DNA from: Campylobacterales bacterium
Lineage (GTDB): Bacteria; Campylobacterota; Campylobacteria; Campylobacterales; Sulfurovaceae
Assembly (NCBI GenBank): GCA_014763895.1
Contig: JACXUM010000001.1
Coordinates: 1 to 64,000, forward strand
Direction of reading: 5' to 3'
Length of the DNA: 64,000 bases
The translations under genes and the position numbers were made by a program. The notes beneath the pieces were generated by a model. The model saw nothing but the letters and a program-made list of their open reading frames with translations. It made no database searches and had not been told where the DNA came from. Below, piece by piece: positions 1 through 64,000 of the stretch. Positions within the stretch are counted from its first letter, which is position 1. Each line of letters opens with the position of its first letter.

Positions 1-1
1 T

Positions 2-277
2 GTTGGGATCTATAGATTGGTCATGAAAGCGGGAAGCGACAACTTCCGCTCTTCCGCCATACAGGGGATCATGAAACGGATCAAGGCCAAGGGGATCGAA
101 GTCGTCATCTACGAACCGGCATTTGAAGAAGATGAATTCTTTCACTCAAAAGTGATCAAAGATATCAATACGTTTAAAAAGGTATCGGATGTGATCGTGG
201 CAAACAGAGTCTCAGATGATCTGGAAGATGTGAAAGAAAAAGTTTATACACGTGATCTGTTCGGGAAAGATAGTTAA
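2..277 (+). CDS. ugd: UDP-glucose 6-dehydrogenase, C-terminal part (5' end outside window)
   Basis: This is the last 91 residues of a nucleotide-sugar dehydrogenase; the open frame runs back to the window edge, so the gene is partial. The segment [16 protein letters not shown] followed by [14 protein letters not shown] matches the UDP-binding C-terminal domain of UDP-glucose dehydrogenases, which oxidise UDP-glucose to UDP-glucuronate in the cytoplasm with two NAD+. The next gene, 9 bp downstream, is a UDP-glucuronate 4-epimerase that would use this product, so the two form a surface-polysaccharide precursor pathway. Related UDP-hexosamine dehydrogenases cannot be fully excluded from this fragment. 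Confidence 0.85.
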
Positions 278-286
278 GGAGTAAGT

Positions 287-1339
287 ATGAAAATATTAGT
301 AACAGGAACAGCAGGCTTCATAGGTTTTCATCTTGCAAAGAAATTACTTGAGCGTGGTGATGAAATTGTTGGACTGGATAATATCAATGATTATTATGAT
401 CCTAACCTTAAATATGCGAGATTGGAGGCTTTGGGTATACAGCAAGAGGAGATCGCAGACAATCAAATAGCTAACTCTCATTCTTATCCAAAACATCGAT
501 TTATTAAAGCAGACCTTGCAGATAAAAATACGATAGATAGACTTTTTGAAGAGGAATCCTTTGATGCAGTATGCCATTTGGCTGCACAAGCAGGCGTGAG
601 ATATTCTTTGGAAAATCCTTATGCATATATCGATTCAAATATCTTGGGATTTATGAATATTCTTGAAGCATGTAGAAATTTTAAAGTAAAAAACCTTTCC
701 TATGCATCAAGTTCTTCGGTATACGGACTCAACCAATCTCAGCCATTTAAAGTATCTGATCATACGGATCATCCTGTCAGCCTTTATGCTGCAACAAAAA
801 AGTCAAATGAAATGATGGCACATACGTATGCGCATCTATACGGTATACAGACTACCGGTCTGCGTTTTTTTACCGTGTATGGACCTTGGGGAAGACCTGA
901 TATGGCACCCATGCTCTTTTCCGATGCGATATTTCACAAAAGATCTATTAAAGTTTTTAACTTTGGTGATATGAGTAGGGATTTTACCTATATCGATGAC
1001 ATTGTGAACGGTGTTGTAAATGTCATTGACAATCCTGCACAACCGAATGAAGAGTTCGATCCGAAAAATCCTGATCCTTCTATTTCATCTGCACCATATA
1101 AATTATATAATATCGGAAACAATGCGCCTGTAGATCTCATGGAGTTTATTTCTACCTTGGAAAATGTGATCGGAGAAGAAGCACAAAAAGAGTTTCTTCC
1201 TATGCAAGATGGTGATGTTGTCTCAACCTATGCTGACACAAGCGGTCTTATTCATGATTTCAATTATAAGCCGAATACACTTTTGCAAAAAGGTATTGAA
1301 GAATTTGTTAAGTGGTATAGGGAATTTTATAAATGTTAA
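287..1339 (+). CDS. UDP-glucuronate 4-epimerase (extended SDR family)
   Basis: The 350-residue protein interconverts UDP-glucuronate and UDP-galacturonate. The Rossmann motif GTAGFIG lies at residues 7-13. The catalytic YxxxK is Y167-K171, preceded by a serine run at 141-144. The stretch NDYYDPNLKYARL near residue 34 is characteristic of the CapI/LspL-type glucuronate epimerases rather than GalE. A GGAG ribosome site sits just before the ATG, and the gene follows ugd by 9 bp. Function is cytoplasmic, supplying galacturonate for capsule, LPS or exopolysaccharide. Its 3' end overlaps the next gene by 7 bp, suggesting translational coupling. Confidence 0.88.
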   Translation: MKILVTGTAGFIGFHLAKKLLERGDEIVGLDNINDYYDPNLKYARLEALGIQQEEIADNQIANSHSYPKHRFIKADLADKNTIDRLFEEESFDAVCHLAAQAGVRYSLENPYAYIDSNILGFMNILEACRNFKVKNLSYASSSSVYGLNQSQPFKVSDHTDHPVSLYAATKKSNEMMAHTYAHLYGIQTTGLRFFTVYGPWGRPDMAPMLFSDAIFHKRSIKVFNFGDMSRDFTYIDDIVNGVVNVIDNPAQPNEEFDPKNPDPSISSAPYKLYNIGNNAPVDLMEFISTLENVIGEEAQKEFLPMQDGDVVSTYADTSGLIHDFNYKPNTLLQKGIEEFVKWYREFYKC

Positions 1340-1899
1340 AAAATTATTTGTTTTGTAAAAAACTATTAAAATATTTTTTATTTCCGATAATGATAATCGC
1401 TGGATTATGGTTTAGCTATTTATATATTTATGGAAATTTTCATAAGATAGATAAAGATCTGTATCGTTCAGCGCAACTTAATACATATAATATGCCTTAT
1501 TATATACAGAAGAATCAGATTAAATCTATACTTAATCTTCGTAAAGACATCCATAAGCAATGGTATATAAATGAGCTTCGTATATCTAAAGAGCTTAATG
1601 TGACACACTATGACTTTGGAATAAGTGATAGAGGAAGTATAAGTGTAGAACAGATGGATAAGATCGTTAAAATCATGGAAGATGCACCTAAGCCACTTCT
1701 CATTCATTGTAAGGCAGGGTCAGACCGAACTTCATTGGCTGCAGCTCTTTATCTGTATGCCATAAAGCATGAAAAAAATCCGCAAAGGGCTATTTCTATC
1801 ATCTATGGACATTTCCCCTGGCTTGGATCAAGAACGGTTGCTATGGATAAGAGTTTTGAACTGTATAAAAAAAATAAAGAAAGTAATTTAACAAAGTAA
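1333..1899 (+). CDS. membrane-anchored PTP/dual-specificity-type phosphatase
   Basis: This 188-residue protein has an N-terminal hydrophobic segment (about residues 14-33) and then a cysteine-phosphatase fold. The active-site loop HCKAGSDRTS gives the C-x5-R signature at C126-R132, and D99 in the FGISDRG segment is a possible general acid. Known relatives dephosphorylate tyrosine or other phospho-substrates. The anchor and the single predicted crossing leave the side of the catalytic domain uncertain. Its start overlaps the epimerase gene by 7 bp, so it is probably made with the nucleotide-sugar enzymes and may act in polysaccharide synthesis control. The substrate is unknown. Confidence 0.75.
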   Translation: MLKNYLFCKKLLKYFLFPIMIIAGLWFSYLYIYGNFHKIDKDLYRSAQLNTYNMPYYIQKNQIKSILNLRKDIHKQWYINELRISKELNVTHYDFGISDRGSISVEQMDKIVKIMEDAPKPLLIHCKAGSDRTSLAAALYLYAIKHEKNPQRAISIIYGHFPWLGSRTVAMDKSFELYKKNKESNLTK

Positions 1900-1909
1900 C
1901 TTTTTGAGA

Positions 1910-1932
1910 TCTTCTCCCAAATGTGGAGAAGA
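1910..1932. terminator. hairpin between convergent genes
   Basis: A perfect stem TCTTCTCC / GGAGAAGA with a 7-nt loop lies between the convergent phosphatase and YfaZ-like genes. No clean U-run follows on either strand, so it is a possible bidirectional terminator or mRNA end-protecting hairpin. Confidence 0.4.
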
Positions 1933-1939
1933 AAAGAAT

Positions 1940-2500
1940 TTAAAAACTAAGTTTCATCCCGCCGTAGAAGCTGTTGTTGAATGTTTCATGATAATCTTCA
2001 TAATCTGTTTTGATATTTCTGTATCCTGTAAATACATGAAATTTGGAGATTACCTCCATGTCTCCTTCGACTTTGAATTCTTTATAGTTCTCTCCGTCCA
2101 AAAAAGTGAGTACCTTTGGAGAAAAGGCATAACTTACCCCAAGTGATGTTGTCGGGATTGCGTAGAAAGGAAGTCTATATGCAGCTTTTGCCACAAGAGG
2201 GAGCCCAATCAAGTTATCGGTCATAACAATATTTATACCAAGCCCTAAAGTTAAACCTTCAATTCCCTGTACTGTGTTTTGTCCGCTGATACCGAATGAT
2301 GCAAGGTCGTCACCGGCAGTATGGAGATATCCGGCATTTAAAAAATAGGCTGTCCCGCCTTCATAATCTGTCAAGACATTGAGGTTAACAGATGCAAGGA
2401 GTTCAAGATCATCATTGTTGATGTCAAGACCTACACTGCTTTCTGCATGAAGCAACCCTCCAGCAACTACCAGAGGAAAAAACAATTTTTGTAAGTTCAT
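1940..2500 (-). CDS. YfaZ-like outer membrane protein
   Basis: A 186-residue protein with a short N-terminal signal sequence (hydrophobic residues 5-18, likely cleavage after LLHA) followed by alternating polar/hydrophobic strands and a C-terminal phenylalanine, typical of a small outer-membrane beta-barrel. The repeated pattern of glycine-rich strands (GLGINIVMTD, LGVSYAFSP) and the overall length suggest the YfaZ family, whose function is not known. It stands alone, transcribed away from ccoS with a 130-bp AT-rich gap. The assignment is by overall appearance rather than by a catalytic motif. Confidence 0.6.
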   Translation of the reverse strand: MNLQKLFFPLVVAGGLLHAESSVGLDINNDDLELLASVNLNVLTDYEGGTAYFLNAGYLHTAGDDLASFGISGQNTVQGIEGLTLGLGINIVMTDNLIGLPLVAKAAYRLPFYAIPTTSLGVSYAFSPKVLTFLDGENYKEFKVEGDMEVISKFHVFTGYRNIKTDYEDYHETFNNSFYGGMKLSF

Positions 2501-2604
2501 AAAAACTCCTTTAATATTTATTCATATAATCATAACATAGAGTTGCTTTTATAATATAGAAGTCTAAAAGTTATTGGAATTGAAGTTGGCAATAGACAAA
2601 AGAA

Positions 2605-2621
2605 CAAAAGATCGACTTTTG
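2605..2621 (-). terminator. possible terminator after ccoS
   Basis: On the minus strand CAAAAG-TCGAT-CTTTTG is followed by a T-rich tract (TTCTTTTG) just downstream of ccoS. The stem is only 6 bp and AU-rich, so support is weak. Confidence 0.35.
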
Positions 2622-2633
2622 CTCTCAATACCA

Positions 2634-2864
2634 TTAATCAGCAGGCATATAATGATCTTTTTTCTTTTTTTCTCTGGCTTTTTTCTTTTCATCCATCATG
2701 GCTGCATCTCTCAGATCTTCGACATTATCATATCTTGCAGCATCGATAAACTTCGACTGATCATCGAATTGTCCTGTCTTAACACCCCAAAGAAGTGCTA
2801 TAAGTCCTAATGCACCAAGCAAAGTAGAGATCCCTAACATTAAGATTATGGTATTTCCGGACAT
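2634..2864 (-). CDS. ccoS: cbb3-type cytochrome oxidase assembly protein CcoS
   Basis: A 76-residue protein with one N-terminal membrane segment (about residues 5-27, ending ALLWGVKTGQFDD) and a highly charged lysine-rich tail. This layout, including the WGVKTGQFDD motif after the helix, is the CcoS family, needed for cofactor insertion into cbb3 oxidases. Its ATG overlaps the ccoI stop codon by one base, so translation is coupled to the copper ATPase. The oxidase subunits ccoNOQP are not in the window. Confidence 0.85.
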   Translation of the reverse strand: MSGNTIILMLGISTLLGALGLIALLWGVKTGQFDDQSKFIDAARYDNVEDLRDAAMMDEKKKAREKKKKDHYMPAD

Positions 2865-5278
2865 TATTTTCCTTTCAGTCGAATCATTTTGATACGCATT
2901 GAGTTAGCTACGACCACCAATGAACTCAAGCTCATAGAAAGTGCTGCAACAAGCGGGTTGACAAACCCAAGCACAGCAAGCGGTACCGAAATCGTATTAT
3001 ACAATAATGAGAAGGCTAGATTTTCCTTGACAGCTCTAAATGTTCTTTTTGAAATGGCATAGGCTTCATAGATGCTTTCAGGTTTTTCATCCATCAGTAC
3101 CACATCACTCACATTGATCGCGATATCCGCACCGCTTCCCATGGCTATAGCAATATCGGATTTACTTAATGCCAGGGTGTCATTGATCCCGTCACCGGCC
3201 ATAACAACGATATGTCCTTGTGCATGGAAGTCATCGATCAGAGCAGCTTTGTCTGTCGGAAGAAGTTTGGCGTAGACTTCATCGATCCCGACGCTTTGAG
3301 CTACACTTTTGGCACTTTGTTCATGGTCACCTGTGAGCATCACGACTTTGATGCCCATCGCTTTGATCTGTTCGATGGCTTTATCGGCATTTTGGCGGAT
3401 CGTATCGGTAAGCTCAAACCGTCCAAGCAGTTGATCTTCTATTGCAAAGAAAAAGAGCGAATGATGGCTGTCAAAAGAGACATTGATCCCGCTTTCATTC
3501 ATAAAAGCAAGATTGCCTCCTCTGATTTTTTTACCTGTATATACTGCTTCAATCCCTTTTGCTTCGATACTTTTGATATTTTCCAAAGAAATTTCGTCAA
3601 GTTTTTCATAATGGTCGTGTATGTAGCGAACGATTCCCTGGCTGATAGGATGGTTTGAAGTGTTAGCCAAAGCCAAAAGCATAGAAGGCTCAAAGCCTTC
3701 AAATATTTCCGCATTGATCACTGAAGGCCTGCCTTCTGTGATAGTTCCTGTTTTATCCAAAGCAAGCAGGTCACTTTTTGCCATTGTTTCCAAAAAGGTT
3801 GCTTCTTTAAAAAGAATACTTCTTTTTGCTGCAACAGAGATACCGACCAATGTGGACATTGGCGTAGCAAGCCCAAGAGCACAAGGACAGGCGATCACGA
3901 CGACTGAAATGGCCGTAATGAGAGCTTGCTCAAAACTGTGACTATACAGATACCAGCCTGCAAATGTAGCAATGGCGATAAGAAGGATCACGCTTGAAAA
4001 ATATCCTGAAATCTGGTTGGCAAGCTGTTCGATGCGCGGTTTTTTGGTTATGGATTCTTCCAAAAGCTTGACGATGGAACTGAGCAGTGAATTGGAAGCA
4101 TCTTTGGTTGCTTCATAGCGCAAAACAGAATCCAGACAGATTGAACCGCTGAGTATCTCATCTCCTTCCTGTTTGAAAACAGGTTCATTTTCTCCGGTAA
4201 GAGAACTTTCATCAAAAGAGCCTTGTCCAAATTTGACAATACCGTCAATGACAACTTTTTCACCCGGTTTCAGTTCCAAGAGATCACCTTTGACAATGTT
4301 TTCGACGCTGACCAGGCTTTTGACATTGTCTTTGATGGCAGTCACTTCGGTAGGGGTACTCCCCATGATCGTATCGAGTGTATCGACAGCTTGTTTTTTG
4401 CTCAGTACCTCCAGATATTTCCCGACCAAAACGAAAGTAATGATCATGACAACCGAGTCGAAATAGACCTCTCCGGTTTGGGTAACCATTGCATAGATTG
4501 AGTAGAGATAGGCAAAAATCGCACCTGAAGAGACAAGGGTATCCATATTGACGACCCTATTTTTATAGCCGTAATAGGCTCCTTTGAAAAAGATCCATCC
4601 GCTGTAAAGAAGCACAGGAGTTGCCAAAATGAATTCGGCCACATTGAGTATATCTTTGGATTCCCGTTCCATACCTGTGAAGTAGCCTGCATACTGTGCA
4701 ATGGCGATCCACATGATGTTCATCGTGCCAAATACTCCGACTAGGATACGCGAATAATAATCCTTTCTCGTTTTGACTGCACGTTCTTCCTGGAGTTTTG
4801 GGTCATAAGGATAGGCGTTGTATCCTATGGACTGGATGGTTTGAATGATCTTTGAAAGTTTGATGATATCCGGGTCCCAAATAACTTTGGCTTTATTGTT
4901 GCTGTAATTGATACTGGTTTCAATGATCCCATCGGTTTTATGCAGAACCTTTTCATTGAGCCATACACATGCCGAGCAGTGGATCCCTTCTATAATGAGA
5001 TTGATCTCTTTGAGCCCGTCCTCATGCAAGGTGACATATTTTTTTTCAAAGCCTTCCAGGTCAAATTTGTCCAGATCACTGTTTTGTGTCACTGCGGGCT
5101 GTAATGTTGTATCTCCGAGTTTCTCATAGAAACTGTCAAGCCCTTCGCTTTGTAAAAGATTGTAAACACCCTGGCATCCTTTGCAGCAAAAATGAAGTGT
5201 TTTACCCTGAGCTTCTTCAGTGATCATCATCTCTTCATCAAATTGAAGTTGACAGTGGGTACATGGGATTTTTGCCAA
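2864..5278 (-). CDS. ccoI: copper-translocating P-type ATPase CcoI/FixI
   Basis: The 804-residue P1B ATPase exports copper to the periplasm for insertion into cbb3 oxidase. Visible elements in order are an N-terminal cysteine cluster (C6-x2-C9 and FCCKGCQGVY near 30-39), an HMA domain with CSAC at 101-104, the TGE actuator motif at 361-363, the metal-binding CPC at 464-466, the phosphorylation site DKTGT at 508-512, an NHP nucleotide-binding motif and a C-terminal GDGIND hinge. The extra N-terminal zinc-ribbon-like cysteines and the adjacent ccoS distinguish CcoI from CopA detoxification pumps. The family length is normal and no lesions are seen. Confidence 0.93.
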   Translation of the reverse strand: MAKIPCTHCQLQFDEEMMITEEAQGKTLHFCCKGCQGVYNLLQSEGLDSFYEKLGDTTLQPAVTQNSDLDKFDLEGFEKKYVTLHEDGLKEINLIIEGIHCSACVWLNEKVLHKTDGIIETSINYSNNKAKVIWDPDIIKLSKIIQTIQSIGYNAYPYDPKLQEERAVKTRKDYYSRILVGVFGTMNIMWIAIAQYAGYFTGMERESKDILNVAEFILATPVLLYSGWIFFKGAYYGYKNRVVNMDTLVSSGAIFAYLYSIYAMVTQTGEVYFDSVVMIITFVLVGKYLEVLSKKQAVDTLDTIMGSTPTEVTAIKDNVKSLVSVENIVKGDLLELKPGEKVVIDGIVKFGQGSFDESSLTGENEPVFKQEGDEILSGSICLDSVLRYEATKDASNSLLSSIVKLLEESITKKPRIEQLANQISGYFSSVILLIAIATFAGWYLYSHSFEQALITAISVVVIACPCALGLATPMSTLVGISVAAKRSILFKEATFLETMAKSDLLALDKTGTITEGRPSVINAEIFEGFEPSMLLALANTSNHPISQGIVRYIHDHYEKLDEISLENIKSIEAKGIEAVYTGKKIRGGNLAFMNESGINVSFDSHHSLFFFAIEDQLLGRFELTDTIRQNADKAIEQIKAMGIKVVMLTGDHEQSAKSVAQSVGIDEVYAKLLPTDKAALIDDFHAQGHIVVMAGDGINDTLALSKSDIAIAMGSGADIAINVSDVVLMDEKPESIYEAYAISKRTFRAVKENLAFSLLYNTISVPLAVLGFVNPLVAALSMSLSSLVVVANSMRIKMIRLKGK

Positions 5279-5338
5279 GATGTTTCCTTTTGGAAGATTA
5301 ATGGGAAATATTTTATCTAAATATGTGTAAAATCCCGC

Positions 5339-5728
5339 ATGGAAACAGCAATGATATTCACTTTGATCTTATTGGTATTGGAACTTTTTGAAGCTTACAT
5401 CCAGCGTGCAGATACCTTGGGTGGTATCATACAGAACCTGTATGCCTACTACCAAAAAAGCATTTTTCTCTTTTTCTTGATACATCCCGGATTTTATTTT
5501 GTGCTTTTTGTCGTGATCTACACCAATGTACTCAATATCAGTATGATTTTTATCATTGCGCTTAAAATATTTGATATTTTTTATAAGATCGAGCTGATTA
5601 AACAACTGTTCATCCAAAGAAAAATTTCACAGCAGCTTTCAATGATATTGGGATGGAAGATCCCTTCATGGTATTTTTTCACCGGTGCGATGATCTATCC
5701 TCCAATGCTCTATCTTGCTTTAAATTGA
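5339..5728 (+). CDS. small multi-pass membrane protein of unknown function
   Basis: I do not recognise this 129-residue protein. It is very hydrophobic, with about three or four membrane segments (roughly residues 3-17, 40-64, 66-80 and 108-127) separated by short charged loops. It is transcribed divergently from ccoI, whose start lies 60 bp away, and it ends about 40 bp before the rho promoter. The codon pattern and the absence of any overlapping competing gene favour it being real. No enzyme or transport motif is visible. Confidence 0.6.
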   Translation: METAMIFTLILLVLELFEAYIQRADTLGGIIQNLYAYYQKSIFLFFLIHPGFYFVLFVVIYTNVLNISMIFIIALKIFDIFYKIELIKQLFIQRKISQQLSMILGWKIPSWYFFTGAMIYPPMLYLALN

Positions 5729-5765
5729 TGAAAAAAAGTTTCACTTACTGGCACGCAGGTATGAT

Positions 5766-5794
5766 TTGACTTTTTAGTTTAAAAAAACTATAAT
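5766..5794 (+). promoter_or_regulatory. sigma70 promoter for rho-murI
   Basis: TTGACT (5766-5771) and a perfect TATAAT (5789-5794) are separated by 17 bp, about 80 bp before the rho start codon. This is one of the few promoters here with both boxes near consensus. The roughly 70-nt leader leaves room for Rho autoregulation, which is known in other bacteria. Confidence 0.8.
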
Positions 5795-5874
5795 TGCATT
5801 AACTACAACATACTGAGGCTGTGAAAAACACAGAAGTATATCTCCATTATTACAACATAAACTCAAGAGGATCC

Positions 5875-7200
5875 ATGAGCGACCAAAAAAAATCCAATGG
5901 TAACAATACCGCTAAGAAAAATAGAACACATGTGCCTGTAGAAGGATACAAGATCGAAGATCTTCAACAAAAACCGCTGGCTGAACTGATCACCATCGCT
6001 AAAGAGATGGAAGTCGAAAACCCGAATGAATATCAGCGTAAAGATCTTATCTTTGAAATTTTGAAATCTCAGGTAAGTCAGGGCGGATTCATCCTCTTTA
6101 CCGGTATTTTGGAAATCATGAATGACGGTTATGGATTCCTTCGCTCGATTGACGGAAACTTTGCCAATTCAAGCAACGATACGTACGTCAGCAGTACCCA
6201 GGTGAAGCGTTTTGCACTTAGAAACGGTGACATTGTTACCGGACAGGTACGCCCTCCCAAAGACCAAGAGAAGTATTATGCACTCTTAAAGATAGAAGCG
6301 ATCAACTATGTTGCTCCAGAAAAATCGAAGCAAAGACCGCTCTTTGACAACCTTACGCCGCTTTATGCAAACGAAAAACTCAAACTTGAATATAATCCTA
6401 TGAAACTAACCGGCCGTGTCCTTGATCTTTTTACCCCGATCGGTAAAGGTCAAAGAGCGTTGGTTGTTGCACCTCCAAGAACGGGTAAAACAGAGCTGCT
6501 TAAAGAGCTCGCCCATGGTATCAGCTATAACAATCCGGATGCTTCATTGATGGTTCTGCTGGTGGATGAGAGACCCGAAGAGGTTACTGATATGCAGCGT
6601 TCAGTCAAAGGGGAAGTCTATAGCTCAACGTTTGACCTTCCTGCACAAAATCATGTAAGAACGGCAGAAATGGTGATCGAAAAAGCCAAAAGACGTGTTG
6701 AAATGGGTAGAGATGTTATTATCTTGCTTGATTCGATTACCAGGCTTGCCAGAGCCTATAACACTGTAACGCCAAGTTCTGGAAAAGTCCTCTCCGGAGG
6801 GGTTGATGCCAATGCGCTTCATAAGCCAAAGCGCTTCTTCGGTGCTGCAAGAAACATTGAAGAGGGCGGATCATTAACGATTATCGCTACGGCTTTGATA
6901 GAAACCGGAAGCAGAATGGATGAGGTGATCTTTGAAGAGTTTAAAGGAACAGGGAACTCCGAAGTGGTACTCAGCCGTTATGTTGCCGATAGACGTATCT
7001 ATCCGGCGATTGACGTCATCAAATCCGGGACAAGAAAAGAGGAGTTGCTGAGCGATCCTGAAACACTTCAAAAGGTATGGGCGCTTAGAAATGCGATGCA
7101 GAACATGGAAGAGGTTGAAGGCCTGAAATTCCTATTCTCTAAAATGCTTAAGACCAAATCGAACGAAGAGTTCCTCTCCTTAATGAACGAAGGTGCATGA
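5875..7200 (+). CDS. rho: transcription termination factor Rho
   Basis: The 441-residue hexameric RNA helicase terminates untranslated transcripts. The N-terminal region carries an OB-fold RNA-binding domain ([15 protein letters not shown]), and the ATPase core has Walker A PPRTGKT at about 200-206 and Walker [18 protein letters not shown] place the start at the ATG at 5875 because AAGAGG lies 4 nt upstream. An in-frame GTG at 5821 would add 18 residues without a ribosome site. The N terminus is lysine/asparagine-rich and probably disordered. murI follows after 9 bp. Confidence 0.95.
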
Positions 7201-7209
7201 TAAAACCCC

Positions 7210-7992
7210 ATGAAAATCGGTGTTTTTGATTCCGGATTGGGTGGTCTGACCGTTGTTGTGGCTATGACAGAAATGATCAAAGGCGCTGAGATCTTTTATG
7301 TCGCTGATACCAAGCATGCTCCATATGGTGAAAAGACAAAAGAGGAAATCCTCCAATTCAGCCTGGATATCACACAGTATCTGATCGATCATCATCATAT
7401 AGAAGCCTTAATTGTTGCTTGCAATACCGCTACCTCCGCTGCGATCAAAGAGCTAAGAGAAGCCTATCCCGGTTTGATTATCATTGGGACCGAGCCGGGT
7501 ATCAAACCTGCCATCCAAGCGACCAAAACAAAAAATATAGGTGTTTTAGCCACCCCCGCAACACTTAAGGGAGATAAGTATCAGCAACTGGTCACAACAC
7601 TGGCATCAGATGGGGATATCAAATTGTATGAACAGGCATGCCCGGGATTGGTAGAACAGATCGAAAAGGGCGAAATACAAAGCAGCCGCACCAGAGAGAT
7701 GCTTGCAGCATGGCTTGAGCCGATGCTGAGCAATAACGTGGATACAATCGTGCTGGGATGCACCCATTATCCGTTAGTAGCCGATCTGATACAGGAGATC
7801 ATGGTTTATGATATCGTACTGATACATACAGGGTATGCCATATCCAGGCATCTCCTTGCCCAAACCCAAAACAAAGGCCATCTGAACGAGGGCCCTTTGA
7901 AAATACATCTTTATACAACCGGAGAGATACAAACAGGTATCATTGATCAGATCCTTCCGGGTCATGAGAGTGTAAAAAGTATCAAGATATAA
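7210..7992 (+). CDS. murI: glutamate racemase
   Basis: The 260-residue enzyme converts L- to D-glutamate for peptidoglycan. Both catalytic cysteines of the cofactor-independent racemases are present: C71 in VACNTATS and C184 in LGCTHYPL, and the N-terminal FDSGLGGLTV motif is intact. The gene follows rho by 9 bp with no clear ribosome site of its own, so translation may depend on termination at rho. The product is cytoplasmic. Confidence 0.95.
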   Translation: MKIGVFDSGLGGLTVVVAMTEMIKGAEIFYVADTKHAPYGEKTKEEILQFSLDITQYLIDHHHIEALIVACNTATSAAIKELREAYPGLIIIGTEPGIKPAIQATKTKNIGVLATPATLKGDKYQQLVTTLASDGDIKLYEQACPGLVEQIEKGEIQSSRTREMLAAWLEPMLSNNVDTIVLGCTHYPLVADLIQEIMVYDIVLIHTGYAISRHLLAQTQNKGHLNEGPLKIHLYTTGEIQTGIIDQILPGHESVKSIKI

Positions 7993-8033
7993 AAGATTTT
8001 TTTGAGAGTATAAAGAGAAAAATGATTTAGGGG

Positions 8034-8996
8034 TTAGATAAGCCCGATGGCATCTCTAACCTTTTCCATTTTGCCCGAAGCGATCGCTCTTGCTTTTTTG
8101 GCACCCTGGGCCAAGATATCATTGACCTCATCCATGTGGGAAAGATAATACTCTCTCTTCTCCCTGGCCTCTGCAAGCTCTTCCCAGATCAGTTCCTTGA
8201 GATATTTTTTGAAATGCCCGTATCCCTCTTTACCGCTTTTGTAGCGTTCCTGCAATTCTTTTTTATGTTCATCATTTAAAAAGAGAGCCGCGATATTATA
8301 GATATTGCATCCTTCATACTCCAACGCTTCGCCCAATGGTGTAGAAGAAGAGACGATTTTGTTGCATCGTTTTTGAAGCTCTCTCTCATCTAAAAAAAGA
8401 TCGATGGCATTGCCGTAGCTTTTGCTCATTTTCTGGCCGTCAATTCCAGGAATAGTGGCAACTTCTTCTTGGACCGTATGTTCAGGAAGGACAAAGAGTT
8501 CACCGTATTCATTGTTGAATTTGATGGCGATATCCCGTGTCATTTCGACATGCTGAATCTGGTCTTTCCCGACAGGTACCCTTTGTGTATCAAATAGCAA
8601 AATATCCGCTGCCATGAGCACCGGATAGGAGAAAAGCGCATGGCTTGCCGGTATCCCTTTGGCAACCTTGTCTTTGTAGCTGTGTGCCCTCTCAAGCAAT
8701 CCCATCGGTGTAAACTTGGAAAGTACCCAGTAGAGTTCGAGTACTTCAGGGACGTGGCTTTGAACCCAGAAAGTTGTTTTATCCGGGTCGATACCAAGTG
8801 AAAGATAATCTACGGCTGCATCGATTGTATATTGCTTGAGCGTTTGGGCATCTTTGGATGATGTCAGCGAGTGATAGTTGGCAATAAAGGTAAAAAGCTC
8901 ATGTTGTTCTTGTAGTTGGACCATCGGTTTCATGGCTCCAAAATAGTTTCCTAAATGAAGTTTTCCTGAAGCCTGGATTCCTGTCAATACACGCAT
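8034..8996 (-). CDS. trpS: tryptophanyl-tRNA synthetase
   Basis: The 320-residue class I synthetase charges tRNA-Trp. The HIGH-type motif is HLGN at 14-17 and the KMSKS motif is intact at 189-193 within GQKMSKSYGN. Length and the C-terminal helical anticodon-binding region are normal for bacterial TrpS. It lies on the minus strand, downstream of der with a 74-bp gap, and converges with murI. Confidence 0.96.
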   Translation of the reverse strand: MRVLTGIQASGKLHLGNYFGAMKPMVQLQEQHELFTFIANYHSLTSSKDAQTLKQYTIDAAVDYLSLGIDPDKTTFWVQSHVPEVLELYWVLSKFTPMGLLERAHSYKDKVAKGIPASHALFSYPVLMAADILLFDTQRVPVGKDQIQHVEMTRDIAIKFNNEYGELFVLPEHTVQEEVATIPGIDGQKMSKSYGNAIDLFLDERELQKRCNKIVSSSTPLGEALEYEGCNIYNIAALFLNDEHKKELQERYKSGKEGYGHFKKYLKELIWEELAEAREKREYYLSHMDEVNDILAQGAKKARAIASGKMEKVRDAIGLI

Positions 8997-9070
8997 AAAT
9001 GATTCCTCGTAAAAAATTGCGACATTATAGCGTATGAAAGGTTAGGGGATTGGGATGAGATCCAAAGGCA

Positions 9071-10453
9071 TCACTCATCATCCATACGTTGACCGCGTTT
9101 ACGTGCAACGATGTCCAAAGGTACCCCTTCAAAATCGAATTTGCTTCTGAGAAAGTTCGCAAGGTAACGTTTATAGCTAAAATGCAAAAAATCCGGATGG
9201 TTGACAATGAGTGCGATCTTTGGCGGCTTAGTCTCGTACTGGGTTGCAAACTTGATCTTGACCACCGCACCGTTATGTGAAGGAACATGGTGACGGCTGA
9301 TCGCTTCACGGATCGTGTCATTGAGTACCGAAGTCGAGATACGCTGTTTATATCGCTTGTAGATTGCTACGATCTGATCAAGGATCTTGTGTACTCGCAT
9401 GCCGGTCTTTGCGGAAATCGTGATGAGAGGTGCATAATGAAGGAATTTGAGCTCATCACGGATATCCTGTACAGCCTCTTCATAGGTTTTTTCTTCCCTG
9501 ATATCCCATTTATTGATAACGATCAGACAGGCGAGCCTGAATTTCTCTATGAGGCCGGCAACCCTTTCATCCAGTTCCGTTATACCCACGGTCGCATCGA
9601 TCACAAGCAGAACGATGTCGGCCTGTTCCAGCATGGCTTCCGTTCTGTCAAGTGCATATTTTTCGATTCCTACGATCTTGCTTCTTCGTCTGATACCGGC
9701 TGTATCGATAAATGTGATCTCATATCCGTCATGTTCGATCGTCTCATCAACCGGATCGATCGTTGTGCCTGCTACATCGGAAACAACGGTACGCTCTTCT
9801 TTGAGCAGGGCATTGAGCAGTGAACTTTTACCGGTATTAACCCGCCCGATGATAGCGACTTTGATATGATTGTCAACCTCTTCTTTGGTCTCGTTGATAT
9901 CTCTAATGATCTCTTCAAACGGGTCAATCTCTTCAGTGAGTTCCAGCTCCTGTTTTTCTTCACGCTCAGGAATGTACTGCTCCAGCCAAGCATAAAAATT
10001 GTTGAAGTAACGGTTATGGCTTACTGAAATGGGGAAGGTCATATCAGCACCGAATTCTAAAAATTCCCAGTAACGCTCTTCTTCTTTTTCATTGTCGATC
10101 TTGTTAACAACCAATGCGATGGGTTTATCAAGTGCTTGGAGCTGATAAAAGAGTTGTTTGTCTTCCTCCTCAGGGAGTTTTTTACCATCTACCATGTAGA
10201 TGATCACATCAGCTTGCTTTGCGGCTTTGAGAGATTGCTCTGCTACTTTGCTGAAAAGCTCGGAGCTGTAATCGATACCTCCGGTGTCAATGATCTCAAA
10301 ATCACGATTTCCCGAAATGGTTACAATACGTTTTTTAATATCCCTTGTCGTACCGGAAACATCAGATGTTATCGCATCTCTTTGTCTTGCCAGTCGGTTA
10401 AAAAGGGAACTTTTCCCAACATTGGGACGTCCTAAAATAGCTACTTTTTTCAT
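9071..10453 (-). CDS. der: ribosome biogenesis GTPase Der (EngA)
   Basis: The 460-residue protein has the tandem G domains that define Der: GRPNVGKS at 8-15 with DTGG and NKID, then GRVNTGKS at 203-210 with DTAG and NKWD. A C-terminal KH-like domain precedes the basic tail KRGQRMDDE. Der assists late assembly of the 50S ribosomal subunit. A long open frame on the opposite strand inside this gene is a codon-bias shadow. Confidence 0.96.
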   Translation of the reverse strand: MKKVAILGRPNVGKSSLFNRLARQRDAITSDVSGTTRDIKKRIVTISGNRDFEIIDTGGIDYSSELFSKVAEQSLKAAKQADVIIYMVDGKKLPEEEDKQLFYQLQALDKPIALVVNKIDNEKEEERYWEFLEFGADMTFPISVSHNRYFNNFYAWLEQYIPEREEKQELELTEEIDPFEEIIRDINETKEEVDNHIKVAIIGRVNTGKSSLLNALLKEERTVVSDVAGTTIDPVDETIEHDGYEITFIDTAGIRRRSKIVGIEKYALDRTEAMLEQADIVLLVIDATVGITELDERVAGLIEKFRLACLIVINKWDIREEKTYEEAVQDIRDELKFLHYAPLITISAKTGMRVHKILDQIVAIYKRYKQRISTSVLNDTIREAISRHHVPSHNGAVVKIKFATQYETKPPKIALIVNHPDFLHFSYKRYLANFLRSKFDFEGVPLDIVARKRGQRMDDE

Positions 10454-10483
10454 CTATACGGTCTTTCTTGTTTATTGGGGGAA

Positions 10484-11677
10484 TTATAGCATATTTTCAC
10501 CGGGCATCTGTTCTACATAGATGGATTGGGAAGGGAAGGCAAATGAACTGCCGTTGTTTTCGACAATTTTCATGATCTCAAGATGAATCTCTTCACGTAT
10601 CTGCAGATAGATTTCCCAATCAGCCGTGGCAGTAAAAGTATAGACAAAAATGTTGAGCGCACTTTCTCCAAAAGAGTCAAAATTGACCAGTAAGGTCTCT
10701 TTATGGGCGATATGCGGATGTTCTTGGAGCATTTTTCTGATCTGCTCTACAATCGCCTGCATTTGTGCAGCACCGGTACTGTAGTTGAGACCTATTGACA
10801 TTTTGATGCGGCGTACACCTCTTCTTGAAAAATTTTCTATGGGATGGTTCGCAATGATCTGATTGGGGATCGTGATAAGGGTTTTTTCAAAAGAACGGAT
10901 CTTGGTAGTCCGCATACCGATGTCTTCAACGATTCCTTCGGTATCATTGACCTTGATCCATTCTCCTATTCGAATGGTTTTGTCCGCAAGCAGCGAAAAG
11001 GAGCCGAAAAGATTGGCTACTGTATCTTTGGCTGCCAAAGCAAAGGCAAGACCGCCCAGCCCAAGAGAAGCGATGAGTGCGGTGACATTGATTCCCCAAA
11101 CCTGCATCATTGTCCCCAGACCTATTCCTGCAATGAGTATCTTCAACAGGGTTAAGATAAAGTTTCCCATTTCTTTTGAGAGGTCGGGATTGAGTTTTGC
11201 GGTTGCGTGATAGAGTAAACCGCGCAGTGCTTCGGTAACGGCGACAATACCCCAGAAGATGTCATAGACAACGAGTGTGTTGATGATATGTTTGATCGTT
11301 TGGGTTTCTTTGAATATCAATGTAAAAAACAGATGCACGCCAATAAGGATCATCGCAAAGCTCAAAGGTGCTTTGAGTGCCAAAAGAATCTTGTCATCAT
11401 ATAATGTGGCGGTACGGCTTGCCAATTTTTGCAAAAAACCGATCACGATCGAAGTCAAGAATTTCCGTAAAAGCAAAAAAAAGAAAAAAACGATGATTGC
11501 TGCAATAAAGTTTGCCAACGGAATATTCCAAAAAGTGTGAGTAAAAAATGGAAATTTTTCATACAATGGAGCGAGTTGTGATTGAACGGTGGTAGCGATA
11601 TTCATATCGATGGTATTGATAACATCTAAAGATTGCGTTGCATTGACTTCGTTGTTGGACATATGTGTTTTCCTCAC
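10484..11677 (-). CDS. MscS-family mechanosensitive channel
   Basis: The 397-residue inner-membrane protein has several N-terminal hydrophobic helices and then the MscS core. The pore helix and its exit are visible as ASLGLGGLAFALAAKDT followed by ANLFGSFSLLADKTIRIGEW, leading into the beta domain and a cytoplasmic vestibule. Such channels release osmolytes on hypo-osmotic shock. It is larger than E. coli MscS (286 residues) through extra N-terminal helices, like the YnaI/YbdG-type paralogues. It is transcribed divergently from the DUF3108 gene and ends 30 bp upstream of the der start. Confidence 0.88.
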   Translation of the reverse strand: MRKTHMSNNEVNATQSLDVINTIDMNIATTVQSQLAPLYEKFPFFTHTFWNIPLANFIAAIIVFFFFLLLRKFLTSIVIGFLQKLASRTATLYDDKILLALKAPLSFAMILIGVHLFFTLIFKETQTIKHIINTLVVYDIFWGIVAVTEALRGLLYHATAKLNPDLSKEMGNFILTLLKILIAGIGLGTMMQVWGINVTALIASLGLGGLAFALAAKDTVANLFGSFSLLADKTIRIGEWIKVNDTEGIVEDIGMRTTKIRSFEKTLITIPNQIIANHPIENFSRRGVRRIKMSIGLNYSTGAAQMQAIVEQIRKMLQEHPHIAHKETLLVNFDSFGESALNIFVYTFTATADWEIYLQIREEIHLEIMKIVENNGSSFAFPSQSIYVEQMPGENML

Positions 11678-11733
11678 AATGGTTTCACATTTATTATAGT
11701 AAAATTTGATTAAACCCCATTGGAGTACCCAGA

Positions 11734-12483
11734 ATGACTATACAAAAGAGACTTAGATACATGGCGCTGATATTGGTTTTTATATCTTTTAGCCATGCGA
11801 AAACACTGACTGCGGAATATGAGGTAGGTTTTGGTATTTTGGGGCAGATCGGTACTGCCAAAGCGGTATTGAAACAGGAAAAAACAAGCTATACGATCGA
11901 TATCCGATTAGCTTCAACCGGACTGGCGAAAACCTTAAGCCGTGGACGGACTGAACGGCATCTCTCATCAGGTCACTTGGAAAATGAAATCATGGTTGCA
12001 GACCGTTACGAAGTGATCAGATCAGACAGTTCAAGCAAAGTGGTCAAACGATATGAGATAGATCACAAACAAAAGAAAGTTTTTAAAACCTATCAAAAAT
12101 TTAAAAAAGGCAAACTTGTTTCACAAGAGAAAAGTATTTTGGATTTTTATGCCAAAGATGATCTGCTTACACTTTATTTTAATCTCAATACTTTGTTGAA
12201 AGACAAAACGACACGTCACAGTTATGCTTTCAAAGCAGTGGGGGCAGAGCGCCAAGGTGGTAGGATCTCTTTGATTATTCCTGAGAAAAATGAGCTGCCA
12301 GAGTATCAAAAAACGGTTGGGAAAAATGCTTTATGGTATGCAACGGCAATCATTCATCAAAAGATCTTTTCAAGCAAAGAGGGAGAGTTGATGCTTGCCA
12401 TTGGCCAAAACGGTATCACACAAAAGGCGGTGCTTAAAGATGTGATCTTATTTGGGGATATTCGTGCCACAAGGGTTAGATAG
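11734..12483 (+). CDS. periplasmic DUF3108-domain protein
   Basis: A 249-residue protein with a signal peptide (residues 1-22, cleavage after SHA). The mature part starts TLTAEYEVGFGILGQIGTAK, the pattern of DUF3108 proteins, which are predicted periplasmic beta-rich proteins of unknown role. The region around residues 130-150 (DDLLTLYFNLNTLL) is also typical. It is monocistronic. The last 8 bp overlap the remnant of a decayed antisense-strand gene. Confidence 0.7.
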   Translation: MTIQKRLRYMALILVFISFSHAKTLTAEYEVGFGILGQIGTAKAVLKQEKTSYTIDIRLASTGLAKTLSRGRTERHLSSGHLENEIMVADRYEVIRSDSSSKVVKRYEIDHKQKKVFKTYQKFKKGKLVSQEKSILDFYAKDDLLTLYFNLNTLLKDKTTRHSYAFKAVGAERQGGRISLIIPEKNELPEYQKTVGKNALWYATAIIHQKIFSSKEGELMLAIGQNGITQKAVLKDVILFGDIRATRVR

Positions 12484-12737
12484 GAATGGCATGGAGTACA
12501 AAATCAATGACTTTCTTATCCGACATTTCGCAGGGTTTTAAGCACACCATCTTTGATCGTGGGATATTAGTTTCCACTCACGATATCGTTGCCACCGAGT
12601 TCTTCCGCATAGAGTTTAATTAGTCTGCCCTGAAGGAGGGTTGCTTTGTTTAGAAGATACTTTTTTTGATGAAAAGAGACATAATAGGCACCTTCGGGAA
12701 GTGCTTGTAATTTGGCAAAGAATAGTGTTTCGTTCAT
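12476..12737 (-). pseudogene. decayed small conserved gene (nonsense plus frameshift)
   Basis: On the minus strand an ATG at 12737 opens a frame that reads MNETLFFAKLQALPEG and later KLYAEELGGNDIVSGN, then stops at TAA (12567-12569) after 56 residues. The same frame continues past the stop as YPTIKDGVLK. A +1 slip in the A-run there gives PCEMSDKKVIDFVLHAIPI and a proper stop at 12476-12478. Read together this gives about 86 residues of coherent protein, so I infer a small gene broken by one nonsense codon (probably Tyr to stop) and one single-base insertion. It occupies most of the 326-bp gap between the flanking genes. Confidence 0.65.
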
Positions 12738-12809
12738 AGGCAAGATTGTAGCAAAAAACGGACTTAATCTGTTTATGCTACACTTCCAAAAATCATTTTT
12801 AGGATCAAT

Positions 12810-13706
12810 GTGAAAGATAAGATCAACACCATGGACCGTGGTATCCTTTTCATGCTGTTTGCATCACTCAGCTTCGCGATCATGGGAGGTTTTGCAAAAG
12901 TAGTCAGCCAGACCCTTCCGCCGGTTGAGGTGACATTTTTTAGAAATGTCTTTGGGGTCGTACTGGTCGGGCTTTCGATCTACAAGATACCGCTTAAACA
13001 GATCGGCGGAAAACCGTTCTTGCTTTTGTTCAGAGGGTCGATGGGATTTGCAGCACTTCTGGCCTATTTTTATATCATGGCCTATATTCCTCTAGGAGAA
13101 GCGGTCACGTACAATAAAACCTCGCCGATCTTTGTAGCGATATTTGCGTATATTTTTCTAGGCGAAAAACTTCCCAAGAGCGCTTTGATCGCAGTTGTGC
13201 TTGGGTTTGCGGGTATTGTTCTTGTAGCCAAGCCTGAAGGTCTGAGCTTTGATAAGTATGATCTTTTGGGTATTTTTTCAGGCTTAGGTGCGGCATTGGC
13301 CTATACTTCTATCAGGGAACTGAAAAAATACTATGACACACGATCCATCGTAATGTCGTTTATGGGTGTCGGGACGCTTGCTCCGCTTGTGCTGATGCTC
13401 ATCTCACCCTATATTGATGCGCCCCAAGAGCTTGATTTTATGTTTGCTGATTTTGTGATGCCCCAAAAGATCGAATGGATTTATGTCGTTGCCGTAGGGG
13501 TGTTTGCGACAGTGTCCCAGCTTTTGATGACAAAAGCTTATGAACTGACCAAAGCAGGGATCGTAGGGACGATAAGCTACAGCAATATTGTATTTGCAAC
13601 CTTCATAGGAATGATGCTGGGAGACCCTATACCTGATTTTTGGACAGTTTTGGGTATAATCTTAGTCATACTGTCAGGATTGCTTGTAGCTATGCCTAAA
13701 AAGTAG
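12810..13706 (+). CDS. EamA/DMT-superfamily transporter
   Basis: The 298-residue inner-membrane protein has about ten hydrophobic helices in two EamA repeats, each opening with a glycine/alanine-rich helix (ILFMLFASLSFAIMGGFAK and LLGIFSGLGAALAYTSIREL). Members export metabolites or amino acids, but the substrate cannot be told from sequence. I keep the GTG at 12810 because AGGA lies 5 nt upstream. A later in-frame ATG at 12831 is possible. It stands alone between the pseudogene and kdsA. Confidence 0.82.
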   Translation: MKDKINTMDRGILFMLFASLSFAIMGGFAKVVSQTLPPVEVTFFRNVFGVVLVGLSIYKIPLKQIGGKPFLLLFRGSMGFAALLAYFYIMAYIPLGEAVTYNKTSPIFVAIFAYIFLGEKLPKSALIAVVLGFAGIVLVAKPEGLSFDKYDLLGIFSGLGAALAYTSIRELKKYYDTRSIVMSFMGVGTLAPLVLMLISPYIDAPQELDFMFADFVMPQKIEWIYVVAVGVFATVSQLLMTKAYELTKAGIVGTISYSNIVFATFIGMMLGDPIPDFWTVLGIILVILSGLLVAMPKK

Positions 13707-13785
13707 GGGTATGCAAGTTTTGTTTGTGTTTAAAGAACAAGAGTTCCAACTCTTTGCAAAAAAATGTTAGCCAAAAAGGAAAAAG

Positions 13786-14586
13786 ATGATACTGATCGCA
13801 GGACCGTGCGTACTTGAGAGCAGAGATAATGTGATGAAGATCGCAGAGGCTTTGAAAAAATATGACGAGGATTGCACGAAAGATTTTTATTTTAAAGCAA
13901 GTTTTGATAAAGCAAACAGAACCAGTCTGGAGAGTTTCAGAGGGCCTGGACTGGATGAAGGCTTGAAGATGCTTCAGGAAGTTAAAGAGCAGTTTGGCTA
14001 TAAGATCCTGACGGATGTCCATGACTATACGCAGCCTGCAGCCGCTGCGGAGGTGGCAGACGTGCTTCAGATCCCTGCATTTTTATGTAGGCAAACAGAT
14101 CTTTTGGTTGCAGCGGCAAAAACACCTGCAATCGTCAATATCAAAAAAGGGCAGTTTTTAGCTCCCGCAGCGATGGAATACTCGGTAGCGAAGGTTCTTG
14201 CGACAAGAGGCTTTAATGGTAAAGTAAGTTACGAAAATGCACAAAAATACAACGTGTGGCTTACCGAGAGAGGAACAACATTCGGATACGGGAATTTGGT
14301 AGTGGATATGAGAGGTCTTCCGATCATGAGAGCATTTGCTCCGGTGATCTTTGATGCGACGCACTCTGTTCAAATGCCTGCAAGCGGAGGAGCTACAAGC
14401 GGAGGCGATAGTGCATTTGTGCCTTATCTTGCCAGAGCAGCCGCTGCTGTCGGTGTGGATGGATTTTTCTTTGAGACACATTTTGATCCGAGCATTGCAC
14501 TAAGCGACGGACCGAATATGATCGAGCTTGGCAAACTGGATGCTTTGATGGAACAGATCGATGCCATTAGAGCAATCATAGAATAA
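13786..14586 (+). CDS. kdsA: 3-deoxy-D-manno-octulosonate 8-phosphate synthase
   Basis: The 266-residue enzyme condenses phosphoenolpyruvate with arabinose 5-phosphate to make KDO 8-phosphate for LPS inner core. AGPCVLES at residues 5-12 places a cysteine (C8) where the metal-dependent class of KdsA has it; the E. coli-type metal-independent enzymes have asparagine there. [14 protein letters not shown] and the C-terminal [16 protein letters not shown] match the family. It leads a compact cluster kdsA-ribH-nusB-mqnC, whose first three genes are also adjacent in Helicobacter and Campylobacter. Confidence 0.95.
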
Positions 14587-14604
14587 TAAACTAAAAGGAG
14601 TCAT

Positions 14605-15072
14605 ATGAAAATCGTAGAAGGTAACTTAACAGTCGATAGAAGCAAAAAAGTGGCGATCATCAATGCCAGATTTAACCATTTTATCACGGACAGGTTGGTG
14701 GAAGGTGCAAAAGATGCCTATGCAAGACACGGTGGGGATGCAGAAAAATTGGATTTGATCTTGGTGCCGGGAGCATTTGAGATCCCGTTTGCTCTGGATA
14801 AGGTTCTTGCTTCTGGCAAATATGATGCGGTATGCTGTGTGGGTGCAGTGATCAGAGGGGCAACACCGCATTTTGATTATGTATCGGCAGAAGCAACAAA
14901 AGGTGTGGCAAATATGGCGCTCAAATACGGAAAGCCGGTGACATTCGGTGTTCTAACGGTAGATAACATCGAACAGGCTATCGAGCGTGCTGGTACAAAA
15001 GCCGGTAATAAAGGTGCCGAAGCGATGGTCGGTTTGATCGAGTTGATGAACCTTTACGGAGAACTTGCGTAA
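14605..15072 (+). CDS. ribH: 6,7-dimethyl-8-ribityllumazine synthase
   Basis: The 155-residue protein makes the penultimate riboflavin intermediate and usually forms a 60-mer capsid. Family motifs are present: [15 protein letters not shown] near the N terminus, PGAFEIPFA in the middle, and the [16 protein letters not shown] substrate-binding segment with the catalytic-region histidine. It has an AAGGAG ribosome site, starts 18 bp after kdsA and shares its last base with the nusB start codon, so the two are translationally coupled. Confidence 0.96.
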
Positions 15073-15464
15073 TGGCGACAAGACATCAGGCACGTGCCGC
15101 CGTAGTAGGGCTGCTTTATGCATATGATCTTGGCAATACGAACATTGCCCGTTTTTCAGATGAGATATTTGAAGAGGGCAAGATCAGGAACAAGCAAAAA
15201 GACTTTTCACAAACTCTTTTTGAAGGGACGATTGAGCATCTTGAAATGCTTGATGATGAGATACAAAAGCACCTGACTGACTGGGATTACAGTGATATCG
15301 GAAAGGTTGAAAAAGCGATCTTGAGATTGGGAGCCTATGAAATTCTGGTTGCAAAAACCGACAGAGCTATCATCATCAATGAAGCCGTAGAACTTGCCAA
15401 AGAACTTGCCGATGAAAAGTCTCCAAAGTTTATCAACGGTGTGTTGGATGCGATCGGGAAATAG
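15072..15464 (+). CDS. nusB: transcription antitermination factor NusB
   Basis: The 130-residue all-helical protein binds boxA RNA with NusE and supports rRNA transcription antitermination. The start [21 protein letters not shown] and the C-terminal DEKSPKFINGVLDAI are typical of the family. Its ATG overlaps the ribH stop codon by one base. The length is normal. Confidence 0.93.
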   Translation: MATRHQARAAVVGLLYAYDLGNTNIARFSDEIFEEGKIRNKQKDFSQTLFEGTIEHLEMLDDEIQKHLTDWDYSDIGKVEKAILRLGAYEILVAKTDRAIIINEAVELAKELADEKSPKFINGVLDAIGK

Positions 15465-15488
15465 GTTTTAATTCAGACGGAGAAGGGC

Positions 15489-16553
15489 ATGACAGCGAAT
15501 ATGACAAAACGAATGACGATCGATGAAGCCGTAGCGTTGATCGAAAAAGGTGATCTTAAAACACTGGGTAAGATGGCATATGAACGCAAAAAAGAGCTGC
15601 ATCCCAAAGGAGTGACGACCTTTGTGGTGGATAGGAATATCAACTATACCAATATCTGTTGGGTGGATTGCAAATTCTGTGCCTTTTATACCCATGAGAA
15701 AAAAGAAGATGCCTATATCCTGACATTTGGTGAGATCGATCAAAAGATCGAAGAACTTTTGGCGATCGGCGGTACACAGATACTTTTCCAGGGGGGAGTG
15801 CATCCCAAGCTTGAGATAGAGTGGTATGAGGATCTCGTTGAGCATATCCATCAAAAGTATCCGCAAGTAACTATTCACGGTTTTTCTGCTATCGAGATAG
15901 ATTATATTGCACGCCGTTCCAATATTTCGATCCCTGAAGTACTGCGCCGTTTGCAGGCAAAAGGTTTAAGCTCGATACCGGGGGCTGGAGCCGAGATACT
16001 CAGTGACAGGGTCCGTGATATCATTGCACCTAAAAAACTGGACAAAGATACGTGGCTTGAAGTACACAGAGAAGCGCATAAACTTGGCATTAAATCCACT
16101 GCGACAATGATGTATGGGACGGTAGAGACAACAAGAGAGATCGTGGAACATTGGGATCTGATCCGTCAGCTTCAAGATGAGACCGGAGGGTTTAGAGCAT
16201 TTATCATGTGGTCATACCAAAGTGACAATACCCAGCTAAAAAGGGAACTGCCTACGATAGAGAAAACCTCTTCAAACCTTTATTTGCGTTACTTGGCTGT
16301 TGCACGCCTTTTTTTGGATAATTTCAAGAACATTCAGAGTTCATGGGTGACACAAGGCAGTTATATTGGTCAAATGGCATTGCTTTTTGGGGCGAATGAT
16401 CTTGGTTCGACCATGATGGAAGAGAATGTTGTTTCAGCTGCGGGGGCAAAAAACCAGATGAATCAACAAGAGATGATCGAATTGATACGTGATGTTGGTG
16501 AGAATCCTGCCAAACGCAATACCGCTTACGAGATATTGGAACGATTCTATTAA
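15489..16553 (+). CDS. mqnC: cyclic dehypoxanthinyl futalosine synthase
   Basis: The 354-residue radical-SAM enzyme cyclises dehypoxanthine futalosine in the futalosine route to menaquinone, the route used by Campylobacterota. The 4Fe-4S ligands are C-x3-C-x2-C in NICWVDCKFCAFY, just after NINYTN. Downstream FQGGVHPKLEIEWYEDL and SYQSDNTQL fit MqnC rather than the related MqnE, whose segment differs. It follows nusB by 24 bp. Two in-frame ATGs (15489 and 15501) are possible starts; GGAG upstream favours the first. Confidence 0.9.
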   Translation: MTANMTKRMTIDEAVALIEKGDLKTLGKMAYERKKELHPKGVTTFVVDRNINYTNICWVDCKFCAFYTHEKKEDAYILTFGEIDQKIEELLAIGGTQILFQGGVHPKLEIEWYEDLVEHIHQKYPQVTIHGFSAIEIDYIARRSNISIPEVLRRLQAKGLSSIPGAGAEILSDRVRDIIAPKKLDKDTWLEVHREAHKLGIKSTATMMYGTVETTREIVEHWDLIRQLQDETGGFRAFIMWSYQSDNTQLKRELPTIEKTSSNLYLRYLAVARLFLDNFKNIQSSWVTQGSYIGQMALLFGANDLGSTMMEENVVSAAGAKNQMNQQEMIELIRDVGENPAKRNTAYEILERFY

Positions 16554-16557
16554 TTCA

Positions 16558-17850
16558 ATGAAAAAACTATTTCTACTAATCATAGTACTATTACAAGGAG
16601 TGTTAATGGCTGAAGCAGTCGAGGAGATCAAAATCAAGGATGCCTCCGTTCCCCTTATTTATGAACATAGCTCTTACCTTCCGATCGTTTCGATGCAGAT
16701 CGTCTTTCAAAACAGCGGGCATTTGAGCAATACGATCGACGGTTTGGCCGATCTGAGTGCTAGAATTTTGAATGAAGGGACGAAAAAAGAAGGAAGTGTG
16801 GGATTTGCTACAACCCTGGATGAACATGCCATCGATTTGGGTTCTTATGTGGATCGCGAACGGTTTGTGTTGGAGATCTCCGCGCTAAAAAGTGAATTTC
16901 CTTACGCTATAGAACGTGTCAAAAGTCTATTAACCGATCCGAATTTCACCAAAGAAGCCCTTGACAAGGTCAAAAGACAAAAGACCGGCTGGCTGACACA
17001 GAAAAAGAGCGATTTTGATTATATCGCCGGTACGAAGCTTCGTGAACTGCTCTTTAAAAACTCGCCTTTGGGACGACCTTATGATGGGACTTTGGAGAGT
17101 ATCAAGAAGATAGGGCTTGAAGATATTCAAGCTTTTATTGCTTCGCATTTAGGGTATAACAACGCGATTGTCGTAGTAGGCGGCGATATCTCTTTGGAAG
17201 AGGCGCAAAATGATGCAAAAGCACTTTTATCCGTATTGCCGAAAATGAATGTTGGCAATATCGAATCCTTCAAAGCCTCGGATAAAAAAGAAACCCAATT
17301 GATCAAAGAAGATACCCAGCAGGCCTATATCTATTTTGGCTCCCCGTTTGATTACGGATATGAACAAAAGGACCAGTATAAAGCCAAGATTGCAGAGTAT
17401 CTGTTGGGCGGTGCAGGTTTTGGCTCTCGTCTAATGGAAGAGATACGTGTGAAGAGGGGATTGACCTACGGCGCCTATGCGATGCTTCGCCGTACGAAAA
17501 GCGCAACTTACTTAAGCGGATACCTTCAAACCAAACTCTCTACCCAGGATGAAGCCAAAGCGCTGGTCCAGAAGGTTGTTGATGAATTTGTCGAGAAGGG
17601 TATCACACAAAAAGAGCTGGATGATACGAAAAAATTCCTGCTTGGAAGCGAACCGCTTCGCACTGAGACGCTTTCACAAAGGCTGAACCGTGCATTTGAC
17701 GAGTATTACTTTGAAAGGCCGCTTGGTTTTTCAAAGGAGCAGCTTGAAAAGATAGAGCAGGTAACGCTGGATGAGATGAATGCCTTTATCAAATCGCATC
17801 AGGAACTAAAACTGCTGAGTTTCAGTATTGTGACAAAGGATGCAAAGTAG
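16558..17850 (+). CDS. M16-family peptidase-like protein, zinc motif absent
   Basis: The 430-residue protein has a signal peptide (residues 1-18, MKKLFLLIIVLLQGVLMA) and two M16 domains. The place where active members carry HxxEH reads NTIDGLADLSARILNEGT, with no histidine or glutamate ligand set. The RGLTYGAYAML segment (R...Y pair) of M16 partner subunits is intact. By analogy with heterodimeric M16B peptidases this is probably the non-catalytic, substrate-gripping subunit in the periplasm. No catalytic partner lies nearby. It starts 4 bp after mqnC. I choose the ATG at 16558 because upstream in-frame starts overlap mqnC and lack a signal peptide. Confidence 0.8.
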   Translation: MKKLFLLIIVLLQGVLMAEAVEEIKIKDASVPLIYEHSSYLPIVSMQIVFQNSGHLSNTIDGLADLSARILNEGTKKEGSVGFATTLDEHAIDLGSYVDRERFVLEISALKSEFPYAIERVKSLLTDPNFTKEALDKVKRQKTGWLTQKKSDFDYIAGTKLRELLFKNSPLGRPYDGTLESIKKIGLEDIQAFIASHLGYNNAIVVVGGDISLEEAQNDAKALLSVLPKMNVGNIESFKASDKKETQLIKEDTQQAYIYFGSPFDYGYEQKDQYKAKIAEYLLGGAGFGSRLMEEIRVKRGLTYGAYAMLRRTKSATYLSGYLQTKLSTQDEAKALVQKVVDEFVEKGITQKELDDTKKFLLGSEPLRTETLSQRLNRAFDEYYFERPLGFSKEQLEKIEQVTLDEMNAFIKSHQELKLLSFSIVTKDAK

Positions 17851-17908
17851 TTACTTTCGTATCCATGTCAATCTGACATCTTTTCCCTTTTCCTTCCCAA
17901 TTCTTTAG

Positions 17909-17914
17909 TATAAT
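17909..17914 (+). promoter_or_regulatory. -10 box for recG
   Basis: A perfect TATAAT lies 16 bp before the recG ATG, giving a leader of only about ten nucleotides. No -35 box is evident, as is common for sigma70 promoters in this phylum. Confidence 0.5.
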
Positions 17915-17930
17915 AAATCTAACAAATTGC

Positions 17931-19778
17931 ATGACAGAAGCGTATGATAAAGAGGAAGAAGTGGAAGAGGCAAAACAGTTATTGAAACGATTGAAGATCT
18001 ACTCCCTGCTCGATCTTGCCCTGATCTTTCCCTCTTCATACAGTGATACAACATTATCGGCTTCTTTAGAGCCTGGAAAAGTCCATACGCTAGAAGCCAC
18101 AGTAGAAGAGGTCAGTAACCTTGGCGGAAAGTTGCGTGTTATTTTCAGGCTGACACGGTTTAACCAACGACTCTCCTCTACGTTTTTTCGTTCAACACCC
18201 TATCATTTTAAAGAGTTTGCCCCTGGAACTCCCCACATCATACAGGGGCGTCTAGAGATTTATAAAGGATATCTTCAGATGTCCCAGCCACGATCACTGA
18301 AAACGGTTGGAAAAATTACCACCAAATATAAAACCGTACTCAAAGACAACGAGATACGCTCCCTTATCGAATGTTACATCACTGAACAAAATCTCTACCA
18401 TGAGGGGCTTGACAGTAAAGAAGCAGCTGCGCTGATGAAGGTACATTTTCCAAACCGTCTGGATGATATTTTGGAAAATGGTCAGTATAAACAGGATTTG
18501 ATATCAGTTTTTAAATGGGTTGAGGCATTCAACCATATCAAAAAACTGCATGGCAAAAGAATCAATTTTCCTGCGTTGTATGCATTAAATGGGGCTATAG
18601 AAGCATTCGTAACTTCATTGCCGTTTACGTTGACCGTAGAACAGCAGGCAGTGATTGCCCAGATTCAAAAAGATCTTGCACGGAATGATAAAGCTGCCAA
18701 ACGGATGGTTGTCGGAGACGTGGGATCGGGTAAAACGATGGTTATCCTGGCTTCAGCCATGATGGCGCTACCCCATAAAAGCATCCTTATGGCACCCACT
18801 TCGCTTCTTGCACTGCAACTGTACGAAGAGGCATGCAAATATCTTCCCAAAACGGTCCGTATCGCTTTGGTGATGCAATCAAAAGAAGAGGGAAAGTATC
18901 AGGAGGCTGATTTTATCATCGGCACCCATGCTTTGCTTTATAAAGAGGATCTTCCCCAGGCAGCTTTGGTTATGGTGGATGAACAGCATCGTTTTGGAAC
19001 CAAACAGCGTCAAAGTTTGGAAGCATTGGTCAGCGGCGGAGAGATAAAACCGCATTTTATCCAATTTTCGGCAACCCCTATTCCAAGAACACAGGCGATG
19101 ATGGAATCAGAACTGGTTGATGTGAGTCTCATTACGACGACCCCGTTCGAACGTGAGGTAACGACCAAGACGATCGGCAGAAGCGATTTCCCGGGATTGC
19201 TTGAACATATCAGGAGAGAGATCGCCCAAGATCATCAGGTATTGATCATCTATCCTCTGGTAGAAGAGAGCAGTGAAGTCCCGTATCAATCGTTGGAAGA
19301 GGCAAGGGGATTTTGGGAAGAGCGTTTTGATGAGGTTTACGTTACGCATGGAAAGGATAGGGAAAAAGAGGAGGTATTGCTCTCTTTCCGGGAGAAAGGC
19401 AATATCCTTTTGGCAACTACGGTTGTGGAGGTGGGTATCTCCCTTCCAAGATTGACCCTTATTGTCATCGTAGGTGCTGAACGGTTGGGATTGGCAACGC
19501 TGCATCAGCTTCGTGGGCGTGTCGGAAGAAATGGGCTTAAAAGCTGGTGTTATCTTTACAGTAATGCCAAAACCCAAAATGTCCGGCTCGAAAAGTTTGC
19601 TTTGGCAAACAATGGATTTGATATCGCCAAGCTCGATCTGCAGTTTCGCAACAGCGGGGATATCCTAGATGGGACGATCCAAAGCGGTCAAAAGTTTAAA
19701 TGGTTGGATATGGGCGAGGATGAAGCTGTTATTATAAATGCCAAAAATCGGTTGAAAAGTATAGAAAAAAGAAAGTAA
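17931..19778 (+). CDS. recG: ATP-dependent DNA helicase RecG
   Basis: The 615-residue helicase remodels stalled forks and Holliday junctions. It has an N-terminal wedge/OB region, Walker A GDVGSGKT at 262-268, DEQHRFG at 350-356 and helicase motifs including FSATPIPRT and QLRGRVGR. It is shorter than E. coli RecG (693 residues), mainly in the N-terminal part, a difference I recall as usual for this phylum. There is no visible ribosome site in the very short leader. It converges with hpf. Confidence 0.93.
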   Translation: MTEAYDKEEEVEEAKQLLKRLKIYSLLDLALIFPSSYSDTTLSASLEPGKVHTLEATVEEVSNLGGKLRVIFRLTRFNQRLSSTFFRSTPYHFKEFAPGTPHIIQGRLEIYKGYLQMSQPRSLKTVGKITTKYKTVLKDNEIRSLIECYITEQNLYHEGLDSKEAAALMKVHFPNRLDDILENGQYKQDLISVFKWVEAFNHIKKLHGKRINFPALYALNGAIEAFVTSLPFTLTVEQQAVIAQIQKDLARNDKAAKRMVVGDVGSGKTMVILASAMMALPHKSILMAPTSLLALQLYEEACKYLPKTVRIALVMQSKEEGKYQEADFIIGTHALLYKEDLPQAALVMVDEQHRFGTKQRQSLEALVSGGEIKPHFIQFSATPIPRTQAMMESELVDVSLITTTPFEREVTTKTIGRSDFPGLLEHIRREIAQDHQVLIIYPLVEESSEVPYQSLEEARGFWEERFDEVYVTHGKDREKEEVLLSFREKGNILLATTVVEVGISLPRLTLIVIVGAERLGLATLHQLRGRVGRNGLKSWCYLYSNAKTQNVRLEKFALANNGFDIAKLDLQFRNSGDILDGTIQSGQKFKWLDMGEDEAVIINAKNRLKSIEKRK

Positions 19779-19794
19779 AATTTTTTAGAATAAG

Positions 19795-19818
19795 GCAAAT
19801 GGGCATAAACCCATTTGC
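19795..19818. terminator. hairpin between recG and hpf
   Basis: GCAAATGGG and CCCATTTGC form a perfect 9-bp stem with a 6-nt loop in the 48-bp gap between the convergent genes. T-rich DNA precedes it and A-rich DNA follows it on the plus strand, so it could end either transcript. Confidence 0.5.
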
Positions 19819-19826
19819 AAAAGATA

Positions 19827-20360
19827 TCAATAAAGACCGAATTTTCCGTCGGCTCTTTTGTACATGACGCGCATATTCCCTTCCTGGTCATTGAAAACGA
19901 TGAACTGTCTTTTCTTCTCTGCTTTAAGTGCATCGATCGCTTCATCAAATTCAAGCGGTTTGTGCAGTTCAAGATCCATCGGTATGATCTCCACTTCTTC
20001 AGCTGTGAGTTCCCCGACTGCTTCTGCTCCTTCTCCAAGGTCTCTAAAGCTCATGATCTTATGGTCTTTGACCTTATCGGCGTATCTTCTAAGCGATTTT
20101 TTTACTCTTTCGATCGCAAGATCGATCGCGGCATACACATCTTTGTCCATTTGGGTCACGACGATCGTATTCTTATCTTTCAGGTTTAAAATGAATTCTA
20201 CGGCAAATCCTTTTTTCCCGTTCTTTTCGTTTGCTGCAATCACGGTATTTGCCGAGATAATATCCAGATTGTATTTATTCAAACCATCAATCGCTGCAGC
20301 AGCATAGTCTTTGATTGGTTCTGTTAGTTCAAAATGTCTTCCTGTGATACTTGTATTCAT
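19827..20360 (-). CDS. hpf: ribosome hibernation promoting factor, long form
   Basis: The 177-residue protein has an N-terminal S30AE/HPF domain (about 1-100) with basic residues for 30S binding, and the C-terminal dimerisation domain of long HPF (LEFDEAIDALKAEKKRQFIVF). Long HPF alone converts 70S ribosomes to 100S dimers in stationary phase. A perfect 10-bp inverted repeat lies 24 nt upstream of its start and may control expression. It is followed by a strong hairpin shared with recG. Confidence 0.92.
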   Translation of the reverse strand: MNTSITGRHFELTEPIKDYAAAAIDGLNKYNLDIISANTVIAANEKNGKKGFAVEFILNLKDKNTIVVTQMDKDVYAAIDLAIERVKKSLRRYADKVKDHKIMSFRDLGEGAEAVGELTAEEVEIIPMDLELHKPLEFDEAIDALKAEKKRQFIVFNDQEGNMRVMYKRADGKFGLY

Positions 20361-20383
20361 GATAAATCCTTTAGATTCTAAGT

Positions 20384-20408
20384 GTATGGATATACCAAAT
20401 ATCCATAC
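20384..20408. repeat. 10-bp inverted repeat upstream of hpf
   Basis: GTATGGATAT and ATATCCATAC flank the 5-nt spacer ACCAA. It sits 24 nt upstream of the hpf start codon and after the end of the pseudopilin operon. On the minus strand TAGAAT lies between the repeat and hpf, so it may be an operator. An mRNA hairpin is the alternative. Confidence 0.6.
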
Positions 20409-20465
20409 TTAATTGTAACTTAGGAAACTTAATGAAGAGTAAATAATGAAACCAAAATCAGTAAA

Positions 20466-21164
20466 TTATGATTCGGGCTGATTGCTAATATAGGCATAGC
20501 CGGTTTCCGGTTCGACATTGATGGAAAATGTATCGCCATCAGACATTGTAAAGGTGAAGGTACATCGCTGTGTCATATAGGAAGCGCTGTTTGGCTGGGC
20601 TGAATTCGAAAATCCTGCATGAGGCCTGCCAAGATGGTCAAAACCGATATGTCCGGCCCCACATCCACCGGTGTTGGTGACAGTTTGTATACCGTAATTT
20701 TTAGTGATAAATATTCTGTCACTTACGGATGTATTGGTATCATTGTCACTTGCACATGGTTTTGTATTTTCCCAAAACATACGTTTTCCATTACTTGGAT
20801 CGACCGCCGCTTCATCGTATTCAAAAAAAGCATTAGTGGAACTATCCATATCATCATCGGTACCTATCATATAGTACCTGCCAGTCCCATCGCTACAACT
20901 GCTAAAGACAATTCTCCAAAAGCGTTGTTGCCATTTAGGATTATCAAATTGATGTTTGTCATCTATTAGTGCGAGATGTTGGGTATAACGGATGTCTGAT
21001 AGGATACTGTCAGCTGCCTCTTGTCTGATATCTCTTTCAATCCTGGTGAGCACCATGGATGCAAGTATGCCCAATACAATGATGACAAATATAAGCTCCA
21101 GCATGGTAAAAGCAGATTTTGTTTTATGATATACGTGAAAATGTAAATAAGGTACTTGTTTCAT
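20466..21164 (-). CDS. type IV pilin-like pseudopilin (last of the operon)
   Basis: The 232-residue protein has a class III signal: a basic leader ending KSA, then FTMLELIFVIIVLGILASMVL with glutamate at +5, the N-terminal helix that packs in pilus or type II secretion filaments. Ala rather than Gly precedes the expected cleavage site. The mature domain contains several cysteines and ends in a beta-rich part (TFTMSDGDTFSINVEPETGYAYI), like GspH-type minor pseudopilins. It follows the previous gene by 10 bp and is the last of five co-oriented genes. Confidence 0.8.
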   Translation of the reverse strand: MKQVPYLHFHVYHKTKSAFTMLELIFVIIVLGILASMVLTRIERDIRQEAADSILSDIRYTQHLALIDDKHQFDNPKWQQRFWRIVFSSCSDGTGRYYMIGTDDDMDSSTNAFFEYDEAAVDPSNGKRMFWENTKPCASDNDTNTSVSDRIFITKNYGIQTVTNTGGCGAGHIGFDHLGRPHAGFSNSAQPNSASYMTQRCTFTFTMSDGDTFSINVEPETGYAYISNQPES

Positions 21165-21174
21165 TTTAAATCTC

Positions 21175-21654
21175 TTAAATTTTTTGTAGGGTTCTTTTAT
21201 GATATGTTATCCATGGTGCTTGTGCACTATTTGGATGATCCGGCTCTTTGTACTCCACATAGACATCTACGATGATACTGAGCGGTGACTTGATCGTTGT
21301 CACACTGTTACTCAATACTCTTGTTGCAGCACAGGATGCCACTTGTGTATTTTGTCCGATATAGGCGATGCGTGCACGAATACGATATCCTCCATTGAGT
21401 GGATCCCCAATCGTACCATCAATATCACGTAAACAGTTGCTACTGACTCTGTCGTTTGCAGTAACTGCCAATATGGCATATTCAGTATAGCTTTTGGCAT
21501 AGAGCTCAGCTTGCTCTCTTTGATACTGAGCCGTGGTCTCTTTAACCAACTTTCCTGAAAGGCTCATGATAAACATGGCAACTGTAGACATCAAAATAAC
21601 CACGATAATCGCAGTCAGCAGAGAAAAAGCTTTTCGAAATGAGTGATGTTTCAT
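21175..21654 (-). CDS. pseudopilin-like protein without Glu5
   Basis: From the ATG at 21654 the protein is 159 residues. It begins MKHHSFRKAFSLLTAIIVVILM, a prepilin-type leader and helix, but position +5 is threonine instead of the usual glutamate. GspK/PilX-type tip subunits are also known to depart from Glu5, so this may be the tip-initiating subunit. I prefer this start over an in-frame ATG at 21678 because it overlaps the upstream stop by one base (TGATG) and has AGGCGG before it. Confidence 0.72.
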   Translation of the reverse strand: MKHHSFRKAFSLLTAIIVVILMSTVAMFIMSLSGKLVKETTAQYQREQAELYAKSYTEYAILAVTANDRVSSNCLRDIDGTIGDPLNGGYRIRARIAYIGQNTQVASCAATRVLSNSVTTIKSPLSIIVDVYVEYKEPDHPNSAQAPWITYHKRTLQKI

Positions 21655-22475
21655 CAGAATACCGCCTTTTCTTTGCAAGAGGTTATAGTGGAACCTTCGC
21701 CTATCTCTTCATCCCTGCAAATCTTGAAACGAATGGTGCGGCCTGACCCCTGGAATTTAAAATTGGTAACGTTTTTCAGAAGTAACGATTTCGTGTTGCC
21801 AATCGTTGCACTCAGTGTCGGATCAAAGTTGTAGTATAGATAAAGATCGCCGCTTTCTACTACCAAAGCATAGGAAGTCCATGATAATTTATAATGTTCT
21901 ACAATCCTGCTCGTATTCGTATCCAAAGTGATCGTTTCGCCGCTTACTGAGTTGATGCCGTAAGAAGCTATATCCTCAGGGAAATAGATTTGGGCATTGC
22001 CGATGTTTTTTGTTGATCCGGATAGCTTGGCGATGATGGTATTTGCCAGATCAAGATTTGAACCGGATGAGACCAAGGTACTTGATGTGCTTGCATTGAT
22101 GTCACAAAAACCGCTCCAGCCCGGTCTCCGGTCTGTTGATGAAGCGATCGCTTCGAATCCATCCCCATCATATCCTACCCACTGCAAAACAGAATAATCA
22201 TCAGGGTTAAAATTCATAGAAGAAGCTAATAACTCAGGAGTACCGGTTTTTCCTACTCGCCGAATAACTGTATCGGGAATTGCATAACGTAGACGATTAG
22301 CAATCTGTGTTGCAATAAGTTCTGTTTTAATCGAGGCACGATGCTGGGCGCGCTGTAAAATATAGCTATCATAAATATTTGCTATCAGTTCCGCACTTAG
22401 TGAACCAACAATCCCTAGCACGATAATAACAAATATCAATTCGATCATTGAAAAAGCGGATCTTTTGAGTTTCAT
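21654..22475 (-). CDS. type IV pilin-like minor pseudopilin
   Basis: The 273-residue protein starts MKLKRSAFSMIELIFVIIVLGIVGSLSAE, a prepilin leader with Ala at -1 and glutamate at +5. After the helix, AQHRASIKTELIATQIANRLRYAIP resembles the helical stem of GspJ-type minor pseudopilins, and the rest is beta-rich with a few cysteines. It overlaps the next gene by one base and starts 3 bp after the preceding one. It is most likely part of a periplasmic fibre tip. Confidence 0.78.
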   Translation of the reverse strand: MKLKRSAFSMIELIFVIIVLGIVGSLSAELIANIYDSYILQRAQHRASIKTELIATQIANRLRYAIPDTVIRRVGKTGTPELLASSMNFNPDDYSVLQWVGYDGDGFEAIASSTDRRPGWSGFCDINASTSSTLVSSGSNLDLANTIIAKLSGSTKNIGNAQIYFPEDIASYGINSVSGETITLDTNTSRIVEHYKLSWTSYALVVESGDLYLYYNFDPTLSATIGNTKSLLLKNVTNFKFQGSGRTIRFKICRDEEIGEGSTITSCKEKAVF

Positions 22476-22478
22476 CTG

Positions 22479-23174
22479 TTAAAATCTCCTCTCTTCAAGC
22501 ATAGTGCCGCCGATATTACTACTAAAGGCGTGTAATATAATTGTTTTATTCAGCTCATCTGTACCGCTTGTGCTGGTCAATGTAACTTGAATATGTTTGA
22601 TATTGGTAGTACCTCCGGCATTCGCCCATGATGGGCTGAACGTAATATCGGTTCCTTGATAACCGCCCGCTACCGTATCGTTGATATAGTTGACAGTAGT
22701 TGCGATATTGATAGTCGTCCGTTCTGCATAATCACTGTGATTTGTAACGTTCTCAGCAAGCCATAAGTGCCAACTTCCGATAAAATCGTCCATATCATCC
22801 GAATCATTTGAGTCGCTTCCTAACACTGAGGCAACAAAGCGTTGACTATCATCACGTACGAATGAACGCTTACTCTCTTGCGGAGTTCCTATCCTTCGCC
22901 CTGTATTGTTAAACTCATTAAGATTGCTATCTCCTGCTATAACGCTTAGGATCGGATCAATATATCTCTCATCGGTATCATTTTCATCCCAATGGTATCC
23001 CAATACCATATTTGTCTGGGATGCGGCCTCGTTGATGCCTTCCTGTTGGATCGCGACAAATCCGCTTTCTGTTGCCTGTTGCAGCAGCATTGGAACCGGA
23101 AGGAGTACGATACCCATCACCATGATCGCAAAAATCAGCTCTATCATTCCAATGGCAGGACGTAAAGTTTTCAT
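22479..23174 (-). CDS. type IV pilin-like minor pseudopilin
   Basis: The 231-residue protein begins MKTLRPAIGMIELIFAIMVMGIVLLPVP. With cleavage after PA the mature chain has glutamate at +5, in register with the neighbouring pseudopilins. If cleavage followed the Gly instead, Glu would be at +3, which is not the usual register. The mature domain is acidic and threonine-rich. It starts 4 bp after the large MshQ-like gene, so it is certainly co-transcribed with it. Confidence 0.75.
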   Translation of the reverse strand: MKTLRPAIGMIELIFAIMVMGIVLLPVPMLLQQATESGFVAIQQEGINEAASQTNMVLGYHWDENDTDERYIDPILSVIAGDSNLNEFNNTGRRIGTPQESKRSFVRDDSQRFVASVLGSDSNDSDDMDDFIGSWHLWLAENVTNHSDYAERTTINIATTVNYINDTVAGGYQGTDITFSPSWANAGGTTNIKHIQVTLTSTSGTDELNKTIILHAFSSNIGGTMLEERRF

Positions 23175-23178
23175 TTGC

Positions 23179-26100
23179 TTACCACCCCAATCGTTTATTT
23201 TTTTTGGTACTGGAGTTTGTCTCTACAACATGTCCTGTATCTCCATATCCTGCCCATCCAGATTGACCGACAAACCGGACTTTATAGAACGGTATAGGAT
23301 CTGACACAGAACTGTCAGGATTATAGATCAGCCATTTTCCGGTAGTCAGATCCGTAGTGGTATCAAGATCGATCCCTACAGTTAGCGGTAATGTAGGATT
23401 TGTACCTCTTGAAACAATGATCGAATTATCGATTCCGTTATTGACTCCATCAGGTTGGATGCTTAGTAATTTAGGATTCACATCCCAATCACCGCTACCT
23501 CCTTCATACGGTGGATTATGTTTTGCCAATGTTACATTTCCATCGTTTGCTGATGTGTTATGATCAAGTGCGAGCCACCAGTCAAATTCGCTGATTTGAG
23601 CATCAACGGTATTGATGCCAAATCCACCACATTGTGTAAAGCCGAGATCACAATAGATGTTAATTGCAACCGGTGTATTGATACTCTCTGTTGTGACATC
23701 CGGATAGAAGAACTGAGACGGCCGTGCTCTTCCATAGTAGAATGTCGCATTCCCTTCTGCATTGAGCTGTTGACAATTCGAATCCATACCGCAATTTGTG
23801 TAAATCGTTGTATTGAAGTCTCCGGCACGGCTACCGTTGATATCGGCGGTATCTCCATCTGCTGGGTCGATATAATGAGAGACCATCAGGATATACAAAT
23901 TCGAACCAGTCACAATAAATGGATTGCCCGGTCTGTTTCTATCTCTTTGGAAGTTGTATTCTAGAGGATATGTCGGTTCATTCCATAAAATTTTCCGTGT
24001 TCCGTTTTCTTCATTAAAGCCGGCACGTCCAAATCCGATCATTTGATTACTAATATTTGACTCATTCGCATCAGGGTAAAAGTATCCATTTGTTTGTCCG
24101 CTTCCAGGGACCTCAACCGTTGGTATCACAGAAACATTGTTTTCGTAATACAATAACCCCTCTCTAAAGTTTTGGGTAATATTGCCATCCCTGTTTTCTG
24201 CCTTCATATGTGTCTGAATTTTGGCTGACATGAGGTTTCGTTCATTGGCAATATAGGTAAATGTACCATCAGGACCGCCAAAGTTGGTAATGTTGAGTTC
24301 TGCAACTTCAAAATGATGCGGGATAAATGTGACATTTTTATCCCCACAGATATAGGTATGGTTTGTACTGTTGCAGTCCATCGGTGTATCATCATTGTCT
24401 ATAGCTGCCCAGTTCTTATCATAGATATGCAACCCGATCAATCCGACATCATCATAAGAAACGTTGATGATCTCCTGAGCAGTTCCTGGCCATGATGTCG
24501 TCAAACTTGATATTCCCTGAACCATATAGGCAGTTGTGGAATTATTGACCTCTGATGTCCCATGCAATGCATTGTTCAAATCTTGTGAACCATCTCTAAA
24601 GTATTTTGTTATGTTAATATCCAAATCGCTATTGAAGTTATGATCAACGACCGTATAACTGGTTGATATATTGTTAAGAGCATCCAATGCGGTCAATGAT
24701 GCACCATACTCCTCAGCGGCTCGAAGAAGGTTTGGAGCATCTGGATGTGACATGCCGGTATCAAATTTCTCTGGACGAATGGCAAAATTGTCGGTGGAAC
24801 AAGCTGGCTGGATATTGAATGTACACATATAGCAACCCAGTTCATTATCATAAAGAGGGTTGTACCCTGGACAACCGGTATTACCTACTCCACAGCTGTA
24901 TCCGTGATTGGAGGATAGGCAAGGGTTTCCATTTCCCAACCCACAACGGTCCCATGCATCCTGACCAAAAGCAGTTTTATACTGTACCTCAGAGTTGACA
25001 CATTGTGCAAGTCGGGCAAAGTTACCCGTTGTACTACTGTTTGCAAGGCATCGCTGTCCTTCCACACTCAAAGTGTTTGGATCGATGAAGATCATCTGGA
25101 TTCGCGCATTTTTTCTTACGGTATCAGAAACAAGCATTGTACCCTGAGCAGAATAGGCACCGCTTGGAATATCGATGACTAGTTGTTGGTTTGTAGCGGG
25201 GTCAAGAATGTTTTCAAATTGCATACTACAGGTATTATCGGTCAGATAAGGCGTGATTGAATAAGGGATCGAAGCATTATTTACGGCCCCTTCATATAGA
25301 TAAATTGTAGGTACTCCTGCCAAATCCAAATGGACACCGACAATATTTCTATTATCAGAAGTGATCATCGTCTGTATGTATTTGATATGGTTGTTCTGGT
25401 TGGAGGTGTCAGTACTTGCTACGTAATTAGCCGCATCTGCCGCATTGTTGATAGGGGTATCAATGACATCGGCTGAAGATACAACTTCTATCCCGCCTTC
25501 TCCCGTACCGTTACAGTCGTAGATCCTTCCTTTATGGTGAAATCCTAGCAATGTCCAGTAATCTCCGAACATTGCGATCCCATCGATTCGAGGATTTTTA
25601 TCTGTATCGGTGTCATTGAGTATAATATTGAGATTGTTCACCAGTGCTTGATTGATATCAACGGCATATCCTTCGGTATAGGAACCATAATCTGTGGTAT
25701 TGGTAATATCGCTACAATTCCCCGATAAATTACCTCCCCCAAGGCCGGAACTGGTTGATGAGTAGGTACATGATCCGCTGCTTGTATCGGGAGCATACAT
25801 CTTATATACTTTGATACTGGATAATATGTCAGTTGCATTCACCTCTCTGACCAGTACAGAAGCTGAACAGCCGTTACCGTAATGAAAGTTTCCTTTTATT
25901 TCACATTGACTCGTATTTGATGGCAATGTCATATCTGTGGTATCAAGATAGCACAAGTCTTTAGCATTATCGACTTCATTGGTTATGGTAGTTATCGCTA
26001 TAGCTGTGTTATTAAGCGGATTAATGTCGATTGCACTACTGGAAACCACTGCTGTATTGGTAAGGAGTCCTGGCCCTCCTAGTGGGTTTCCGGTAGTTGA

Positions 26101-26949
26101 TGGAGCTTGGACATGCAGGTTGATGGTAGATAGAGCGCCTTTATTTAAGTTACCCGTATGTGTACAAGTAACAGTATTGCTTATTTGTATACAGCCCCAG
26201 TCGGGTGAACCTGTATTGGTGGCATTGATGTCAACATTCATACCTGAAGGTAATGTATCTGTTACCACAACGTTGCTGGCATTCGTTTCCCCTATGTTAT
26301 AGACATTGACCGTATAGATAAAAGGATCATAGATAAGAACTGTCCCTACGTTGCTGGTTTTTGTGATCTTGAGATCCGTTCCTGGCGTTGGTATATTAGG
26401 AGTAAAGCGTGCATCAATACGGTAATCGGTAGACGGGTTGTTACTGCCACCTTCCACATAGAGGTAGTATCTTCCGGCCAATGTGGAAGAAATGGTTAAT
26501 GTTATGCTATTGCCATGTGTTAGTGTGCCAGTTGTTACAGCCGGACATAGTAGAATCAGATTGGAGTACCTCAAACTTTTGTTGTTATGGGTATTGGTTA
26601 TCGTGACATTGAGTTCCCCATTTAATGGAACATCAAAGTAATAATAGTCTCTATCCCCACTACTGCTTGATCCTATCTCATAACCACTATAAAGACCACC
26701 TGTCAAAATATCGTTTGCCTGCAAACAAGAATTATTTGGTTCATCCTCTGCATACGAATTGACTTGGAACAACACAAAAATAGTTGTAAATACAAATAAA
26801 AATCTCTTATAGTTTTGAGATTTTTTTTTGATTTGTTGAATAAAGTTTTTTAGTATTCCAAACATCATCATGGATATAGACAGATAACAATTATAAATTA
26901 AATTTACATTCTTCATTTTTAACCCTTTTATAACTCTTCCTTTTTTCAT
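23179..26949 (-). CDS. large MshQ-like secreted protein (PPC-like, DUF11-like, DUF6701-like regions)
   Basis: The 1256-residue protein has a long cytoplasmic lead of about 45 residues and then a signal sequence RFLFVFTTIFVLFQVNSYAE. Next come a pre-peptidase-like beta domain (about 70-190, EDEPNNSC...DYYYFDVPL), a DUF11-type repeat (about 195-325, VYNIGETNASNVVVTDTLPSG), a cysteine-rich middle, and a C-terminal half (about 720-1240) resembling the DUF6701 region of MSHA pilus protein MshQ. It heads the pseudopilin operon, so I infer an adhesin or tip protein presented by the pilin-like fibre. The true start may be M12 (26916), which has AAGGG before it. The domain calls are by eye. Confidence 0.65.
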   Translation of the reverse strand: MKKGRVIKGLKMKNVNLIYNCYLSISMMMFGILKNFIQQIKKKSQNYKRFLFVFTTIFVLFQVNSYAEDEPNNSCLQANDILTGGLYSGYEIGSSSSGDRDYYYFDVPLNGELNVTITNTHNNKSLRYSNLILLCPAVTTGTLTHGNSITLTISSTLAGRYYLYVEGGSNNPSTDYRIDARFTPNIPTPGTDLKITKTSNVGTVLIYDPFIYTVNVYNIGETNASNVVVTDTLPSGMNVDINATNTGSPDWGCIQISNTVTCTHTGNLNKGALSTINLHVQAPSTTGNPLGGPGLLTNTAVVSSSAIDINPLNNTAIAITTITNEVDNAKDLCYLDTTDMTLPSNTSQCEIKGNFHYGNGCSASVLVREVNATDILSSIKVYKMYAPDTSSGSCTYSSTSSGLGGGNLSGNCSDITNTTDYGSYTEGYAVDINQALVNNLNIILNDTDTDKNPRIDGIAMFGDYWTLLGFHHKGRIYDCNGTGEGGIEVVSSADVIDTPINNAADAANYVASTDTSNQNNHIKYIQTMITSDNRNIVGVHLDLAGVPTIYLYEGAVNNASIPYSITPYLTDNTCSMQFENILDPATNQQLVIDIPSGAYSAQGTMLVSDTVRKNARIQMIFIDPNTLSVEGQRCLANSSTTGNFARLAQCVNSEVQYKTAFGQDAWDRCGLGNGNPCLSSNHGYSCGVGNTGCPGYNPLYDNELGCYMCTFNIQPACSTDNFAIRPEKFDTGMSHPDAPNLLRAAEEYGASLTALDALNNISTSYTVVDHNFNSDLDINITKYFRDGSQDLNNALHGTSEVNNSTTAYMVQGISSLTTSWPGTAQEIINVSYDDVGLIGLHIYDKNWAAIDNDDTPMDCNSTNHTYICGDKNVTFIPHHFEVAELNITNFGGPDGTFTYIANERNLMSAKIQTHMKAENRDGNITQNFREGLLYYENNVSVIPTVEVPGSGQTNGYFYPDANESNISNQMIGFGRAGFNEENGTRKILWNEPTYPLEYNFQRDRNRPGNPFIVTGSNLYILMVSHYIDPADGDTADINGSRAGDFNTTIYTNCGMDSNCQQLNAEGNATFYYGRARPSQFFYPDVTTESINTPVAINIYCDLGFTQCGGFGINTVDAQISEFDWWLALDHNTSANDGNVTLAKHNPPYEGGSGDWDVNPKLLSIQPDGVNNGIDNSIIVSRGTNPTLPLTVGIDLDTTTDLTTGKWLIYNPDSSVSDPIPFYKVRFVGQSGWAGYGDTGHVVETNSSTKKNKRLGW

Positions 26950-26968
26950 AATCTCTCTACTTAACTAT

Positions 26969-26974
26969 ATTATA
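26969..26974 (-). promoter_or_regulatory. -10 box of the MshQ-like/pseudopilin operon
   Basis: TATAAT on the minus strand lies 20 bp before the first ATG. It sits inside an 8-bp inverted repeat (AACTATAT, 6-nt spacer, ATATAGTT; 26963-26984), a possible operator, though such AT-rich repeats arise easily. Confidence 0.5.
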
Positions 26975-27074
26975 TCATATAGTTTTTTTATTGTATTTTT
27001 TCTTAAAGAGAGAGTTAAGTTACGCTATGAAAAGAAGGGCAAGCAAGAGCAAAAAATTTATTTTGTATCAATGA

Positions 27075-27095
27075 TTTGATATAACAGGTATCAAA
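27075..27095. repeat. inverted repeat upstream of bamD
   Basis: TTTGATA and TATCAAA are separated by 7 nt, with a further TATCAA at 27066-27071. It lies 71 bp before bamD in the divergent region and may be an operator for either direction. Confidence 0.35.
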
Positions 27096-27165
27096 CCTAA
27101 TAAGCTTTTTACAAACTTTGAGATATCATATTAACTATTTAAATCAGTAGGATGAGGAATAATCG

Positions 27166-27819
27166 ATGTTGAAAAGTATAAAATATAGCATGATTGGTAC
27201 AGCCGTTTTGCTCTTATTTGTCGGGTGTGCCAAAGATGATGATACGGTCAAAGAGTTTAATAAGCCGGCGCTTTATTGGTATCAACATATCGGAAGCAGT
27301 ATCAGCGATAAAAACCTGGACAAGGCTGATGCCTATTATATATCATTGAAAAGCGAACATATGCATTCGCCTTTGATGCCTACGGCCAATCTGATGCTTG
27401 CCTATGCCCATATGGATAATGAAGAGTATCTTTTGGCCGATTATTACCTCGATGAGTATAACAAACGTTTTGGTGATGCAGGCAATAAAGAGTATATCGA
27501 CTTCATCAAACTGAAAGCCTCTTTTTTGGGTATCAAAGATGTCTACAAAGATCAGAAATTGATCATGGACAGTATCGAAAAAGCAAAGAAATACCAATAT
27601 CGTTATCCGGGGTCTACTTATTTGCCTTTGGTTAACAATATGCTTATAAGATTGCACATGAGTCAATATCTTCTCAATGAAAATATCGCGGCATTGTATG
27701 AAAGAACAGGAAAAGAAAATGCAGCAAAGATTTATAGGGAGAAAAATAATGATTCGATCATCCAGATGACCGATATCACACCTCCACAAAAAGGTATTGT
27801 CGGTGAGATTTTTGATTGA
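27166..27819 (+). CDS. bamD: outer membrane assembly lipoprotein BamD
   Basis: The 217-residue lipoprotein is a core partner of BamA in outer-membrane protein insertion. The lipobox LFVGC puts the lipidated cysteine at residue 21. The mature part is made of TPR-like helical repeats, including MPTANLMLAYAHMDNEEYLLADYYLDEYNKRF and the C-terminal NENIAALYERTGKENAAKIY, both typical of BamD. It is monocistronic and diverges from the MshQ-like gene. An AT-rich hairpin with a T-tract follows it. Confidence 0.9.
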   Translation: MLKSIKYSMIGTAVLLLFVGCAKDDDTVKEFNKPALYWYQHIGSSISDKNLDKADAYYISLKSEHMHSPLMPTANLMLAYAHMDNEEYLLADYYLDEYNKRFGDAGNKEYIDFIKLKASFLGIKDVYKDQKLIMDSIEKAKKYQYRYPGSTYLPLVNNMLIRLHMSQYLLNENIAALYERTGKENAAKIYREKNNDSIIQMTDITPPQKGIVGEIFD

Positions 27820-27846
27820 TAGATTTTAATTAATCGATAGTACCTC

Positions 27847-27881
27847 ATACAACATTGAGTGTTGTTGTATAAACTTTTTTT
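27847..27881 (+). terminator. possible terminator after bamD
   Basis: ATACAACA and TGTTGTAT form an 8-bp stem with an 8-nt loop, followed after AAAC by seven T residues. The stem is AU-rich, so it may be weak. It lies between bamD and lon. Confidence 0.5.
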
Positions 27882-27894
27882 ATCTGACTCTTAG

Positions 27895-27966
27895 AAAACG
27901 GTTGTTTTTATTTTGTTTCGTTGATATAATATTATTAACAAACGGGTAAAGTTTAAAAACCGTTTT
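27895..27966 (+). promoter_or_regulatory. lon promoter region flanked by a 9-bp inverted repeat
   Basis: TATAAT at 27925-27930 is the likely lon -10 box. AAAACGGTT (27895-27903) and its exact reverse complement AACCGTTTT (27958-27966) lie on either side of it, 21 and 27 bp away. The downstream copy can also pair with AAACGG at 27940-27945 in the mRNA. The arrangement suggests a repressor binding both sides. Confidence 0.5.
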
Positions 27967-28001
27967 TGAATCAATCTATAATTTTATTTTTTAAGGAATG
28001 A

Positions 28002-30422
28002 ATGATGCAGTTAAGTGATTACGATGCATTTCCTACCGTTTTGCCGATTGTGGTAGAAGACGAACTTTTTTTATATCCTTTTATGATCAGCCCGATTTTT
28101 TTAAACAATCAAAAAGATATCGATGCGGCAACCGATGCGATGGAAAACAACTCTTTATTGTTTGTGACCTCGTCCATTAGCGGGAAAGAAGGAAGCAGGG
28201 ATTTTGATGCGATGTACAAGGTGGGGGTAGTGGGCTCCATCATGCGCAAGGTCCATCTGCCTGATGGGAGAGTTAAAATCCTTTTCCAGGGACTTTCCAG
28301 AGGGGCGATACTCAATCCCGAAGAAGGTCCTTTCAACAAAGGGCGTATCGATATTGTAAAGGCTGAACCGTACGAAAAGCTCAAAGTTGATGCGCTCATG
28401 GATGTTCTGCGTGACAAGGTTAAGCAGGTCTCTACCCTGAGCAGCCGTTTTCCGGCTGATCTGGTACGTACAATAGAGGAAAATGATGAGCCAAGCCGTA
28501 TCGCCGACCTGGTCTCATCGATGTTGAAGCTGGATAAAGAGACCGCATATGCACTTTATATCGAGACCAATGTAGAAAAACGTCTGCTTGGTCTGATCGA
28601 TGTGGTGAGTTCTGAGATAGAATCAGCCAAAGTACAGCGAGAGATCCGCTCCAAGGTCCATACGAAGATAGAGCAGACCAATAAAGAGTATTTCCTCAGG
28701 GAGCAGCTCAAAGAAATCCAGCGTGAATTGGGTGTAGATACACAGCGCGAAGAGGAGATCGCCCGTTTTAAAGAGAAGGTCGAATCGATCAAACCGTATT
28801 TGGATGAGAGCGCATATAAAGAGATCAGCAAACAGCTTGAGCGTTTTGCAAGAATGCATCCTGAAAGCGCTGATGCCAATGTGCTTCAAAGCTATCTTGA
28901 ATGGGTACTCGAAGTTCCGTTTGGGCAGTTAAGTAAAAAAAATATGAGCGTTGCAGAGGTTTCCAAGGAGCTGGATAAGGACCATTACTCTTTGGAGAAA
29001 CCTAAAGAGAGGATTTTGGAGTTCTTCTCGGTTCGGGAGTTGGCGATGTTAAGAGGGATCAAGCAGCAGGATACAGACGGTGCTATCCTCTGTTTTGCAG
29101 GACCTCCTGGAGTAGGGAAAACCTCACTGGCAAATTCCATTGCTACTGCATTGGGAAGACCACTGGTGCGTATAGCGCTTGGAGGCTTGGAGGATGTCAA
29201 TGAACTCAGAGGACATCGAAGAACCTATGTGGGGGCAATGCCGGGACGTTTGGTCCAGGGACTCATTGAAGCCAAAAGCATGGATCCGGTAATTGTCCTT
29301 GACGAGATCGATAAAGTAGGCAGAAGCATGAGAGGCGATCCGACTGCTGCTTTGCTTGAGATCCTTGATCCTGAACAAAACAGCAAATACAGGGATTATT
29401 ACCTCAATTTCAATATCGATTTAAGCAAAGCGATTTTTATTGCTACTGCCAATGATGTAGGGAGAATTCCTGCACCGCTTCGCGACAGGATGGAGTTTAT
29501 CGGACTGAATTCATATACGCCAAAAGAGAAGTTCGAGATCTCGAAGCGTTATCTGATCCCTCAGGAGCTCAAAAAACATGCCTTGAAACGTCGAGAGGTA
29601 TATATCAGCGAGAAAGCGTTGAAAGCATTGATCGATGAGTATACCAGGGAAGCAGGAGTTAGAAATCTCAGAAGAAAGATTGCCGGATTGATGCGTAAAG
29701 CGGCACGTAAACTATTGGAAGATAAAACGATTGATTTGGTAAATATCACCAAAAAGAATTTGAAACAATTTACGGACAAAAAAGTTTTTGAGATTTCACC
29801 GGTTGATGGACAGCCTCAGGTTGGTGTGGTGAATGGCCTGGCATGGACGGCGGTTGGTGGAGATGTCTTGACCATTGAAGCGATCAAAATTAAAGGAAAA
29901 GGCGGATTGCAGCTTACAGGAAGCCTGGGGGATGTTATGAAAGAGTCTGCGCGTATTGCACACTCCGTGGTCAAGATATTGATAGATCAAGGGAAGTTAC
30001 CGATCTCCCAAAATGAGATCCCTCGTTCGCAACAAGAGTACGAAGAGCAGTTGGATGTAAGTGAAGTTTATAAACGTTATGATCTGCATGTACACGTTCC
30101 TGAAGGTGCTACGCCAAAAGACGGTCCGAGTGCCGGAATTGCAATGGTAAGCGTAATTGCTTCTATTTTAAGCGGCAAGAAGATCAACAATAAGGTGGCA
30201 ATGACGGGCGAGGTCACTTTGACAGGAAAGGTCCTGCCGATAGGAGGGCTTAAAGAGAAATTGATCGCCGCATACAAAGCCGGTGTGACCAAAGCACTTA
30301 TTCCCGTAAAAAATTATGAACGTGATTTGGAGGATATTCCGAATGAAGTGAAAGAACATGTCCGTATCGTAGCGGTCGCAAATGTAGAAGAAGTGTTACA
30401 AGAGGTTTTTGCAGCAAATTAA
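28002..30422 (+). CDS. lon: ATP-dependent protease Lon
   Basis: The 806-residue protease degrades misfolded and regulatory proteins. It has the N-terminal substrate domain, a long coiled-coil linker (about 190-290), Walker A GPPGVGKT at 367-374, and the Ser-Lys protease with S710 in DGPSAGIAM and the lysine in GGLKEKL. The first ATG (28002) and the next codon are both Met; AAGGA lies just upstream. It is the only gene in its transcript and has a repeat-flanked promoter. Confidence 0.96.
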   Translation: MMQLSDYDAFPTVLPIVVEDELFLYPFMISPIFLNNQKDIDAATDAMENNSLLFVTSSISGKEGSRDFDAMYKVGVVGSIMRKVHLPDGRVKILFQGLSRGAILNPEEGPFNKGRIDIVKAEPYEKLKVDALMDVLRDKVKQVSTLSSRFPADLVRTIEENDEPSRIADLVSSMLKLDKETAYALYIETNVEKRLLGLIDVVSSEIESAKVQREIRSKVHTKIEQTNKEYFLREQLKEIQRELGVDTQREEEIARFKEKVESIKPYLDESAYKEISKQLERFARMHPESADANVLQSYLEWVLEVPFGQLSKKNMSVAEVSKELDKDHYSLEKPKERILEFFSVRELAMLRGIKQQDTDGAILCFAGPPGVGKTSLANSIATALGRPLVRIALGGLEDVNELRGHRRTYVGAMPGRLVQGLIEAKSMDPVIVLDEIDKVGRSMRGDPTAALLEILDPEQNSKYRDYYLNFNIDLSKAIFIATANDVGRIPAPLRDRMEFIGLNSYTPKEKFEISKRYLIPQELKKHALKRREVYISEKALKALIDEYTREAGVRNLRRKIAGLMRKAARKLLEDKTIDLVNITKKNLKQFTDKKVFEISPVDGQPQVGVVNGLAWTAVGGDVLTIEAIKIKGKGGLQLTGSLGDVMKESARIAHSVVKILIDQGKLPISQNEIPRSQQEYEEQLDVSEVYKRYDLHVHVPEGATPKDGPSAGIAMVSVIASILSGKKINNKVAMTGEVTLTGKVLPIGGLKEKLIAAYKAGVTKALIPVKNYERDLEDIPNEVKEHVRIVAVANVEEVLQEVFAAN

Positions 30423-30428
30423 AGAGAG

Positions 30429-30454
30429 ATGCCTGAGCATATTCGCTCAAGCAT
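30429..30454. terminator. hairpin between lon and the receiver gene
   Basis: ATGCCTGAGC and GCTCAAGCAT pair over 10 positions with one mismatch around a 6-nt loop, 7 bp after the lon stop codon. No U-run follows on either strand. It may protect mRNA ends or assist termination of the convergent transcripts. Confidence 0.4.
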
Positions 30455-30461
30455 TAGAATA

Positions 30462-30830
30462 TCAAGAAGACCATTGACTGATTTTTTCAAACAGTCTGTC
30501 TTCTTTGATCGGTTTTGTGAGGAAATCATTTGCCCCGTTATTAAAAGCTTCGGTTTTTTTCGTATCATCGGTAGAGAGTACAATGACAGGAATATGTGCA
30601 TTGTTCATATCGGATCTGAATATTTTCAAGAACTCTATTCCATCTACGATCGGCATCATAATATCCAATAAAATCAGATTGATCGTAGGATCTTTTTTGA
30701 TCTTATCCAATGCATCGGATCCATTTTCAGCTTCTGACATATCTGTTACTTCAGGATTCTTTTTTAATAATGTCTGTAATAATTTTCTATTGATAAAATC
30801 ATCATCTACAATCAGTACTTTCAACGCCAT
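30462..30830 (-). CDS. single-domain response regulator (CheY-like receiver)
   Basis: The 122-residue protein is a receiver domain with no output domain. The acidic pocket is D10-D11, the phosphoacceptor is D56 in LLDIMMP, the switch residue is S86 in VLSTDD and the conserved lysine is K106 in LTKP. It is the last gene of the phosphorelay operon, 5 bp after the hybrid kinase. It probably receives phosphate from the Hpt protein or kinase and acts by protein-protein contact. Confidence 0.9.
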   Translation of the reverse strand: MALKVLIVDDDFINRKLLQTLLKKNPEVTDMSEAENGSDALDKIKKDPTINLILLDIMMPIVDGIEFLKIFRSDMNNAHIPVIVLSTDDTKKTEAFNNGANDFLTKPIKEDRLFEKISQWSS

Positions 30831-30835
30831 ATTTC

Positions 30836-33800
30836 TTACCCTCTATATTTATTGATTTGGTCTTGAATCTCTTCTTTTGTTTTCCCAATCGTAATGATAC
30901 CGATATTTGCTGAATATTTATTTTTGATATCATCACTTAACAAGGAATCATCTGTAAGGAGAATATCATAGTTGCCTGTAGCAAGGGAAGCGTCAAGTGT
31001 ACCCAAATCCTCAAGTACGTTATAATCGATTCCTAAATTTTCGAGCATTTTTTCCAAAATTCTTCTTTCTAAAATGAACTCTTTTGCGATAAGCAACTTT
31101 TTGTCTTTTGGCATCTCTTCTTTGTCCTCAACGGTTGGTACTTCACTTGTAGCCAAAGCTGCTTCACCTGAAGGTTTTTCTTGTTTTGGTGTTTGTTCGA
31201 CTGCTTTTTCTATAGCGGACTGTACAGCAGCTTTATGAGACAGGAATTTGTTGAGAATATAAAGCAGCTCGCTGGTTTCGATCGGCTTGGTGATATACTC
31301 ATCCATTCCTTCACCCATAAAGCGCTCTCTATCGCCTTTTAGTGCATTTGCAGTCAATGCAATGATCGGTACATGAGGAACTTCTTCATCCTCTTCATAG
31401 TCCAGAATTTCATGCGTTGCTTCGATACCGTCCATAACAGGCATTTGAATATCCATGAAGATCAGATCATAGTCTCCATTTCGGCGTTTTTCAAACGACT
31501 CAAGACCATTGTTGGCAATATCGACTGTAATTCCGTGGTCTTCCAGGATGCGTCTGATCAGTTTTTGGTTGATAATATTATCTTCCGTGACCAGAACATT
31601 GGCATCGAATTTAGTCTGCAATGCAGCAGTTTCTTCAATGATCTCAGGCGCTTTTTCAACACTCCTGTTGAGAATATTTTTGATTTTATATATTGTTACA
31701 GGTTTGTAGATAACATTTTCTTGTGGTACGCCAAGAGCTTCAACTTTTGAACGGCTCGTTACATTTGCAATAATGATAAGTTTGGTTTTATCGATATTTC
31801 TTAGTGCATCGATAATATTTTGTTTTGTTTTGTCAATATCAATCCAGTAATTTTTACAAACATGATGATCATTAAGATCTTTGAGCTCCCCTACAGATTC
31901 GAAACGTTTGACTGAAGGGCCAAAATATCTGAAATATTCTTCCAGATAATTGTCAAGTTTGGTTGGAATATCCTGTTGGTATTTACCAATCGTAATATCG
32001 TGGAATGCATTGGTGTAGTTCGGTTCTGTAGAAGTAACTTCTTCCAGAGGCAAGGTAAAGAAGAATGTCGTGCCATGATCTTTAGCACTTTCAAGCTCGA
32101 GCTTACCTCCCATTAATTCAACAAACTGGCTTGAAATAGTCAGTCCCAGCCCTGTTCCGCCATATTTTCTCGTAACGGATACATCCGCTTGCGAGAAAGC
32201 ATCAAAAATACGTGACTGTTGGTCTTTGGTCATACCGATACCATTGTCCTGAACACTGAATCTAACAGCATTGGCACCGTTCTCTGAAGTAACATTTTTG
32301 ATCTCTATATTGATCTCTCCGCCGTAACTGGTAAATTTGATCGCGTTACTAAGAAGATTAATGATGATCTCTTTGAGTTTGGTAGGGTCACCTTTAAGTT
32401 TAGGTGAGATCGTAGGATCCATATAGAAGTTCAAATCGATATTTTTCTCTGAAGCGCCGACTGCATAAGTCTCCACAGCACTTTCAAACTCTTCACCGGC
32501 ATCGAAAACAATGTTTTCAATTTCGATTTTATTGCTTTCGATTTTTGAAAGGTCAAGAATGTTGTTGATAATACTAAGAAGGTTTTCTGAGCTCTTGTCA
32601 ATGATTGAGAGGAATTCTTCTTGTTCAGCTGTGAGGTCTGTGCTTCGTAAAATCTCCGTAAAGCCTACAATACCATTAAGCGGTGTTCGTATCTCATGTG
32701 ACATGTTGGCAAGGAAGAGAGATTTCGCTTCATTGGCTTGCAATGCTGCCAATTTATCTTGTTTTGCTGTTTCGACCAAGCTGTCTAGGAATTTATATGC
32801 TTCTCTTGTCCCTTCATGGGTATCAAGCTCAATATTTTCGATCGCAATAACATCTGTACTGAGATACTGTGAGCTTTGTTTCATCTCTTCTACAGCTTTG
32901 TTCAAAACATCCTCAAGTTCTTTGATGTTTCTGGTGATATCTCTTGTGGTGGTATATCCTAAGTATGCGAGAATCAAGCTCAGTAACAATATGGCAATAG
33001 CAATAAAAAGCAAAAGAAGTTGTTTTTGAAGGAAAGTTTCGCTCTTCTTCCATAACTCGTCCGAAACCATCATTTCTGCTTTGGAGAGAAGTGTGATTTT
33101 TTGTGTTTGGAGTGAGAACCAGTCTAAAGCATCCTCTGCATAATCCCCGTTGTCAACATCGGTTTGGATCGCTGAAGATGTCTCTGCCAGGTTGGTTAGC
33201 ATTTCTTTTGATTGAGGGCTGTTAAAGAGGGATTCAAGCTGCTTTTGTAATTCTTTATCGGTTACTTGTTTGATATCAAAAGCATTGGCTTTTGTTTTAA
33301 ATGCATCCCATAACGCAATCTCATCAAATGACATTGATGCTTTTTTTGTCATATAGTAGGCAACCAAGCCTCTTTCTAAACCGGCATTCTCTTTAGCGGT
33401 GTATAGCTCTGAAAGCGTACCAATGAGCGATGCTATATCTGTATTCAAGGCAAAGCTGTTTACTTGTAGCAGGTTGTCCAAAAGTGGTATGGAAATTTCT
33501 TTTGAATAAAGATCATAAAAGATATTGTTGAAATCCGGGTTTGGGCTATCAACTTTTTGTCTTATGGCCGGAAGATTTGAAAAGTTTGAAAGAAGGCTTT
33601 GGTAATCTGCCTGGTTGATATATGAGCCTTCTCCCAGTAGGTTAAGAATAATCGGAAGGTAGGCATTGTTCTCAACAACAAGATTCTTTTTAAGATCATC
33701 CTCAACTTTGCTAACGGCTTCACGTTGTTTTGTCAGTAGATCTAAAAACTCTTTTTGATCACTCCCGATGTAAAGGGCAGATAATCCACGTTCCTTTCCA

Positions 33801-33967
33801 ATTTGTGTCAGCATATCAGTAAGTTTTGCATTGTTTTTTAACATTGTTTTCAATGCATTGGCTTTTTCAAAGTTTATATACGAAGTGATAAAGAAATAAC
33901 TCGCAAGTACAACCAGAAGTGATATTGGCAGTAATCCAATCAGTTTAAGTCTGTTACGTATGGTCAT
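30836..33967 (-). CDS. NIT-domain hybrid sensor histidine kinase with three receiver-like domains
   Basis: The 1043-residue protein has a first helix (11-30), a periplasmic helical sensor with the NIT signature KERGLSALY (58-66) and a second ERGLVAYY near 199, a second membrane helix (317-337), HisKA with H424 in [12 protein letters not shown], and HATPase boxes [16 protein letters not shown] and GGTGLGL. The following region (about 660-770) looks like a receiver without a phosphoacceptor. A full receiver follows with D839 in FMDIQMP and K894. A further degenerate receiver (about 955-1040) ends the chain. NIT domains are known or proposed nitrate/nitrite sensors. It lies between the Hpt gene and the stand-alone receiver. 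Confidence 0.9.
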
Positions 33968-33979
33968 GATTCTCTTCCT

Positions 33980-35338
33980 TTATTTTGACGAGAGTTTGAT
34001 TTGGGTTTCGAATGATAAAAAATGTCCCCAGTATCTTTTAATAAGATTTTCCAAATTAGAACTGTCTTCACAAAATTGTATGTCATACAGTGTATCGGCT
34101 AAGGGTTCAATTCTCAGATTGCTTGCAGCACCTTTGAGCATATGGCCAATTTTTTGTATGGTTGACAGATCGCCTTTCTCATAGGCTTCCAACATCTTTT
34201 TTGTTTCTGTATGCGCTTGTTCGATAAAGTCGTGTACAAATTCTTCGATGAGTTCAACGGGAAGACCGAGTTCTTTTGCCGCCTGTTCCATCTGGAAATC
34301 AAAATGGATCGGTTTAACGCCGCTAAGATCGATCGAACCAAACCCTGTAGTAATTTCAGTTTTTACCTCTTCGGCTAGAACAGATTTTTCTGTCACTTCA
34401 GGGATTTTGAATGTCGTTAGCTTTGACAACGCTTTGTAAAAATCATCAACGACAGTCTGACGATTTGTTGTTGGCTGAGCGCTGATATTTTGTAAAAACC
34501 CACCGATTTGGTCGAGGTTCAGAACTTCGCTCAGATGGATAAGATTTTTCAGCGCACTTTTTTGTTTCGTTTCATCACTGCTTTTAAGATCAGATTCTAA
34601 ATTTAGGGCTGTATCGATGTACTCATTTAAAAATGTATGATAATCATCAACAGATATCCCAATTTTTTTACTGATTGCTTCGGCATCGACATAAATAGGA
34701 GTTACGTTTTCAGCAGATATGTATGTTGCCGTCTCTTCGATTTGTGAGATCTGGGTTTGAGAACTCTCCGGGAGGATAAGTTCATACAGATCATGTTCCT
34801 CCATTTTTTCTTCAGCTGGTGTTGTTGTAGGAATTTCTAAGCTGACGGGAGTCTCTTCCTCTGCTACGGAAAGTGTCTCCTCTTTTGTTTCTGTCATAGG
34901 TAATATCTCTTCATCATGCTCTTTGATCGAGATAAGATCGTTTATACCTGAGGTTTGCTCAATTTCTGTACCGGTTTCTGAAACAGGTGAAATCTCCATT
35001 TCAGTTTGAGGTTCTTCTAAGATCAGAAGATTCTCGTACTGCTCTTTATTTTCTGAAACCGGGAATTCGCTTTTATCGGTTGATTCTGCGATAGGAGCCG
35101 CGATCTGAATAAGCGTAAGGTTTCCAAACACTCCTATAAGATTTGATTGATGTATCGAATAAGTGGTTTCATCCTGTGCTATTTTGAGTGCCAAATTTTC
35201 ATTGGATGGAGAGCCAAAAACGATATCCCCGCTTGAAATTCTGTGGTAAAGATCATTCATATTGCCAATACCAAGCAATGATGATAAAGCATCGTCCATT
35301 GCTATGATAAGGCCATCCTGATTGGTAATATAATACAT
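33980..35338 (-). CDS. Hpt-domain phosphotransfer protein
   Basis: The 452-residue protein has an N-terminal region (1-80) resembling a small sensory fold, a long acidic, proline/threonine-rich linker (85-215), and two helical modules. The C-terminal one is an Hpt domain with H399 in GHMLKGAASNL. The earlier one (about 220-285, NLIHLSEVLNLDQIGGFL) has the same spacing with H268 but lacks the Lys-Gly, so it is a degenerate Hpt. No kinase or receiver motif is present. It would pass phosphate between the hybrid kinase, encoded 12 bp downstream, and a receiver. Confidence 0.8.
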   Translation of the reverse strand: MYYITNQDGLIIAMDDALSSLLGIGNMNDLYHRISSGDIVFGSPSNENLALKIAQDETTYSIHQSNLIGVFGNLTLIQIAAPIAESTDKSEFPVSENKEQYENLLILEEPQTEMEISPVSETGTEIEQTSGINDLISIKEHDEEILPMTETKEETLSVAEEETPVSLEIPTTTPAEEKMEEHDLYELILPESSQTQISQIEETATYISAENVTPIYVDAEAISKKIGISVDDYHTFLNEYIDTALNLESDLKSSDETKQKSALKNLIHLSEVLNLDQIGGFLQNISAQPTTNRQTVVDDFYKALSKLTTFKIPEVTEKSVLAEEVKTEITTGFGSIDLSGVKPIHFDFQMEQAAKELGLPVELIEEFVHDFIEQAHTETKKMLEAYEKGDLSTIQKIGHMLKGAASNLRIEPLADTLYDIQFCEDSSNLENLIKRYWGHFLSFETQIKLSSK

Positions 35339-35353
35339 TATGCAGGACTCCTT

Positions 35354-35770
35354 TTAGTTTCTTTCTTTATCGAGTAGTTCTTTGTACAATTGAACTGCTT
35401 CGGCTTTTTCGTTAGGAGAGGCTGGTCTTCTTGCGGCTGTATAGCCAGTGATATTGCCATCTTTCGAATGGATGGGCATAATATGAGAATATACCCAATA
35501 ATATCTGCCATCTTTACGTAGATTTTTTACAACCCCAGACCAATCTTTCCCCGTCTGAATTGTATCCCACAACTCTTGAAAAGCAGCTTTTGGCATATCG
35601 GGATGCCGGATGATATTATGGTTCTGTCCTTTGAGTTCATCTTTTGTATAACCTGCGATTTCACAGAATTTTCTGTTTGCATGAGTGATCATGCCATCCA
35701 AATCGGTAGAACTTACAATCAGCCCAGCTTCAAATGTATATTCTTCATCAATGGGAATAGGTTTGTTCAT
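35354..35770 (-). CDS. Aer-type PAS domain protein
   Basis: The 138-residue protein is a single PAS domain. HNIIRHPDMPKAAFQELW and the preceding FCEIAGYTKDEL are typical of the FAD-binding PAS of the Aer redox receptor. It has no transmitter, HAMP or methyl-accepting part. As first gene of the phosphorelay operon (15 bp before the Hpt gene) it probably feeds a redox or energy signal into that pathway by binding a partner. A strong GGAAGGAG ribosome site precedes the ATG. Confidence 0.85.
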   Translation of the reverse strand: MNKPIPIDEEYTFEAGLIVSSTDLDGMITHANRKFCEIAGYTKDELKGQNHNIIRHPDMPKAAFQELWDTIQTGKDWSGVVKNLRKDGRYYWVYSHIMPIHSKDGNITGYTAARRPASPNEKAEAVQLYKELLDKERN

Positions 35771-35813
35771 TTTATATTCTCCTTCCTCACGTAAATATCT
35801 CTGCGTACGGGAC

Positions 35814-35819
35814 AGTATA
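35814..35819 (-). promoter_or_regulatory. -10 box of the phosphorelay operon
   Basis: TATACT on the minus strand, 44 bp before the PAS gene, with TTTACT about 18 bp further upstream. The 166-bp region is extremely AT-rich and includes the palindrome CTAAATTTAG. Confidence 0.45.
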
Positions 35820-35936
35820 TCTGAAAAGATTTTAAAAAGTAAACTAAAAATGTACTAAATTTAGACAATTTTTAACTAATTTAATGAAGGATAAAATTTA
35901 ATTTAAACAAAAATAATTTTTTAATTTTAATTATAA

Positions 35937-37724
35937 TTAATTATTTGTTTTTAAGATATTTGCAATTTTTTTATTGGTGACCTTTTCGAGCTCTTCGATA
36001 GAAGCATTCTGGATTGCTTCAAAAGTTCCGAAATAATCGATCAGTTTTTTAACTGTAGCCTTGCCGATCCCTTTTTTAGTGAACAGAGAGAGTTGCATAT
36101 CCTCTTTTCTTCTTTTATGTTGGTGATATGAAAGGGCATAGCGGTGTGCTTCATCTCTCTGTCTTTGCACCCAGTGGAGCCGTGGATCAGTACTTTTTAG
36201 CTCTATAATGCCTGCAGTAGTATAGACAAGGTCTTTTGCCGCACCTTTTGCACGGTGTGCTTTGGCATCGAGTTTTTCTTTGGCAATGGCAATGACATCA
36301 AGATGAACATGGGCTTCTTTAAGAAGGCTGAGTGCAAGATTGAGGTTGGCCTGTCCCCCGTCAAGTATCCATAGGTCCGGTGCAGGGTGTTCTTTGAAAT
36401 CTTCTATCCGCCTTGATAGCATCTCTTTCATCTGGCCATATTCATCATGGGTATGCAGTTCATACCGGCGGTAGGAGTCCTTGTCCCAGCCGTTCTCGTT
36501 CCACACGACCATTCCGCCTACAGTAGCAGTACCCATCAAATGGGAGTTGTCAAACGTTTCGATGCGGTACGGGATCCGTTCAAGGTCAAAAAGATCGGCA
36601 ATTTTTTGTTCTATGAGTGTGTCGCGATCTTTTTGTCTTAACAGTTCATCGCAGTTTTGTAGTGCCAAAGAGACGAGTTTAGCTTTATTTCCGCGTTTTG
36701 GAGCAAGAACTTCTATCTTTTTGTTATATCTGGTGCTCAGTGTCTGGGCGATCTGTTCACGGTCTTCAAAATCGTGTGCAGTGAGGATCGTTTGGCTGAC
36801 GTGCGGCATATCCTGTATATAGAATTCAAGCAGAGCCTGCTTATAGGCTTCATCGGTATCGAAGTTATGGGTATGCCTGAAATAGGAATACGAAGATGAG
36901 ATGATCTTTCCTTCCCGCATGAAGAGTTTGATGATAACGCCTCTCTCATCGCCGTTTTGTATCGCAAAGATATCCAGGTCTATTTTTTGTGCAAAATCGA
37001 TCGTGGAGGTTGGTGAAAGCGAGGCAATGGCAGTGATAAAATCTCTCATTTTAGCCGCTTCTTCATAGCGTTCCCCAAGCGCAAGACGAGCCATTCTCTC
37101 TTCAAGTATTTTGATGAGCTTTTGGCGTTTATGGATGGATGATTTTGCCTCTTCTACGATTTTTGCATACTCCTGGGGTGTTATCTTCCTCTCGCACGGG
37201 GCAAGACATTTCTTGATCTGGTAGAAAAGACAGGCCTTGCCTTCTCTGAGGCAGGATTTTTTCTGGACAAGCGGATAGACTTCATAGAGTGCATCCAGCA
37301 GTGCTCTGCCACCGCTTGGGAATGGGCCGTAATAAGTGATATCTTTGCCTTTTACCACTTTGCGGGTGATCTCAAAACGGGGGTATTCGGCCGATTCATC
37401 GATGTAGATGTACGGATAGGTTTTATCATCGCGTAATAGAATATTGTATTTGGGTTTAAGCTGTTTGATCAGAGAGTTTTCAAGGATAAGCGCGTCTTCT
37501 TCCGACTCTACGATAATATATTCCAGAGACACTGCTTCTGAAAGCATCTTGAGGATACGTGATGAAAGGGTGGGATTGGGTGCCAGGGTCGGCGTAAAAC
37601 GCCAGTAGCTTTTGACTCTGTTTTTGAGGTTCTTAGCCTTGCCTACATAGAGTAGTTTGCCTGTGTCGTCAAAATATTGATAGATACCGGCGCATGAAGG
37701 AAGGTTTTTTATGACCGATTGCAT
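35937..37724 (-). CDS. uvrC: excinuclease ABC subunit C
   Basis: The 595-residue nuclease makes both incisions in nucleotide excision repair. An N-terminal GIY-YIG domain (AGIYQYFDDTGKLLYVGKAKNL, 13-34), a cysteine cluster (CLREGKACLFYQIKKCLAPC), a UVR segment and the C-terminal RNase H-like endonuclease (DNSHLMGT, WILDGGQANL) are all present. It ends with a helix-hairpin-helix. It overlaps the upstream DciA-like gene by 16 bp, implying coupling. Confidence 0.95.
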   Translation of the reverse strand: MQSVIKNLPSCAGIYQYFDDTGKLLYVGKAKNLKNRVKSYWRFTPTLAPNPTLSSRILKMLSEAVSLEYIIVESEEDALILENSLIKQLKPKYNILLRDDKTYPYIYIDESAEYPRFEITRKVVKGKDITYYGPFPSGGRALLDALYEVYPLVQKKSCLREGKACLFYQIKKCLAPCERKITPQEYAKIVEEAKSSIHKRQKLIKILEERMARLALGERYEEAAKMRDFITAIASLSPTSTIDFAQKIDLDIFAIQNGDERGVIIKLFMREGKIISSSYSYFRHTHNFDTDEAYKQALLEFYIQDMPHVSQTILTAHDFEDREQIAQTLSTRYNKKIEVLAPKRGNKAKLVSLALQNCDELLRQKDRDTLIEQKIADLFDLERIPYRIETFDNSHLMGTATVGGMVVWNENGWDKDSYRRYELHTHDEYGQMKEMLSRRIEDFKEHPAPDLWILDGGQANLNLALSLLKEAHVHLDVIAIAKEKLDAKAHRAKGAAKDLVYTTAGIIELKSTDPRLHWVQRQRDEAHRYALSYHQHKRRKEDMQLSLFTKKGIGKATVKKLIDYFGTFEAIQNASIEELEKVTNKKIANILKTNN

Positions 37725-38158
37725 CGTATATCATCCTGGATTTGCTCGAATTTCTTTTTAAGGGTTGGGTCGCTGGTCTGGATTTCAAAATTGCTTGTCG
37801 AACGTTCTTGATAATGAGGTACCGTAGATAAGAGCGGTTTTTGCTCTTCCACAGGATAATATTTGCTATGAAAGACGACGATCTCTTTTGCCTTCATGTC
37901 GCTGCATTCTGGGACATAAGTGTTCAACTGTGTTAATACGCTTTTTAATAAATCTCTATTATAATTGAGTTCCATTTTAAATACAGGATGGATGACCGCC
38001 ACAAAGAGCGTTTCATTCTTGATATAGACAAATGCGATGGCATTTTGATATTTGGCACCTAGAAGTTTGATAAATTTGGTGTAGCATGCCTGTTTTTTTA
38101 ATAATCTAAATTGAGGCTGACTGGTAAGATGAGACAAAATTTCATACGCTTTTTTCAT
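37709..38158 (-). CDS. DUF721/DciA-like protein
   Basis: From the ATG at 38158 this is a 149-residue protein starting MKKAYEILSHL. The core (KLLGAKYQNAIAFVYIKNETLFVAVIHPVFKMEL) has the compact alpha/beta pattern of DUF721, the domain of the DnaB-loading protein DciA. The C-terminal third is polar and probably disordered. Longer in-frame starts run into the divergent nadB region and are unlikely. Its gene overlaps uvrC by 16 bp downstream, and its first 30 bp overlap the start of a small lipoprotein gene on the other strand. Confidence 0.6.
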   Translation of the reverse strand: MKKAYEILSHLTSQPQFRLLKKQACYTKFIKLLGAKYQNAIAFVYIKNETLFVAVIHPVFKMELNYNRDLLKSVLTQLNTYVPECSDMKAKEIVVFHSKYYPVEEQKPLLSTVPHYQERSTSNFEIQTSDPTLKKKFEQIQDDIRCNRS

Positions 38159-38275
38159 GGGGCTATTATAGCATCTGTTTGCTGTATGATGATCACGGGA
38201 TGCGGTTATAAAACCAGACCCGTTTATGTTCCTGATATCGCTGAGAATAACAGCACGGTAAAAGCAAGAGGATAG
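38129..38275 (+). CDS. 48-residue lipoprotein, possibly LptM/YifL-like
   Basis: An ATG at 38129 opens a 48-residue frame: MRQNFIRFFHGAIIASVCCM, then a lipobox MITGC with the lipidated cysteine at residue 25, then GYKTRPVYVPDIAENNSTVK. Short lipoproteins with a CG..xxPxYxP start are reminiscent of LptM/YifL, which helps mature LptD, and lptD is encoded later in this window. That link is only an inference. The frame ends 4 bp before nadB. The start overlaps the divergent DciA-like gene by 30 bp, and the ribosome site is weak, so a later start at M20 (38186) cannot be excluded. Confidence 0.55.
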   Translation: MRQNFIRFFHGAIIASVCCMMITGCGYKTRPVYVPDIAENNSTVKARG

Positions 38276-38279
38276 GTGT

Positions 38280-39728
38280 ATGGAAAAATATGATGTGTTG
38301 ATCATAGGAGCAGGCATTGCCGGATTGTATGCCGCGATGCAGCTGCCTAAAAGCAAGAAGGTATTGGTTGTATGTAAGGATATCCCCTGGGAGTGTAACA
38401 CTTTTTATGCACAGGGAGGAATGGCCACAGCAGTTAATGAAGCCGATATCCCGTTGCATGTCGCAGATACGATGGCGGCAGGTGCTTATCATAACAATAA
38501 AGAAGCGGTTGAGCTACTTTCGCGCACCTCGCTTGAGACAACAGCGGATATCATCCAAAAAGGGATGGAATTTGACAGGGATGAGCAGGGTAATCTTCTG
38601 TATACCAAAGAGGCTGCACATTCTATAGAACGGATCATCCATGCCGGAGGAGATGCTACTGGGCGGTATATGCACTACTTTATGATGGTACAAAATACCC
38701 ACCATCTGCAGAAAAATACATTGGTTTATGATCTTTTGATCGAAAATGGAAGATGCTACGGTGTCAAAGCAACCGTCAACTATATCCCTACAACGATCTA
38801 TGCCGATGATGTGATCATTGCTTCAGGCGGGGTAGGGTCATTATATGCCTATAATACGAATTCACGTACGGTGAGTGCGGATATTCACGGGATTTGTGTA
38901 GAGAAAGGGATCGAGCTTGCGGATATGGAGTTTATGCAGTTCCACCCGACGGTATTCGTCAAAACTCCGTTTGCCAGGAAACTGCTTCTGACTGAAGCCC
39001 TCAGAGGCGAAGGGGCGCATGTAGTCGATGAAGTGGGAAAACGTTTCCTGTTTGATTATGATGAACGAGGAGAGCTTGCCAGCAGGGATATCGTTGCGAG
39101 GGGGATCTTTGATCATAAGCGAAAAACCGGTCAAGAAGTTTACCTCGATTTTTCGATGTTCGAAGAAGTATGGTTTGCTGAACGTTTCCCGAATATTACC
39201 AGAACATTTGCCGCCATTGGGTATCATTTTCCAAAAGACAAAGTACCGATCTCTCCGGCTTTCCACTATGCAAACGGCGGGATCAAATGTGATACATACG
39301 GCTGTATCGAAGGGGTAGAAGGACTCTATGTAATTGGAGAGGCGGCAAGAACCGGTGTACATGGAGCCAATCGCCTTGCATCCAACTCACTCCTTGAAGG
39401 GGTTGTCTTTGCCAAAAGAGCGACTGCGCATCTGCTTAGCAAGAGTAAGATAGAGACCAAAACACCAAAGTTTGATAAAGATTACGGTAATATTCTGCAC
39501 AAAGAAAACGATAAAGTGTATAAACAGCGTCTGCGTCAGGTCATGTGGAATGATATCGGGATTATCCGTACAACCAAAGGGTTGCATGAAGCAAAAAATC
39601 TGATCTATGATATGAAGAACAAAGAGATCGGCAGACTGCTGAAATTGCGTCTTAATACGGCTTCGGCTATTGTCGAAGCGGCATTGGCGCGTAAAGAGTC
39701 GCTTGGCTCGCACTACATCGAATCATAA
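38280..39728 (+). CDS. nadB: L-aspartate oxidase
   Basis: The 482-residue flavoenzyme oxidises aspartate to iminoaspartate, the first step of de novo NAD synthesis, and can use fumarate as acceptor. The FAD-binding DVLIIGAGIAGLYAAMQL is at the N terminus, and the catalytic-domain segments MEFMQFHPT, EALRGEGAHV and RTGVHGANRLASNSLLEG are intact. The C-terminal helical domain is shorter than in E. coli NadB. A GAGGATAG site precedes the ATG. It begins 4 bp after the small lipoprotein gene and 8 bp before nhaD. Confidence 0.93.
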   Translation: MEKYDVLIIGAGIAGLYAAMQLPKSKKVLVVCKDIPWECNTFYAQGGMATAVNEADIPLHVADTMAAGAYHNNKEAVELLSRTSLETTADIIQKGMEFDRDEQGNLLYTKEAAHSIERIIHAGGDATGRYMHYFMMVQNTHHLQKNTLVYDLLIENGRCYGVKATVNYIPTTIYADDVIIASGGVGSLYAYNTNSRTVSADIHGICVEKGIELADMEFMQFHPTVFVKTPFARKLLLTEALRGEGAHVVDEVGKRFLFDYDERGELASRDIVARGIFDHKRKTGQEVYLDFSMFEEVWFAERFPNITRTFAAIGYHFPKDKVPISPAFHYANGGIKCDTYGCIEGVEGLYVIGEAARTGVHGANRLASNSLLEGVVFAKRATAHLLSKSKIETKTPKFDKDYGNILHKENDKVYKQRLRQVMWNDIGIIRTTKGLHEAKNLIYDMKNKEIGRLLKLRLNTASAIVEAALARKESLGSHYIES

Positions 39729-39736
39729 GGACAATC

Positions 39737-41098
39737 ATGCACGACTTACATTTGACGACAACGTGGGTAGGGATCGCCTCTCTTATTATTTTTATAGTGG
39801 GATATTATTTCATCGCTGCGGAAGATAAATACCATATCAATAAAGCAAAACCGGCTCTCTTCATAGGAACAGGTATCTTTATGCTGATCGGGGTTTATTT
39901 CGCGGTAAATGGTCTTGATGGACATAAGCTAGAGAGTGAAGTAGAGCATTTGATCGTAGAAATTGCTGAGATCTTCTTCTTCCTGTTCGTAGCGATGACA
40001 TATATCGAGGCAATGATCGATCGGGCGGTTTTTTCGGCTCTGAGATATAATCTTGTATCAAAAGGGTATTCGTATAGAAAGCTTTTTTGGATCACTGGTC
40101 TTTTGGCTTTCTTCATTTCTCCTGTTGCAGATAACCTGACAACAGCATTGGTTCTTTCGACTGTTTTGATAACAATCGATAAAGAGAATAAGCTTTTTTT
40201 GGTTCCAGGTGCGATCAATATCGTTGTAGCGGCAAATGCAGGTGGTGCATGGAGTCCTTTCGGAGACATCACGACATTGATGGTATGGATCGCTGAAAAA
40301 GGAAGTTTCGGTGAATTCCTTTATCTCTTCCCTTCGGCTATTTTGGGTTGGGTTGTAACTGCTTATCTTCTTAGCCGTGTTGTACCAGATGATGTCCCGC
40401 CGTTCCATAGTGATGAAGATAAAATTGAGGTTTTAGAAGGCGGAAAAACAATTATTGGATTGTTTGCACTTACGATCGTGATGGCTGTTCTTTCGCATCA
40501 GCTTTTGAACCTTCCGGCAATGTGGGGAATGATGTTCGGTCTTGCGATCTTGAAGCTTTATATCTTTGAGCTCAATAGACGCAACAGGGCTTTGGGGATC
40601 AAAGATGAAAATGAGAATGGGGTACCTGACAAGGTTGAAAATCAACAGATTAACGTTTTCAAATGGATTGCAAAGATCGAAAATGATACGTTGCTCTTTT
40701 TCTTTGGTATCTTGGCGGCTGTAGGTGGATTGCATTTCTTAGGTTTCCTGGAGTATTTTACAGCTCTTTATGAATCATTTGGTGCAACGGTAGTAAACAT
40801 TGGTGTCGGTTTCCTCTCTGCTATCGTGGATAACGTACCGGTTATGTCGGCTGTATTGAAAGCTGATCCAAATATGGGAGCAGATGCGCAGGCTCAGTGG
40901 ATGCTAGTAACGATGACGGCGGGGATCGGTGGTTCATTGATCTCGTTTGGTAGTGCGGCCGGTGTAGGTGTCATGGGTAAACTGCACGGTATCTATACTT
41001 TTGGTTCACATATGAAATATGCATGGACCGTATTAGTGGGATATTTCGTTTCATTAGCAGTATGGTATCTACAGTTTGAGATATTGGGTATCTATTAA
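39737..41098 (+). CDS. nhaD: Na+/H+ antiporter, NhaD type
   Basis: The 453-residue inner-membrane protein has about twelve to thirteen hydrophobic helices of the ion-transporter (ArsB/NhaD) fold. The paired conserved half-site motifs are SPVADNLTTALV with AGGAWSPFGDITT in the first repeat, and AIVDNVPVMSAV with GSLISFGSAAGVGVMG in the second, which match NhaD. It would expel sodium in exchange for protons. It follows nadB by 8 bp although the functions are unrelated. Confidence 0.9.
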   Translation: MHDLHLTTTWVGIASLIIFIVGYYFIAAEDKYHINKAKPALFIGTGIFMLIGVYFAVNGLDGHKLESEVEHLIVEIAEIFFFLFVAMTYIEAMIDRAVFSALRYNLVSKGYSYRKLFWITGLLAFFISPVADNLTTALVLSTVLITIDKENKLFLVPGAINIVVAANAGGAWSPFGDITTLMVWIAEKGSFGEFLYLFPSAILGWVVTAYLLSRVVPDDVPPFHSDEDKIEVLEGGKTIIGLFALTIVMAVLSHQLLNLPAMWGMMFGLAILKLYIFELNRRNRALGIKDENENGVPDKVENQQINVFKWIAKIENDTLLFFFGILAAVGGLHFLGFLEYFTALYESFGATVVNIGVGFLSAIVDNVPVMSAVLKADPNMGADAQAQWMLVTMTAGIGGSLISFGSAAGVGVMGKLHGIYTFGSHMKYAWTVLVGYFVSLAVWYLQFEILGIY

Positions 41099-41104
41099 TG
41101 TTAT

Positions 41105-41175
41105 ATTGCTTCTGGAGCAATCCAGGGGTAAAAAGTGTTGGTATGGTTAAGTCTTTGGTAAAGATTTACCTATAC
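41105..41175 (+). promoter_or_regulatory. structured leader of guaA
   Basis: The 94-bp leader can form ATTGCT/AGCAAT (41105-41121) or, exclusively of it, CTGG/CCAG (41112-41125). A second, longer hairpin spans 41141-41175, with about 13 pairs, two bulges and one mismatch, and ends about 6 nt before the GAAGGA ribosome site. It could control guaA translation or come from upstream transcript processing. Confidence 0.4.
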
Positions 41176-41192
41176 AAACAGAAGGATAGAAG

Positions 41193-42731
41193 ATGAAAGA
41201 AGTACCTATAGTCGTTTTGGATTTCGGATCCCAATATACCCAGCTTATCGCAAGAAAACTGAGAGAGAGCGGTGTATATACCGAGGTTGTGCCTTATCGT
41301 GAAAGTATTGAAGATATCAAGGCGCGCAAACCCAAAGGGATTATCCTCTCAGGCGGTCCGGCTTCCGTATATGCTGAAGATGCCTATAAACCTGAAGATG
41401 GGATTTGGGATCTTGGACTGCCGATCTTGGGTATCTGTTACGGAATGCAGCTGATTACCCAGCATTTTGGCGGAGAGGTTGTACCCGCAGACCATCACGA
41501 ATACGGTAAAGCAAAACTCCATTTGGAATCGGAATCCTCGGTTTTTGCAGGTATTGAAGATAACTCTATCGTTTGGATGAGCCATGGTGACCGTGCCGAG
41601 CGGATCCCTGAAGGGTTCGAAGTGATTGGTACAAGTGAGAACTCCCCTTTTGCTGCGATCGCAAATGAAGATAGAAAGATCTATGCATTCCAGTTTCACC
41701 CGGAAGTGCACCACTCTGTAGAGGGTGTAAAGATGCTCAAAAACTTTGCCAAACATATCTGCGGATGTGAAAGTACTTGGAATATGGGCAGTTTTGCAAA
41801 AGAGAAGATCGCAGATATCCGCAAGCAAGTCGGTGACAGAAAAGTACTCTGCGGGGTGAGCGGCGGTGTAGACAGCTCTGTTGTGGCTGCATTGCTTCAT
41901 GAAGCGCTTCCAAAAGAACAGCTGGTTTGTGTATTTGTCGATCAGGGGCTTTTACGTAAAAATGAGGCTGAGCAGGTTCAGAATATGTTTAAGATGCTCA
42001 ACATCGATCTGATTACCATCAATGCAAGAGAAGCGTTTATGGGTGCTCTAGCCGGCGTAACCGATCCGGAGAGAAAGCGAAAGATTATCGGAGAAAAGTT
42101 CATCGAAGTATTTGATAAAGAAGCTTCAAAACATGCGGATGTGAGTTTCCTTGCTCAGGGGACACTCTACACCGATGTGATAGAGTCTGTCTCTGTCAAA
42201 GGTCCGTCTAAAACGATCAAGTCCCACCATAACGTAGGTGGGCTTCCTGACTGGATGACCTTTGAATTGGTGGAACCGCTTCGCGAGATTTTCAAAGATG
42301 AGGTCAGAAAGCTTGGACTTGAACTGGGATTGCCAAAAGATATGATCGGCCGTCATCCGTTCCCTGGGCCTGGTCTTGCGATTCGTGTGATGGGAGAGGT
42401 GAATGAAGAGGCACTCAGACTTATTAGAGAATCAGATGCGATCATGCAAGAGGAGCTCAAGGCAACTGGTTATTATGACAAGGTATGGCAGGCATTTACC
42501 GTACTACTTAACGTTCAGTCAGTAGGAGTAATGGGAGATAATCGAACTTATGATAACACTGTTTGTGTACGTATGGTTGAATCTGTAGACGGCATGACGG
42601 CTACATTTGCGCATGTTCCTCATGATGTACTTGAAGGGATCAGCCGCCGTATCATCAATGAGATCGACGGTATCAACCGTGTAGTGTATGATATCTCTTC
42701 CAAGCCACCTGCAACGATTGAGTGGGAATAA
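41193..42731 (+). CDS. guaA: GMP synthase (glutamine-hydrolysing)
   Basis: The 512-residue enzyme converts XMP to GMP. The class I amidotransferase has C82 in GICYGMQ, with H169 and E171 in FQFHPEV. The ATP-pyrophosphatase domain carries the P-loop GVSGGVDSS, and the C-terminal dimerisation domain ends with the conserved PPATIEWE. The length is normal. The leader contains stable hairpins next to the ribosome site. Confidence 0.97.
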
Positions 42732-42813
42732 TCTTCTCGTTGTCATGTACCATCTTTTTATAAGCTGGTACAGCCACTTCCTCTAACAGCTACAGGAACA
42801 AGTATAAAACTTT

Positions 42814-43308
42814 TTATTCTTTAAGCATCTTCGGATAGATAAAGAACTCCAAAGATGCATGATGGTATCCGCAATCTTCCCATCTTTTTGATGTGCAATG
42901 CAACGCTACGATCCCCAGTGTCGGGATATTTTCTATCTCCCCATCGCTCATGAGGTTGGCAAATTCGGTGATACCGGGATTGTGGCCTATCAGAAAGATC
43001 GAACGGTATTTGTCATCGATACTTTTAACGACAGACAGCATCGTATCCGGATCGGCAAGATAGAGATCATCTTGATAAATGATTTTTTGAGAATAACCAA
43101 GTTCCTTGAGGAGTCCTTTAGCCGTCAATTTTGTTCGTTTGGCTGGACTTGAAATGATGAGATCAGGTTTGATATGTTTCTCATGCAATGCTTTTGCCAT
43201 AATAGGAATAGCTTTTTTGCCTCTTTTGCTTAGACCCCTCTGTGCATCATAAGTATCAGGGGCACTCCAATCTGATTTTGCATGTCTGATAAGATAAATC
43301 GTTTTCAT
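42814..43308 (-). CDS. sixA: SixA-like phosphohistidine phosphatase
   Basis: From the ATG at 43308 this is a 164-residue histidine-phosphatase protein starting MKTIYLIRHAKSDW, with the catalytic RHA at 8-10 and the second histidine in IGHNPGI. Small single-domain members act on phosphohistidine, for example on Hpt or PTS proteins, so it might drain the phosphorelay encoded about 7 kb upstream. That link is inference. Longer in-frame starts would place 29 non-family residues before the catalytic strand. It diverges from htpG. Confidence 0.8.
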   Translation of the reverse strand: MKTIYLIRHAKSDWSAPDTYDAQRGLSKRGKKAIPIMAKALHEKHIKPDLIISSPAKRTKLTAKGLLKELGYSQKIIYQDDLYLADPDTMLSVVKSIDDKYRSIFLIGHNPGITEFANLMSDGEIENIPTLGIVALHCTSKRWEDCGYHHASLEFFIYPKMLKE

Positions 43309-43343
43309 AAGATCGATTATAACATAGAAACTTGTAAAATATA

Positions 43344-43364
43344 GTTTAGCGTTATTGACTAAAG
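43344..43364. promoter_or_regulatory. 21-nt element shared with the grpE upstream region
   Basis: GTTTAG, five variable bases, then TTGACTAAAG. It is matched at 17 of 21 positions by 62640-62660 upstream of grpE-dnaK. The arms TTTAG and CTAAA form an inverted repeat with a 9-nt spacer. It lies 40 bp before the htpG -10 box, suggesting a common heat-shock regulator. Confidence 0.55.
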
Positions 43365-43386
43365 TATCTTTCAAAAAAAATTGAAA

Positions 43387-43418
43387 TTTAGACAAAAATA
43401 TATTATAATTCGTCTAAA
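43387..43418 (+). promoter_or_regulatory. htpG -10 box between inverted-repeat arms
   Basis: TTTAGAC (43387-43393) and GTCTAAA (43412-43418) are exact inverted copies separated by 18 bp, and the TATAAT box (43404-43409) lies between them. A protein bound here would cover the promoter of htpG. Confidence 0.55.
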
Positions 43419-43442
43419 AATAATAGTAGCGAAGGAAAAAAT

Positions 43443-45305
43443 ATGGCAAAACATCAGTTTCAAGCTGAAATAGGTCAGTTATTAAAACTTATGACACACT
43501 CCTTGTATTCAAACAAAGAGGTCTTTATCCGTGAGTTGGTTTCCAATGCGAGCGATGCACTCGATAAATTCAACTATCTCTCATTAACAGATGAAACATT
43601 CAAAAATGAAGCATGGAAAGCGCAGATCAACATCGGGATCGATAAAGAGGACGGTTCATTGACTATCAGTGATAACGGGATAGGAATGAATGAAGAAGAT
43701 CTCATGAACCATCTTGGAACAATCGCAAAGTCAGGAACCAAATCATTCATAGAATCACTGACAGGCGATGCCAAAAAAGACTCCAATCTCATCGGACAGT
43801 TTGGGGTAGGGTTTTATTCTGTCTTTATGGTGGCAGACAAGGTTGATGTCATTACGAAAAAAGCAGGCGCGGAACAGGCTTATAAATTTTCTACGGATGG
43901 TACAGGGGAATTTGAGATCACTCCGGTGACCAAAGAGTCTCAGGGAACGATTATCTATATAACGCTTAAAGAGGATGAAAAAGAGTTTCTGGATACCTGG
44001 AGAGTCAAAGAGGTTGTGAAAAAGTACTCCAACCATATCGCTTATCCGATCATGTTGAATTATGCGGATGAAGAGTCAAGTGGTGAGGGAGAGTCAAAAG
44101 AGACGGAAAAAGTTAAAAAATCTGAACAGATCAATGCGGCATCTGCACTTTGGACACTCTCTAAATCCGAACTGAAAAAAGAGGATTACGTAGAGTTCTA
44201 TAAGACGATCTCACACGGTGATGAAGAGCCTTTGGCATATCTGCATAACAAAGTGGAGGGAGCCCAAGAGTTTACAACACTCTTTTATATACCCAAAACG
44301 GCACCGTTTGATCTTTACAGGGCAGACTATCAGCCTGGTGTCAAGCTCTATGTGAAGAGAGTATTCATTACCGATGATGAGAAGGAACTTTTGCCTTCTT
44401 ATCTGCGTTTTGTCAAAGGTATTATAGATAGTGAAGACCTCCCTTTGAATGTCTCCAGAGAAATTTTGCAGGAGAACAGAATTTTGGCCAATATCAGACA
44501 AAGTTCAGTCAAAAAGATACTTTTAGAGATCAAAAAGCTCCAAGGCGAAGAAGCCGATATCTTTACCGAGCAGTACAACAGGGTCATCAAAGAGGGTATC
44601 TTTACAGACCATACCAACAAAGAGACACTGCTTGAGATCGTTCGATATAAAAGCTCGAGCCAGGAAGGTCTTGTGAGTCTGGACGAGTATATTTCTCGTG
44701 GAAACAGTGAGAAAAAAGAGATCTATTATATCATCGGAAAAGATGAAAAGGTTTTGAGAAACTCGCCGTTGCTTGAAGCGTATAAAAAGGCGGAGATAGA
44801 AGTCCTTGTGATGGATGATGAAGAGGTTGATTCCATCGTGACTCCGATGATCGGTTCATTTAAAGCGTGGACATTGAAGGATATCACAACGATCGAAGCC
44901 CCCGATAGTAAAACTGAAGAAGAGAAAGAAGAGATTAGTAAAGAGTACCATTCTTTGACAGAACGTATCAAAGAGGTTTTGGGAGATGAAGTCAAAAATG
45001 TCAAAGTCTCTACTAGGCTTACCTCAAGCGCGTCGTGCGTCGTTAAAGACAGCAGTGATCCGATGGCCGGGATGGCACATCTGTTTGTCCAAATGGGCCA
45101 GAAAGTACCTGAAACACCTTTAATTCTGGAGATCAACCCTGAACATATGATGATCAAGAAAATGGATGCTTTGCAAGACAAAGAACTGTTTGGCGATGTG
45201 GCATGGATTCTTCTTGACAGTGCGAAATTATCAGAAGGTATGGAGCCTAAAGATAAAGCCCTATTTGCGCAAAGAGTGGCAAATTTGGCGGGCAAAGCAC
45301 TCTAA
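43443..45305 (+). CDS. htpG: molecular chaperone HtpG (Hsp90)
   Basis: The 620-residue ATP-dependent chaperone has the GHKL ATPase at its N terminus: ELVSNASDALDKF, then SDNGIGMNEEDL and GQFGVGFYSVFM. A charged linker near residues 215-228 is followed by the middle domain (ILQENRILANIR) and the C-terminal dimerisation domain. The length matches bacterial HtpG. It is monocistronic, with a strong terminator 6 bp after the stop codon and two regulatory repeats upstream. Confidence 0.96.
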   Translation: MAKHQFQAEIGQLLKLMTHSLYSNKEVFIRELVSNASDALDKFNYLSLTDETFKNEAWKAQINIGIDKEDGSLTISDNGIGMNEEDLMNHLGTIAKSGTKSFIESLTGDAKKDSNLIGQFGVGFYSVFMVADKVDVITKKAGAEQAYKFSTDGTGEFEITPVTKESQGTIIYITLKEDEKEFLDTWRVKEVVKKYSNHIAYPIMLNYADEESSGEGESKETEKVKKSEQINAASALWTLSKSELKKEDYVEFYKTISHGDEEPLAYLHNKVEGAQEFTTLFYIPKTAPFDLYRADYQPGVKLYVKRVFITDDEKELLPSYLRFVKGIIDSEDLPLNVSREILQENRILANIRQSSVKKILLEIKKLQGEEADIFTEQYNRVIKEGIFTDHTNKETLLEIVRYKSSSQEGLVSLDEYISRGNSEKKEIYYIIGKDEKVLRNSPLLEAYKKAEIEVLVMDDEEVDSIVTPMIGSFKAWTLKDITTIEAPDSKTEEEKEEISKEYHSLTERIKEVLGDEVKNVKVSTRLTSSASCVVKDSSDPMAGMAHLFVQMGQKVPETPLILEINPEHMMIKKMDALQDKELFGDVAWILLDSAKLSEGMEPKDKALFAQRVANLAGKAL

Positions 45306-45310
45306 AATTA

Positions 45311-45339
45311 AAAAGATCCCGAAGATTTCGGGATCTTTT
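45311..45339 (+). terminator. rho-independent terminator of htpG
   Basis: AAAAGATCCCGAA pairs with TTCGGGATCTTTT around a 3-nt loop. The A-run before and T-run in the 3' arm make it usable in both directions, but only htpG reads into it. Confidence 0.88.
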
Positions 45340-45409
45340 GATCACTTCTATTATTATCTTTTTTCGCTAAAATATACACTACAATAGAAATTCAAGGAAT
45401 AACAATACT

Positions 45410-46330
45410 ATGATGTCTCCACAGAAACGTGCAACCGTCATTTCAAGCAGTGTCGCAGTGTTCCTGGTATTGATAAAATTAACGATAGGAATCGCCAGCG
45501 GATCGGTTGCCGTACTGGCTTCGGCAATCGATTCATTACTTGACAGTGCCGTTTCAGTGTTCAATTTTTTTGCGATCAAAAAATCCGAAGAGCATCCCGA
45601 TGAAATTTACCAGTACGGTAAAGGAAAAATTCAGGCTATCGCTGCGGTGATAGAAGGGACTGTTATCACTGTTTCGGGTCTCTATATCATTTATGAAGCG
45701 GTTAAAAAGGTGCTTCATGAAACGAAAACGACTTTGTTGACACCTTCTGTTATCGCTATGGTCTTTTCGATTCTGGCAACCTATTTTCTGGTACGTTATC
45801 TGCTGAAAATCGCCAAAGAGACAGACAGTGTCGTCATCAAAGCAGATGCCCTGCATTACCAAACGGACCTGTGGAGCAATGCAGCGGTATTGATTGCATT
45901 AGGATTGGTTTATGTTACAGGATTGGACAGTATCGATGCACTTTTTGGTTTGGGGATAGGTGTATATATTATCTATTCTGCCTATGGGATTATCAAAGAA
46001 GGGATTGAAATGTTGCTAGACCGTGCTTTGGATAGCGATACGGTGGCTAAAATAGGAGAGATCCTTTCTAAACATCCTGAGATAACAAGTTATCATTGGT
46101 TAAGAACACGTACGGACGGAAGTACGAACTTTGTAGAGTTTCATATGGTTTTAAGACCCAACATGCTCCTACTGGAAGCTCATCGTATCGCTGATCAGGT
46201 AGAAGAAAAAATCATGGAGCTTGATAAAACAAAGAAATGGATGATCACACCGCATTTTGATCCTTACGATGATGAAGAGATGAATGTGGCATTGCTGTAC
46301 GGCAAGCCCCTCATGGAAGTACAAAAATAA
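45410..46330 (+). CDS. cation diffusion facilitator (FieF-like)
   Basis: The 306-residue inner-membrane antiporter exports divalent metal ions (zinc or iron) against protons. The transmembrane metal site has D41 and D45 in AIDSLLDSAVS and H149 and D153 in HYQTDLWSN. This Asp-Asp plus His-Asp set is the FieF arrangement. About six helices precede a cytoplasmic domain ending TPHFDPYDDEE. It is followed by hemD after 3 bp. Confidence 0.88.
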   Translation: MMSPQKRATVISSSVAVFLVLIKLTIGIASGSVAVLASAIDSLLDSAVSVFNFFAIKKSEEHPDEIYQYGKGKIQAIAAVIEGTVITVSGLYIIYEAVKKVLHETKTTLLTPSVIAMVFSILATYFLVRYLLKIAKETDSVVIKADALHYQTDLWSNAAVLIALGLVYVTGLDSIDALFGLGIGVYIIYSAYGIIKEGIEMLLDRALDSDTVAKIGEILSKHPEITSYHWLRTRTDGSTNFVEFHMVLRPNMLLLEAHRIADQVEEKIMELDKTKKWMITPHFDPYDDEEMNVALLYGKPLMEVQK

Positions 46331-46333
46331 CCT

Positions 46334-46966
46334 ATGCGGCCGATCTATCTTCTCTCCCCCAGCAAAAAAGAAGGAGTAGTTTCTCTGCCGATCATCTCGT
46401 TTGCGTTGAAGAGTAAAAAGATCGAGTTTGATGATTGTGACACTCTTCTGTTTACTTCTAAGCAAGCCGTTATTTCTGCAGAGAAAATAGACGAGAGGTG
46501 GAAAGTATATCCCTGTATCGCTATCGGACCTGCTACAGCACAGCAGATACGTTCATTTGGTGGAACTGTTCTTTATGAGCCGGGGTCATTTTACGGTGAA
46601 ACGCTTGCAGCAGATATCGTCCGGTTTTTTAAAACGCGAAAGCTGCTTTATCTTCGTCCCAAAGAAGTCTCTTTTGACAGCAGATCTTTTTTGGAAAAGA
46701 ACGGGGTCAATATCACTGAGCAGGTTATTTATGAAACCTCGTGCGTAACCTATGATAAACATCAAGCCCCCTTAAAAAATGCCGTCATCATTTTTACCTC
46801 TCCTTCTTCCATCCAATGCTTTTTTAAAAATTTTAAATGGGATGAGAGTTACACCGCAGTGGTGATCGGAAAAGCAACATTAAAGCATCTGCCTGATGGG
46901 ATATCATATGCTATTGCAGATGAGCCGTTGATCGATGCCTGTATCAAAAAAGCAAAAGCGCTTTAA
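46334..46966 (+). CDS. hemD: uroporphyrinogen-III synthase
   Basis: The 210-residue enzyme closes and isomerises hydroxymethylbilane for haem and related tetrapyrroles. Family members are very divergent. The features seen are the N-terminal YLLSP, FTSKQAV near residue 40, AIGPATAQQIRSFGG, the hinge around YLRPKEV and the C-terminal IFTSPSSIQCF with VIGKATLKHL. It is a little shorter than usual. It follows the metal transporter by 3 bp and lacks its own clear ribosome site, so the two are probably coupled. Confidence 0.82.
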   Translation: MRPIYLLSPSKKEGVVSLPIISFALKSKKIEFDDCDTLLFTSKQAVISAEKIDERWKVYPCIAIGPATAQQIRSFGGTVLYEPGSFYGETLAADIVRFFKTRKLLYLRPKEVSFDSRSFLEKNGVNITEQVIYETSCVTYDKHQAPLKNAVIIFTSPSSIQCFFKNFKWDESYTAVVIGKATLKHLPDGISYAIADEPLIDACIKKAKAL

Positions 46967-47004
46967 AAAAACGGTTTTAAATTTACATCTAACTCCAAAT
47001 TGGA

Positions 47005-47010
47005 TATAAT
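47005..47010 (+). promoter_or_regulatory. -10 box of the candidate 6S RNA
   Basis: A perfect TATAAT about 7 nt before the inferred RNA start near 47017. It is the only good promoter in the 384-bp gap between hemD and purD. Confidence 0.6.
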
Positions 47011-47016
47011 AAAAAT

Positions 47017-47240
47017 AACCTAAGTGGTGCGACAACTGTATTTGGGGTCCAACATTTATCTTTGGCGGGATATGTAACAGACCGGTGTGTGGGTGGTTTC
47101 GTTTGAGTACGGCTAGGCCTACGAGAAATTGCCCCCTAATGGGATGCTCTCTCCTGCATCGTTGGCTATTTAGGGCCGACTTGAAACAGAACGGCCACTC
47201 GGGGAGCATAGCTATTTGAAGTAAGCAGAGGGTTTTCCTA
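47017..47240 (+). ncRNA. ssrS: candidate 6S RNA
   Basis: The gap between hemD and purD holds no open frame but has a promoter and a GC-richer, highly structured stretch. GAGU-CGGC-CCUA pairs with UAGG-GCCG-ACUU, extended outward by GUUU/AAAC and GUGG/CCAC, with an inner GAUGC/GCAUC hairpin. A weaker outer stem, AACCU/AGGGUU, closes the ends around an open region. This long interrupted hairpin of about 200 nt is the 6S layout, which mimics an open promoter and binds sigma70 RNA polymerase. I recall that 6S RNA lies upstream of purD in other epsilonproteobacteria. The ends are estimates. Confidence 0.6.
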
Positions 47241-47350
47241 AAAATTATATAATTGACGCGATAAATTTTATGAAACCTCTTATATATCACTGATAAAGTG
47301 GCTTCAGATGACAAAGCAATCATACTTTTAAAAAATCGTTGGAGAGAAAA

Positions 47351-48625
47351 ATGGATATACTGATCATAGGTTCAGGCGGTAGAGAGTATTCTATCGGATT
47401 GGCGCTAAAGAAAGATAAGAATGTAGAACGTATCTTTTTTGCCCCGGGTAACGGCGCAACGGACGAACTGGGAGAAAACCTATCGATAAACGATTTTGAT
47501 GCTTTGGCCGACTGGGTCGAAGCCAATGGTATAGATCTGACGATAGTCGGGCCTGAAGCCCCGTTGGTGGATGGAATTGTTGATGTATTTAAAAAAAGAG
47601 GATTGACGATTTTCGGACCGACTGCGCAAGCTGCACAGCTTGAAGGATCGAAAATATTTATGAAAAATTTTTTGGCACGTCATGGTGTGCCGACAGCAAG
47701 ATATATTGAAACGGATTCTTTGGAAGAGGCCTATAAATTTATCAATTCTCTTGAAGCACCGATCGTGGTCAAAGCCGATGGCCTTTGCGGAGGTAAAGGG
47801 GTAATTATCGCCCAGAGCCATGCTGAAGCAAAACAGGCAGCAGGAGAGATGCTAAGCGGGAATGCTTTTGGAGATGCGGGTAGATCGATCGTTGTCGAAG
47901 AATTTTTGGATGGGTATGAACTTTCAGTCTTTGCAATATGCGACGGGAAAGATTATGTTGTATTGCCGGCAGCACAGGATCACAAACGGTTGCTGAACAA
48001 TGATCAGGGTCCCAATACAGGTGGAATGGGTGCCTATGCACCAACCCCGCTTGTCAATGATGATATCTATGCAAAACTGGATGAGCGTGTCATTAAACCG
48101 ACACTCAAAGGGATGGAAGAAGAAGGCATGCCGTTTACCGGTGTGCTTTTCATGGGTGTGATGGTGGTCAAAGACGAGCCGATCATTTTGGAATACAACG
48201 TCCGTTTCGGGGATCCTGAATGCGAAGAGTTGATGCCATTGCTCAAATCTCCTGCAAGTGAACTCTTCTATAAAGCAGCGATCGGCGATCTAAAGAGTGC
48301 CAAGATTGAGTTTCATGACAAGTATGCCGTTGGTGTCGTGATGGCAAGCAAGGATTATCCTTACAAAAACTCCGAACCTGCCGAGATCATCATTGATGAG
48401 ATCCACCATGAGGACCTCAAAGAAAATGCGCATATCTCTTTTGCCGGAGTAAGCCGTGGTGAAGATGGAAAACTTTATGCAACAGGCGGAAGAGTTCTTG
48501 TCTGTGTTGGGCTTGGAAATAGTATCAAAGAAGCACAGGAGCGTGCCTATATGTTGGTAGGGCAGGTTCATTATGCAGGAAAGCAGTGCCGTACAGATAT
48601 CGCTTACCAGGCATTGAAGGCATAA
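47351..48625 (+). CDS. purD: phosphoribosylamine-glycine ligase
   Basis: The 424-residue ATP-grasp enzyme makes GAR in purine synthesis. It opens with MDILIIGSGGREYSIGLAL (the GSGGREH-type motif), followed by GPEAPLVDGIVD and the ATP-grasp loop ADGLCGGKGVIIA. NDQGPNTGGMGAYAP and YNVRFGDPECE are also intact. I start at 47351 because GGAGAG lies 4 nt upstream; a TTG at 47339 would put the ribosome site inside the gene. It begins a cluster continuing through RDD, lptD and pnp. Confidence 0.95.
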   Translation: MDILIIGSGGREYSIGLALKKDKNVERIFFAPGNGATDELGENLSINDFDALADWVEANGIDLTIVGPEAPLVDGIVDVFKKRGLTIFGPTAQAAQLEGSKIFMKNFLARHGVPTARYIETDSLEEAYKFINSLEAPIVVKADGLCGGKGVIIAQSHAEAKQAAGEMLSGNAFGDAGRSIVVEEFLDGYELSVFAICDGKDYVVLPAAQDHKRLLNNDQGPNTGGMGAYAPTPLVNDDIYAKLDERVIKPTLKGMEEEGMPFTGVLFMGVMVVKDEPIILEYNVRFGDPECEELMPLLKSPASELFYKAAIGDLKSAKIEFHDKYAVGVVMASKDYPYKNSEPAEIIIDEIHHEDLKENAHISFAGVSRGEDGKLYATGGRVLVCVGLGNSIKEAQERAYMLVGQVHYAGKQCRTDIAYQALKA

Positions 48626-48627
48626 GT

Positions 48628-49083
48628 ATGAGAGAGCCTTTCTCTCTTCATGTAGCTGATGTTCAAAAAAGAATTACTGCTTTTGTAATCGATGATATCG
48701 TCGTTTCAATTTTTTTCTTCATTATTTTCTATGATCAAATCAAAACAAAATTTTTAGGAATTTCGGTAATCGATGTACAGGTTCTTGAGAATTTTAACAC
48801 TTTTGTTGCAGAAAATATGATTGTGATTTTTGCAATCAAAGTCCTTTACCATACGGTTTTGGTGTGGCAGAGCGGGATGACACTGGGTAAATACATTGTA
48901 AAGATCAAGGTTGTCGATCTTCAAAGCGGTAACATTCCGTCTTTTGGAAGGTCATTGATACGTGCTCTTTTAAGAATTCCGAGTGAACTCTTTTTATATA
49001 CCGGCTTTGCACTGGCTTTTTTTACACCCCTGAGACAAACATTCCATGATAAACTTTCTAATTGTGTTGTGATTGATGCTTAG
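48628..49083 (+). CDS. RDD-family membrane protein
   Basis: The 151-residue protein has the RDD hallmark: an arginine (RITAFVIDDIVVS) and two consecutive aspartates in the first helix, two more hydrophobic helices and a C-terminal amphipathic part (TPLRQTFHDKLSNCVVI). The role of RDD proteins is mostly unknown; some are linked to ion transport. It starts 2 bp after purD and overlaps lptD by 8 bp, so the three are translated as a unit. The upstream in-frame ATG lies inside purD and is unlikely. Confidence 0.82.
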   Translation: MREPFSLHVADVQKRITAFVIDDIVVSIFFFIIFYDQIKTKFLGISVIDVQVLENFNTFVAENMIVIFAIKVLYHTVLVWQSGMTLGKYIVKIKVVDLQSGNIPSFGRSLIRALLRIPSELFLYTGFALAFFTPLRQTFHDKLSNCVVIDA

Positions 49084-51166
49084 ATTTTTCTCTTTTTTGA
49101 CCCTCATGATGTTGATAATGCTTCAAAGCATTCATGCCCGGGAAGAAAAAGGAGATATCGAGGTGGTTGCCAAGCGATTGCATTCGACCAAAGCGACTGT
49201 TGAAGCCAGCGAAGGGGTAATCGTATATTATCAGGATTCGGTGATCAAAGCTTCGCGGGCTTCGTTTGATAAGCAAACCAAGAAACTGGTTCTTGAAGGC
49301 CCTATTGAGATGATCGGATATCAGGGAAGTAAAGAACAGACAGACCGACTGGAAATACAGACTGAGACCGGAGAAGTTCGTTTTGAAAAGCTATTTATGA
49401 TGACTCAAAATGATGTTTGGCTTTTTGCGGAACAGGCCCATCGAAAAGAGGGTAATTACACACTTGCACAGAGTATGCTTTCAAGCTGCGATATTAATGA
49501 CCCGATATGGAAAATCTTTTTTTCGCGTTCACAGTATGATGCGGATGCACACTATATGAAAGTATATGATGCTAAGGTCTATTTATGGGATATTCCCGTT
49601 TTTTATACTCCTTATCTGGCATTTTCGACACATAAGGAACGAAGCTCCGGATTATTATTTCCTCTTGTGGGATATTCTAGTAAAGAAGGTTTTGTTTACG
49701 AACAACCTGTTTTCTGGGCGATATCTGACAGTATGGATCTTGAAGTGAATCCTCAAACCAGAACCCATAGAAGCAATGGGACATATGCTACATTTAGGTT
49801 TGCCGATAGCGCCAACTCCTTTGGACAGTTACGTGCCGGTTATTTTAAAGACCATACCTATGCTTTTTCCAATGATCATTTGGAACATTATGGTGCAGAA
49901 TTTCTATATGATGCGGATGGCTTTTTTGATAAGAAACTCCCTTATGGATTTAAAGATGGTCTCTATATCAATGCTACCTATTTGAATGACATCGATTATT
50001 TGAACCTTCAAAAATCATCTTTGGAGCATTTTGGTCTTTTGCCTTTGCAGGAGTCCAGAGTAAATTACTATCTTTTAAATAACGATTATTATATGGGATT
50101 GAACAGTAAATATTTTATCGATACAAGAAAAGAGAGCAATGTAGATACGCTGCAAGTACTTCCTTCTGCACAATGGCATAAATATCTGGATTATTTCATA
50201 TCGAAGAATCTGGTTTATAGTGTAGATGCGCACATTAATAATCTCTATAGAAGAGAAGGTGCTACACTATCGCAGGCGGAATTTAAAATTCCTCTTGAAT
50301 GGACACAGTCTTTTTTTGATGACTATTTGAAATTTTCGTTGGGTGAATCAATTTATTACAGCAAATTCTTTTTTGGAAACGGTAGCTATGAATATGACAG
50401 TTTTGAATACTACAGCAACATTCATAAAGTAAAGTTTTTTTCGGACCTTACCAAAAAGTATGATGGTTTTACGCATGTGTTGCAACCTTCATTAACTTAC
50501 AGCAGGCCTGGAAATGTCCAGCAAGAACCTGTCACATTTGATTTTCTATCAGAGGTGCAGAAAAGTCTATTTTCGATCGGTTTGCCTGAAGAATATTATG
50601 ATCTGAGCATGGGACAGTATTTCTATGATAATCAGATGAATCTTTTGTTTTTTGATCGCCTATCCCAAAAATATTACCTTAATCGAAGCTATAAACTGGC
50701 TGATATCAGCAACGAATTACAGTACAATTGGAAAAGTTGGCAATTTTATAATGATCTAGTCTACTCGTTTGAGTTTGATCGTATCAGGGAGTCTTCGAGT
50801 CGTATTTTGGTGAATGAAGAAGATTACCATTTTAGTATCGGACACTCTTTCAGACAAAAACTGCCTGATGATATCATTGATATTACCGTAGCCAATGATA
50901 TCAATTTTGATTTTGCATACAACATCAACAAGCGTGTCAATCTCAATGGCGGCATTACCTATAATCTTGATCATACCTATGATACCCAATGGCGTGCCGG
51001 AGTAAGCTATAATAGGGATTGTTGGAGTGTTGTAACTTCAGTTGCCGAAGAGATCACGCCAAGACCGACAGGATATACGAAAGATAATGTTTTTTATGTC
51101 CAATTTAATTTCAGGCCGTTTGGTGTAGTCGGCAGTGGACAATCCGATGAGGGGGCATTCAAATAA
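49076..51166 (+). CDS. lptD: LPS-assembly protein LptD
   Basis: The 696-residue outer-membrane protein inserts LPS at the cell surface. It has a signal peptide (residues 1-22, cleaved after IHA) and an OstA-type jellyroll (IEVVAKRLHSTKATVEASEGVIVYY, LVLEGPIEM). The long C-terminal region (about 180-690) of aromatic-rich beta strands forms the barrel (YTPYLAFSTHKERSSGLLFP near the junction). I start at the ATG at 49076 in preference to the TTG one codon earlier. It overlaps the J-domain gene by one base. Confidence 0.9.
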   Translation: MLRFFSFLTLMMLIMLQSIHAREEKGDIEVVAKRLHSTKATVEASEGVIVYYQDSVIKASRASFDKQTKKLVLEGPIEMIGYQGSKEQTDRLEIQTETGEVRFEKLFMMTQNDVWLFAEQAHRKEGNYTLAQSMLSSCDINDPIWKIFFSRSQYDADAHYMKVYDAKVYLWDIPVFYTPYLAFSTHKERSSGLLFPLVGYSSKEGFVYEQPVFWAISDSMDLEVNPQTRTHRSNGTYATFRFADSANSFGQLRAGYFKDHTYAFSNDHLEHYGAEFLYDADGFFDKKLPYGFKDGLYINATYLNDIDYLNLQKSSLEHFGLLPLQESRVNYYLLNNDYYMGLNSKYFIDTRKESNVDTLQVLPSAQWHKYLDYFISKNLVYSVDAHINNLYRREGATLSQAEFKIPLEWTQSFFDDYLKFSLGESIYYSKFFFGNGSYEYDSFEYYSNIHKVKFFSDLTKKYDGFTHVLQPSLTYSRPGNVQQEPVTFDFLSEVQKSLFSIGLPEEYYDLSMGQYFYDNQMNLLFFDRLSQKYYLNRSYKLADISNELQYNWKSWQFYNDLVYSFEFDRIRESSSRILVNEEDYHFSIGHSFRQKLPDDIIDITVANDINFDFAYNINKRVNLNGGITYNLDHTYDTQWRAGVSYNRDCWSVVTSVAEEITPRPTGYTKDNVFYVQFNFRPFGVVGSGQSDEGAFK

Positions 51167-51435
51167 TGCATGATTATGTAAAAGAGATTGAACGTGCATT
51201 GGAAATTTTGGGATTGCCTAAGCTGGTCACGAAAGATGATATCAAACAACAGTACCGTTTCATTGCAAAAAAAAATCATCCTGATATCGGAGGAAATCCT
51301 CAGAAAATGGAAGAAATCAATCACGCCTATCAACTTTTGATGAAGTATATAGAAGAGTTTCGTTATACTTTTGATGAAAATGAAATCAATAGACAATATC
51401 CAGGAGCTCAACATGCCCAGCGATTCAAGCCTTGA
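51166..51435 (+). CDS. small J-domain protein
   Basis: The 89-residue protein is almost only a J domain: helix I (ALEILGL), helix II (DDIKQQYRFIAKK), HPD at residues 38-40, and helix III (MEEINHAYQLLMKYIEEF). It would stimulate DnaK ATPase for a special client. It has no glycine-rich or zinc region, unlike the DnaJ at 57.8 kb. It overlaps lptD by 1 bp and the phosphoribosyltransferase gene by 23 bp. Confidence 0.85.
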   Translation: MHDYVKEIERALEILGLPKLVTKDDIKQQYRFIAKKNHPDIGGNPQKMEEINHAYQLLMKYIEEFRYTFDENEINRQYPGAQHAQRFKP

Positions 51436-52129
51436 TTATGTCTTTCAAGATCGGAACGATGCAGCTAAGAAGCTGATAGATGCCCTTCCTTTGGAACTGT
51501 TACAGGAGAATGAAGCCGTGATTATCGGTGTGAGTGAGGGGGGAGTCTATTATGCTGACCAAATCGCTAAAGCAACCAATGCTCAGATGGATATTTTGCT
51601 AACTGAACCGATAGCGGCACCCAATAACCCTGAAATAGCCATCGCTATGGTCTCTGAAACAGAAGAAGTAGTGATGCATAAAGCACTTATTGATGCATTT
51701 GGGATCAATGAGGATTATGTCTACAATGAAGCACAGCGTAAATATGAAGAGGAAGTGTTAACCTATGTATATAAATACCGTAAAGGTAATGAACTGCTTC
51801 CGTTAAAAGGAAAATATGTCGTATTGGTCGATGAATGTATCGAGACGGGATTGACGATGATGGTCGCGCTTAAATCGGTTATCGAACAAGAGGCAAAAAA
51901 TATTTATATCGCAACCCCTGTTTTGGATAAAACCGTCTATCAAAATCTTCTTTCTGTGTGTGACGGCGTCTATTGCCCACATAAGATACACGATTATATT
52001 TCGGTAGAATATTATTTCAAAAATTTTGAGACCTCCAATTTCGAGGAAATTGTAGAAATAGTCAAATCATATGAGAAAAAAAACAAGCTTTTAAGCGGAA
52101 AAATCAAAAAGGAAACACAAACAGTATGA
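51413..52129 (+). CDS. phosphoribosyltransferase-domain protein
   Basis: From the ATG at 51413 (GGAG 7 nt upstream) the 238-residue protein starts MPSDSSLDYVFQDRNDAAKKL. The PRPP-binding loop reads VVLVDECIETGLTM, a variant of the classic VLVDDxxxTG motif, with the flexible-loop glutamates and the early DRNDAAKKL segment of PRTase-like proteins. The nucleobase partner is unknown. It overlaps the J-domain gene by 23 bp and pnp by 4 bp, so this is a tightly packed operon. Confidence 0.78.
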   Translation: MPSDSSLDYVFQDRNDAAKKLIDALPLELLQENEAVIIGVSEGGVYYADQIAKATNAQMDILLTEPIAAPNNPEIAIAMVSETEEVVMHKALIDAFGINEDYVYNEAQRKYEEEVLTYVYKYRKGNELLPLKGKYVVLVDECIETGLTMMVALKSVIEQEAKNIYIATPVLDKTVYQNLLSVCDGVYCPHKIHDYISVEYYFKNFETSNFEEIVEIVKSYEKKNKLLSGKIKKETQTV

Positions 52130-54261
52130 AGCAAGAAAAGATCGTAACATTAGATATTAATGAATTGAATGAAATCTATGAATTTGACAAAATTGCCAAA
52201 CAGGCAAGCGGTGCTGTCATGTACCGACAGGGCAAGGCGGTTTTGATCGCGGCCGTAGCCATTGATGAGAAGGGTGTAGAAGAGGATTTTCTGCCATTAA
52301 CGGTACAATATCTCGAAAAGTCTTATGCAGCCGCAAAGATACCAGGCGGTTTTATCAAAAGGGAAACCAAGCCTGGTGATTTTGAAACATTGACTTCCCG
52401 TATCATCGATCGTTCAGTGCGTCCCTTATTTCCTGACGGCTTTACCTATCCGGTTACGATCACAGTCTTGGTTGTGAGTAGCGATACAGATGTTGATATG
52501 CAGATTGCAGCACTTCATGCAGCCAATGCAGCACTTTTTGTATCAGATATTCCTGTCAATCAAAGTATCACGGCTGTACGAGTAGGAATGATCGATGGGA
52601 AGATGGTGATAAACCCTACGCTTAGTGAACAGAAGAAAAGTGCATTAGACCTTCTTGTAGTAGGCTCAGGTGAAGATGTGCTGATGATCGAGATGCGTAC
52701 TTTGCCTTCCAAACACGATAACGTACAAAACCCTAATGAACTGCATGAGGAAGAATTGATAGAAGCGATTGCATTTGCACGAAATCATATCGCACAGGCA
52801 ACACAAATTTATCAGGAAGCATTTAAATCTTATGTCAAAGAACCGCTTTTGCTAGAATTTGTCGAGGAAAAAATAGATGAAAAACTGTATGATTATATCC
52901 ATTTAAACTATGCACAAGATGTGGAGTATGCAATCTCGCATATGGCAAAAAGCGAACGTTCAACAGAATTGAAAAAAGTTCGTGAACGTATTTTGAAAGC
53001 CTTGGCAGAAGAGGGTAGTGAGGCGGATAAGGAACTCGTCTCCAAGGTGCTTGAACGTTATAAAAAGAGCGTTGTTAGAGCCATGATCCTTGATAAACAG
53101 ACAAGAGCAGACGGGCGTGCACTTGATGAGGTTAGACCAATCTTCATTGAAACCAATCTTTTGCCATCCGTACACGGTTCCTGTCTTTTTACAAGAGGAC
53201 AGACACAGGCATTGGTCACTGCAACACTGGGCGATAAAAAAGATGCACAGATGTATGAACTTATTACTGAAAGAAACAGCCAGTCAGAGAATTTAATGGT
53301 GCACTATAATTTCCCGGGATTCTCAGTAGGTGAAGCCAAACCGATCGGAGCACCGGGCAGACGAGAACTCGGACACGGTAACCTTGCAAAGAGGGCGATT
53401 GAACCGGCGGTTGATATGAAAAATGAAGGTACGATACGGTTGGTATCTGAGATCCTGGAGAGTAACGGATCTTCTTCGATGGCAACGATCTGCGGCGGAA
53501 GTTTGGCCTTGAGGGCAGCCGAAGTGAAAATGGTAGAATTGGTAGCTGGTGTTGCTATGGGACTTGTTCATGAAGGTGAGCGTTATGCCGTATTGACCGA
53601 TATTATGGGATTGGAAGACCATGATGGCGATATGGATTTTAAAATTGCCGGAACAAAACATGGAATCACAGCCCTCCAAATGGATATTAAACTGGGCGGT
53701 ATCGATCTTAGTATCTTAAAAGATGTATTGATGCAGGCCTCTAAGGCGAAAAATCATATCATTGGATTGATGGAAGAAGCAGAAAAACAGATCAAAACAA
53801 GCAGTGCACTTCCGCGTACTGAACAGTTCACTGTTAATCCAAGCAAGATCGTGGATATTATCGGGAAAGCTGGCGCAACGATTAGAGAAATCATAGAAAA
53901 ATTTGAAGTAACGGTAGACCTTGATCGTGAGGTTGGTGGAGTAAAGGTATCCGGTGAAGATGAGGTAAAAGTAAAAGCTGCCAAAGCACATATCGAAAGT
54001 ATCGCTGCTGCTCCTGTAAAAAAACAGATGGAATATAAAGTGGGAGAGAGTTATACCGGAAAGGTGAAAAAGATCGTTGATTTCGGTATCTTCGTGGAAA
54101 TGCCGGATGGTTACGATGCACTGCTGCATATCTCGAAGGTTGCCAAAGAACATGTGGACAATCTGGCTGAACGTTACCACGAAGGGGATGAGATCACGGT
54201 AGTGGTGATGGAACAGAAAGGGAAAAAGGTCGAATTGGCCACACCGGAGTTTTTAGCCTAA
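52126..54261 (+). CDS. pnp: polynucleotide phosphorylase
   Basis: The 711-residue exoribonuclease degrades RNA phosphorolytically and can add tails. Two RNase PH-type domains are present (FLPLTVQYLEKSYAAAKIPGGFIKRE and GSCLFTRGQTQALVTATLG, with the active-site aspartates in DHDGDMDFKIAGT). A KH domain (IVDIIGKAGATIREI) and a C-terminal S1 domain (YTGKVKKIVDFGIFVEMPDG) follow. It overlaps the phosphoribosyltransferase gene in ATGA. atpE follows after 125 bp. Confidence 0.97.
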   Translation: MKQEKIVTLDINELNEIYEFDKIAKQASGAVMYRQGKAVLIAAVAIDEKGVEEDFLPLTVQYLEKSYAAAKIPGGFIKRETKPGDFETLTSRIIDRSVRPLFPDGFTYPVTITVLVVSSDTDVDMQIAALHAANAALFVSDIPVNQSITAVRVGMIDGKMVINPTLSEQKKSALDLLVVGSGEDVLMIEMRTLPSKHDNVQNPNELHEEELIEAIAFARNHIAQATQIYQEAFKSYVKEPLLLEFVEEKIDEKLYDYIHLNYAQDVEYAISHMAKSERSTELKKVRERILKALAEEGSEADKELVSKVLERYKKSVVRAMILDKQTRADGRALDEVRPIFIETNLLPSVHGSCLFTRGQTQALVTATLGDKKDAQMYELITERNSQSENLMVHYNFPGFSVGEAKPIGAPGRRELGHGNLAKRAIEPAVDMKNEGTIRLVSEILESNGSSSMATICGGSLALRAAEVKMVELVAGVAMGLVHEGERYAVLTDIMGLEDHDGDMDFKIAGTKHGITALQMDIKLGGIDLSILKDVLMQASKAKNHIIGLMEEAEKQIKTSSALPRTEQFTVNPSKIVDIIGKAGATIREIIEKFEVTVDLDREVGGVKVSGEDEVKVKAAKAHIESIAAAPVKKQMEYKVGESYTGKVKKIVDFGIFVEMPDGYDALLHISKVAKEHVDNLAERYHEGDEITVVVMEQKGKKVELATPEFLA

Positions 54262-54386
54262 ATTTAATTTTATTTTGGTAAAATTTCGCCGTTGTGACAG
54301 AGTGATAAGTAGGGATACGCAAGCCGAACGGACTTTGTAAAACAGTCGAAGAGACTTAAAATCCATAAAAATTTGAAGGATATAAA

Positions 54387-54692
54387 ATGAAAAAGTTTTT
54401 CTTACTTTTCTTGGCACTTGGTGCTGCTGCATTTGCAGGTGAAGGTGAATCAATGGTTCAAGCTTATTCAGTAGTTGCTGCTGGTGTAGGTCTTGGTCTT
54501 GCTGCTCTTGGTGGAGCTATCGGTATGGGTAATACTGCTGCTGCTACAATCGCTGGTACAGCTAGAAACCCAGGTCTTGGCGGTAAATTGATGACTACAA
54601 TGTTCATTGCTCTTGCAATGATCGAAGCACAAGTTATCTATACACTTGTTATCGCTCTTATTGCTCTTTACGCTAACCCATTCATCGGTTAA
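54387..54692 (+). CDS. atpE: ATP synthase F0 subunit c
   Basis: The 101-residue proteolipid forms the rotor ring of F1F0 ATP synthase. It has the two-helix hairpin with the polar loop ARNP (59-62) and the ion-binding carboxylate E80 in ALAMIEAQVIYTLV. Sodium-type EST ligands are not seen, so protons are more likely. An extra N-terminal stretch, MKKFFLLFLALGAAAFAGEG, resembles a cleaved signal sequence. It is separated from other atp genes, which are not in the window, as usual in this phylum. Confidence 0.95.
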   Translation: MKKFFLLFLALGAAAFAGEGESMVQAYSVVAAGVGLGLAALGGAIGMGNTAAATIAGTARNPGLGGKLMTTMFIALAMIEAQVIYTLVIALIALYANPFIG

Positions 54693-54709
54693 TCTAAAGA
54701 GACCTTAAG

Positions 54710-54741
54710 CTTGTGGCGGTATAATCCCGTCACAAGTTTTT
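54710..54741 (+). terminator. terminator of atpE, loop holds TATAAT
   Basis: A 10-bp stem (CTTGTGGCGG with CCGTCACAAG, one G-U pair) and five T residues form a strong terminator. The 7-nt loop contains TATAAT (54720-54725), which lies 26 bp before the tRNA-Leu gene and may be its -10 box. Confidence 0.88.
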
Positions 54742-54750
54742 ACTATTTAC

Positions 54751-54836
54751 GCGGTCGTGGTGGAATTGGTAGACACGCTATCTTGAGGGGGTAGTGTCCT
54801 ACGGATGTGCGGGTTCAAATCCCGCCGACCGCACCA
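54751..54836 (+). tRNA. tRNA-Leu (GAG)
   Basis: An 86-nt class II tRNA with encoded CCA. The acceptor arm GCGGTCG pairs with CGACCGC, the D-arm is TGGAATTGGTAGACACG, the anticodon stem is CTATC/GGTAG with loop TTGAGGG (anticodon GAG), a variable arm follows, and the T-arm is CGGGTTCAAATCCCG. Confidence 0.96.
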
Positions 54837-55061
54837 TCTTTCAAATTTATCTATCCCAAAAAATAACTTAAATTATACGGTCTATTCAGCCCATAAAGAT
54901 ATCAAAATCCATTGATTTTTCATACATTTAAATTCCAAAAGCACTATGTAAAATATGATATCAGATAAAAAAGTAATCCTGATAATACCTGAACTACCAA
55001 CAAATGACGTAAAATAGGGCTTTTTTACAATCTTTTATGTTCTTTTAAGATTAGTATGTGC

Positions 55062-55067
55062 TATAAT
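55062..55067 (+). promoter_or_regulatory. -10 box of the HU gene
   Basis: TATAAT 30 bp before the HU ATG, with AGGAAGAAG as ribosome site. The 260-bp region before it is AT-rich and I see no gene there. Confidence 0.55.
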
Positions 55068-55096
55068 GAGTACATCTTAAAAAACAAGGAAGAAGA

Positions 55097-55381
55097 ATGA
55101 CAAAAGCAGAATTCGTAGAATTGGTACAAAAGAATGGTGGGTTTGAAAGTAAAGCAGCAGCAGAGAGAGCTGTAAAGGCATTTACTACTTCAGTAACTGA
55201 AGCGCTTGTAAAAAAAGAGACTGTATCTCTAGTTGGTTTTGGAACATTCTCTACAGTTCACGTAGCGGCAAAAAGCGGTAAAGTTCCAGGAACTGACAAA
55301 ACATATAAAAAAGCAGCACACAATGCACCAAAATTCAAAATTGGTAAAACTCTTAAAGACGCTGTAGCGGCAGCTAAATAA
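55097..55381 (+). CDS. hup: HU-family DNA-binding protein
   Basis: The 94-residue histone-like protein begins MTKAEFVELVQ and carries the HU signature VSLVGFGTFSTVHVAAKSGKVPGT, with the beta-arm and C-terminal PKFKIGKTLKDAVAAAK. It bends and compacts DNA as a dimer. It is monocistronic, with its own promoter and terminator. It could be named HU beta-like, but HU and IHF subunits are not separable here. Confidence 0.94.
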   Translation: MTKAEFVELVQKNGGFESKAAAERAVKAFTTSVTEALVKKETVSLVGFGTFSTVHVAAKSGKVPGTDKTYKKAAHNAPKFKIGKTLKDAVAAAK

Positions 55382-55389
55382 TTATACTT

Positions 55390-55426
55390 CCAGATCCCTT
55401 TTAAAGTGAGATCTGGATTCTTTTTC
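55390..55426 (+). terminator. rho-independent terminator of the HU gene
   Basis: CCAGATC pairs with GATCTGG, then ATTCTTTTTC follows. It lies 8 bp after the stop codon. Confidence 0.8.
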
Positions 55427-55460
55427 TCCTCCTCTTTTGATCAGTAAAATAATGCTGTTC

Positions 55461-55649
55461 CTATGCCAAATAGCGATATGGATTATGATCCAATTTCAAG
55501 TGGCATTCTTTTCTTAATTTTTTTGCACTGGAACATTTTAAAACCTGACTGGTTGAATAGACCGCACTTGCCAACATAAAAACCAAAAAAGCACCGATGA
55601 TCGCTGCTACTAAAATAATATTTTTACTATCTTTCTTATCTGATGACAT
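55461..55649 (-). CDS. 62-residue single-pass membrane protein
   Basis: I do not recognise this protein. It has a charged N terminus (MSSDKKDSKN), one membrane helix (about 11-33, IILVAAIIGAFLVFMLASAVY) and a basic tail with cysteines at 39 and 49, ending DHNPYRYLA. An AAGAGG-type ribosome site precedes the ATG. It lies alone between HU and the DUF5718 gene, from which it diverges. The single clean helix and the ribosome site support a real gene. Confidence 0.6.
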   Translation of the reverse strand: MSSDKKDSKNIILVAAIIGAFLVFMLASAVYSTSQVLKCSSAKKLRKECHLKLDHNPYRYLA

Positions 55650-55746
55650 AACCTCTTACCTTCCTTTTGTCTCTTTTTATCATAGGGTAGTTGTGTGTAC
55701 TCTGTGTGTAACATACAACATGTTATAATTTTATCAAAAAAGGCAA

Positions 55747-56547
55747 ATGATGGATTTAAAAGAAGTGATCGGACTCGGTGTAGCGGGCAATTTCGCACAT
55801 CACTTAGAGCAGGCCGGAGAGCTTAAAGACTTTGAAAATATACAAACGGAAACACCTGATGCTCCCAAAGGTATTTTTCCATTTTATTTGCCATATTCAG
55901 ACTCCTTCTTAGGAATTTATCCTATCGGCACCGATAAATTGACATTGCCTAGATACGAAGCGAATGCACAGGTAGAACCCGAGATAGGTATTCTTTTTGA
56001 TATCGTCTATGACGATCAAAGACGTGTGATCGATCTTCAAGCAAATGCATTCACGACATTCAATGATTGTACGATACGTAAAGAAGGGGCTCAAAAGATA
56101 TCTGAAAAAAAGAACTGGGGCCCGGACTCCAAAGGTGTAGGCAATCAATGGATTGTTATAGACCGATTTGAAAAGGGTGGGGTGATGGACCATTATCATC
56201 TTTGTTCCTATGTCAAACGTAATGGGGTTATGCACCCCTATGGCGTAGATGCCCCATTGCTAGGATATAGTTATTTTTATGGTAGATTGAAAAAGTGGTT
56301 GATGGAAAAAATGAACGAACAAGAAGATTTCGGACCACTTGAAAATATCGCAGAACATTTAAAAACATGCCAGTATCCCCCAAAGGCATTTATCTCTATA
56401 GGAGCGACTGCTTATGCGGATTTTGGTGAAAAAAACTATCTCCACTCGGGAGATGAAATCTATGTAATTGCCTATGATGAGCGAAATGATATAGCAGATA
56501 CTGTACAAAGTGCAACAAAGGTCATATTGCACCAGAAGGTGCAATAA
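55747..56547 (+). CDS. DUF5718-family protein
   Basis: The 266-residue protein begins with the glycine-rich IGLGVAGNFAHHLEQAGE and has conserved segments KGIFPFYLPYS, EANAQVEPEIGILFDIVY and NWGPDSKGVGNQWI, matching DUF5718. The fold resembles fumarylacetoacetate hydrolases in the QVEPEIG region, but I cannot confirm a metal site or a reaction. It is probably soluble and cytoplasmic. Two ATGs (55747, 55750) are adjacent. It converges with the ferritin-like gene, 6 bp away. Confidence 0.72.
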   Translation: MMDLKEVIGLGVAGNFAHHLEQAGELKDFENIQTETPDAPKGIFPFYLPYSDSFLGIYPIGTDKLTLPRYEANAQVEPEIGILFDIVYDDQRRVIDLQANAFTTFNDCTIRKEGAQKISEKKNWGPDSKGVGNQWIVIDRFEKGGVMDHYHLCSYVKRNGVMHPYGVDAPLLGYSYFYGRLKKWLMEKMNEQEDFGPLENIAEHLKTCQYPPKAFISIGATAYADFGEKNYLHSGDEIYVIAYDERNDIADTVQSATKVILHQKVQ

Positions 56548-56553
56548 TCAGCA

Positions 56554-57066
56554 TTACATAGATTGTTTGATATGCGAGATGAATTCGGTGATATCATCAT
56601 GAAGTGCCTGAAGATCCTCCTCATGTTCGACTTCATCGGCAAGGATCTGAGATACGATATCATAGGTAACGATATCTTTATCCCTGGTCATCTCGGCAAG
56701 TTTAGAATAGATCGATATCGCACACTGCTCACCTTTGATCGCATCTTCAAGTATGGCAACGACATCCAATTCATTGGGGGCATCATATCCGCAATTGGTA
56801 TGGGTAAACCAGTCTTTAGGATGCAGTAAAGGCGTTCCTCCCAACTGGATGATCCTATCTGCAACCATTGTTGCATGTCTAAGTTCATCGGCGGCATGCT
56901 GAGTCAATTCTGTAATAGCAGCATCTTTCATAATGCCTTTGATTACCTTTGCTTCAATAAAATATTGATAATATGCCAACCACTCATCCGCATATGCTTT
57001 ATTAAGCTGGGTAATAATATCCTGGATCTCTAAACCTTTAATGATCGAATTTCCTTTGCGTGCCAT
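56554..57066 (-). CDS. ferritin-like/Dps-like protein
   Basis: The 170-residue four-helix protein has di-iron ligand patterns: E28 in DEWLAYYQY, E61-x2-H64 in DELRHA, E in AIKGEQCAISIY and DEVEHEED in the last helix. This ExxH-rich arrangement resembles bacterioferritin or Dps-like proteins of microaerophiles and would store iron or remove peroxide. A near-palindrome, GGATAATAATTTTCC, lies about 70 bp upstream. The mineral core and the oligomer state cannot be inferred. Confidence 0.82.
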   Translation of the reverse strand: MARKGNSIIKGLEIQDIITQLNKAYADEWLAYYQYFIEAKVIKGIMKDAAITELTQHAADELRHATMVADRIIQLGGTPLLHPKDWFTHTNCGYDAPNELDVVAILEDAIKGEQCAISIYSKLAEMTRDKDIVTYDIVSQILADEVEHEEDLQALHDDITEFISHIKQSM

Positions 57067-57218
57067 CTGTGATCCTTTTTGATAATATGAAAGAAATACT
57101 TTCTAATCCTATGATAGTCTTTTAAAACTTAAAGGATAATAATTTTCCATTAAAATGATCGTCGATATATTCTTATTATATTTTGGTTAGAATGACGTAT
57201 ATGATAAGGGGAATGAAT

Positions 57219-57842
57219 ATGAAATATGTATGGATCATTGGATTGGTATGGATCATTGGATGCGGGGAGAACAATGACATCAAAAATGCACATCTTCTTT
57301 ATGATCCAGCCCAAAAGAATCTTGCCCCAGAAACATCTAAGAACGAAAAAATGGTGTTGGATAAGATGAAGTACCAAAACAGTATTGAGCTTGCCAAAAT
57401 AGAAGCGCAAAAGGCAAAGGAGTTGGAACAGATCGCCCTGGAAAAAGCGAAAGTTGAAATGGATACTCAAAAAGAGATCAATGCAAAGTCACAACAGACC
57501 CAAAAAGAGATCGCTTTAGCCAAGGAAGAGCGTATTGCACTGACCAAAGATAAGGATAATGCTCTTTATGAAAAAACCTTGATTGTCTTATCGGTATTAA
57601 TCGGTTTGGGTTTGCTCATTTTTCTATGGATATATCGGAAGAACAGAAACGACAAACTGAAAATGCATGAAGAGACGCTAAAACATGATGCCTTTATGCA
57701 GGCCAGCAGACAACAGCACGAAACGATGCATAAAATGCTGGAGATTATTGTGGATGAAAAGACCGATAGGACGGTTAAAAAAGAGATTGTAAAGTTACTT
57801 AAAGATCAGGGCAGTGTTACTCCCCTGCTTGAACACCACTAG
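57219..57842 (+). CDS. lipoprotein-like protein with coiled coil and internal membrane helix
   Basis: I do not recognise the family. From the ATG at 57219 (AAGGGG upstream) the 207-residue protein has a short lipobox-type signal ending WIIGC. An alpha-helical, Lys/Glu/Gln-rich coiled coil (about 45-120, [21 protein letters not shown]) follows, then a membrane helix (about 128-147, [21 protein letters not shown]) and a charged C-terminal helix that would be cytoplasmic. Its stop codon shares CTAG with the dnaJ stop on the other strand. The topology is odd for a lipoprotein. Confidence 0.6.
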
Positions 57843-58966
57843 TGCTTAAACCAGTTTTTGATCTTATCATAGGCTGATTCAAAGGTGCTTTTATGTGGGC
57901 GGCTTTCTACGCCATAACTCTCTTGCAATTTTTCAAGAAGGGTTTTTTGCTCTTCATTGATCTTTTTAGGCAGAACCATACGGATCTGTGCAATCAGTCT
58001 ACCTTTCCTGCCGGTATGAACATCAGCAATACCTTCGTTTTCAAAAACAAACTGGGCTTTGTCCGCAGTGCTTGGTTTGAGTTCCAGCTCCAGTTCCCCG
58101 TCTAAGGCCGGAATGGAGATGGTCTCACCCAGGATTGCCTGGGTAAAGAAGACAGGTACTTCGATATAGATATCATTGCCGTTTCTTATAAAATGTTCAT
58201 CCTCTTCAACGATAAAGGTAACATAAAGATCTCCACGGTTTCCGTTCTTGGCTTTATTTCCATGACCTTGCACCCTTAGACGGTTACCACTGTCAACACC
58301 AGCAGGTATTTTTATCGTGATACTTTCTTCTTCTTCATGGTATCCTCGGCCTTTACACTCAGGACATTTTTCTTTGATGAATTGCCCTTGCCCCTGACAT
58401 TTTGGACAGGTTTGTGCAAAAGTCATAAATCCTTGCCTCATTACGACCTGTCCCTGGCCGCCACAATAATCACAGGTTTCCATTTTCCCGTCTTTGGATC
58501 CTGTACCTTGACAACTCTCACATGGTGATTTGAATGTGATATCTATCTTTTTTTCACATCCAAATACTGCTTCATGGAAAGCCAAAGGAAGTTCCAGTTC
58601 AAAATCAAGTGCATATTTTTGTCCCGGATCTCTTCTTGTTCTTCCAAAACCACCGCCGAAACCGCCCGTACCTCCGAACATGGAGTTAAAGATATCCATG
58701 ATATCATCCATACCTCCGCTAAAACCGCCCATACCTCTGCCTTCAAGCCCGGCTTTACCGTAACGGTCATAGATGCTTCTTTTTTCCTCGTCACTGAGGA
58801 CTTGATAGGCTTCGTTAATGATCTTGAATTTTTCTTCGGCCTCTTTGTCGTCAGGATTTCTATCCGGATGGTATTTCATGGCCAGTTTTCTGTATGATTT
58901 TTTAAGTTCGGCACTTGAACAGTCTTTCGTTACTTCAAGCACTTCATAGTAATCAAGTTCTGTCAT
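57839..58966 (-). CDS. dnaJ: chaperone protein DnaJ
   Basis: The 375-residue co-chaperone has the J domain with HPD in KYHPDRNP, a Gly/Phe-rich region ([19 protein letters not shown]), a zinc domain with four CxxCxGxG units ([32 protein letters not shown]) and the C-terminal substrate domains. It delivers unfolded proteins to DnaK, whose gene begins at 63.4 kb rather than next to this one. It converges with the lipoprotein-like gene. Confidence 0.97.
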
Positions 58967-59032
58967 AGGTGTCTCTCTTTCTTTGATATATTATAAGGGA
59001 TTAGTTTTGGGCGAATTCTACCATAATTTGGT

Positions 59033-59038
59033 TATAAT
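59033..59038 (+). promoter_or_regulatory. -10 box of the Dabb-recR unit
   Basis: TATAAT 31 bp before the Dabb gene, in the divergent region with dnaJ. A minus-strand TATAAT at 58990-58995 is a likely dnaJ promoter. The two promoters are within 50 bp. Confidence 0.55.
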
Positions 59039-59068
59039 TACAAAAAACAACATCAAAGGTTCTTTTAG

Positions 59069-59362
59069 ATGGTAGTTCATATCGTGATGTTCAAATTCAA
59101 AGAAGAAAACAAAAAAGCCAATATGATCCAGGCGAAACAGATGCTTGATAATCTTATGGGCACTGTACCAAGTCTTAGAAGCATGGATGTGGGAATGAAT
59201 TTTTGTGAAGAAGAGAGGGCGATGGATTTGAGTATCATTACCTCTTTTGAGGGCAGAGAAGGGCTTGATGCTTATGCTGTGCACCCTGAACATCTCAAAG
59301 TTGTCGATTTTATCAAAAGTGTTGTAGAGTATTCCAAAGTCGTTGACTACGAGAGAGCATGA
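59069..59362 (+). CDS. Dabb-domain (stress-responsive A/B barrel) protein
   Basis: The 97-residue protein matches the Dabb fold: start MVVHIVMFKFKEE, conserved RSMDVGMNF, then the C-terminal HPEHLKVVDFIKSVVEYSKVVDYE. Such dimeric barrels bind small ligands and are often seen in stress responses, but the role here is unknown. Its stop overlaps the recR start by 4 bp (ATGA). Confidence 0.85.
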   Translation: MVVHIVMFKFKEENKKANMIQAKQMLDNLMGTVPSLRSMDVGMNFCEEERAMDLSIITSFEGREGLDAYAVHPEHLKVVDFIKSVVEYSKVVDYERA

Positions 59363-59928
59363 GAAAATATAAGATAGAAGCCTTTGAAAACTTGGTAGAC
59401 GCATTCGGATCGTTGCCTGGGGTCGGTAAAAAAACTGCTGTAAGGCTGGCCTATCATGTAGTAATGGAGGATGGGTTTGGCGGTATGAAACTGGCACATG
59501 CCATTGAAACAGGGGTCAACAGTATTCAAAAGTGCAGCAAATGCCACAATATGAGCGAAGATGAGCTTTGCAGCATCTGCTCAGATCCATACCGGGATAC
59601 AACCAAACTTTGTATCGTTCAAAGTGCCAAAGATATCTTGACGATCGAAGAGAGCAGGCAGTTCAACGGGATCTATTATGTTATCTCTGAAATACAGGAT
59701 ATGGACGAAGCACATCTTTTTTACGCCGTGGGTGGAGTGGATGAGGTGATCTTTGCATTTCCTCCAAGCATTGCAACAGATACGATGATTCTTTATATAG
59801 AAGATAAGCTCAAAGGGCTTGATATTAACTTTACAAAGATCGCCCAAGGTGTTCCGACTGGTGTTGAATTGGAAAATATCGATATTCTCTCGCTTTCGCG
59901 TGCGCTTGAAGCGAGAGTAAAGATTTAA
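59359..59928 (+). CDS. recR: recombination protein RecR
   Basis: The 189-residue protein works with RecO and RecF in gap repair. It has an N-terminal helix-hairpin-helix (LPGVGKKTAVRLAYHV), the zinc finger C59, C62, C71, C74 in CSKCHNMSEDELCSIC, a Toprim domain (LCIVQSAKDILTIEE) and the C-terminal ATP-binding-like region (IAQGVPTGVELENIDILSL). It is about ten residues shorter than the usual protein. Its ATG overlaps the Dabb stop, and its stop shares TTAA with the convergent DUF2059 gene. Confidence 0.95.
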   Translation: MRKYKIEAFENLVDAFGSLPGVGKKTAVRLAYHVVMEDGFGGMKLAHAIETGVNSIQKCSKCHNMSEDELCSICSDPYRDTTKLCIVQSAKDILTIEESRQFNGIYYVISEIQDMDEAHLFYAVGGVDEVIFAFPPSIATDTMILYIEDKLKGLDINFTKIAQGVPTGVELENIDILSLSRALEARVKI

Positions 59929-60458
59929 GGATTATTTTTAGTATTTTCTGTTTGAGCTTGTCTGGCAAGTTCATCCATGATCATTTTCTGAAATTCTTCC
60001 AGGTGTGCTTTAAAGCGTTCTTCTCCCAACTTTGAACCTTCAGCTGCAAGCTGAGGCATCAAGGTAGCTGTTTTTTTCCCAACCGGTGTTTCATAAAAAG
60101 CTTTGATTTCATTCAGTTCTTGGGTAGTAAAGTGGCTTGCATAGATCTTTGCCATCTCTTCTTTGAGCGAATCCCATCCCATATATTTTGTAAAGAAAGC
60201 TTTCATCGTATCTTTGATCGGCTCGAGTGCAGGTTGTTGTTTGAGCTGCATTTGTGTGATCCTGTCGACCATCGCTTCATAATTTTTGCTAAGGCCCATC
60301 GTATCAAAAAGTGCATAGGCAGCGTTCATTGCTTCTGAAGATACGGCAGGATTAGCAGAAACTGCGGCAGTAGTATTATTTTCCTGTGCAGGTAGTGTTG
60401 CAGGCAGCCATAGTAGAGCAGCCAAAAGAAGTAGTGATTTTGAAGTCTGTTTGAGCAT
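59925..60458 (-). CDS. secreted DUF2059-domain protein
   Basis: The 177-residue protein has a signal peptide (1-24, ending LPATLPAQ). The mature part contains the DUF2059 segment LKEEMAKIYASHFTTQELNEIKAFYETPVGKK, a helical domain found in periplasmic proteins of unknown function. It ends with a basic glutamine-rich tail. It overlaps recR tail to tail by 4 bp and follows the DHH gene in the same direction. Confidence 0.8.
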   Translation of the reverse strand: MLKQTSKSLLLLAALLWLPATLPAQENNTTAAVSANPAVSSEAMNAAYALFDTMGLSKNYEAMVDRITQMQLKQQPALEPIKDTMKAFFTKYMGWDSLKEEMAKIYASHFTTQELNEIKAFYETPVGKKTATLMPQLAAEGSKLGEERFKAHLEEFQKMIMDELARQAQTENTKNNP

Positions 60459-60516
60459 GGTTTATCCTTGTTTAAAATTCAAGGATAATTATAGCTTAGG
60501 ATAAGAATTGGTTTGC

Positions 60517-61560
60517 TTATAGAGACTTTTCATTTAGATATTGCTGGATGGATTCACGTACCTGTGCATAGACAAACGAGTCTTTGTAATTTTCTATCTT
60601 ACCGCCGCTTGCATTCGGGTGTCCGCCGCCATTTCCGATATGTTCGGCCATTTTGGAAACATCCATTTTATTATTGCTTCGTAGGGAGAAATGTCCCCTG
60701 AAATTGATATCCATATAGAAATCGTACTCCGGATTGTTTACAAGGAAGGTGTTGCCGATAATGGAAGTATTTCCTACATTATAGGCCAAGATACCTTTGT
60801 ATGTTTGATACTGTACCGTCAAACGCTCTTTATCGGCACTAAGCAGATCGGTAACGTAAAAAGCTACAAGATTGTCTTTGGTATCGTTTTGGGCAAGCCT
60901 GAAAAATGTTTTTTTGATCTGGTGAAGTTCATCATCCAGTCTGATCGGTGCATCCGCTTCATTGACTCTTTGTTTAGCCGCTTCGATCAATGACAGCTTG
61001 AATGCCCTGTCTTGCTTCGGGAATAGGATACGGTTGATCTCTTTGGCTCCTGAAATCATGCCGAGCATGACCTTCCCGTATTCAAACAGGGGATCATTGC
61101 TAAGCCAGATATCGATAGCATTGATGGCTTGTACAATGGTTTTAAAGGTGTAATCGGGATCAAATCCGCTCGTCTTCCGGAGCCAGTCATAAGTAATCTG
61201 CGTTGCACTGCGTGAGGTATCCAACAGATACCAGCTAAAACGTTCTGCGGTAGTTGCACCTGTAGCATGATGATCGAGAAGCTGCAGTTTCGCTCCGATA
61301 CGGAGCGCTTCTTTTTCTATCCAGTTGGCTTCTTTTGTCGTAAGATTGAGGTCTGTGATAAGGATTAAAGATTCTTCATCAGTCATATTTGGAGCATTCT
61401 GTTCGATTTCCAAAATAATTTCTTCAAGCCGGGCAGCTACCTCCGGTCCGTAGTTTGCATTATAGCACTTAATGGCATCGAAACATTGTGTCGTAAGGTA
61501 TTGACAGCTATACCCGTCAAGATCGATATGAGAAAGATGATAGATGCGTCGTTTGATCAT
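60517..61560 (-). CDS. DHH-family phosphoesterase (NrnB/oligoribonuclease-like)
   Basis: The 347-residue protein has the DHH motifs: H11-x-D13-x-D15 in SHIDLDGYS, D71 in ILITDLNLT and D96-H97-H98 in LLDHHATG, with the C-terminal DHHA1 motif GNGGGHPNASGG. Family members degrade short RNA or cyclic and oligo-nucleotides. The domain arrangement is closest to NrnB-type enzymes, but the substrate is not certain. It is cytoplasmic and transcribed toward the DUF2059 gene. Confidence 0.82.
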   Translation of the reverse strand: MIKRRIYHLSHIDLDGYSCQYLTTQCFDAIKCYNANYGPEVAARLEEIILEIEQNAPNMTDEESLILITDLNLTTKEANWIEKEALRIGAKLQLLDHHATGATTAERFSWYLLDTSRSATQITYDWLRKTSGFDPDYTFKTIVQAINAIDIWLSNDPLFEYGKVMLGMISGAKEINRILFPKQDRAFKLSLIEAAKQRVNEADAPIRLDDELHQIKKTFFRLAQNDTKDNLVAFYVTDLLSADKERLTVQYQTYKGILAYNVGNTSIIGNTFLVNNPEYDFYMDINFRGHFSLRSNNKMDVSKMAEHIGNGGGHPNASGGKIENYKDSFVYAQVRESIQQYLNEKSL

Positions 61561-61602
61561 AGTCTAAGGCCTTGTAATATATGAGGTAAAATAGTTAACT
61601 TA

Positions 61603-61636
61603 GGGAAGCATCGTTTAAACCAACGATACTTATCCC
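61603..61636 (-). terminator. hairpin after the Rrf2 gene
   Basis: GGGA-AAG-ATCGTT pairs with AACGAT-CTT-TCCC, interrupted by small bulges, 14 bp past the rrf2 stop codon. No U-run follows, so it may be only a weak terminator. Confidence 0.35.
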
Positions 61637-61649
61637 TTCTTGGGGTATT

Positions 61650-62051
61650 TTATAATAAAATATCCCCCAATGTCAGTCCAAGTAGAAAATCATCGATTTT
61701 GATTTGAAATTTGAGTAAAAATGGAGAGATAGAACAACTTCCTATCGCACCGTGCGGGCAAGAATGGGTATATTGGGTGCAGTCAAATACCGCTGGCGTT
61801 TTGCCTTCAGCTGCAAAGATGACATCATAGACCGGAATTTCATGAATATCTTTTGCAAGTAAAAATCCTCCATGGGCGCCCTTCCTGGATTCTAAAATAC
61901 CTTGTTTTGCCAAATTCTGAAGGATTTTTGCCAGAAAACTTTTAGGGATATAGAGTTCATTTGCCAATTGCTCAGCACCGATCGGGCTCTCTGACTTGCG
62001 AATCGTATCTAAAGAAAGCAGGGCATATTCACTTGCTCGGGTTAATAACAT
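61650..62051 (-). CDS. Rrf2-family iron-sulfur transcriptional regulator
   Basis: The 133-residue winged-helix regulator starts MLLTRASEYALLSLDTI, with the recognition helix in IPKSFLAKILQNLAK. Three cysteines, C91, C98 and C106 (FDCTQYTHSCPHGAIGSC), form the cluster-ligand pattern of IscR/NsrR-like members, so it probably senses iron-sulfur status, oxidants or nitric oxide. It is monocistronic. Its own upstream region holds an 8-bp inverted repeat that fits autoregulation. Confidence 0.87.
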   Translation of the reverse strand: MLLTRASEYALLSLDTIRKSESPIGAEQLANELYIPKSFLAKILQNLAKQGILESRKGAHGGFLLAKDIHEIPVYDVIFAAEGKTPAVFDCTQYTHSCPHGAIGSCSISPFLLKFQIKIDDFLLGLTLGDILL

Positions 62052-62077
62052 TACTACACCTTACATTGATTTAATTA

Positions 62078-62107
62078 AGAGTATTTTACTCTAATTAGTA
62101 TTAGAGT
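62078..62107. promoter_or_regulatory. putative Rrf2 operator
   Basis: ACTCTAAT-TAGT-ATTAGAGT is a perfect 8-4-8 inverted repeat (62088-62107), with an additional AGAGT at 62078-62082 spaced 5 nt before it. It lies 37-56 bp upstream of the rrf2 start codon and overlaps its TAAAAT-like promoter box, as expected for autorepression. Confidence 0.6.
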
Positions 62108-62219
62108 TTAATGATGTGGTTTTTCAAAATATTTATCTAAGTTGCAAGTAAGGATATTTTGGTATCATTGCGTTCCCAAAAAACTATTTGGAAAATAACA
62201 TACCAATCAGGAGGTCATT

Positions 62220-62489
62220 ATGGCTTTGGATCAGGCGAAAAAAGCAGAAATTATTGCAAAACACGCTAGAGGCGATAGAGATACAGGTTCAGCAGAAGTT
62301 CAAGTCGCACTTCTTACAGAAAGAATCAACACACTTACTGCACACCTTCAAGCAAACAAAAAAGACCACTCTTCAAGAGTAGGACTACTTAAACTTGTAG
62401 GTCAGAGAAGAAGACTTATGAAGTATCTTAAAACTAAAGATATCAGCAGATGGAACGCTATCAAAGCTGAGCTAGGTATCAGAAACTAA
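62220..62489 (+). CDS. rpsO: 30S ribosomal protein S15
   Basis: The 89-residue protein binds the 16S rRNA central domain early in 30S assembly. The characteristic segments [51 protein letters not shown] are intact. AGGAGG lies a few bases before the ATG. It is monocistronic here and not next to pnp, unlike in E. coli. A UUCG-capped hairpin follows. Confidence 0.97.
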
Positions 62490-62498
62490 ATTTTCCCT

Positions 62499-62516
62499 TT
62501 CAGCCTTCGGGCTGAA
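62499..62516 (+). terminator. UUCG hairpin after rpsO
   Basis: TTCAGCC pairs with GGCTGAA around a TTCG tetraloop, 10 bp after the stop codon. The tail TCCCTTCTATATTTT is only partly T-rich, so termination may be incomplete. Confidence 0.55.
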
Positions 62517-62639
62517 TCCCTTCTATATTTTCATATCATCCAAATTATTCATTCAATCTATCATATTTCCATTCTCTAACTTATATCGAATGTTTCCAAA
62601 AATCATTATACTATAAAGATATTTTTGTCTATTTTAAAA

Positions 62640-62660
62640 GTTTAGTAAAATTGACTAAAG
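62640..62660. promoter_or_regulatory. 21-nt element shared with the htpG upstream region
   Basis: GTTTAG, five variable bases, then TTGACTAAAG, matching 43344-43364 at 17 of 21 positions. TTTAGT and ACTAAA form an inverted repeat here with a 7-nt spacer. It lies 54 bp before the grpE -10 box and 124 bp before the grpE ATG. Confidence 0.55.
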
Positions 62661-62689
62661 TTTATTGTGAAAAAGTACTAAGAATATAC

Positions 62690-62719
62690 TTGACAAACTT
62701 TCACTCAATGTTGTATAAT
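62690..62719 (+). promoter_or_regulatory. sigma70 promoter for grpE-dnaK
   Basis: TTGACA (62690-62695) and TATAAT (62714-62719), both at consensus, are 18 bp apart. GCATT and AATGC with a 9-nt spacer flank the downstream sequence (62728-62746), but this is not the CIRCE sequence. Confidence 0.85.
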
Positions 62720-62783
62720 CATTCTAGGCATTAAAAATGAAAATGCAATATAATTTATAAAATAAAAAAAGGAGGTGTGCAAT

Positions 62784-63326
62784 ATGAGCCAGGAGAGCGA
62801 AAATCTTCAGGAAGAACAGGCACAGGCAGAACAGAGTCAAATGCCAGAAGAGACTACACAAGAGGATCTTTTAGCACAAGCCCAGGCAGAGGCGAATGAA
62901 TATAAAGATAAATATATTCGTGCATATGCCGACTTTGAAAACTCCAAAAAACGTTTAGAAAAAGATAAAGCAAATGCTGTTGCGTATGCAAATGAAAGTT
63001 TTGCAAAAGACATTCTTGCCGTGATCGATTCTTTCGAACAGGCATTGGCATCGATCGAGAGTGCGGAGGGGGAAAGTGCCTCTGAAGTTCTTGAAAAGAT
63101 GAAAGAGGGTGTTAGATTGACATATGAGCAGCTGAAGAAAGTACTGGAAAAACATCAGATTAGAGAGATTGGATGCGAAGGTGCATTTGATCCTGAGGTA
63201 CATCAAGTGATCATGCAGGTTGACAGCCAGGGCCATCATGCCGGCGAGATTGTGCAGGTGATGCAAAAAGGGTATATGATCAAAGACAGAGTGCTTAGAC
63301 CTGCTATGGTCAGTACTGCAAAATAA
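62784..63326 (+). CDS. grpE: nucleotide exchange factor GrpE
   Basis: The 180-residue protein releases ADP from DnaK. It has a glutamine/glutamate-rich disordered N terminus, a long dimerising helix (ANEYKDKYIRAYADFENSKKR) and the C-terminal beta domain with VLEKHQIREIGCEGAFDPEVHQVIMQ and RPAMVSTAK. I start at the ATG at 62784 because GGAGG lies 8 nt upstream; an upstream GTG overlaps that site. No hrcA precedes it; rpsO does. dnaK follows after 28 bp. Confidence 0.94.
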   Translation: MSQESENLQEEQAQAEQSQMPEETTQEDLLAQAQAEANEYKDKYIRAYADFENSKKRLEKDKANAVAYANESFAKDILAVIDSFEQALASIESAEGESASEVLEKMKEGVRLTYEQLKKVLEKHQIREIGCEGAFDPEVHQVIMQVDSQGHHAGEIVQVMQKGYMIKDRVLRPAMVSTAK

Positions 63327-63354
63327 ATGGATATATTAAAAAAAAGGATGAAAA

Positions 63355-64000
63355 ATGGGTAAAGTATTGGGAATCGACTTAGGAACAACAAACTCTGCAA
63401 TGGCAGTGTATATCAATGGTGAAGCAGCGATCATCAACAATAAAGAAGGTAAAAACACAACACCTTCGATCGTTGCTTTTACAGATAAAGGGGAGGTGCT
63501 TGTTGGTGAAACAGCTAAAAGACAAGCCGTTACTAACCCTGAAAAAACAATCTATTCAATTAAGAGAATTATGGGATTGATGTGTGATGAGGAAAAAGCA
63601 GCTGAAGCCAAAGAGAGACTTCCATATCACATTATCGATAGAAACGGTGCATGTGCGATCGAAGTAGCAGGTAAAACTTATACGCCGCAGGAAATTTCTG
63701 CAAAAGTATTGATGAAACTTAAAGAAGATGCAGAAGCATATCTTGGTGAGACTGTAACAGATGCGGTTATTACAGTTCCTGCGTATTTTAACGATGCGCA
63801 AAGAAAAGCGACAAAAGAAGCAGGAACAATCGCTGGATTAAACGTACTGAGAATCATCAATGAGCCTACATCGGCTGCACTTGCATACGGATTGGATAAG
63901 AAAGGATCTGAGCAGATCGTCGTTTACGATCTTGGTGGTGGTACATTCGACGTTACTGCACTGGAAACAGGTGACGGTGTGGTTGAAGTTATGTCGACAG
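63355..64000 (+). CDS. dnaK: molecular chaperone DnaK, N-terminal part (3' end outside window)
   Basis: The first 215 residues of Hsp70 are present. They start [19 protein letters not shown], the phosphate 1 motif, and include [33 protein letters not shown] and the phosphate 2 motif [24 protein letters not shown] is the ribosome site. It is the second gene of the grpE transcript, and the chain continues beyond the window. DnaK works with GrpE here and with the DnaJ encoded about 5 kb upstream. Confidence 0.97.

Follow-up and report, generated by a model that had tools for sequence, protein, structure and literature searches.

We predict, with a probability of about 0.88, that the Q-P1-P2-P3-P4 operon of this Sulfurovaceae bacterium supplies the tip (minor pilins and adhesin) of an MSHA-type type IV pilus. 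We regard it as an MSHA structural/tip operon located apart from the assembly operon, because Q contains DUF6701, P1–P3 match MshD, MshO, and MshP, the genome encodes MshL, the cassette is linked to msh genes in relatives, and it persists in genomes lacking GspD. Sequence comparison establishes these family memberships, matches, linkage, and retention, and also the replacement of the cassette as a block.

Within the window (the whole stretch of 64,000 nucleotides analyzed), the operon consists of five closely packed ORFs, all on the minus strand (20466–26949), with intergenic gaps of 4, 3, -1, and 10 bp (Table 1). An earlier sequence-only reading of this DNA had given the same arrangement; its suggestion that a single promoter drives the five genes is weakly supported. 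The best minus-strand upstream site has 9 of 12 matches, and promoter-like sites upstream of Q are not above chance (22 found, 24.1 with sd 5.7 expected in shuffled sequence).

Table 1. Features of the operon and its flanks (window coordinates).
Feature	Position	Strand	Description
Q	23179..26949	-	1256 aa; secreted, MshQ/DUF6701-like
Q head, residues 1-700	24850..26949	-	signal-like segment, PPC-like and DUF11 domains
Q base, residues 701-1256	23182..24849	-	DUF6701 region and conserved C-terminal part ending in W
P1	22479..23174	-	231 aa; prepilin-like, MshD-like
P2	21654..22475	-	273 aa; prepilin-like, MshO-like, GspJ-class fold
P3	21175..21654 (from ATG)	-	159 aa; prepilin-like without E5, MshP/GspK-like
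P4	20466..21164	-	232 aa; prepilin-like, GspH/MshC type, MshA and MshC not separated
bamD-like gene	27166..27819	+	YfiO 46.1 bits; conserved left flank of cassette
lon	starts 28002		follows bamD-like gene
hpf-like gene (S30AE family)	19827..20360	-	Ribosomal_S30AE 65.5 bits; conserved right flank of cassette

Similarity of Q to MshQ in a profile search, one of two tests fixed beforehand for the sequence-only reading, is observed: DUF6701 (PF20419) scores 37.0 bits in the genome search and 39.6 bits at residues 718–1133 when residues 701–1256 are scanned alone (cut-off 27 bits in both), while the Pfam scan of full-length Q does not report it. Among the other domains proposed for Q, DUF11 scores above the cut-off in the full-length Pfam scan (60.6 bits), but PPC stays below it (19.8 versus 25.9 bits). 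At E 0.001, DUF6701 is reached by only 11 of 30 Q bases. The Q alignment A1 comprises 30 proteins, with fragmentary and more distant copies left out; alignment A3 is no evidence for the terminal W, since it was pre-filtered for proteins ending in W. Translation of Q may actually start downstream of its first ATG: the signal-like hydrophobic stretch is found at approximately residues 48–68, and in relatives the five longest matches start at Q residues 42–51.

The head of Q is variable and is replaced between relatives, where heads are modular and contain Ig-like, cadherin-like, F5/8 C, CUB, or DUF11 domains. MshQ is described as a putative MSHA adhesin (PMC7096442), and from family and fold we infer adhesin and tip roles for Q. 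With the Q base as query, Foldseek gave no usable match and a profile search of solved structures nothing relevant; VIA-align ranked FdeC highest (Z 9.7; rmsd 6.0 over 295 residues). FdeC is a string of Ig-like domains, and the likeness fits a stalk and does not indicate function. The last residues of the base (1239–1256) form a conserved tail of low confidence. A PilY1-type adhesin was considered and rejected: Pfam scans of Q do not report the Neisseria_PilC domain (PF05567), with E limits of 1 for the full-length protein and 10 for the C-terminal part. By eye, the ends of Q and Vibrio MshQ both show W-L-x-Y-N and a basic-hydrophobic terminus; a C-terminal signature common to the two is not claimed, because shuffled sequences reach profile scores of up to 7.5 bits, above the 4.4 bits observed. 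In a Vibrio msh cluster, a fragment named after DUF6701 occupies the mshQ position; the Vibrio taketomensis msh record is broken up and does not help with orthology.

The small proteins were compared by profile with five Aeromonas MSHA pilins. The best matches are MshD for P1 (31.0 bits), MshO for P2 (26.1), and MshP for P3 (23.0); these bit scores are modest, and the order of the three genes is the same as that of MshD, MshO, and MshP. P4 scores 41.4 bits with MshA and 37.1 with MshC, values that do not separate the two. Among the four prepilin-like proteins, the E5 pattern is present at the N-termini of P1, P2, and P4, with N_methyl matches at about the cut-off for P2 and P4 and no family match for P1, whereas P3 has the hydrophobic helix but lacks E5. 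The profile search of solved structures yielded weak helix matches only for P1 and nothing relevant for P3.

Some of these features would also suit a type II secretion system (T2SS), with P1–P4 as its pseudopilus and Q as a secreted substrate. P2 has a GspJ-class fold (ten entries with Z 9.5–11.9, the next at 5.8), P3 and P4 weakly match the GspK and GspG/GspH models (P3 versus GspK: 22.6 bits, far below the cut-off), and GspK, like P3, has no E5. A T2SS-like cluster is present in the genome, and in one relative (G004) the cassette adjoins T2SS genes. However, five pseudopilin-type genes already belong to the T2SS cluster, and they evolve quite differently from the cassette, being conserved where the cassette is not; P2 is retained in 11/12 genomes without GspD, the T2SS secretin; and in other families the cassette lies next to msh genes. 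The T2SS assignment, rejected by this co-occurrence and by the control divergence of the T2SS pseudopilins, is very improbable.

The assembly machinery of the predicted MSHA-type pilus is encoded elsewhere, as the sequence-only reading had supposed. In a search of the organism's own genome, neither PF00437 (assembly ATPase) nor PF01478 (prepilin peptidase) matches within the 64-kb window, and secretin matches are confined to contigs C7 and C45, in line with the reported absence of these genes from the window. An MSHA-type locus is found on contig C7. Its secretin meets the NCBI MshL equivalog (TIGR02519, 252.5 bits with a cut-off of 250.2), its ATPase matches T2SSE (442.7 bits) and MshEN (67.6 bits), and the next gene after the ATPase matches T2SSF (174 bits); the names MshE and MshG are assigned by neighbourhood. 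Candidate genes for MshI, J, K, M, and N on this locus fit in order and size. The MshI, J, and K candidates, with no Pfam or NCBIfam match, are named by position, as is MshN, which has a TPR-like match only; the MshM candidate has an AAA match. One prepilin peptidase is found in the genome, 16 kb beyond the window end. Tandem prepilin genes on contig C47 are the candidate major pilin, the best solved relative being MshA (9lab, E 3.7e-6, N-terminal helix only). The cassette and the msh machine genes sit on separate contigs, the operon being distant from both the machine and the major-pilin candidates; a shared locus is not regarded as necessary for assignment to the MSHA type. The earlier proposal of a fibre tip or pseudopilus using external machinery is supported; the machine is that of an MSHA-type pilus and not the T2SS, both of which the genome has.

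Q matches were found in 79/150 genomes, from which 40 stretches were taken for comparison, with 20 further stretches from genomes with P2. The five genes do co-occur elsewhere, beyond what chance would give: the gene order of the cassette recurs in 38/40 loci selected by Q. Relatives from other families have these genes next to mshI-J-K-L-M-N; the cassette is contiguous with msh machine genes at loci L099 and L101, and at L139 an unrecognized large ORF lies between them. A strong MshL match is present in 67/69 genomes with P2. The two others (G084 and G048) are drafts of 270 and 310 contigs; conversely, MshL is present and P2 absent in G006 and G049. At L143 and L144, P1–P3 are present with no adjoining Q.

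Between bamD and hpf, the whole cassette is replaced as a block among close relatives. In one genome pair, the flanks are 97.6 and 98.2% identical for kilobases (the contigs being 444 and 623 kb long), the breaks coincide with the cassette edges, and there is almost no alignable cassette DNA; the cassette pilins are 40–46% identical, while the T2SS pseudopilins are 96–100% identical. Unlike cassettes are seen in 10/11 close pairs, which share genomes and hence are not independent (10 of the 11 pairs were drawn from five genomes of one clade, and the remaining one is L048–L067); 46/61 loci were used for the flank/cassette pairs. Trees conflict as well (AU p 3.1e-4 and 1.6e-5 for the cassette, 1.4e-62 for Lon); they started from 26 hand-picked loci, 23 of them with all four proteins. 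The head comparison covered 58 Q proteins that end in W and have their own P2; for the Lon clock, the 33 whose stretch also includes Lon were used.

Since several of the compared genomes are metagenome assemblies and the close pairs are not independent, the pattern might be ascribed to faulty assembly or binning, or else to fast change in place without recombination. Both are highly improbable, given the length of the matching flanks and contigs, the position of the breaks, and the tree conflict. Change in place is implausible because it would require drift of the pilins to 40–46% beside flanks at 98% and T2SS pseudopilins at 96–100%. Other comparisons rest on a genome in a single 2.19 Mb contig. 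Exchange of the cassette between close Sulfurovaceae relatives is well supported by these alignments and trees.

As the tip module of an MSHA-type pilus, P1–P4 would insert in the inner membrane, be cut by the prepilin peptidase, join the Q base, and prime assembly. MshE (with its MshEN domain) and the platform MshG would add major pilins beneath P1–P4/Q, and the pilus would exit via the MshL secretin, its outermost part being the Q head. The head would bind a surface until a PilT-type ATPase retracts the pilus. Tip position, priming, adhesion, and the role of the head in deciding what is bound are what we infer from the genes. The operon might instead serve DNA uptake as a competence pseudopilus, in which the tip protein Q would bind DNA or act as a sensor: P2–P4 weakly match models of Com minor pilins, and DNA binding is reported for other type IV pilus minor pilins (PMC12040237). 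Surface binding agrees better with the size and secretion of Q, its adhesin-type domains, and its changing heads; we consider DNA uptake unlikely, and it could coexist with attachment.

The operon resembles mshB-A-C-D-O-P-Q of Vibrio and Aeromonas in having a DUF6701 protein and D-O-P minor pilins in the same order, with a machine that includes an MshL secretin and an MshEN ATPase. Separation of structural from assembly genes is nothing unusual in MSHA systems, since mshI-F and mshB-Q likewise form two separate operons in V. cholerae (PMC4624765). The present operon differs in gene order, starting with Q and ending with the C-like pilin where the MSHA operon has C at the front and Q at the end; in its distance from the machine and the major-pilin candidates; and in the exchange of the cassette between close relatives. 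The PilY1 complex of Myxococcus xanthus, described as a priming/tip complex of type IVa pili, similarly combines one large protein with four minor pilins (PMC7541494); unlike PilY1, Q has no reported PilC domain, and the tip complex proposed here is predicted from genes.

Exchange of tip cassettes is already known from Acinetobacter (PilY1-type), and the present case is an MSHA/MshQ one in Sulfurovaceae. In A. baumannii, the tip adhesin and minor pilins of ComC/PilY1-FimU-PilV are replaced together and the flanking genes are not; there too the N-terminal half of the adhesin is variable and the C-terminal half conserved (PMC10374093). The adhesin there has a PilC domain, compared to DUF6701 here, and the described case involves seven genes and at least two exchanges, compared to five genes here (PMC10374093). 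In the open-access literature searched, we found no mention of DUF6701, nothing on MSHA type IV pili with Sulfurimonas, titles and abstracts on other subjects only for MSHA with Sulfurovum, and, by title or abstract, no MSHA case of pilus-tip gene exchange.

We find it fairly probable that the Sulfurovaceae MSHA tip behaves as a plug-in allele. The complete cassette would move between lineages when recombination takes place in its conserved flanks (bamD/lon on one side, hpf on the other), so that surface specificity (or phage sensitivity) would be replaced in one step and the pilus motor left unchanged; the need for a mutual fit would keep Q and the four pilins together during transfer. Other outward-facing parts, i.e., a patch of MshL, MshN, and the major pilins, would vary in step. 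The operon gives the MSHA-type pili, studied chiefly in Vibrio and Aeromonas, a well-supported relative in sulfur-oxidizing Campylobacterota, and a pilin operon without a machine is explained. Close genomes that differ sharply in the tip cassette form natural sets; therefore, the mutual fit of tip proteins and the role of the head can be addressed directly, including whether the head governs binding to sulfur, minerals, or hosts, or else phage escape. The idea of an exchangeable tip, known from Acinetobacter, now also covers another family of adhesins and an environmental lineage, in which the share of unlike cassettes among close relatives is much higher than in the Acinetobacter case.

An ORF check of the window bore out the five ORFs and the spacing proposed in the sequence-only reading: a gene for a secreted MshQ/DUF6701-like protein (Q; head, residues 1–700; base, residues 701–1256), followed on the minus strand by genes for four prepilin-like proteins (P1–P4). 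DUF11 is matched in Q at 60.6 bits, and the proposed PPC-like domain gives a match, yet a sub-threshold one. DUF6701 is absent from the output of the full-length Q scan; the C-terminal half, scanned apart from the head, yields 39.6 bits against the curated cut-off of 27 (37.0 bits in the profile search of the genome), in agreement with the proposed MshQ-like assignment. DUF6701 is linked to MshQ by a Vibrio msh cluster, where a gene fragment downstream of mshP is named as a DUF6701 protein, and is reached at E 0.001 by 11 of 30 Q-base sequences. The prepilin-type N-terminus with glutamate 5 is present in P1, P2, and P4, while P3 is without this residue.

The genes also recur together: Q-P1-P2-P3 are contiguous in 38 of 40 loci picked by Q match, the exceptions being a contig ending inside P2 (L037) and an uncalled P1 (L071); P4 comes after P3 in 29, stands upstream of Q in divergent orientation in five, and is not seen in six. 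Of 20 further loci picked by P2, 17 have Q upstream, and 16 of these also have P3; the remainder have an unrecognised large ORF there (L139) or none (L143, L144). The 22 loci from the scan of named genomes have titles that are all Sulfurovum or other Campylobacterota. An extra Q copy or piece is seen in 6/60 loci. Next to the operon, some genomes have one or two additional Q genes (L039, L047, L053, L054, L145), and L053 has a second P1-P2-P3 set; these may be alternative tips that share one machine. In genomes of another family, no pilin genes adjoin the DUF6701 proteins (L097, L098, L100, L103).

Of the new results, the strongest is joint replacement of all five genes rather than of the head alone. 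In two relatives, G122 (locus contig of 443,878 bases) and G142, the left flank is 97.6% identical over 3,943 bp, up to a point near the bamD start and some 300 bp short of where Q starts; the right flank, which matches from the P4 stop codon onwards, is 98.2% identical over 8,123 bp. Between the two flanks, alignment is limited to two stretches (193 and 233 bp) with an identity of about 71%. Identity is 40.0, 44.6, 41.6, and 45.8% for P1–P4 and 27.5% for the Q base; as a control, the five pseudopilins of the type II secretion system (T2SS) in the same genomes are 95.7–100% identical. Megablast comparison of 11 locus pairs whose flanks share at least 89% identity shows the cassette alignable over 0–32% in ten and entirely in one (L040–L041). 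In trees of 23 loci, G122 and G142 are 0.007 apart by Lon, and the P1–P3 set of G122 groups with those of the window and of G079. By AU test, the Lon grouping is rejected for the cassette (p 3.1e-4 for the G122/G142 pair, 1.6e-5 for the five genomes), as is the cassette grouping for Lon (p 1.4e-62); these values are indicative only, since the groups were named after the identities had been looked at.

Within Q, the base is conserved, unlike the head: at E 1e-5, the base matches in all 231 pairs of 22 proteins, and the head in 94. The heads of nine relatives carry differing mixes of DUF11, Big_9, cadherin-like, CUB, He_PIG, Calx-beta, PPC, and F5/8 type C domains, some with nothing recognised. 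BLAST finds no match to the window's head in the three nearest relatives by P2 (70, 70, and 67% identity), but this head aligns over 94–95% with two genomes whose P2 is only 40–41% identical; with Lon as the clock, such conflict is seen in 16/33 heads. The modelled base (mean pLDDT 74.6, pTM 0.70) resembles a chain of Ig-like domains, and among solved structures the FdeC adhesin matches it best (Z 9.7, rmsd 6.0). Trp is the last residue in 30/30 aligned bases and in 7/9 DUF6701 proteins from other families; the remaining two have FR at this end, and VFR or IFR replaces the Trp ending in two relatives linked to msh machines. Model confidence is low for the C-terminal tail, as it might be for a tail that binds a partner.

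Assembly machinery is, as had been supposed, encoded elsewhere in the genome (1.77 Mb, 47 contigs, listed completeness 99.84%): an MSHA-like cluster on contig C7, a T2SS-like cluster on C45 with five pseudopilin-type genes of its own (named from order, size, and N-termini), and one prepilin peptidase gene on the window's own contig, 16 kb beyond the window end. Three further short ATPases are of PilT size. The C7 secretin passes the NCBI equivalog model for MshL (252.5 vs 250.2 bits), and the C7 ATPase carries the MshEN domain; no prepilin-type gene was called within the 20 kb read there. A tandem prepilin gene array on C47, adjoining a gene read from sequence as PriA-like, is the candidate for the major pilins; the best solved relative of one of its products is MshA, the match being limited to the N-terminal helix.

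Linkage, phylogenetic profile, and orthology point to the MSHA-type pilus as the machine served by the cassette. In G179 (L099), Q-P1-P2-P3-P4 are directly followed by MshI-J-K-L-M-N-E on the same strand; in G154 (L101), P1–P4 precede I-J-K-L-M-N, with one Q two genes upstream; and in G029 (L139), of the window's own family, P1–P4 stand behind a 1619-residue ORF not recognised by the Q profile and precede I-, J-, E-, and G-like genes (accessory msh genes in all three named by position). No secretin gene was called beside the latter; a strong MshL match lies on another G029 contig. In one set of 75 genomes (completeness at least 95%; P2 scored at E <1e-15), P2 is present in 69 and the T2SS secretin GspD in 63; a strong MshL match is seen in 70, and two further MshL fragments lie at contig ends. 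P2 is kept in 11 of the 12 genomes without GspD, which are not 12 independent losses, because seven belong to one genus; strong MshL is present in 67/69 P2-bearing genomes. Counterexamples in one direction are G084 and G048, with P2 but no MshL in drafts of 270 and 310 contigs; in the other, G006 and G049 have MshL without P2. Against five Aeromonas caviae MSHA pilins, the P1, P2, and P3 profiles single out MshD (31.0 bits), MshO (26.1), and MshP (23.0), respectively, the D-O-P order there being that of P1-P2-P3; P4 hits MshA (41.4) and MshC (37.1), mostly by the common helix. One A. caviae record with an msh cluster, NZ_AP026896.1 (4.9 Mb, from a plasmid collection), is labelled plasmid yet has the look of a chromosome; downstream, its mshQ region ends with a transposase-like ORF. 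The P2 AlphaFold model (mean pLDDT 88.9) is of the GspJ class: its ten top structural matches (Z 9.5–11.9, the next falling to 5.8) are all GspJ-type pseudopilins or pilin-like TTHA1219. Vibrio cholerae msh genes form two operons, for assembly (mshI-F) and structure (mshB-Q), according to PMC4624765; hence, a structural operon without assembly genes is ordinary. Here it lies far from its machine.

The msh machine itself shows a graded pattern between G122 and G142: MshM, MshE, MshI, MshJ, MshK, and MshG are 99.6, 99.5, 98.6, 98.2, 97.9, and 95.7% identical, MshL and MshN 88.6 and 74.3%, the two genomes being about 98% identical nearby. Much of the MshL difference sits in one block, other 40-column blocks being 80–100% identical, save one at 70%; the divergent block may correspond to a loop exposed at the surface and subject to diversifying selection. 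In MshN, the N-terminal half is variable. The major-pilin candidate region beside priA also differs, including in gene number. Between the pilin genes of G142 lie some 10 kb of genes that look, by eye, like glycosyltransferase and ABC-exporter genes.

Coordinates of features in the window and in loci of relatives
Feature	Coordinates	Observation
Q C-terminus	window 23179-23184	bases end basic-x-hydrophobic-x-W in window and relatives
MshL of G122, G142	L153:7242-8876; L156:6533-8185	one 40-column block at 35% identity
MshN of G122, G142	L153:5713-6447; L156:5001-5738	~74% identity vs >99% for neighbours MshM, MshE
Major-pilin region of G142	L178:5057-17779	compared with L177 (G122)
Pilus cluster of G029	L139:4523-17254	second, more divergent cluster within window's own family
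DUF6701 proteins of G188	L098:6561-16623	three tandem copies

Taken by family, fold, and linkage, the operon most likely encodes a complex that forms the tip of an MSHA-type pilus or primes it, in analogy to that of PilY1 and minor pilins in Myxococcus (PMC7541494). MshQ is a putative adhesin, whose loss reduces MSHA surface display with retraction still possible, according to PMC7096442. Block exchange of a tip cassette is already known: in Acinetobacter baumannii, ComC/PilY1 and minor pilins are exchanged as one recombination block (PMC10374093). Therefore, the principle is not new, and the novelty lies in the DUF6701-type tip, the other phylum, and the far greater frequency of unlike cassettes among close pairs. 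Substrate, host, or phage are possible selective forces behind the exchange. Attachment to sulfur is one possible use, as a lead only, because a gene annotated mshL goes up on elemental sulfur in Sulfurovum indicum (PMC10045233).

Follow-up and report, generated by a model that had tools for sequence, protein, structure and literature searches.

Predicted HAIR-type operators of the repressor HspR at htpG and grpE-dnaK in a Sulfurovum genome with no detectable HrcA

Two nearly identical 21-bp elements upstream of htpG and grpE-dnaK are, judging from their sequence and distribution, very probably HAIR-type operators of the heat-shock repressor HspR. Both lie in the window, that is, in the whole stretch of 64,000 nucleotides that was analysed, which belongs to a draft genome of 1.77 Mb (47 contigs, 99.8% complete) scanned here by pattern search. 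HAIR-type sites front at least five chaperone operons, htpG among them, and a small, nearly complete predicted heat-shock regulon is thereby identified in a vent-type chemoautotroph (Sulfurovum). The element itself is of an already known kind; the new part is the HspR-only wiring including htpG, and neither such wiring nor the membership of htpG in an HspR regulon was found in the open-licence literature searched.

Predicted operators, promoters and their distribution

The preliminary description of this DNA reported two plus-strand copies of a 21-nt element, identical at 17 of 21 positions and lying 40 and 54 bp before the respective −10 boxes; copies, strand and offsets are all confirmed (Table 1). 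Exactly two places in the window match GTTTAGN5TTGACTAAAG perfectly, whereas the shuffled window yields a mean of 0.58 matches even at ≤3 mismatches. The imperfect inverted repeat that had been noted pairs better than described when read as two 7-bp arms around a 7-bp spacer, with 6/7 arm positions pairing in the grpE copy and 5/7 in the htpG copy. The associated core promoters match the sigma-70 consensus at 11/12 (htpG) and 12/12 (grpE-dnaK) bases, and the second, weaker box of grpE-dnaK is kept in nearly all Sulfurovum genomes examined. No hrcA gene lies in front of grpE in the window, the upstream slot being occupied by rpsO.

Table 1 Features of the htpG and grpE-dnaK regions and related elements (window coordinates, except for clpB, which is on contig C18 of the same genome)
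Feature	Position	Strand	Details
HAIR-type HspR operator (predicted) of htpG	43344-43364	+	GTTTAGCGTTATTGACTAAAG; as 7-7-7, GTTTAGC-GTTATTG-ACTAAAG
htpG core promoter	43381-43409	+	−35 TTGAAA 43381-43386; 17-bp spacer; −10 TATAAT 43404-43409
htpG (Hsp90 chaperone)	43443-45305	+	NF003555, 707.5 bits
purD RNA motif RF01069	47074-47204	+	73.3 bits
Rrf2-type regulator gene	61650-62051	-	adjoins rpsO and grpE, an arrangement shared by many Sulfurovum genomes
rpsO (S15 ribosomal protein gene)	62220-62489		upstream neighbour of grpE
HAIR-type HspR operator (predicted) of grpE-dnaK, upstream site	62640-62660	+	GTTTAGTAAAATTGACTAAAG; as 7-7-7, GTTTAGT-AAAATTG-ACTAAAG
Second, weaker HAIR-like box of grpE-dnaK	62689-62709	+	CTTGACAAACTTTCACTCAAT; as 7-7-7, CTTGACA-AACTTTC-ACTCAAT; overlaps −35
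grpE-dnaK core promoter	62690-62719	+	−35 TTGACA 62690-62695; 18-bp spacer; −10 TATAAT 62714-62719
grpE (nucleotide exchange factor)	62784-63326	+	NCBIfam and Pfam
dnaK (start)	63355-64000	+	runs beyond window end
HAIR-related box of clpB	C18:31782-31802		CTTGACATGGATTGACTAAAG; −35 hexamer within left arm

The published HspR operator, HAIR (HspR-Associated Inverted Repeat), reads CTTGAGT-N7-ACTCAAG (PMC7464140). The pattern of the element, STTTAGT-N7-ACTAAAS, agrees with it in length, symmetry and spacer, forming like HAIR a 21-bp inverted repeat with 7-bp arms and a 7-bp spacer, and 10–11 of the 14 arm bases match this Streptomyces consensus; position 4 is mostly T here where Streptomyces has G, and position 18 mostly A where it has C. 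The deviation of the arms at 3–4/14 positions counts against the HspR reading; the HAIR-like sites already described in Campylobacter are also degenerate (PMC7464140). Measured against the published consensus, the best sites at grpE, groES, cbpA and clpB carry 3/14 mismatches (shuffle P 0.003–0.0085), and that at htpG carries 4/14 (shuffle P 0.057), so that the htpG case leans mainly on conservation.

Across the whole 1.77-Mb genome, the relaxed pattern STTKAGT-N7-ACTMAAS, which was partly shaped on these sites, occurs at ≤1 mismatch in five places, four of which are the promoters of htpG, grpE-dnaK, groES-groEL (C36:11647) and cbpA-hspR (C11:40134), while the fifth (C22:68914) sits within a long reading frame. 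With a narrower pattern and two mismatches, every additional match examined falls in reading frames, and these were set aside; three mismatches give about 144 matches genome-wide. Boxes stand at the dnaK, clpB and groESL promoters, as is expected of an HspR regulon. The preliminary description had proposed that a shared regulator of heat shock binds the element, an idea to be checked by a genome-wide motif scan and endangered if the motif were absent from groESL and other heat-shock genes of relatives. Matches do gather upstream of heat-shock genes, groES-groEL included, and the sites are conserved in relatives, which supports that proposal; it is narrowed here to a predicted HAIR-type operator of HspR.

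Among 14 Sulfurovum genomes, the box is present at cbpA-hspR and at clpB in all, and at htpG in all but one (G019, L135), where there is no good site; the grpE and groES boxes recur in those genomes examined. The arms reach 1.6–1.9 bits per position across the genus, a value inflated by the picking of sites through pattern match, although the reappearance of the sites at equivalent promoters and positions is independent of that. Spacers at htpG, grpE and groES have about 0.8–1.0 bits per position, and the 5′ flanks 0.55–0.82. From HAIR centre to −10, the distance at htpG is 50 bp in nearly all relatives, 61 bp in two and 38 bp in another family; it is 38 or 60 bp at groES, 41 or 63–65 bp at grpE, and 19 bp at cbpA, where the box overlaps the −35. 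These distances shift mostly in steps of ~11 or 22 bp, the grpE steps (22–24 bp) fitting less well. The alternative spacings at htpG and groES, roughly one to two helix turns apart, suggest that the bound protein has to remain facing polymerase. Tested strictly with all distances pooled, periodicity is weak (mean vector 0.46–0.54), since the data include the grpE class and promoter assignments of low quality; the discrete steps alone are reported.

Two further placements of such boxes were seen in relatives. In six Sulfurovum genomes (L382-L387; for example, L386:992-1012) a gene for a MoxR-type AAA+ ATPase (Pfam AAA_3, bpMoxR) is immediately preceded by a HAIR-like sequence, CTTTAGT-TAACCTC-ACTCAAG, which persists although the gene before the box differs between genomes; moxR is a possible extra HspR target, and at one mismatch no such box was seen in the genome of the window. 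Two relatives carry another HAIR box between grpE and dnaK (G016:C1:539070, L055; G035:C29:846, L054).

The predicted regulator and competing explanations

Exactly one MerR_1 gene was detected in the genome, and this gene is hspR: its product passes the curated NF047375 cut-off (123.5 versus 105 bits), and it lies directly 3′ of a cbpA-type dnaJ gene. The cbpA-hspR promoter carries its box over the −35, so autoregulation of hspR would be expected. Within the order, HspR was found in 32 of 34 genomes surveyed, with a strongly conserved DNA-binding region.

One could take the element for a CIRCE variant bound by HrcA: HAIR and CIRCE alike are inverted repeats of chaperone promoters, and HrcA is widespread in the order, being detected in 100 of 159 genomes. 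CIRCE, TTAGCACTC-N9-GAGTGCTAA, is 27 bp long (9-9-9, with TTAGCACTC arms) instead of 21 bp (7-7-7), and was not found; its best matches in these promoters have 7–8/18 mismatches, bearing out the earlier remark that the element does not fit the CIRCE consensus. Moreover, a profile built from HrcA genes adjoining grpE detected no HrcA in the window's genome or in 13 other Sulfurovum genomes, whereas the same profile works elsewhere, finding HrcA in 12 of 20 genomes from other families, as well as in the 100 of the order counted above. The CIRCE mismatches together with the lack of a detectable hrcA led us to reject this very improbable identity; HrcA is excluded as the binder because no hrcA gene was detected. 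As a separate observation, the Pfam model PF01628 (HrcA) misses even clear HrcA proteins of Campylobacterales; its negative result was discarded, and surveys relying on it would wrongly call HrcA absent from Campylobacterales.

The upstream boxes might instead serve an activator, either HspR or another factor contacting RNA polymerase, as class I sites at roughly −50, −62 or −72 from the transcription start. MerR-family proteins are usually activators, and the spacing steps of ~11 or 22 bp (38/50/61 and 38/60) are as for a protein on one helix face, a phase to which grpE conforms less well. But at cbpA-hspR and clpB these arms lie over the −35, so that a protein bound there would obstruct polymerase, and HspR of H. 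pylori and C. jejuni binds upstream at gro and hrc yet represses; activation is therefore unlikely. A different binder, such as the Rrf2-type protein encoded close to grpE in this and many other Sulfurovum genomes, is highly improbable: the box also stands at htpG, and at groES, cbpA-hspR and clpB on other contigs, it occurs in other families with no Rrf2 neighbour, and it resembles HAIR and presumably no known Rrf2 site. Finally, AT-rich inverted repeats of this kind are common, as the tally of matches at three mismatches attests, and two AT-rich upstream regions could resemble each other by accident. The probability of this is negligible, and chance similarity is contradicted by the conservation of the element at matching promoters and positions throughout the genus and by shuffled upstream regions, which match at ≤1 mismatch in 0.2% of cases.

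Repression by HspR alone, with neither HrcA nor CIRCE detectable, is the best reading of these data by analogy with characterized systems; upstream placement, which is atypical of a repressor where the core promoter has no HrcA bound to it, speaks against it. From the behaviour of HspR in H. pylori, C. jejuni and Streptomyces we infer binding, repression, cooperative spreading and release upon heat shock. At normal temperature, an HspR dimer would bind the 7-7-7 repeat upstream of the htpG, grpE-dnaK and groES-groEL promoters, and further dimers would bind cooperatively, cover the core promoter and exclude RNA polymerase. At cbpA-hspR and clpB, where the box is on the −35 itself, repression would be direct, and HspR would control its own operon; htpG and groESL would be repressed by upstream nucleation and spreading, and grpE-dnaK, with its two boxes, in both ways. 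As unfolded protein builds up, HspR would be released, and all these chaperone operons would be induced together.

htpG promoters across the Campylobacterales

A comparison of 144 htpG promoters, 62 from HrcA-less and 82 from HrcA-bearing genomes, revealed a HAIR box at ≤1 mismatch in 33/62 of the former versus 2/82 of the latter (Fisher 4e-13). Outside the family of the window's genome the counts are 15/37 versus 2/82, and by genus 10/23 versus 2/31 (P 0.002). By contrast, CIRCE at ≤4 mismatches occurs in 0/62 HrcA-less and 22/82 HrcA-bearing cases. Shuffled htpG upstream regions match HAIR and CIRCE at those thresholds in 0.2% and 0.04% of cases, respectively. A tree of HtpG fragments offers only 2 well-supported independent contrasts, 7 over all branches, and an association of HrcA loss with a HAIR box at htpG is therefore not claimed as proven; it is a strong lead from promoter sequences and not a demonstrated replacement.

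In one HrcA-less family, the htpG promoters mostly have neither HAIR nor CIRCE. Two HrcA-bearing families (f8 and f14; for example, L116 and L248) have CIRCE and a HAIR-like box together at htpG, and promoters of this kind are plausible intermediates. The overall pattern suggests that one repressor replaced another at the same htpG promoter. Tentatively, HspR may now be the sole heat-shock repressor in HrcA-less Campylobacterales, having taken over htpG from HrcA, with a near-perfect HAIR in place of CIRCE and with groESL and htpG repressed from a helically phased upstream site that has no HrcA partner; this wider proposal could well be mistaken.

Comparison with known HspR systems

The upstream position taken by HspR at gro and hrc in C. 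jejuni and H. pylori is puzzling, and has been interpreted jointly with HrcA binding to the core promoter. The present genome offers a natural HspR-only system: since the upstream placement persists with no detectable HrcA, HspR repression from there becomes testable alone.

The closest likeness is to C. jejuni (Pcbp, Pclp, Pgro and Phrc; PMC7464140), with which the 21-bp 7-7-7 repeat, the target operons cbpA-hspR, clpB, groESL and dnaK, and the possession of multiple sites by the dnaK operon are shared. Footprints of C. jejuni HspR cover the core promoter at cbp and clp; at gro and hrc, whose core promoters are occupied by HrcA, they lie upstream (PMC7464140). The same split recurs here, with core-overlapping boxes at cbpA and clpB and upstream boxes at gro and grpE. 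C. jejuni also uses HrcA, whose CIRCE elements lie on the core promoters of gro and hrc; neither HrcA nor CIRCE was found here, and htpG, which carries a site in the Sulfurovum genome, is not mentioned in that study (PMC7464140).

In H. pylori, a single HAIR box nucleates HspR binding, from which the protein extends across about 70 bp (PMC6102357). The single central box as nucleation point, the groESL and dnaK operons as targets and the autoregulation of cbpA-hspR, all predicted in our case, are common to both systems (PMC6102357, PMC6032397). Unlike the circuit proposed here, that of H. pylori involves co-regulation with HrcA, and its four ChIP-seq sites exclude htpG (PMC6102357, PMC6032397).
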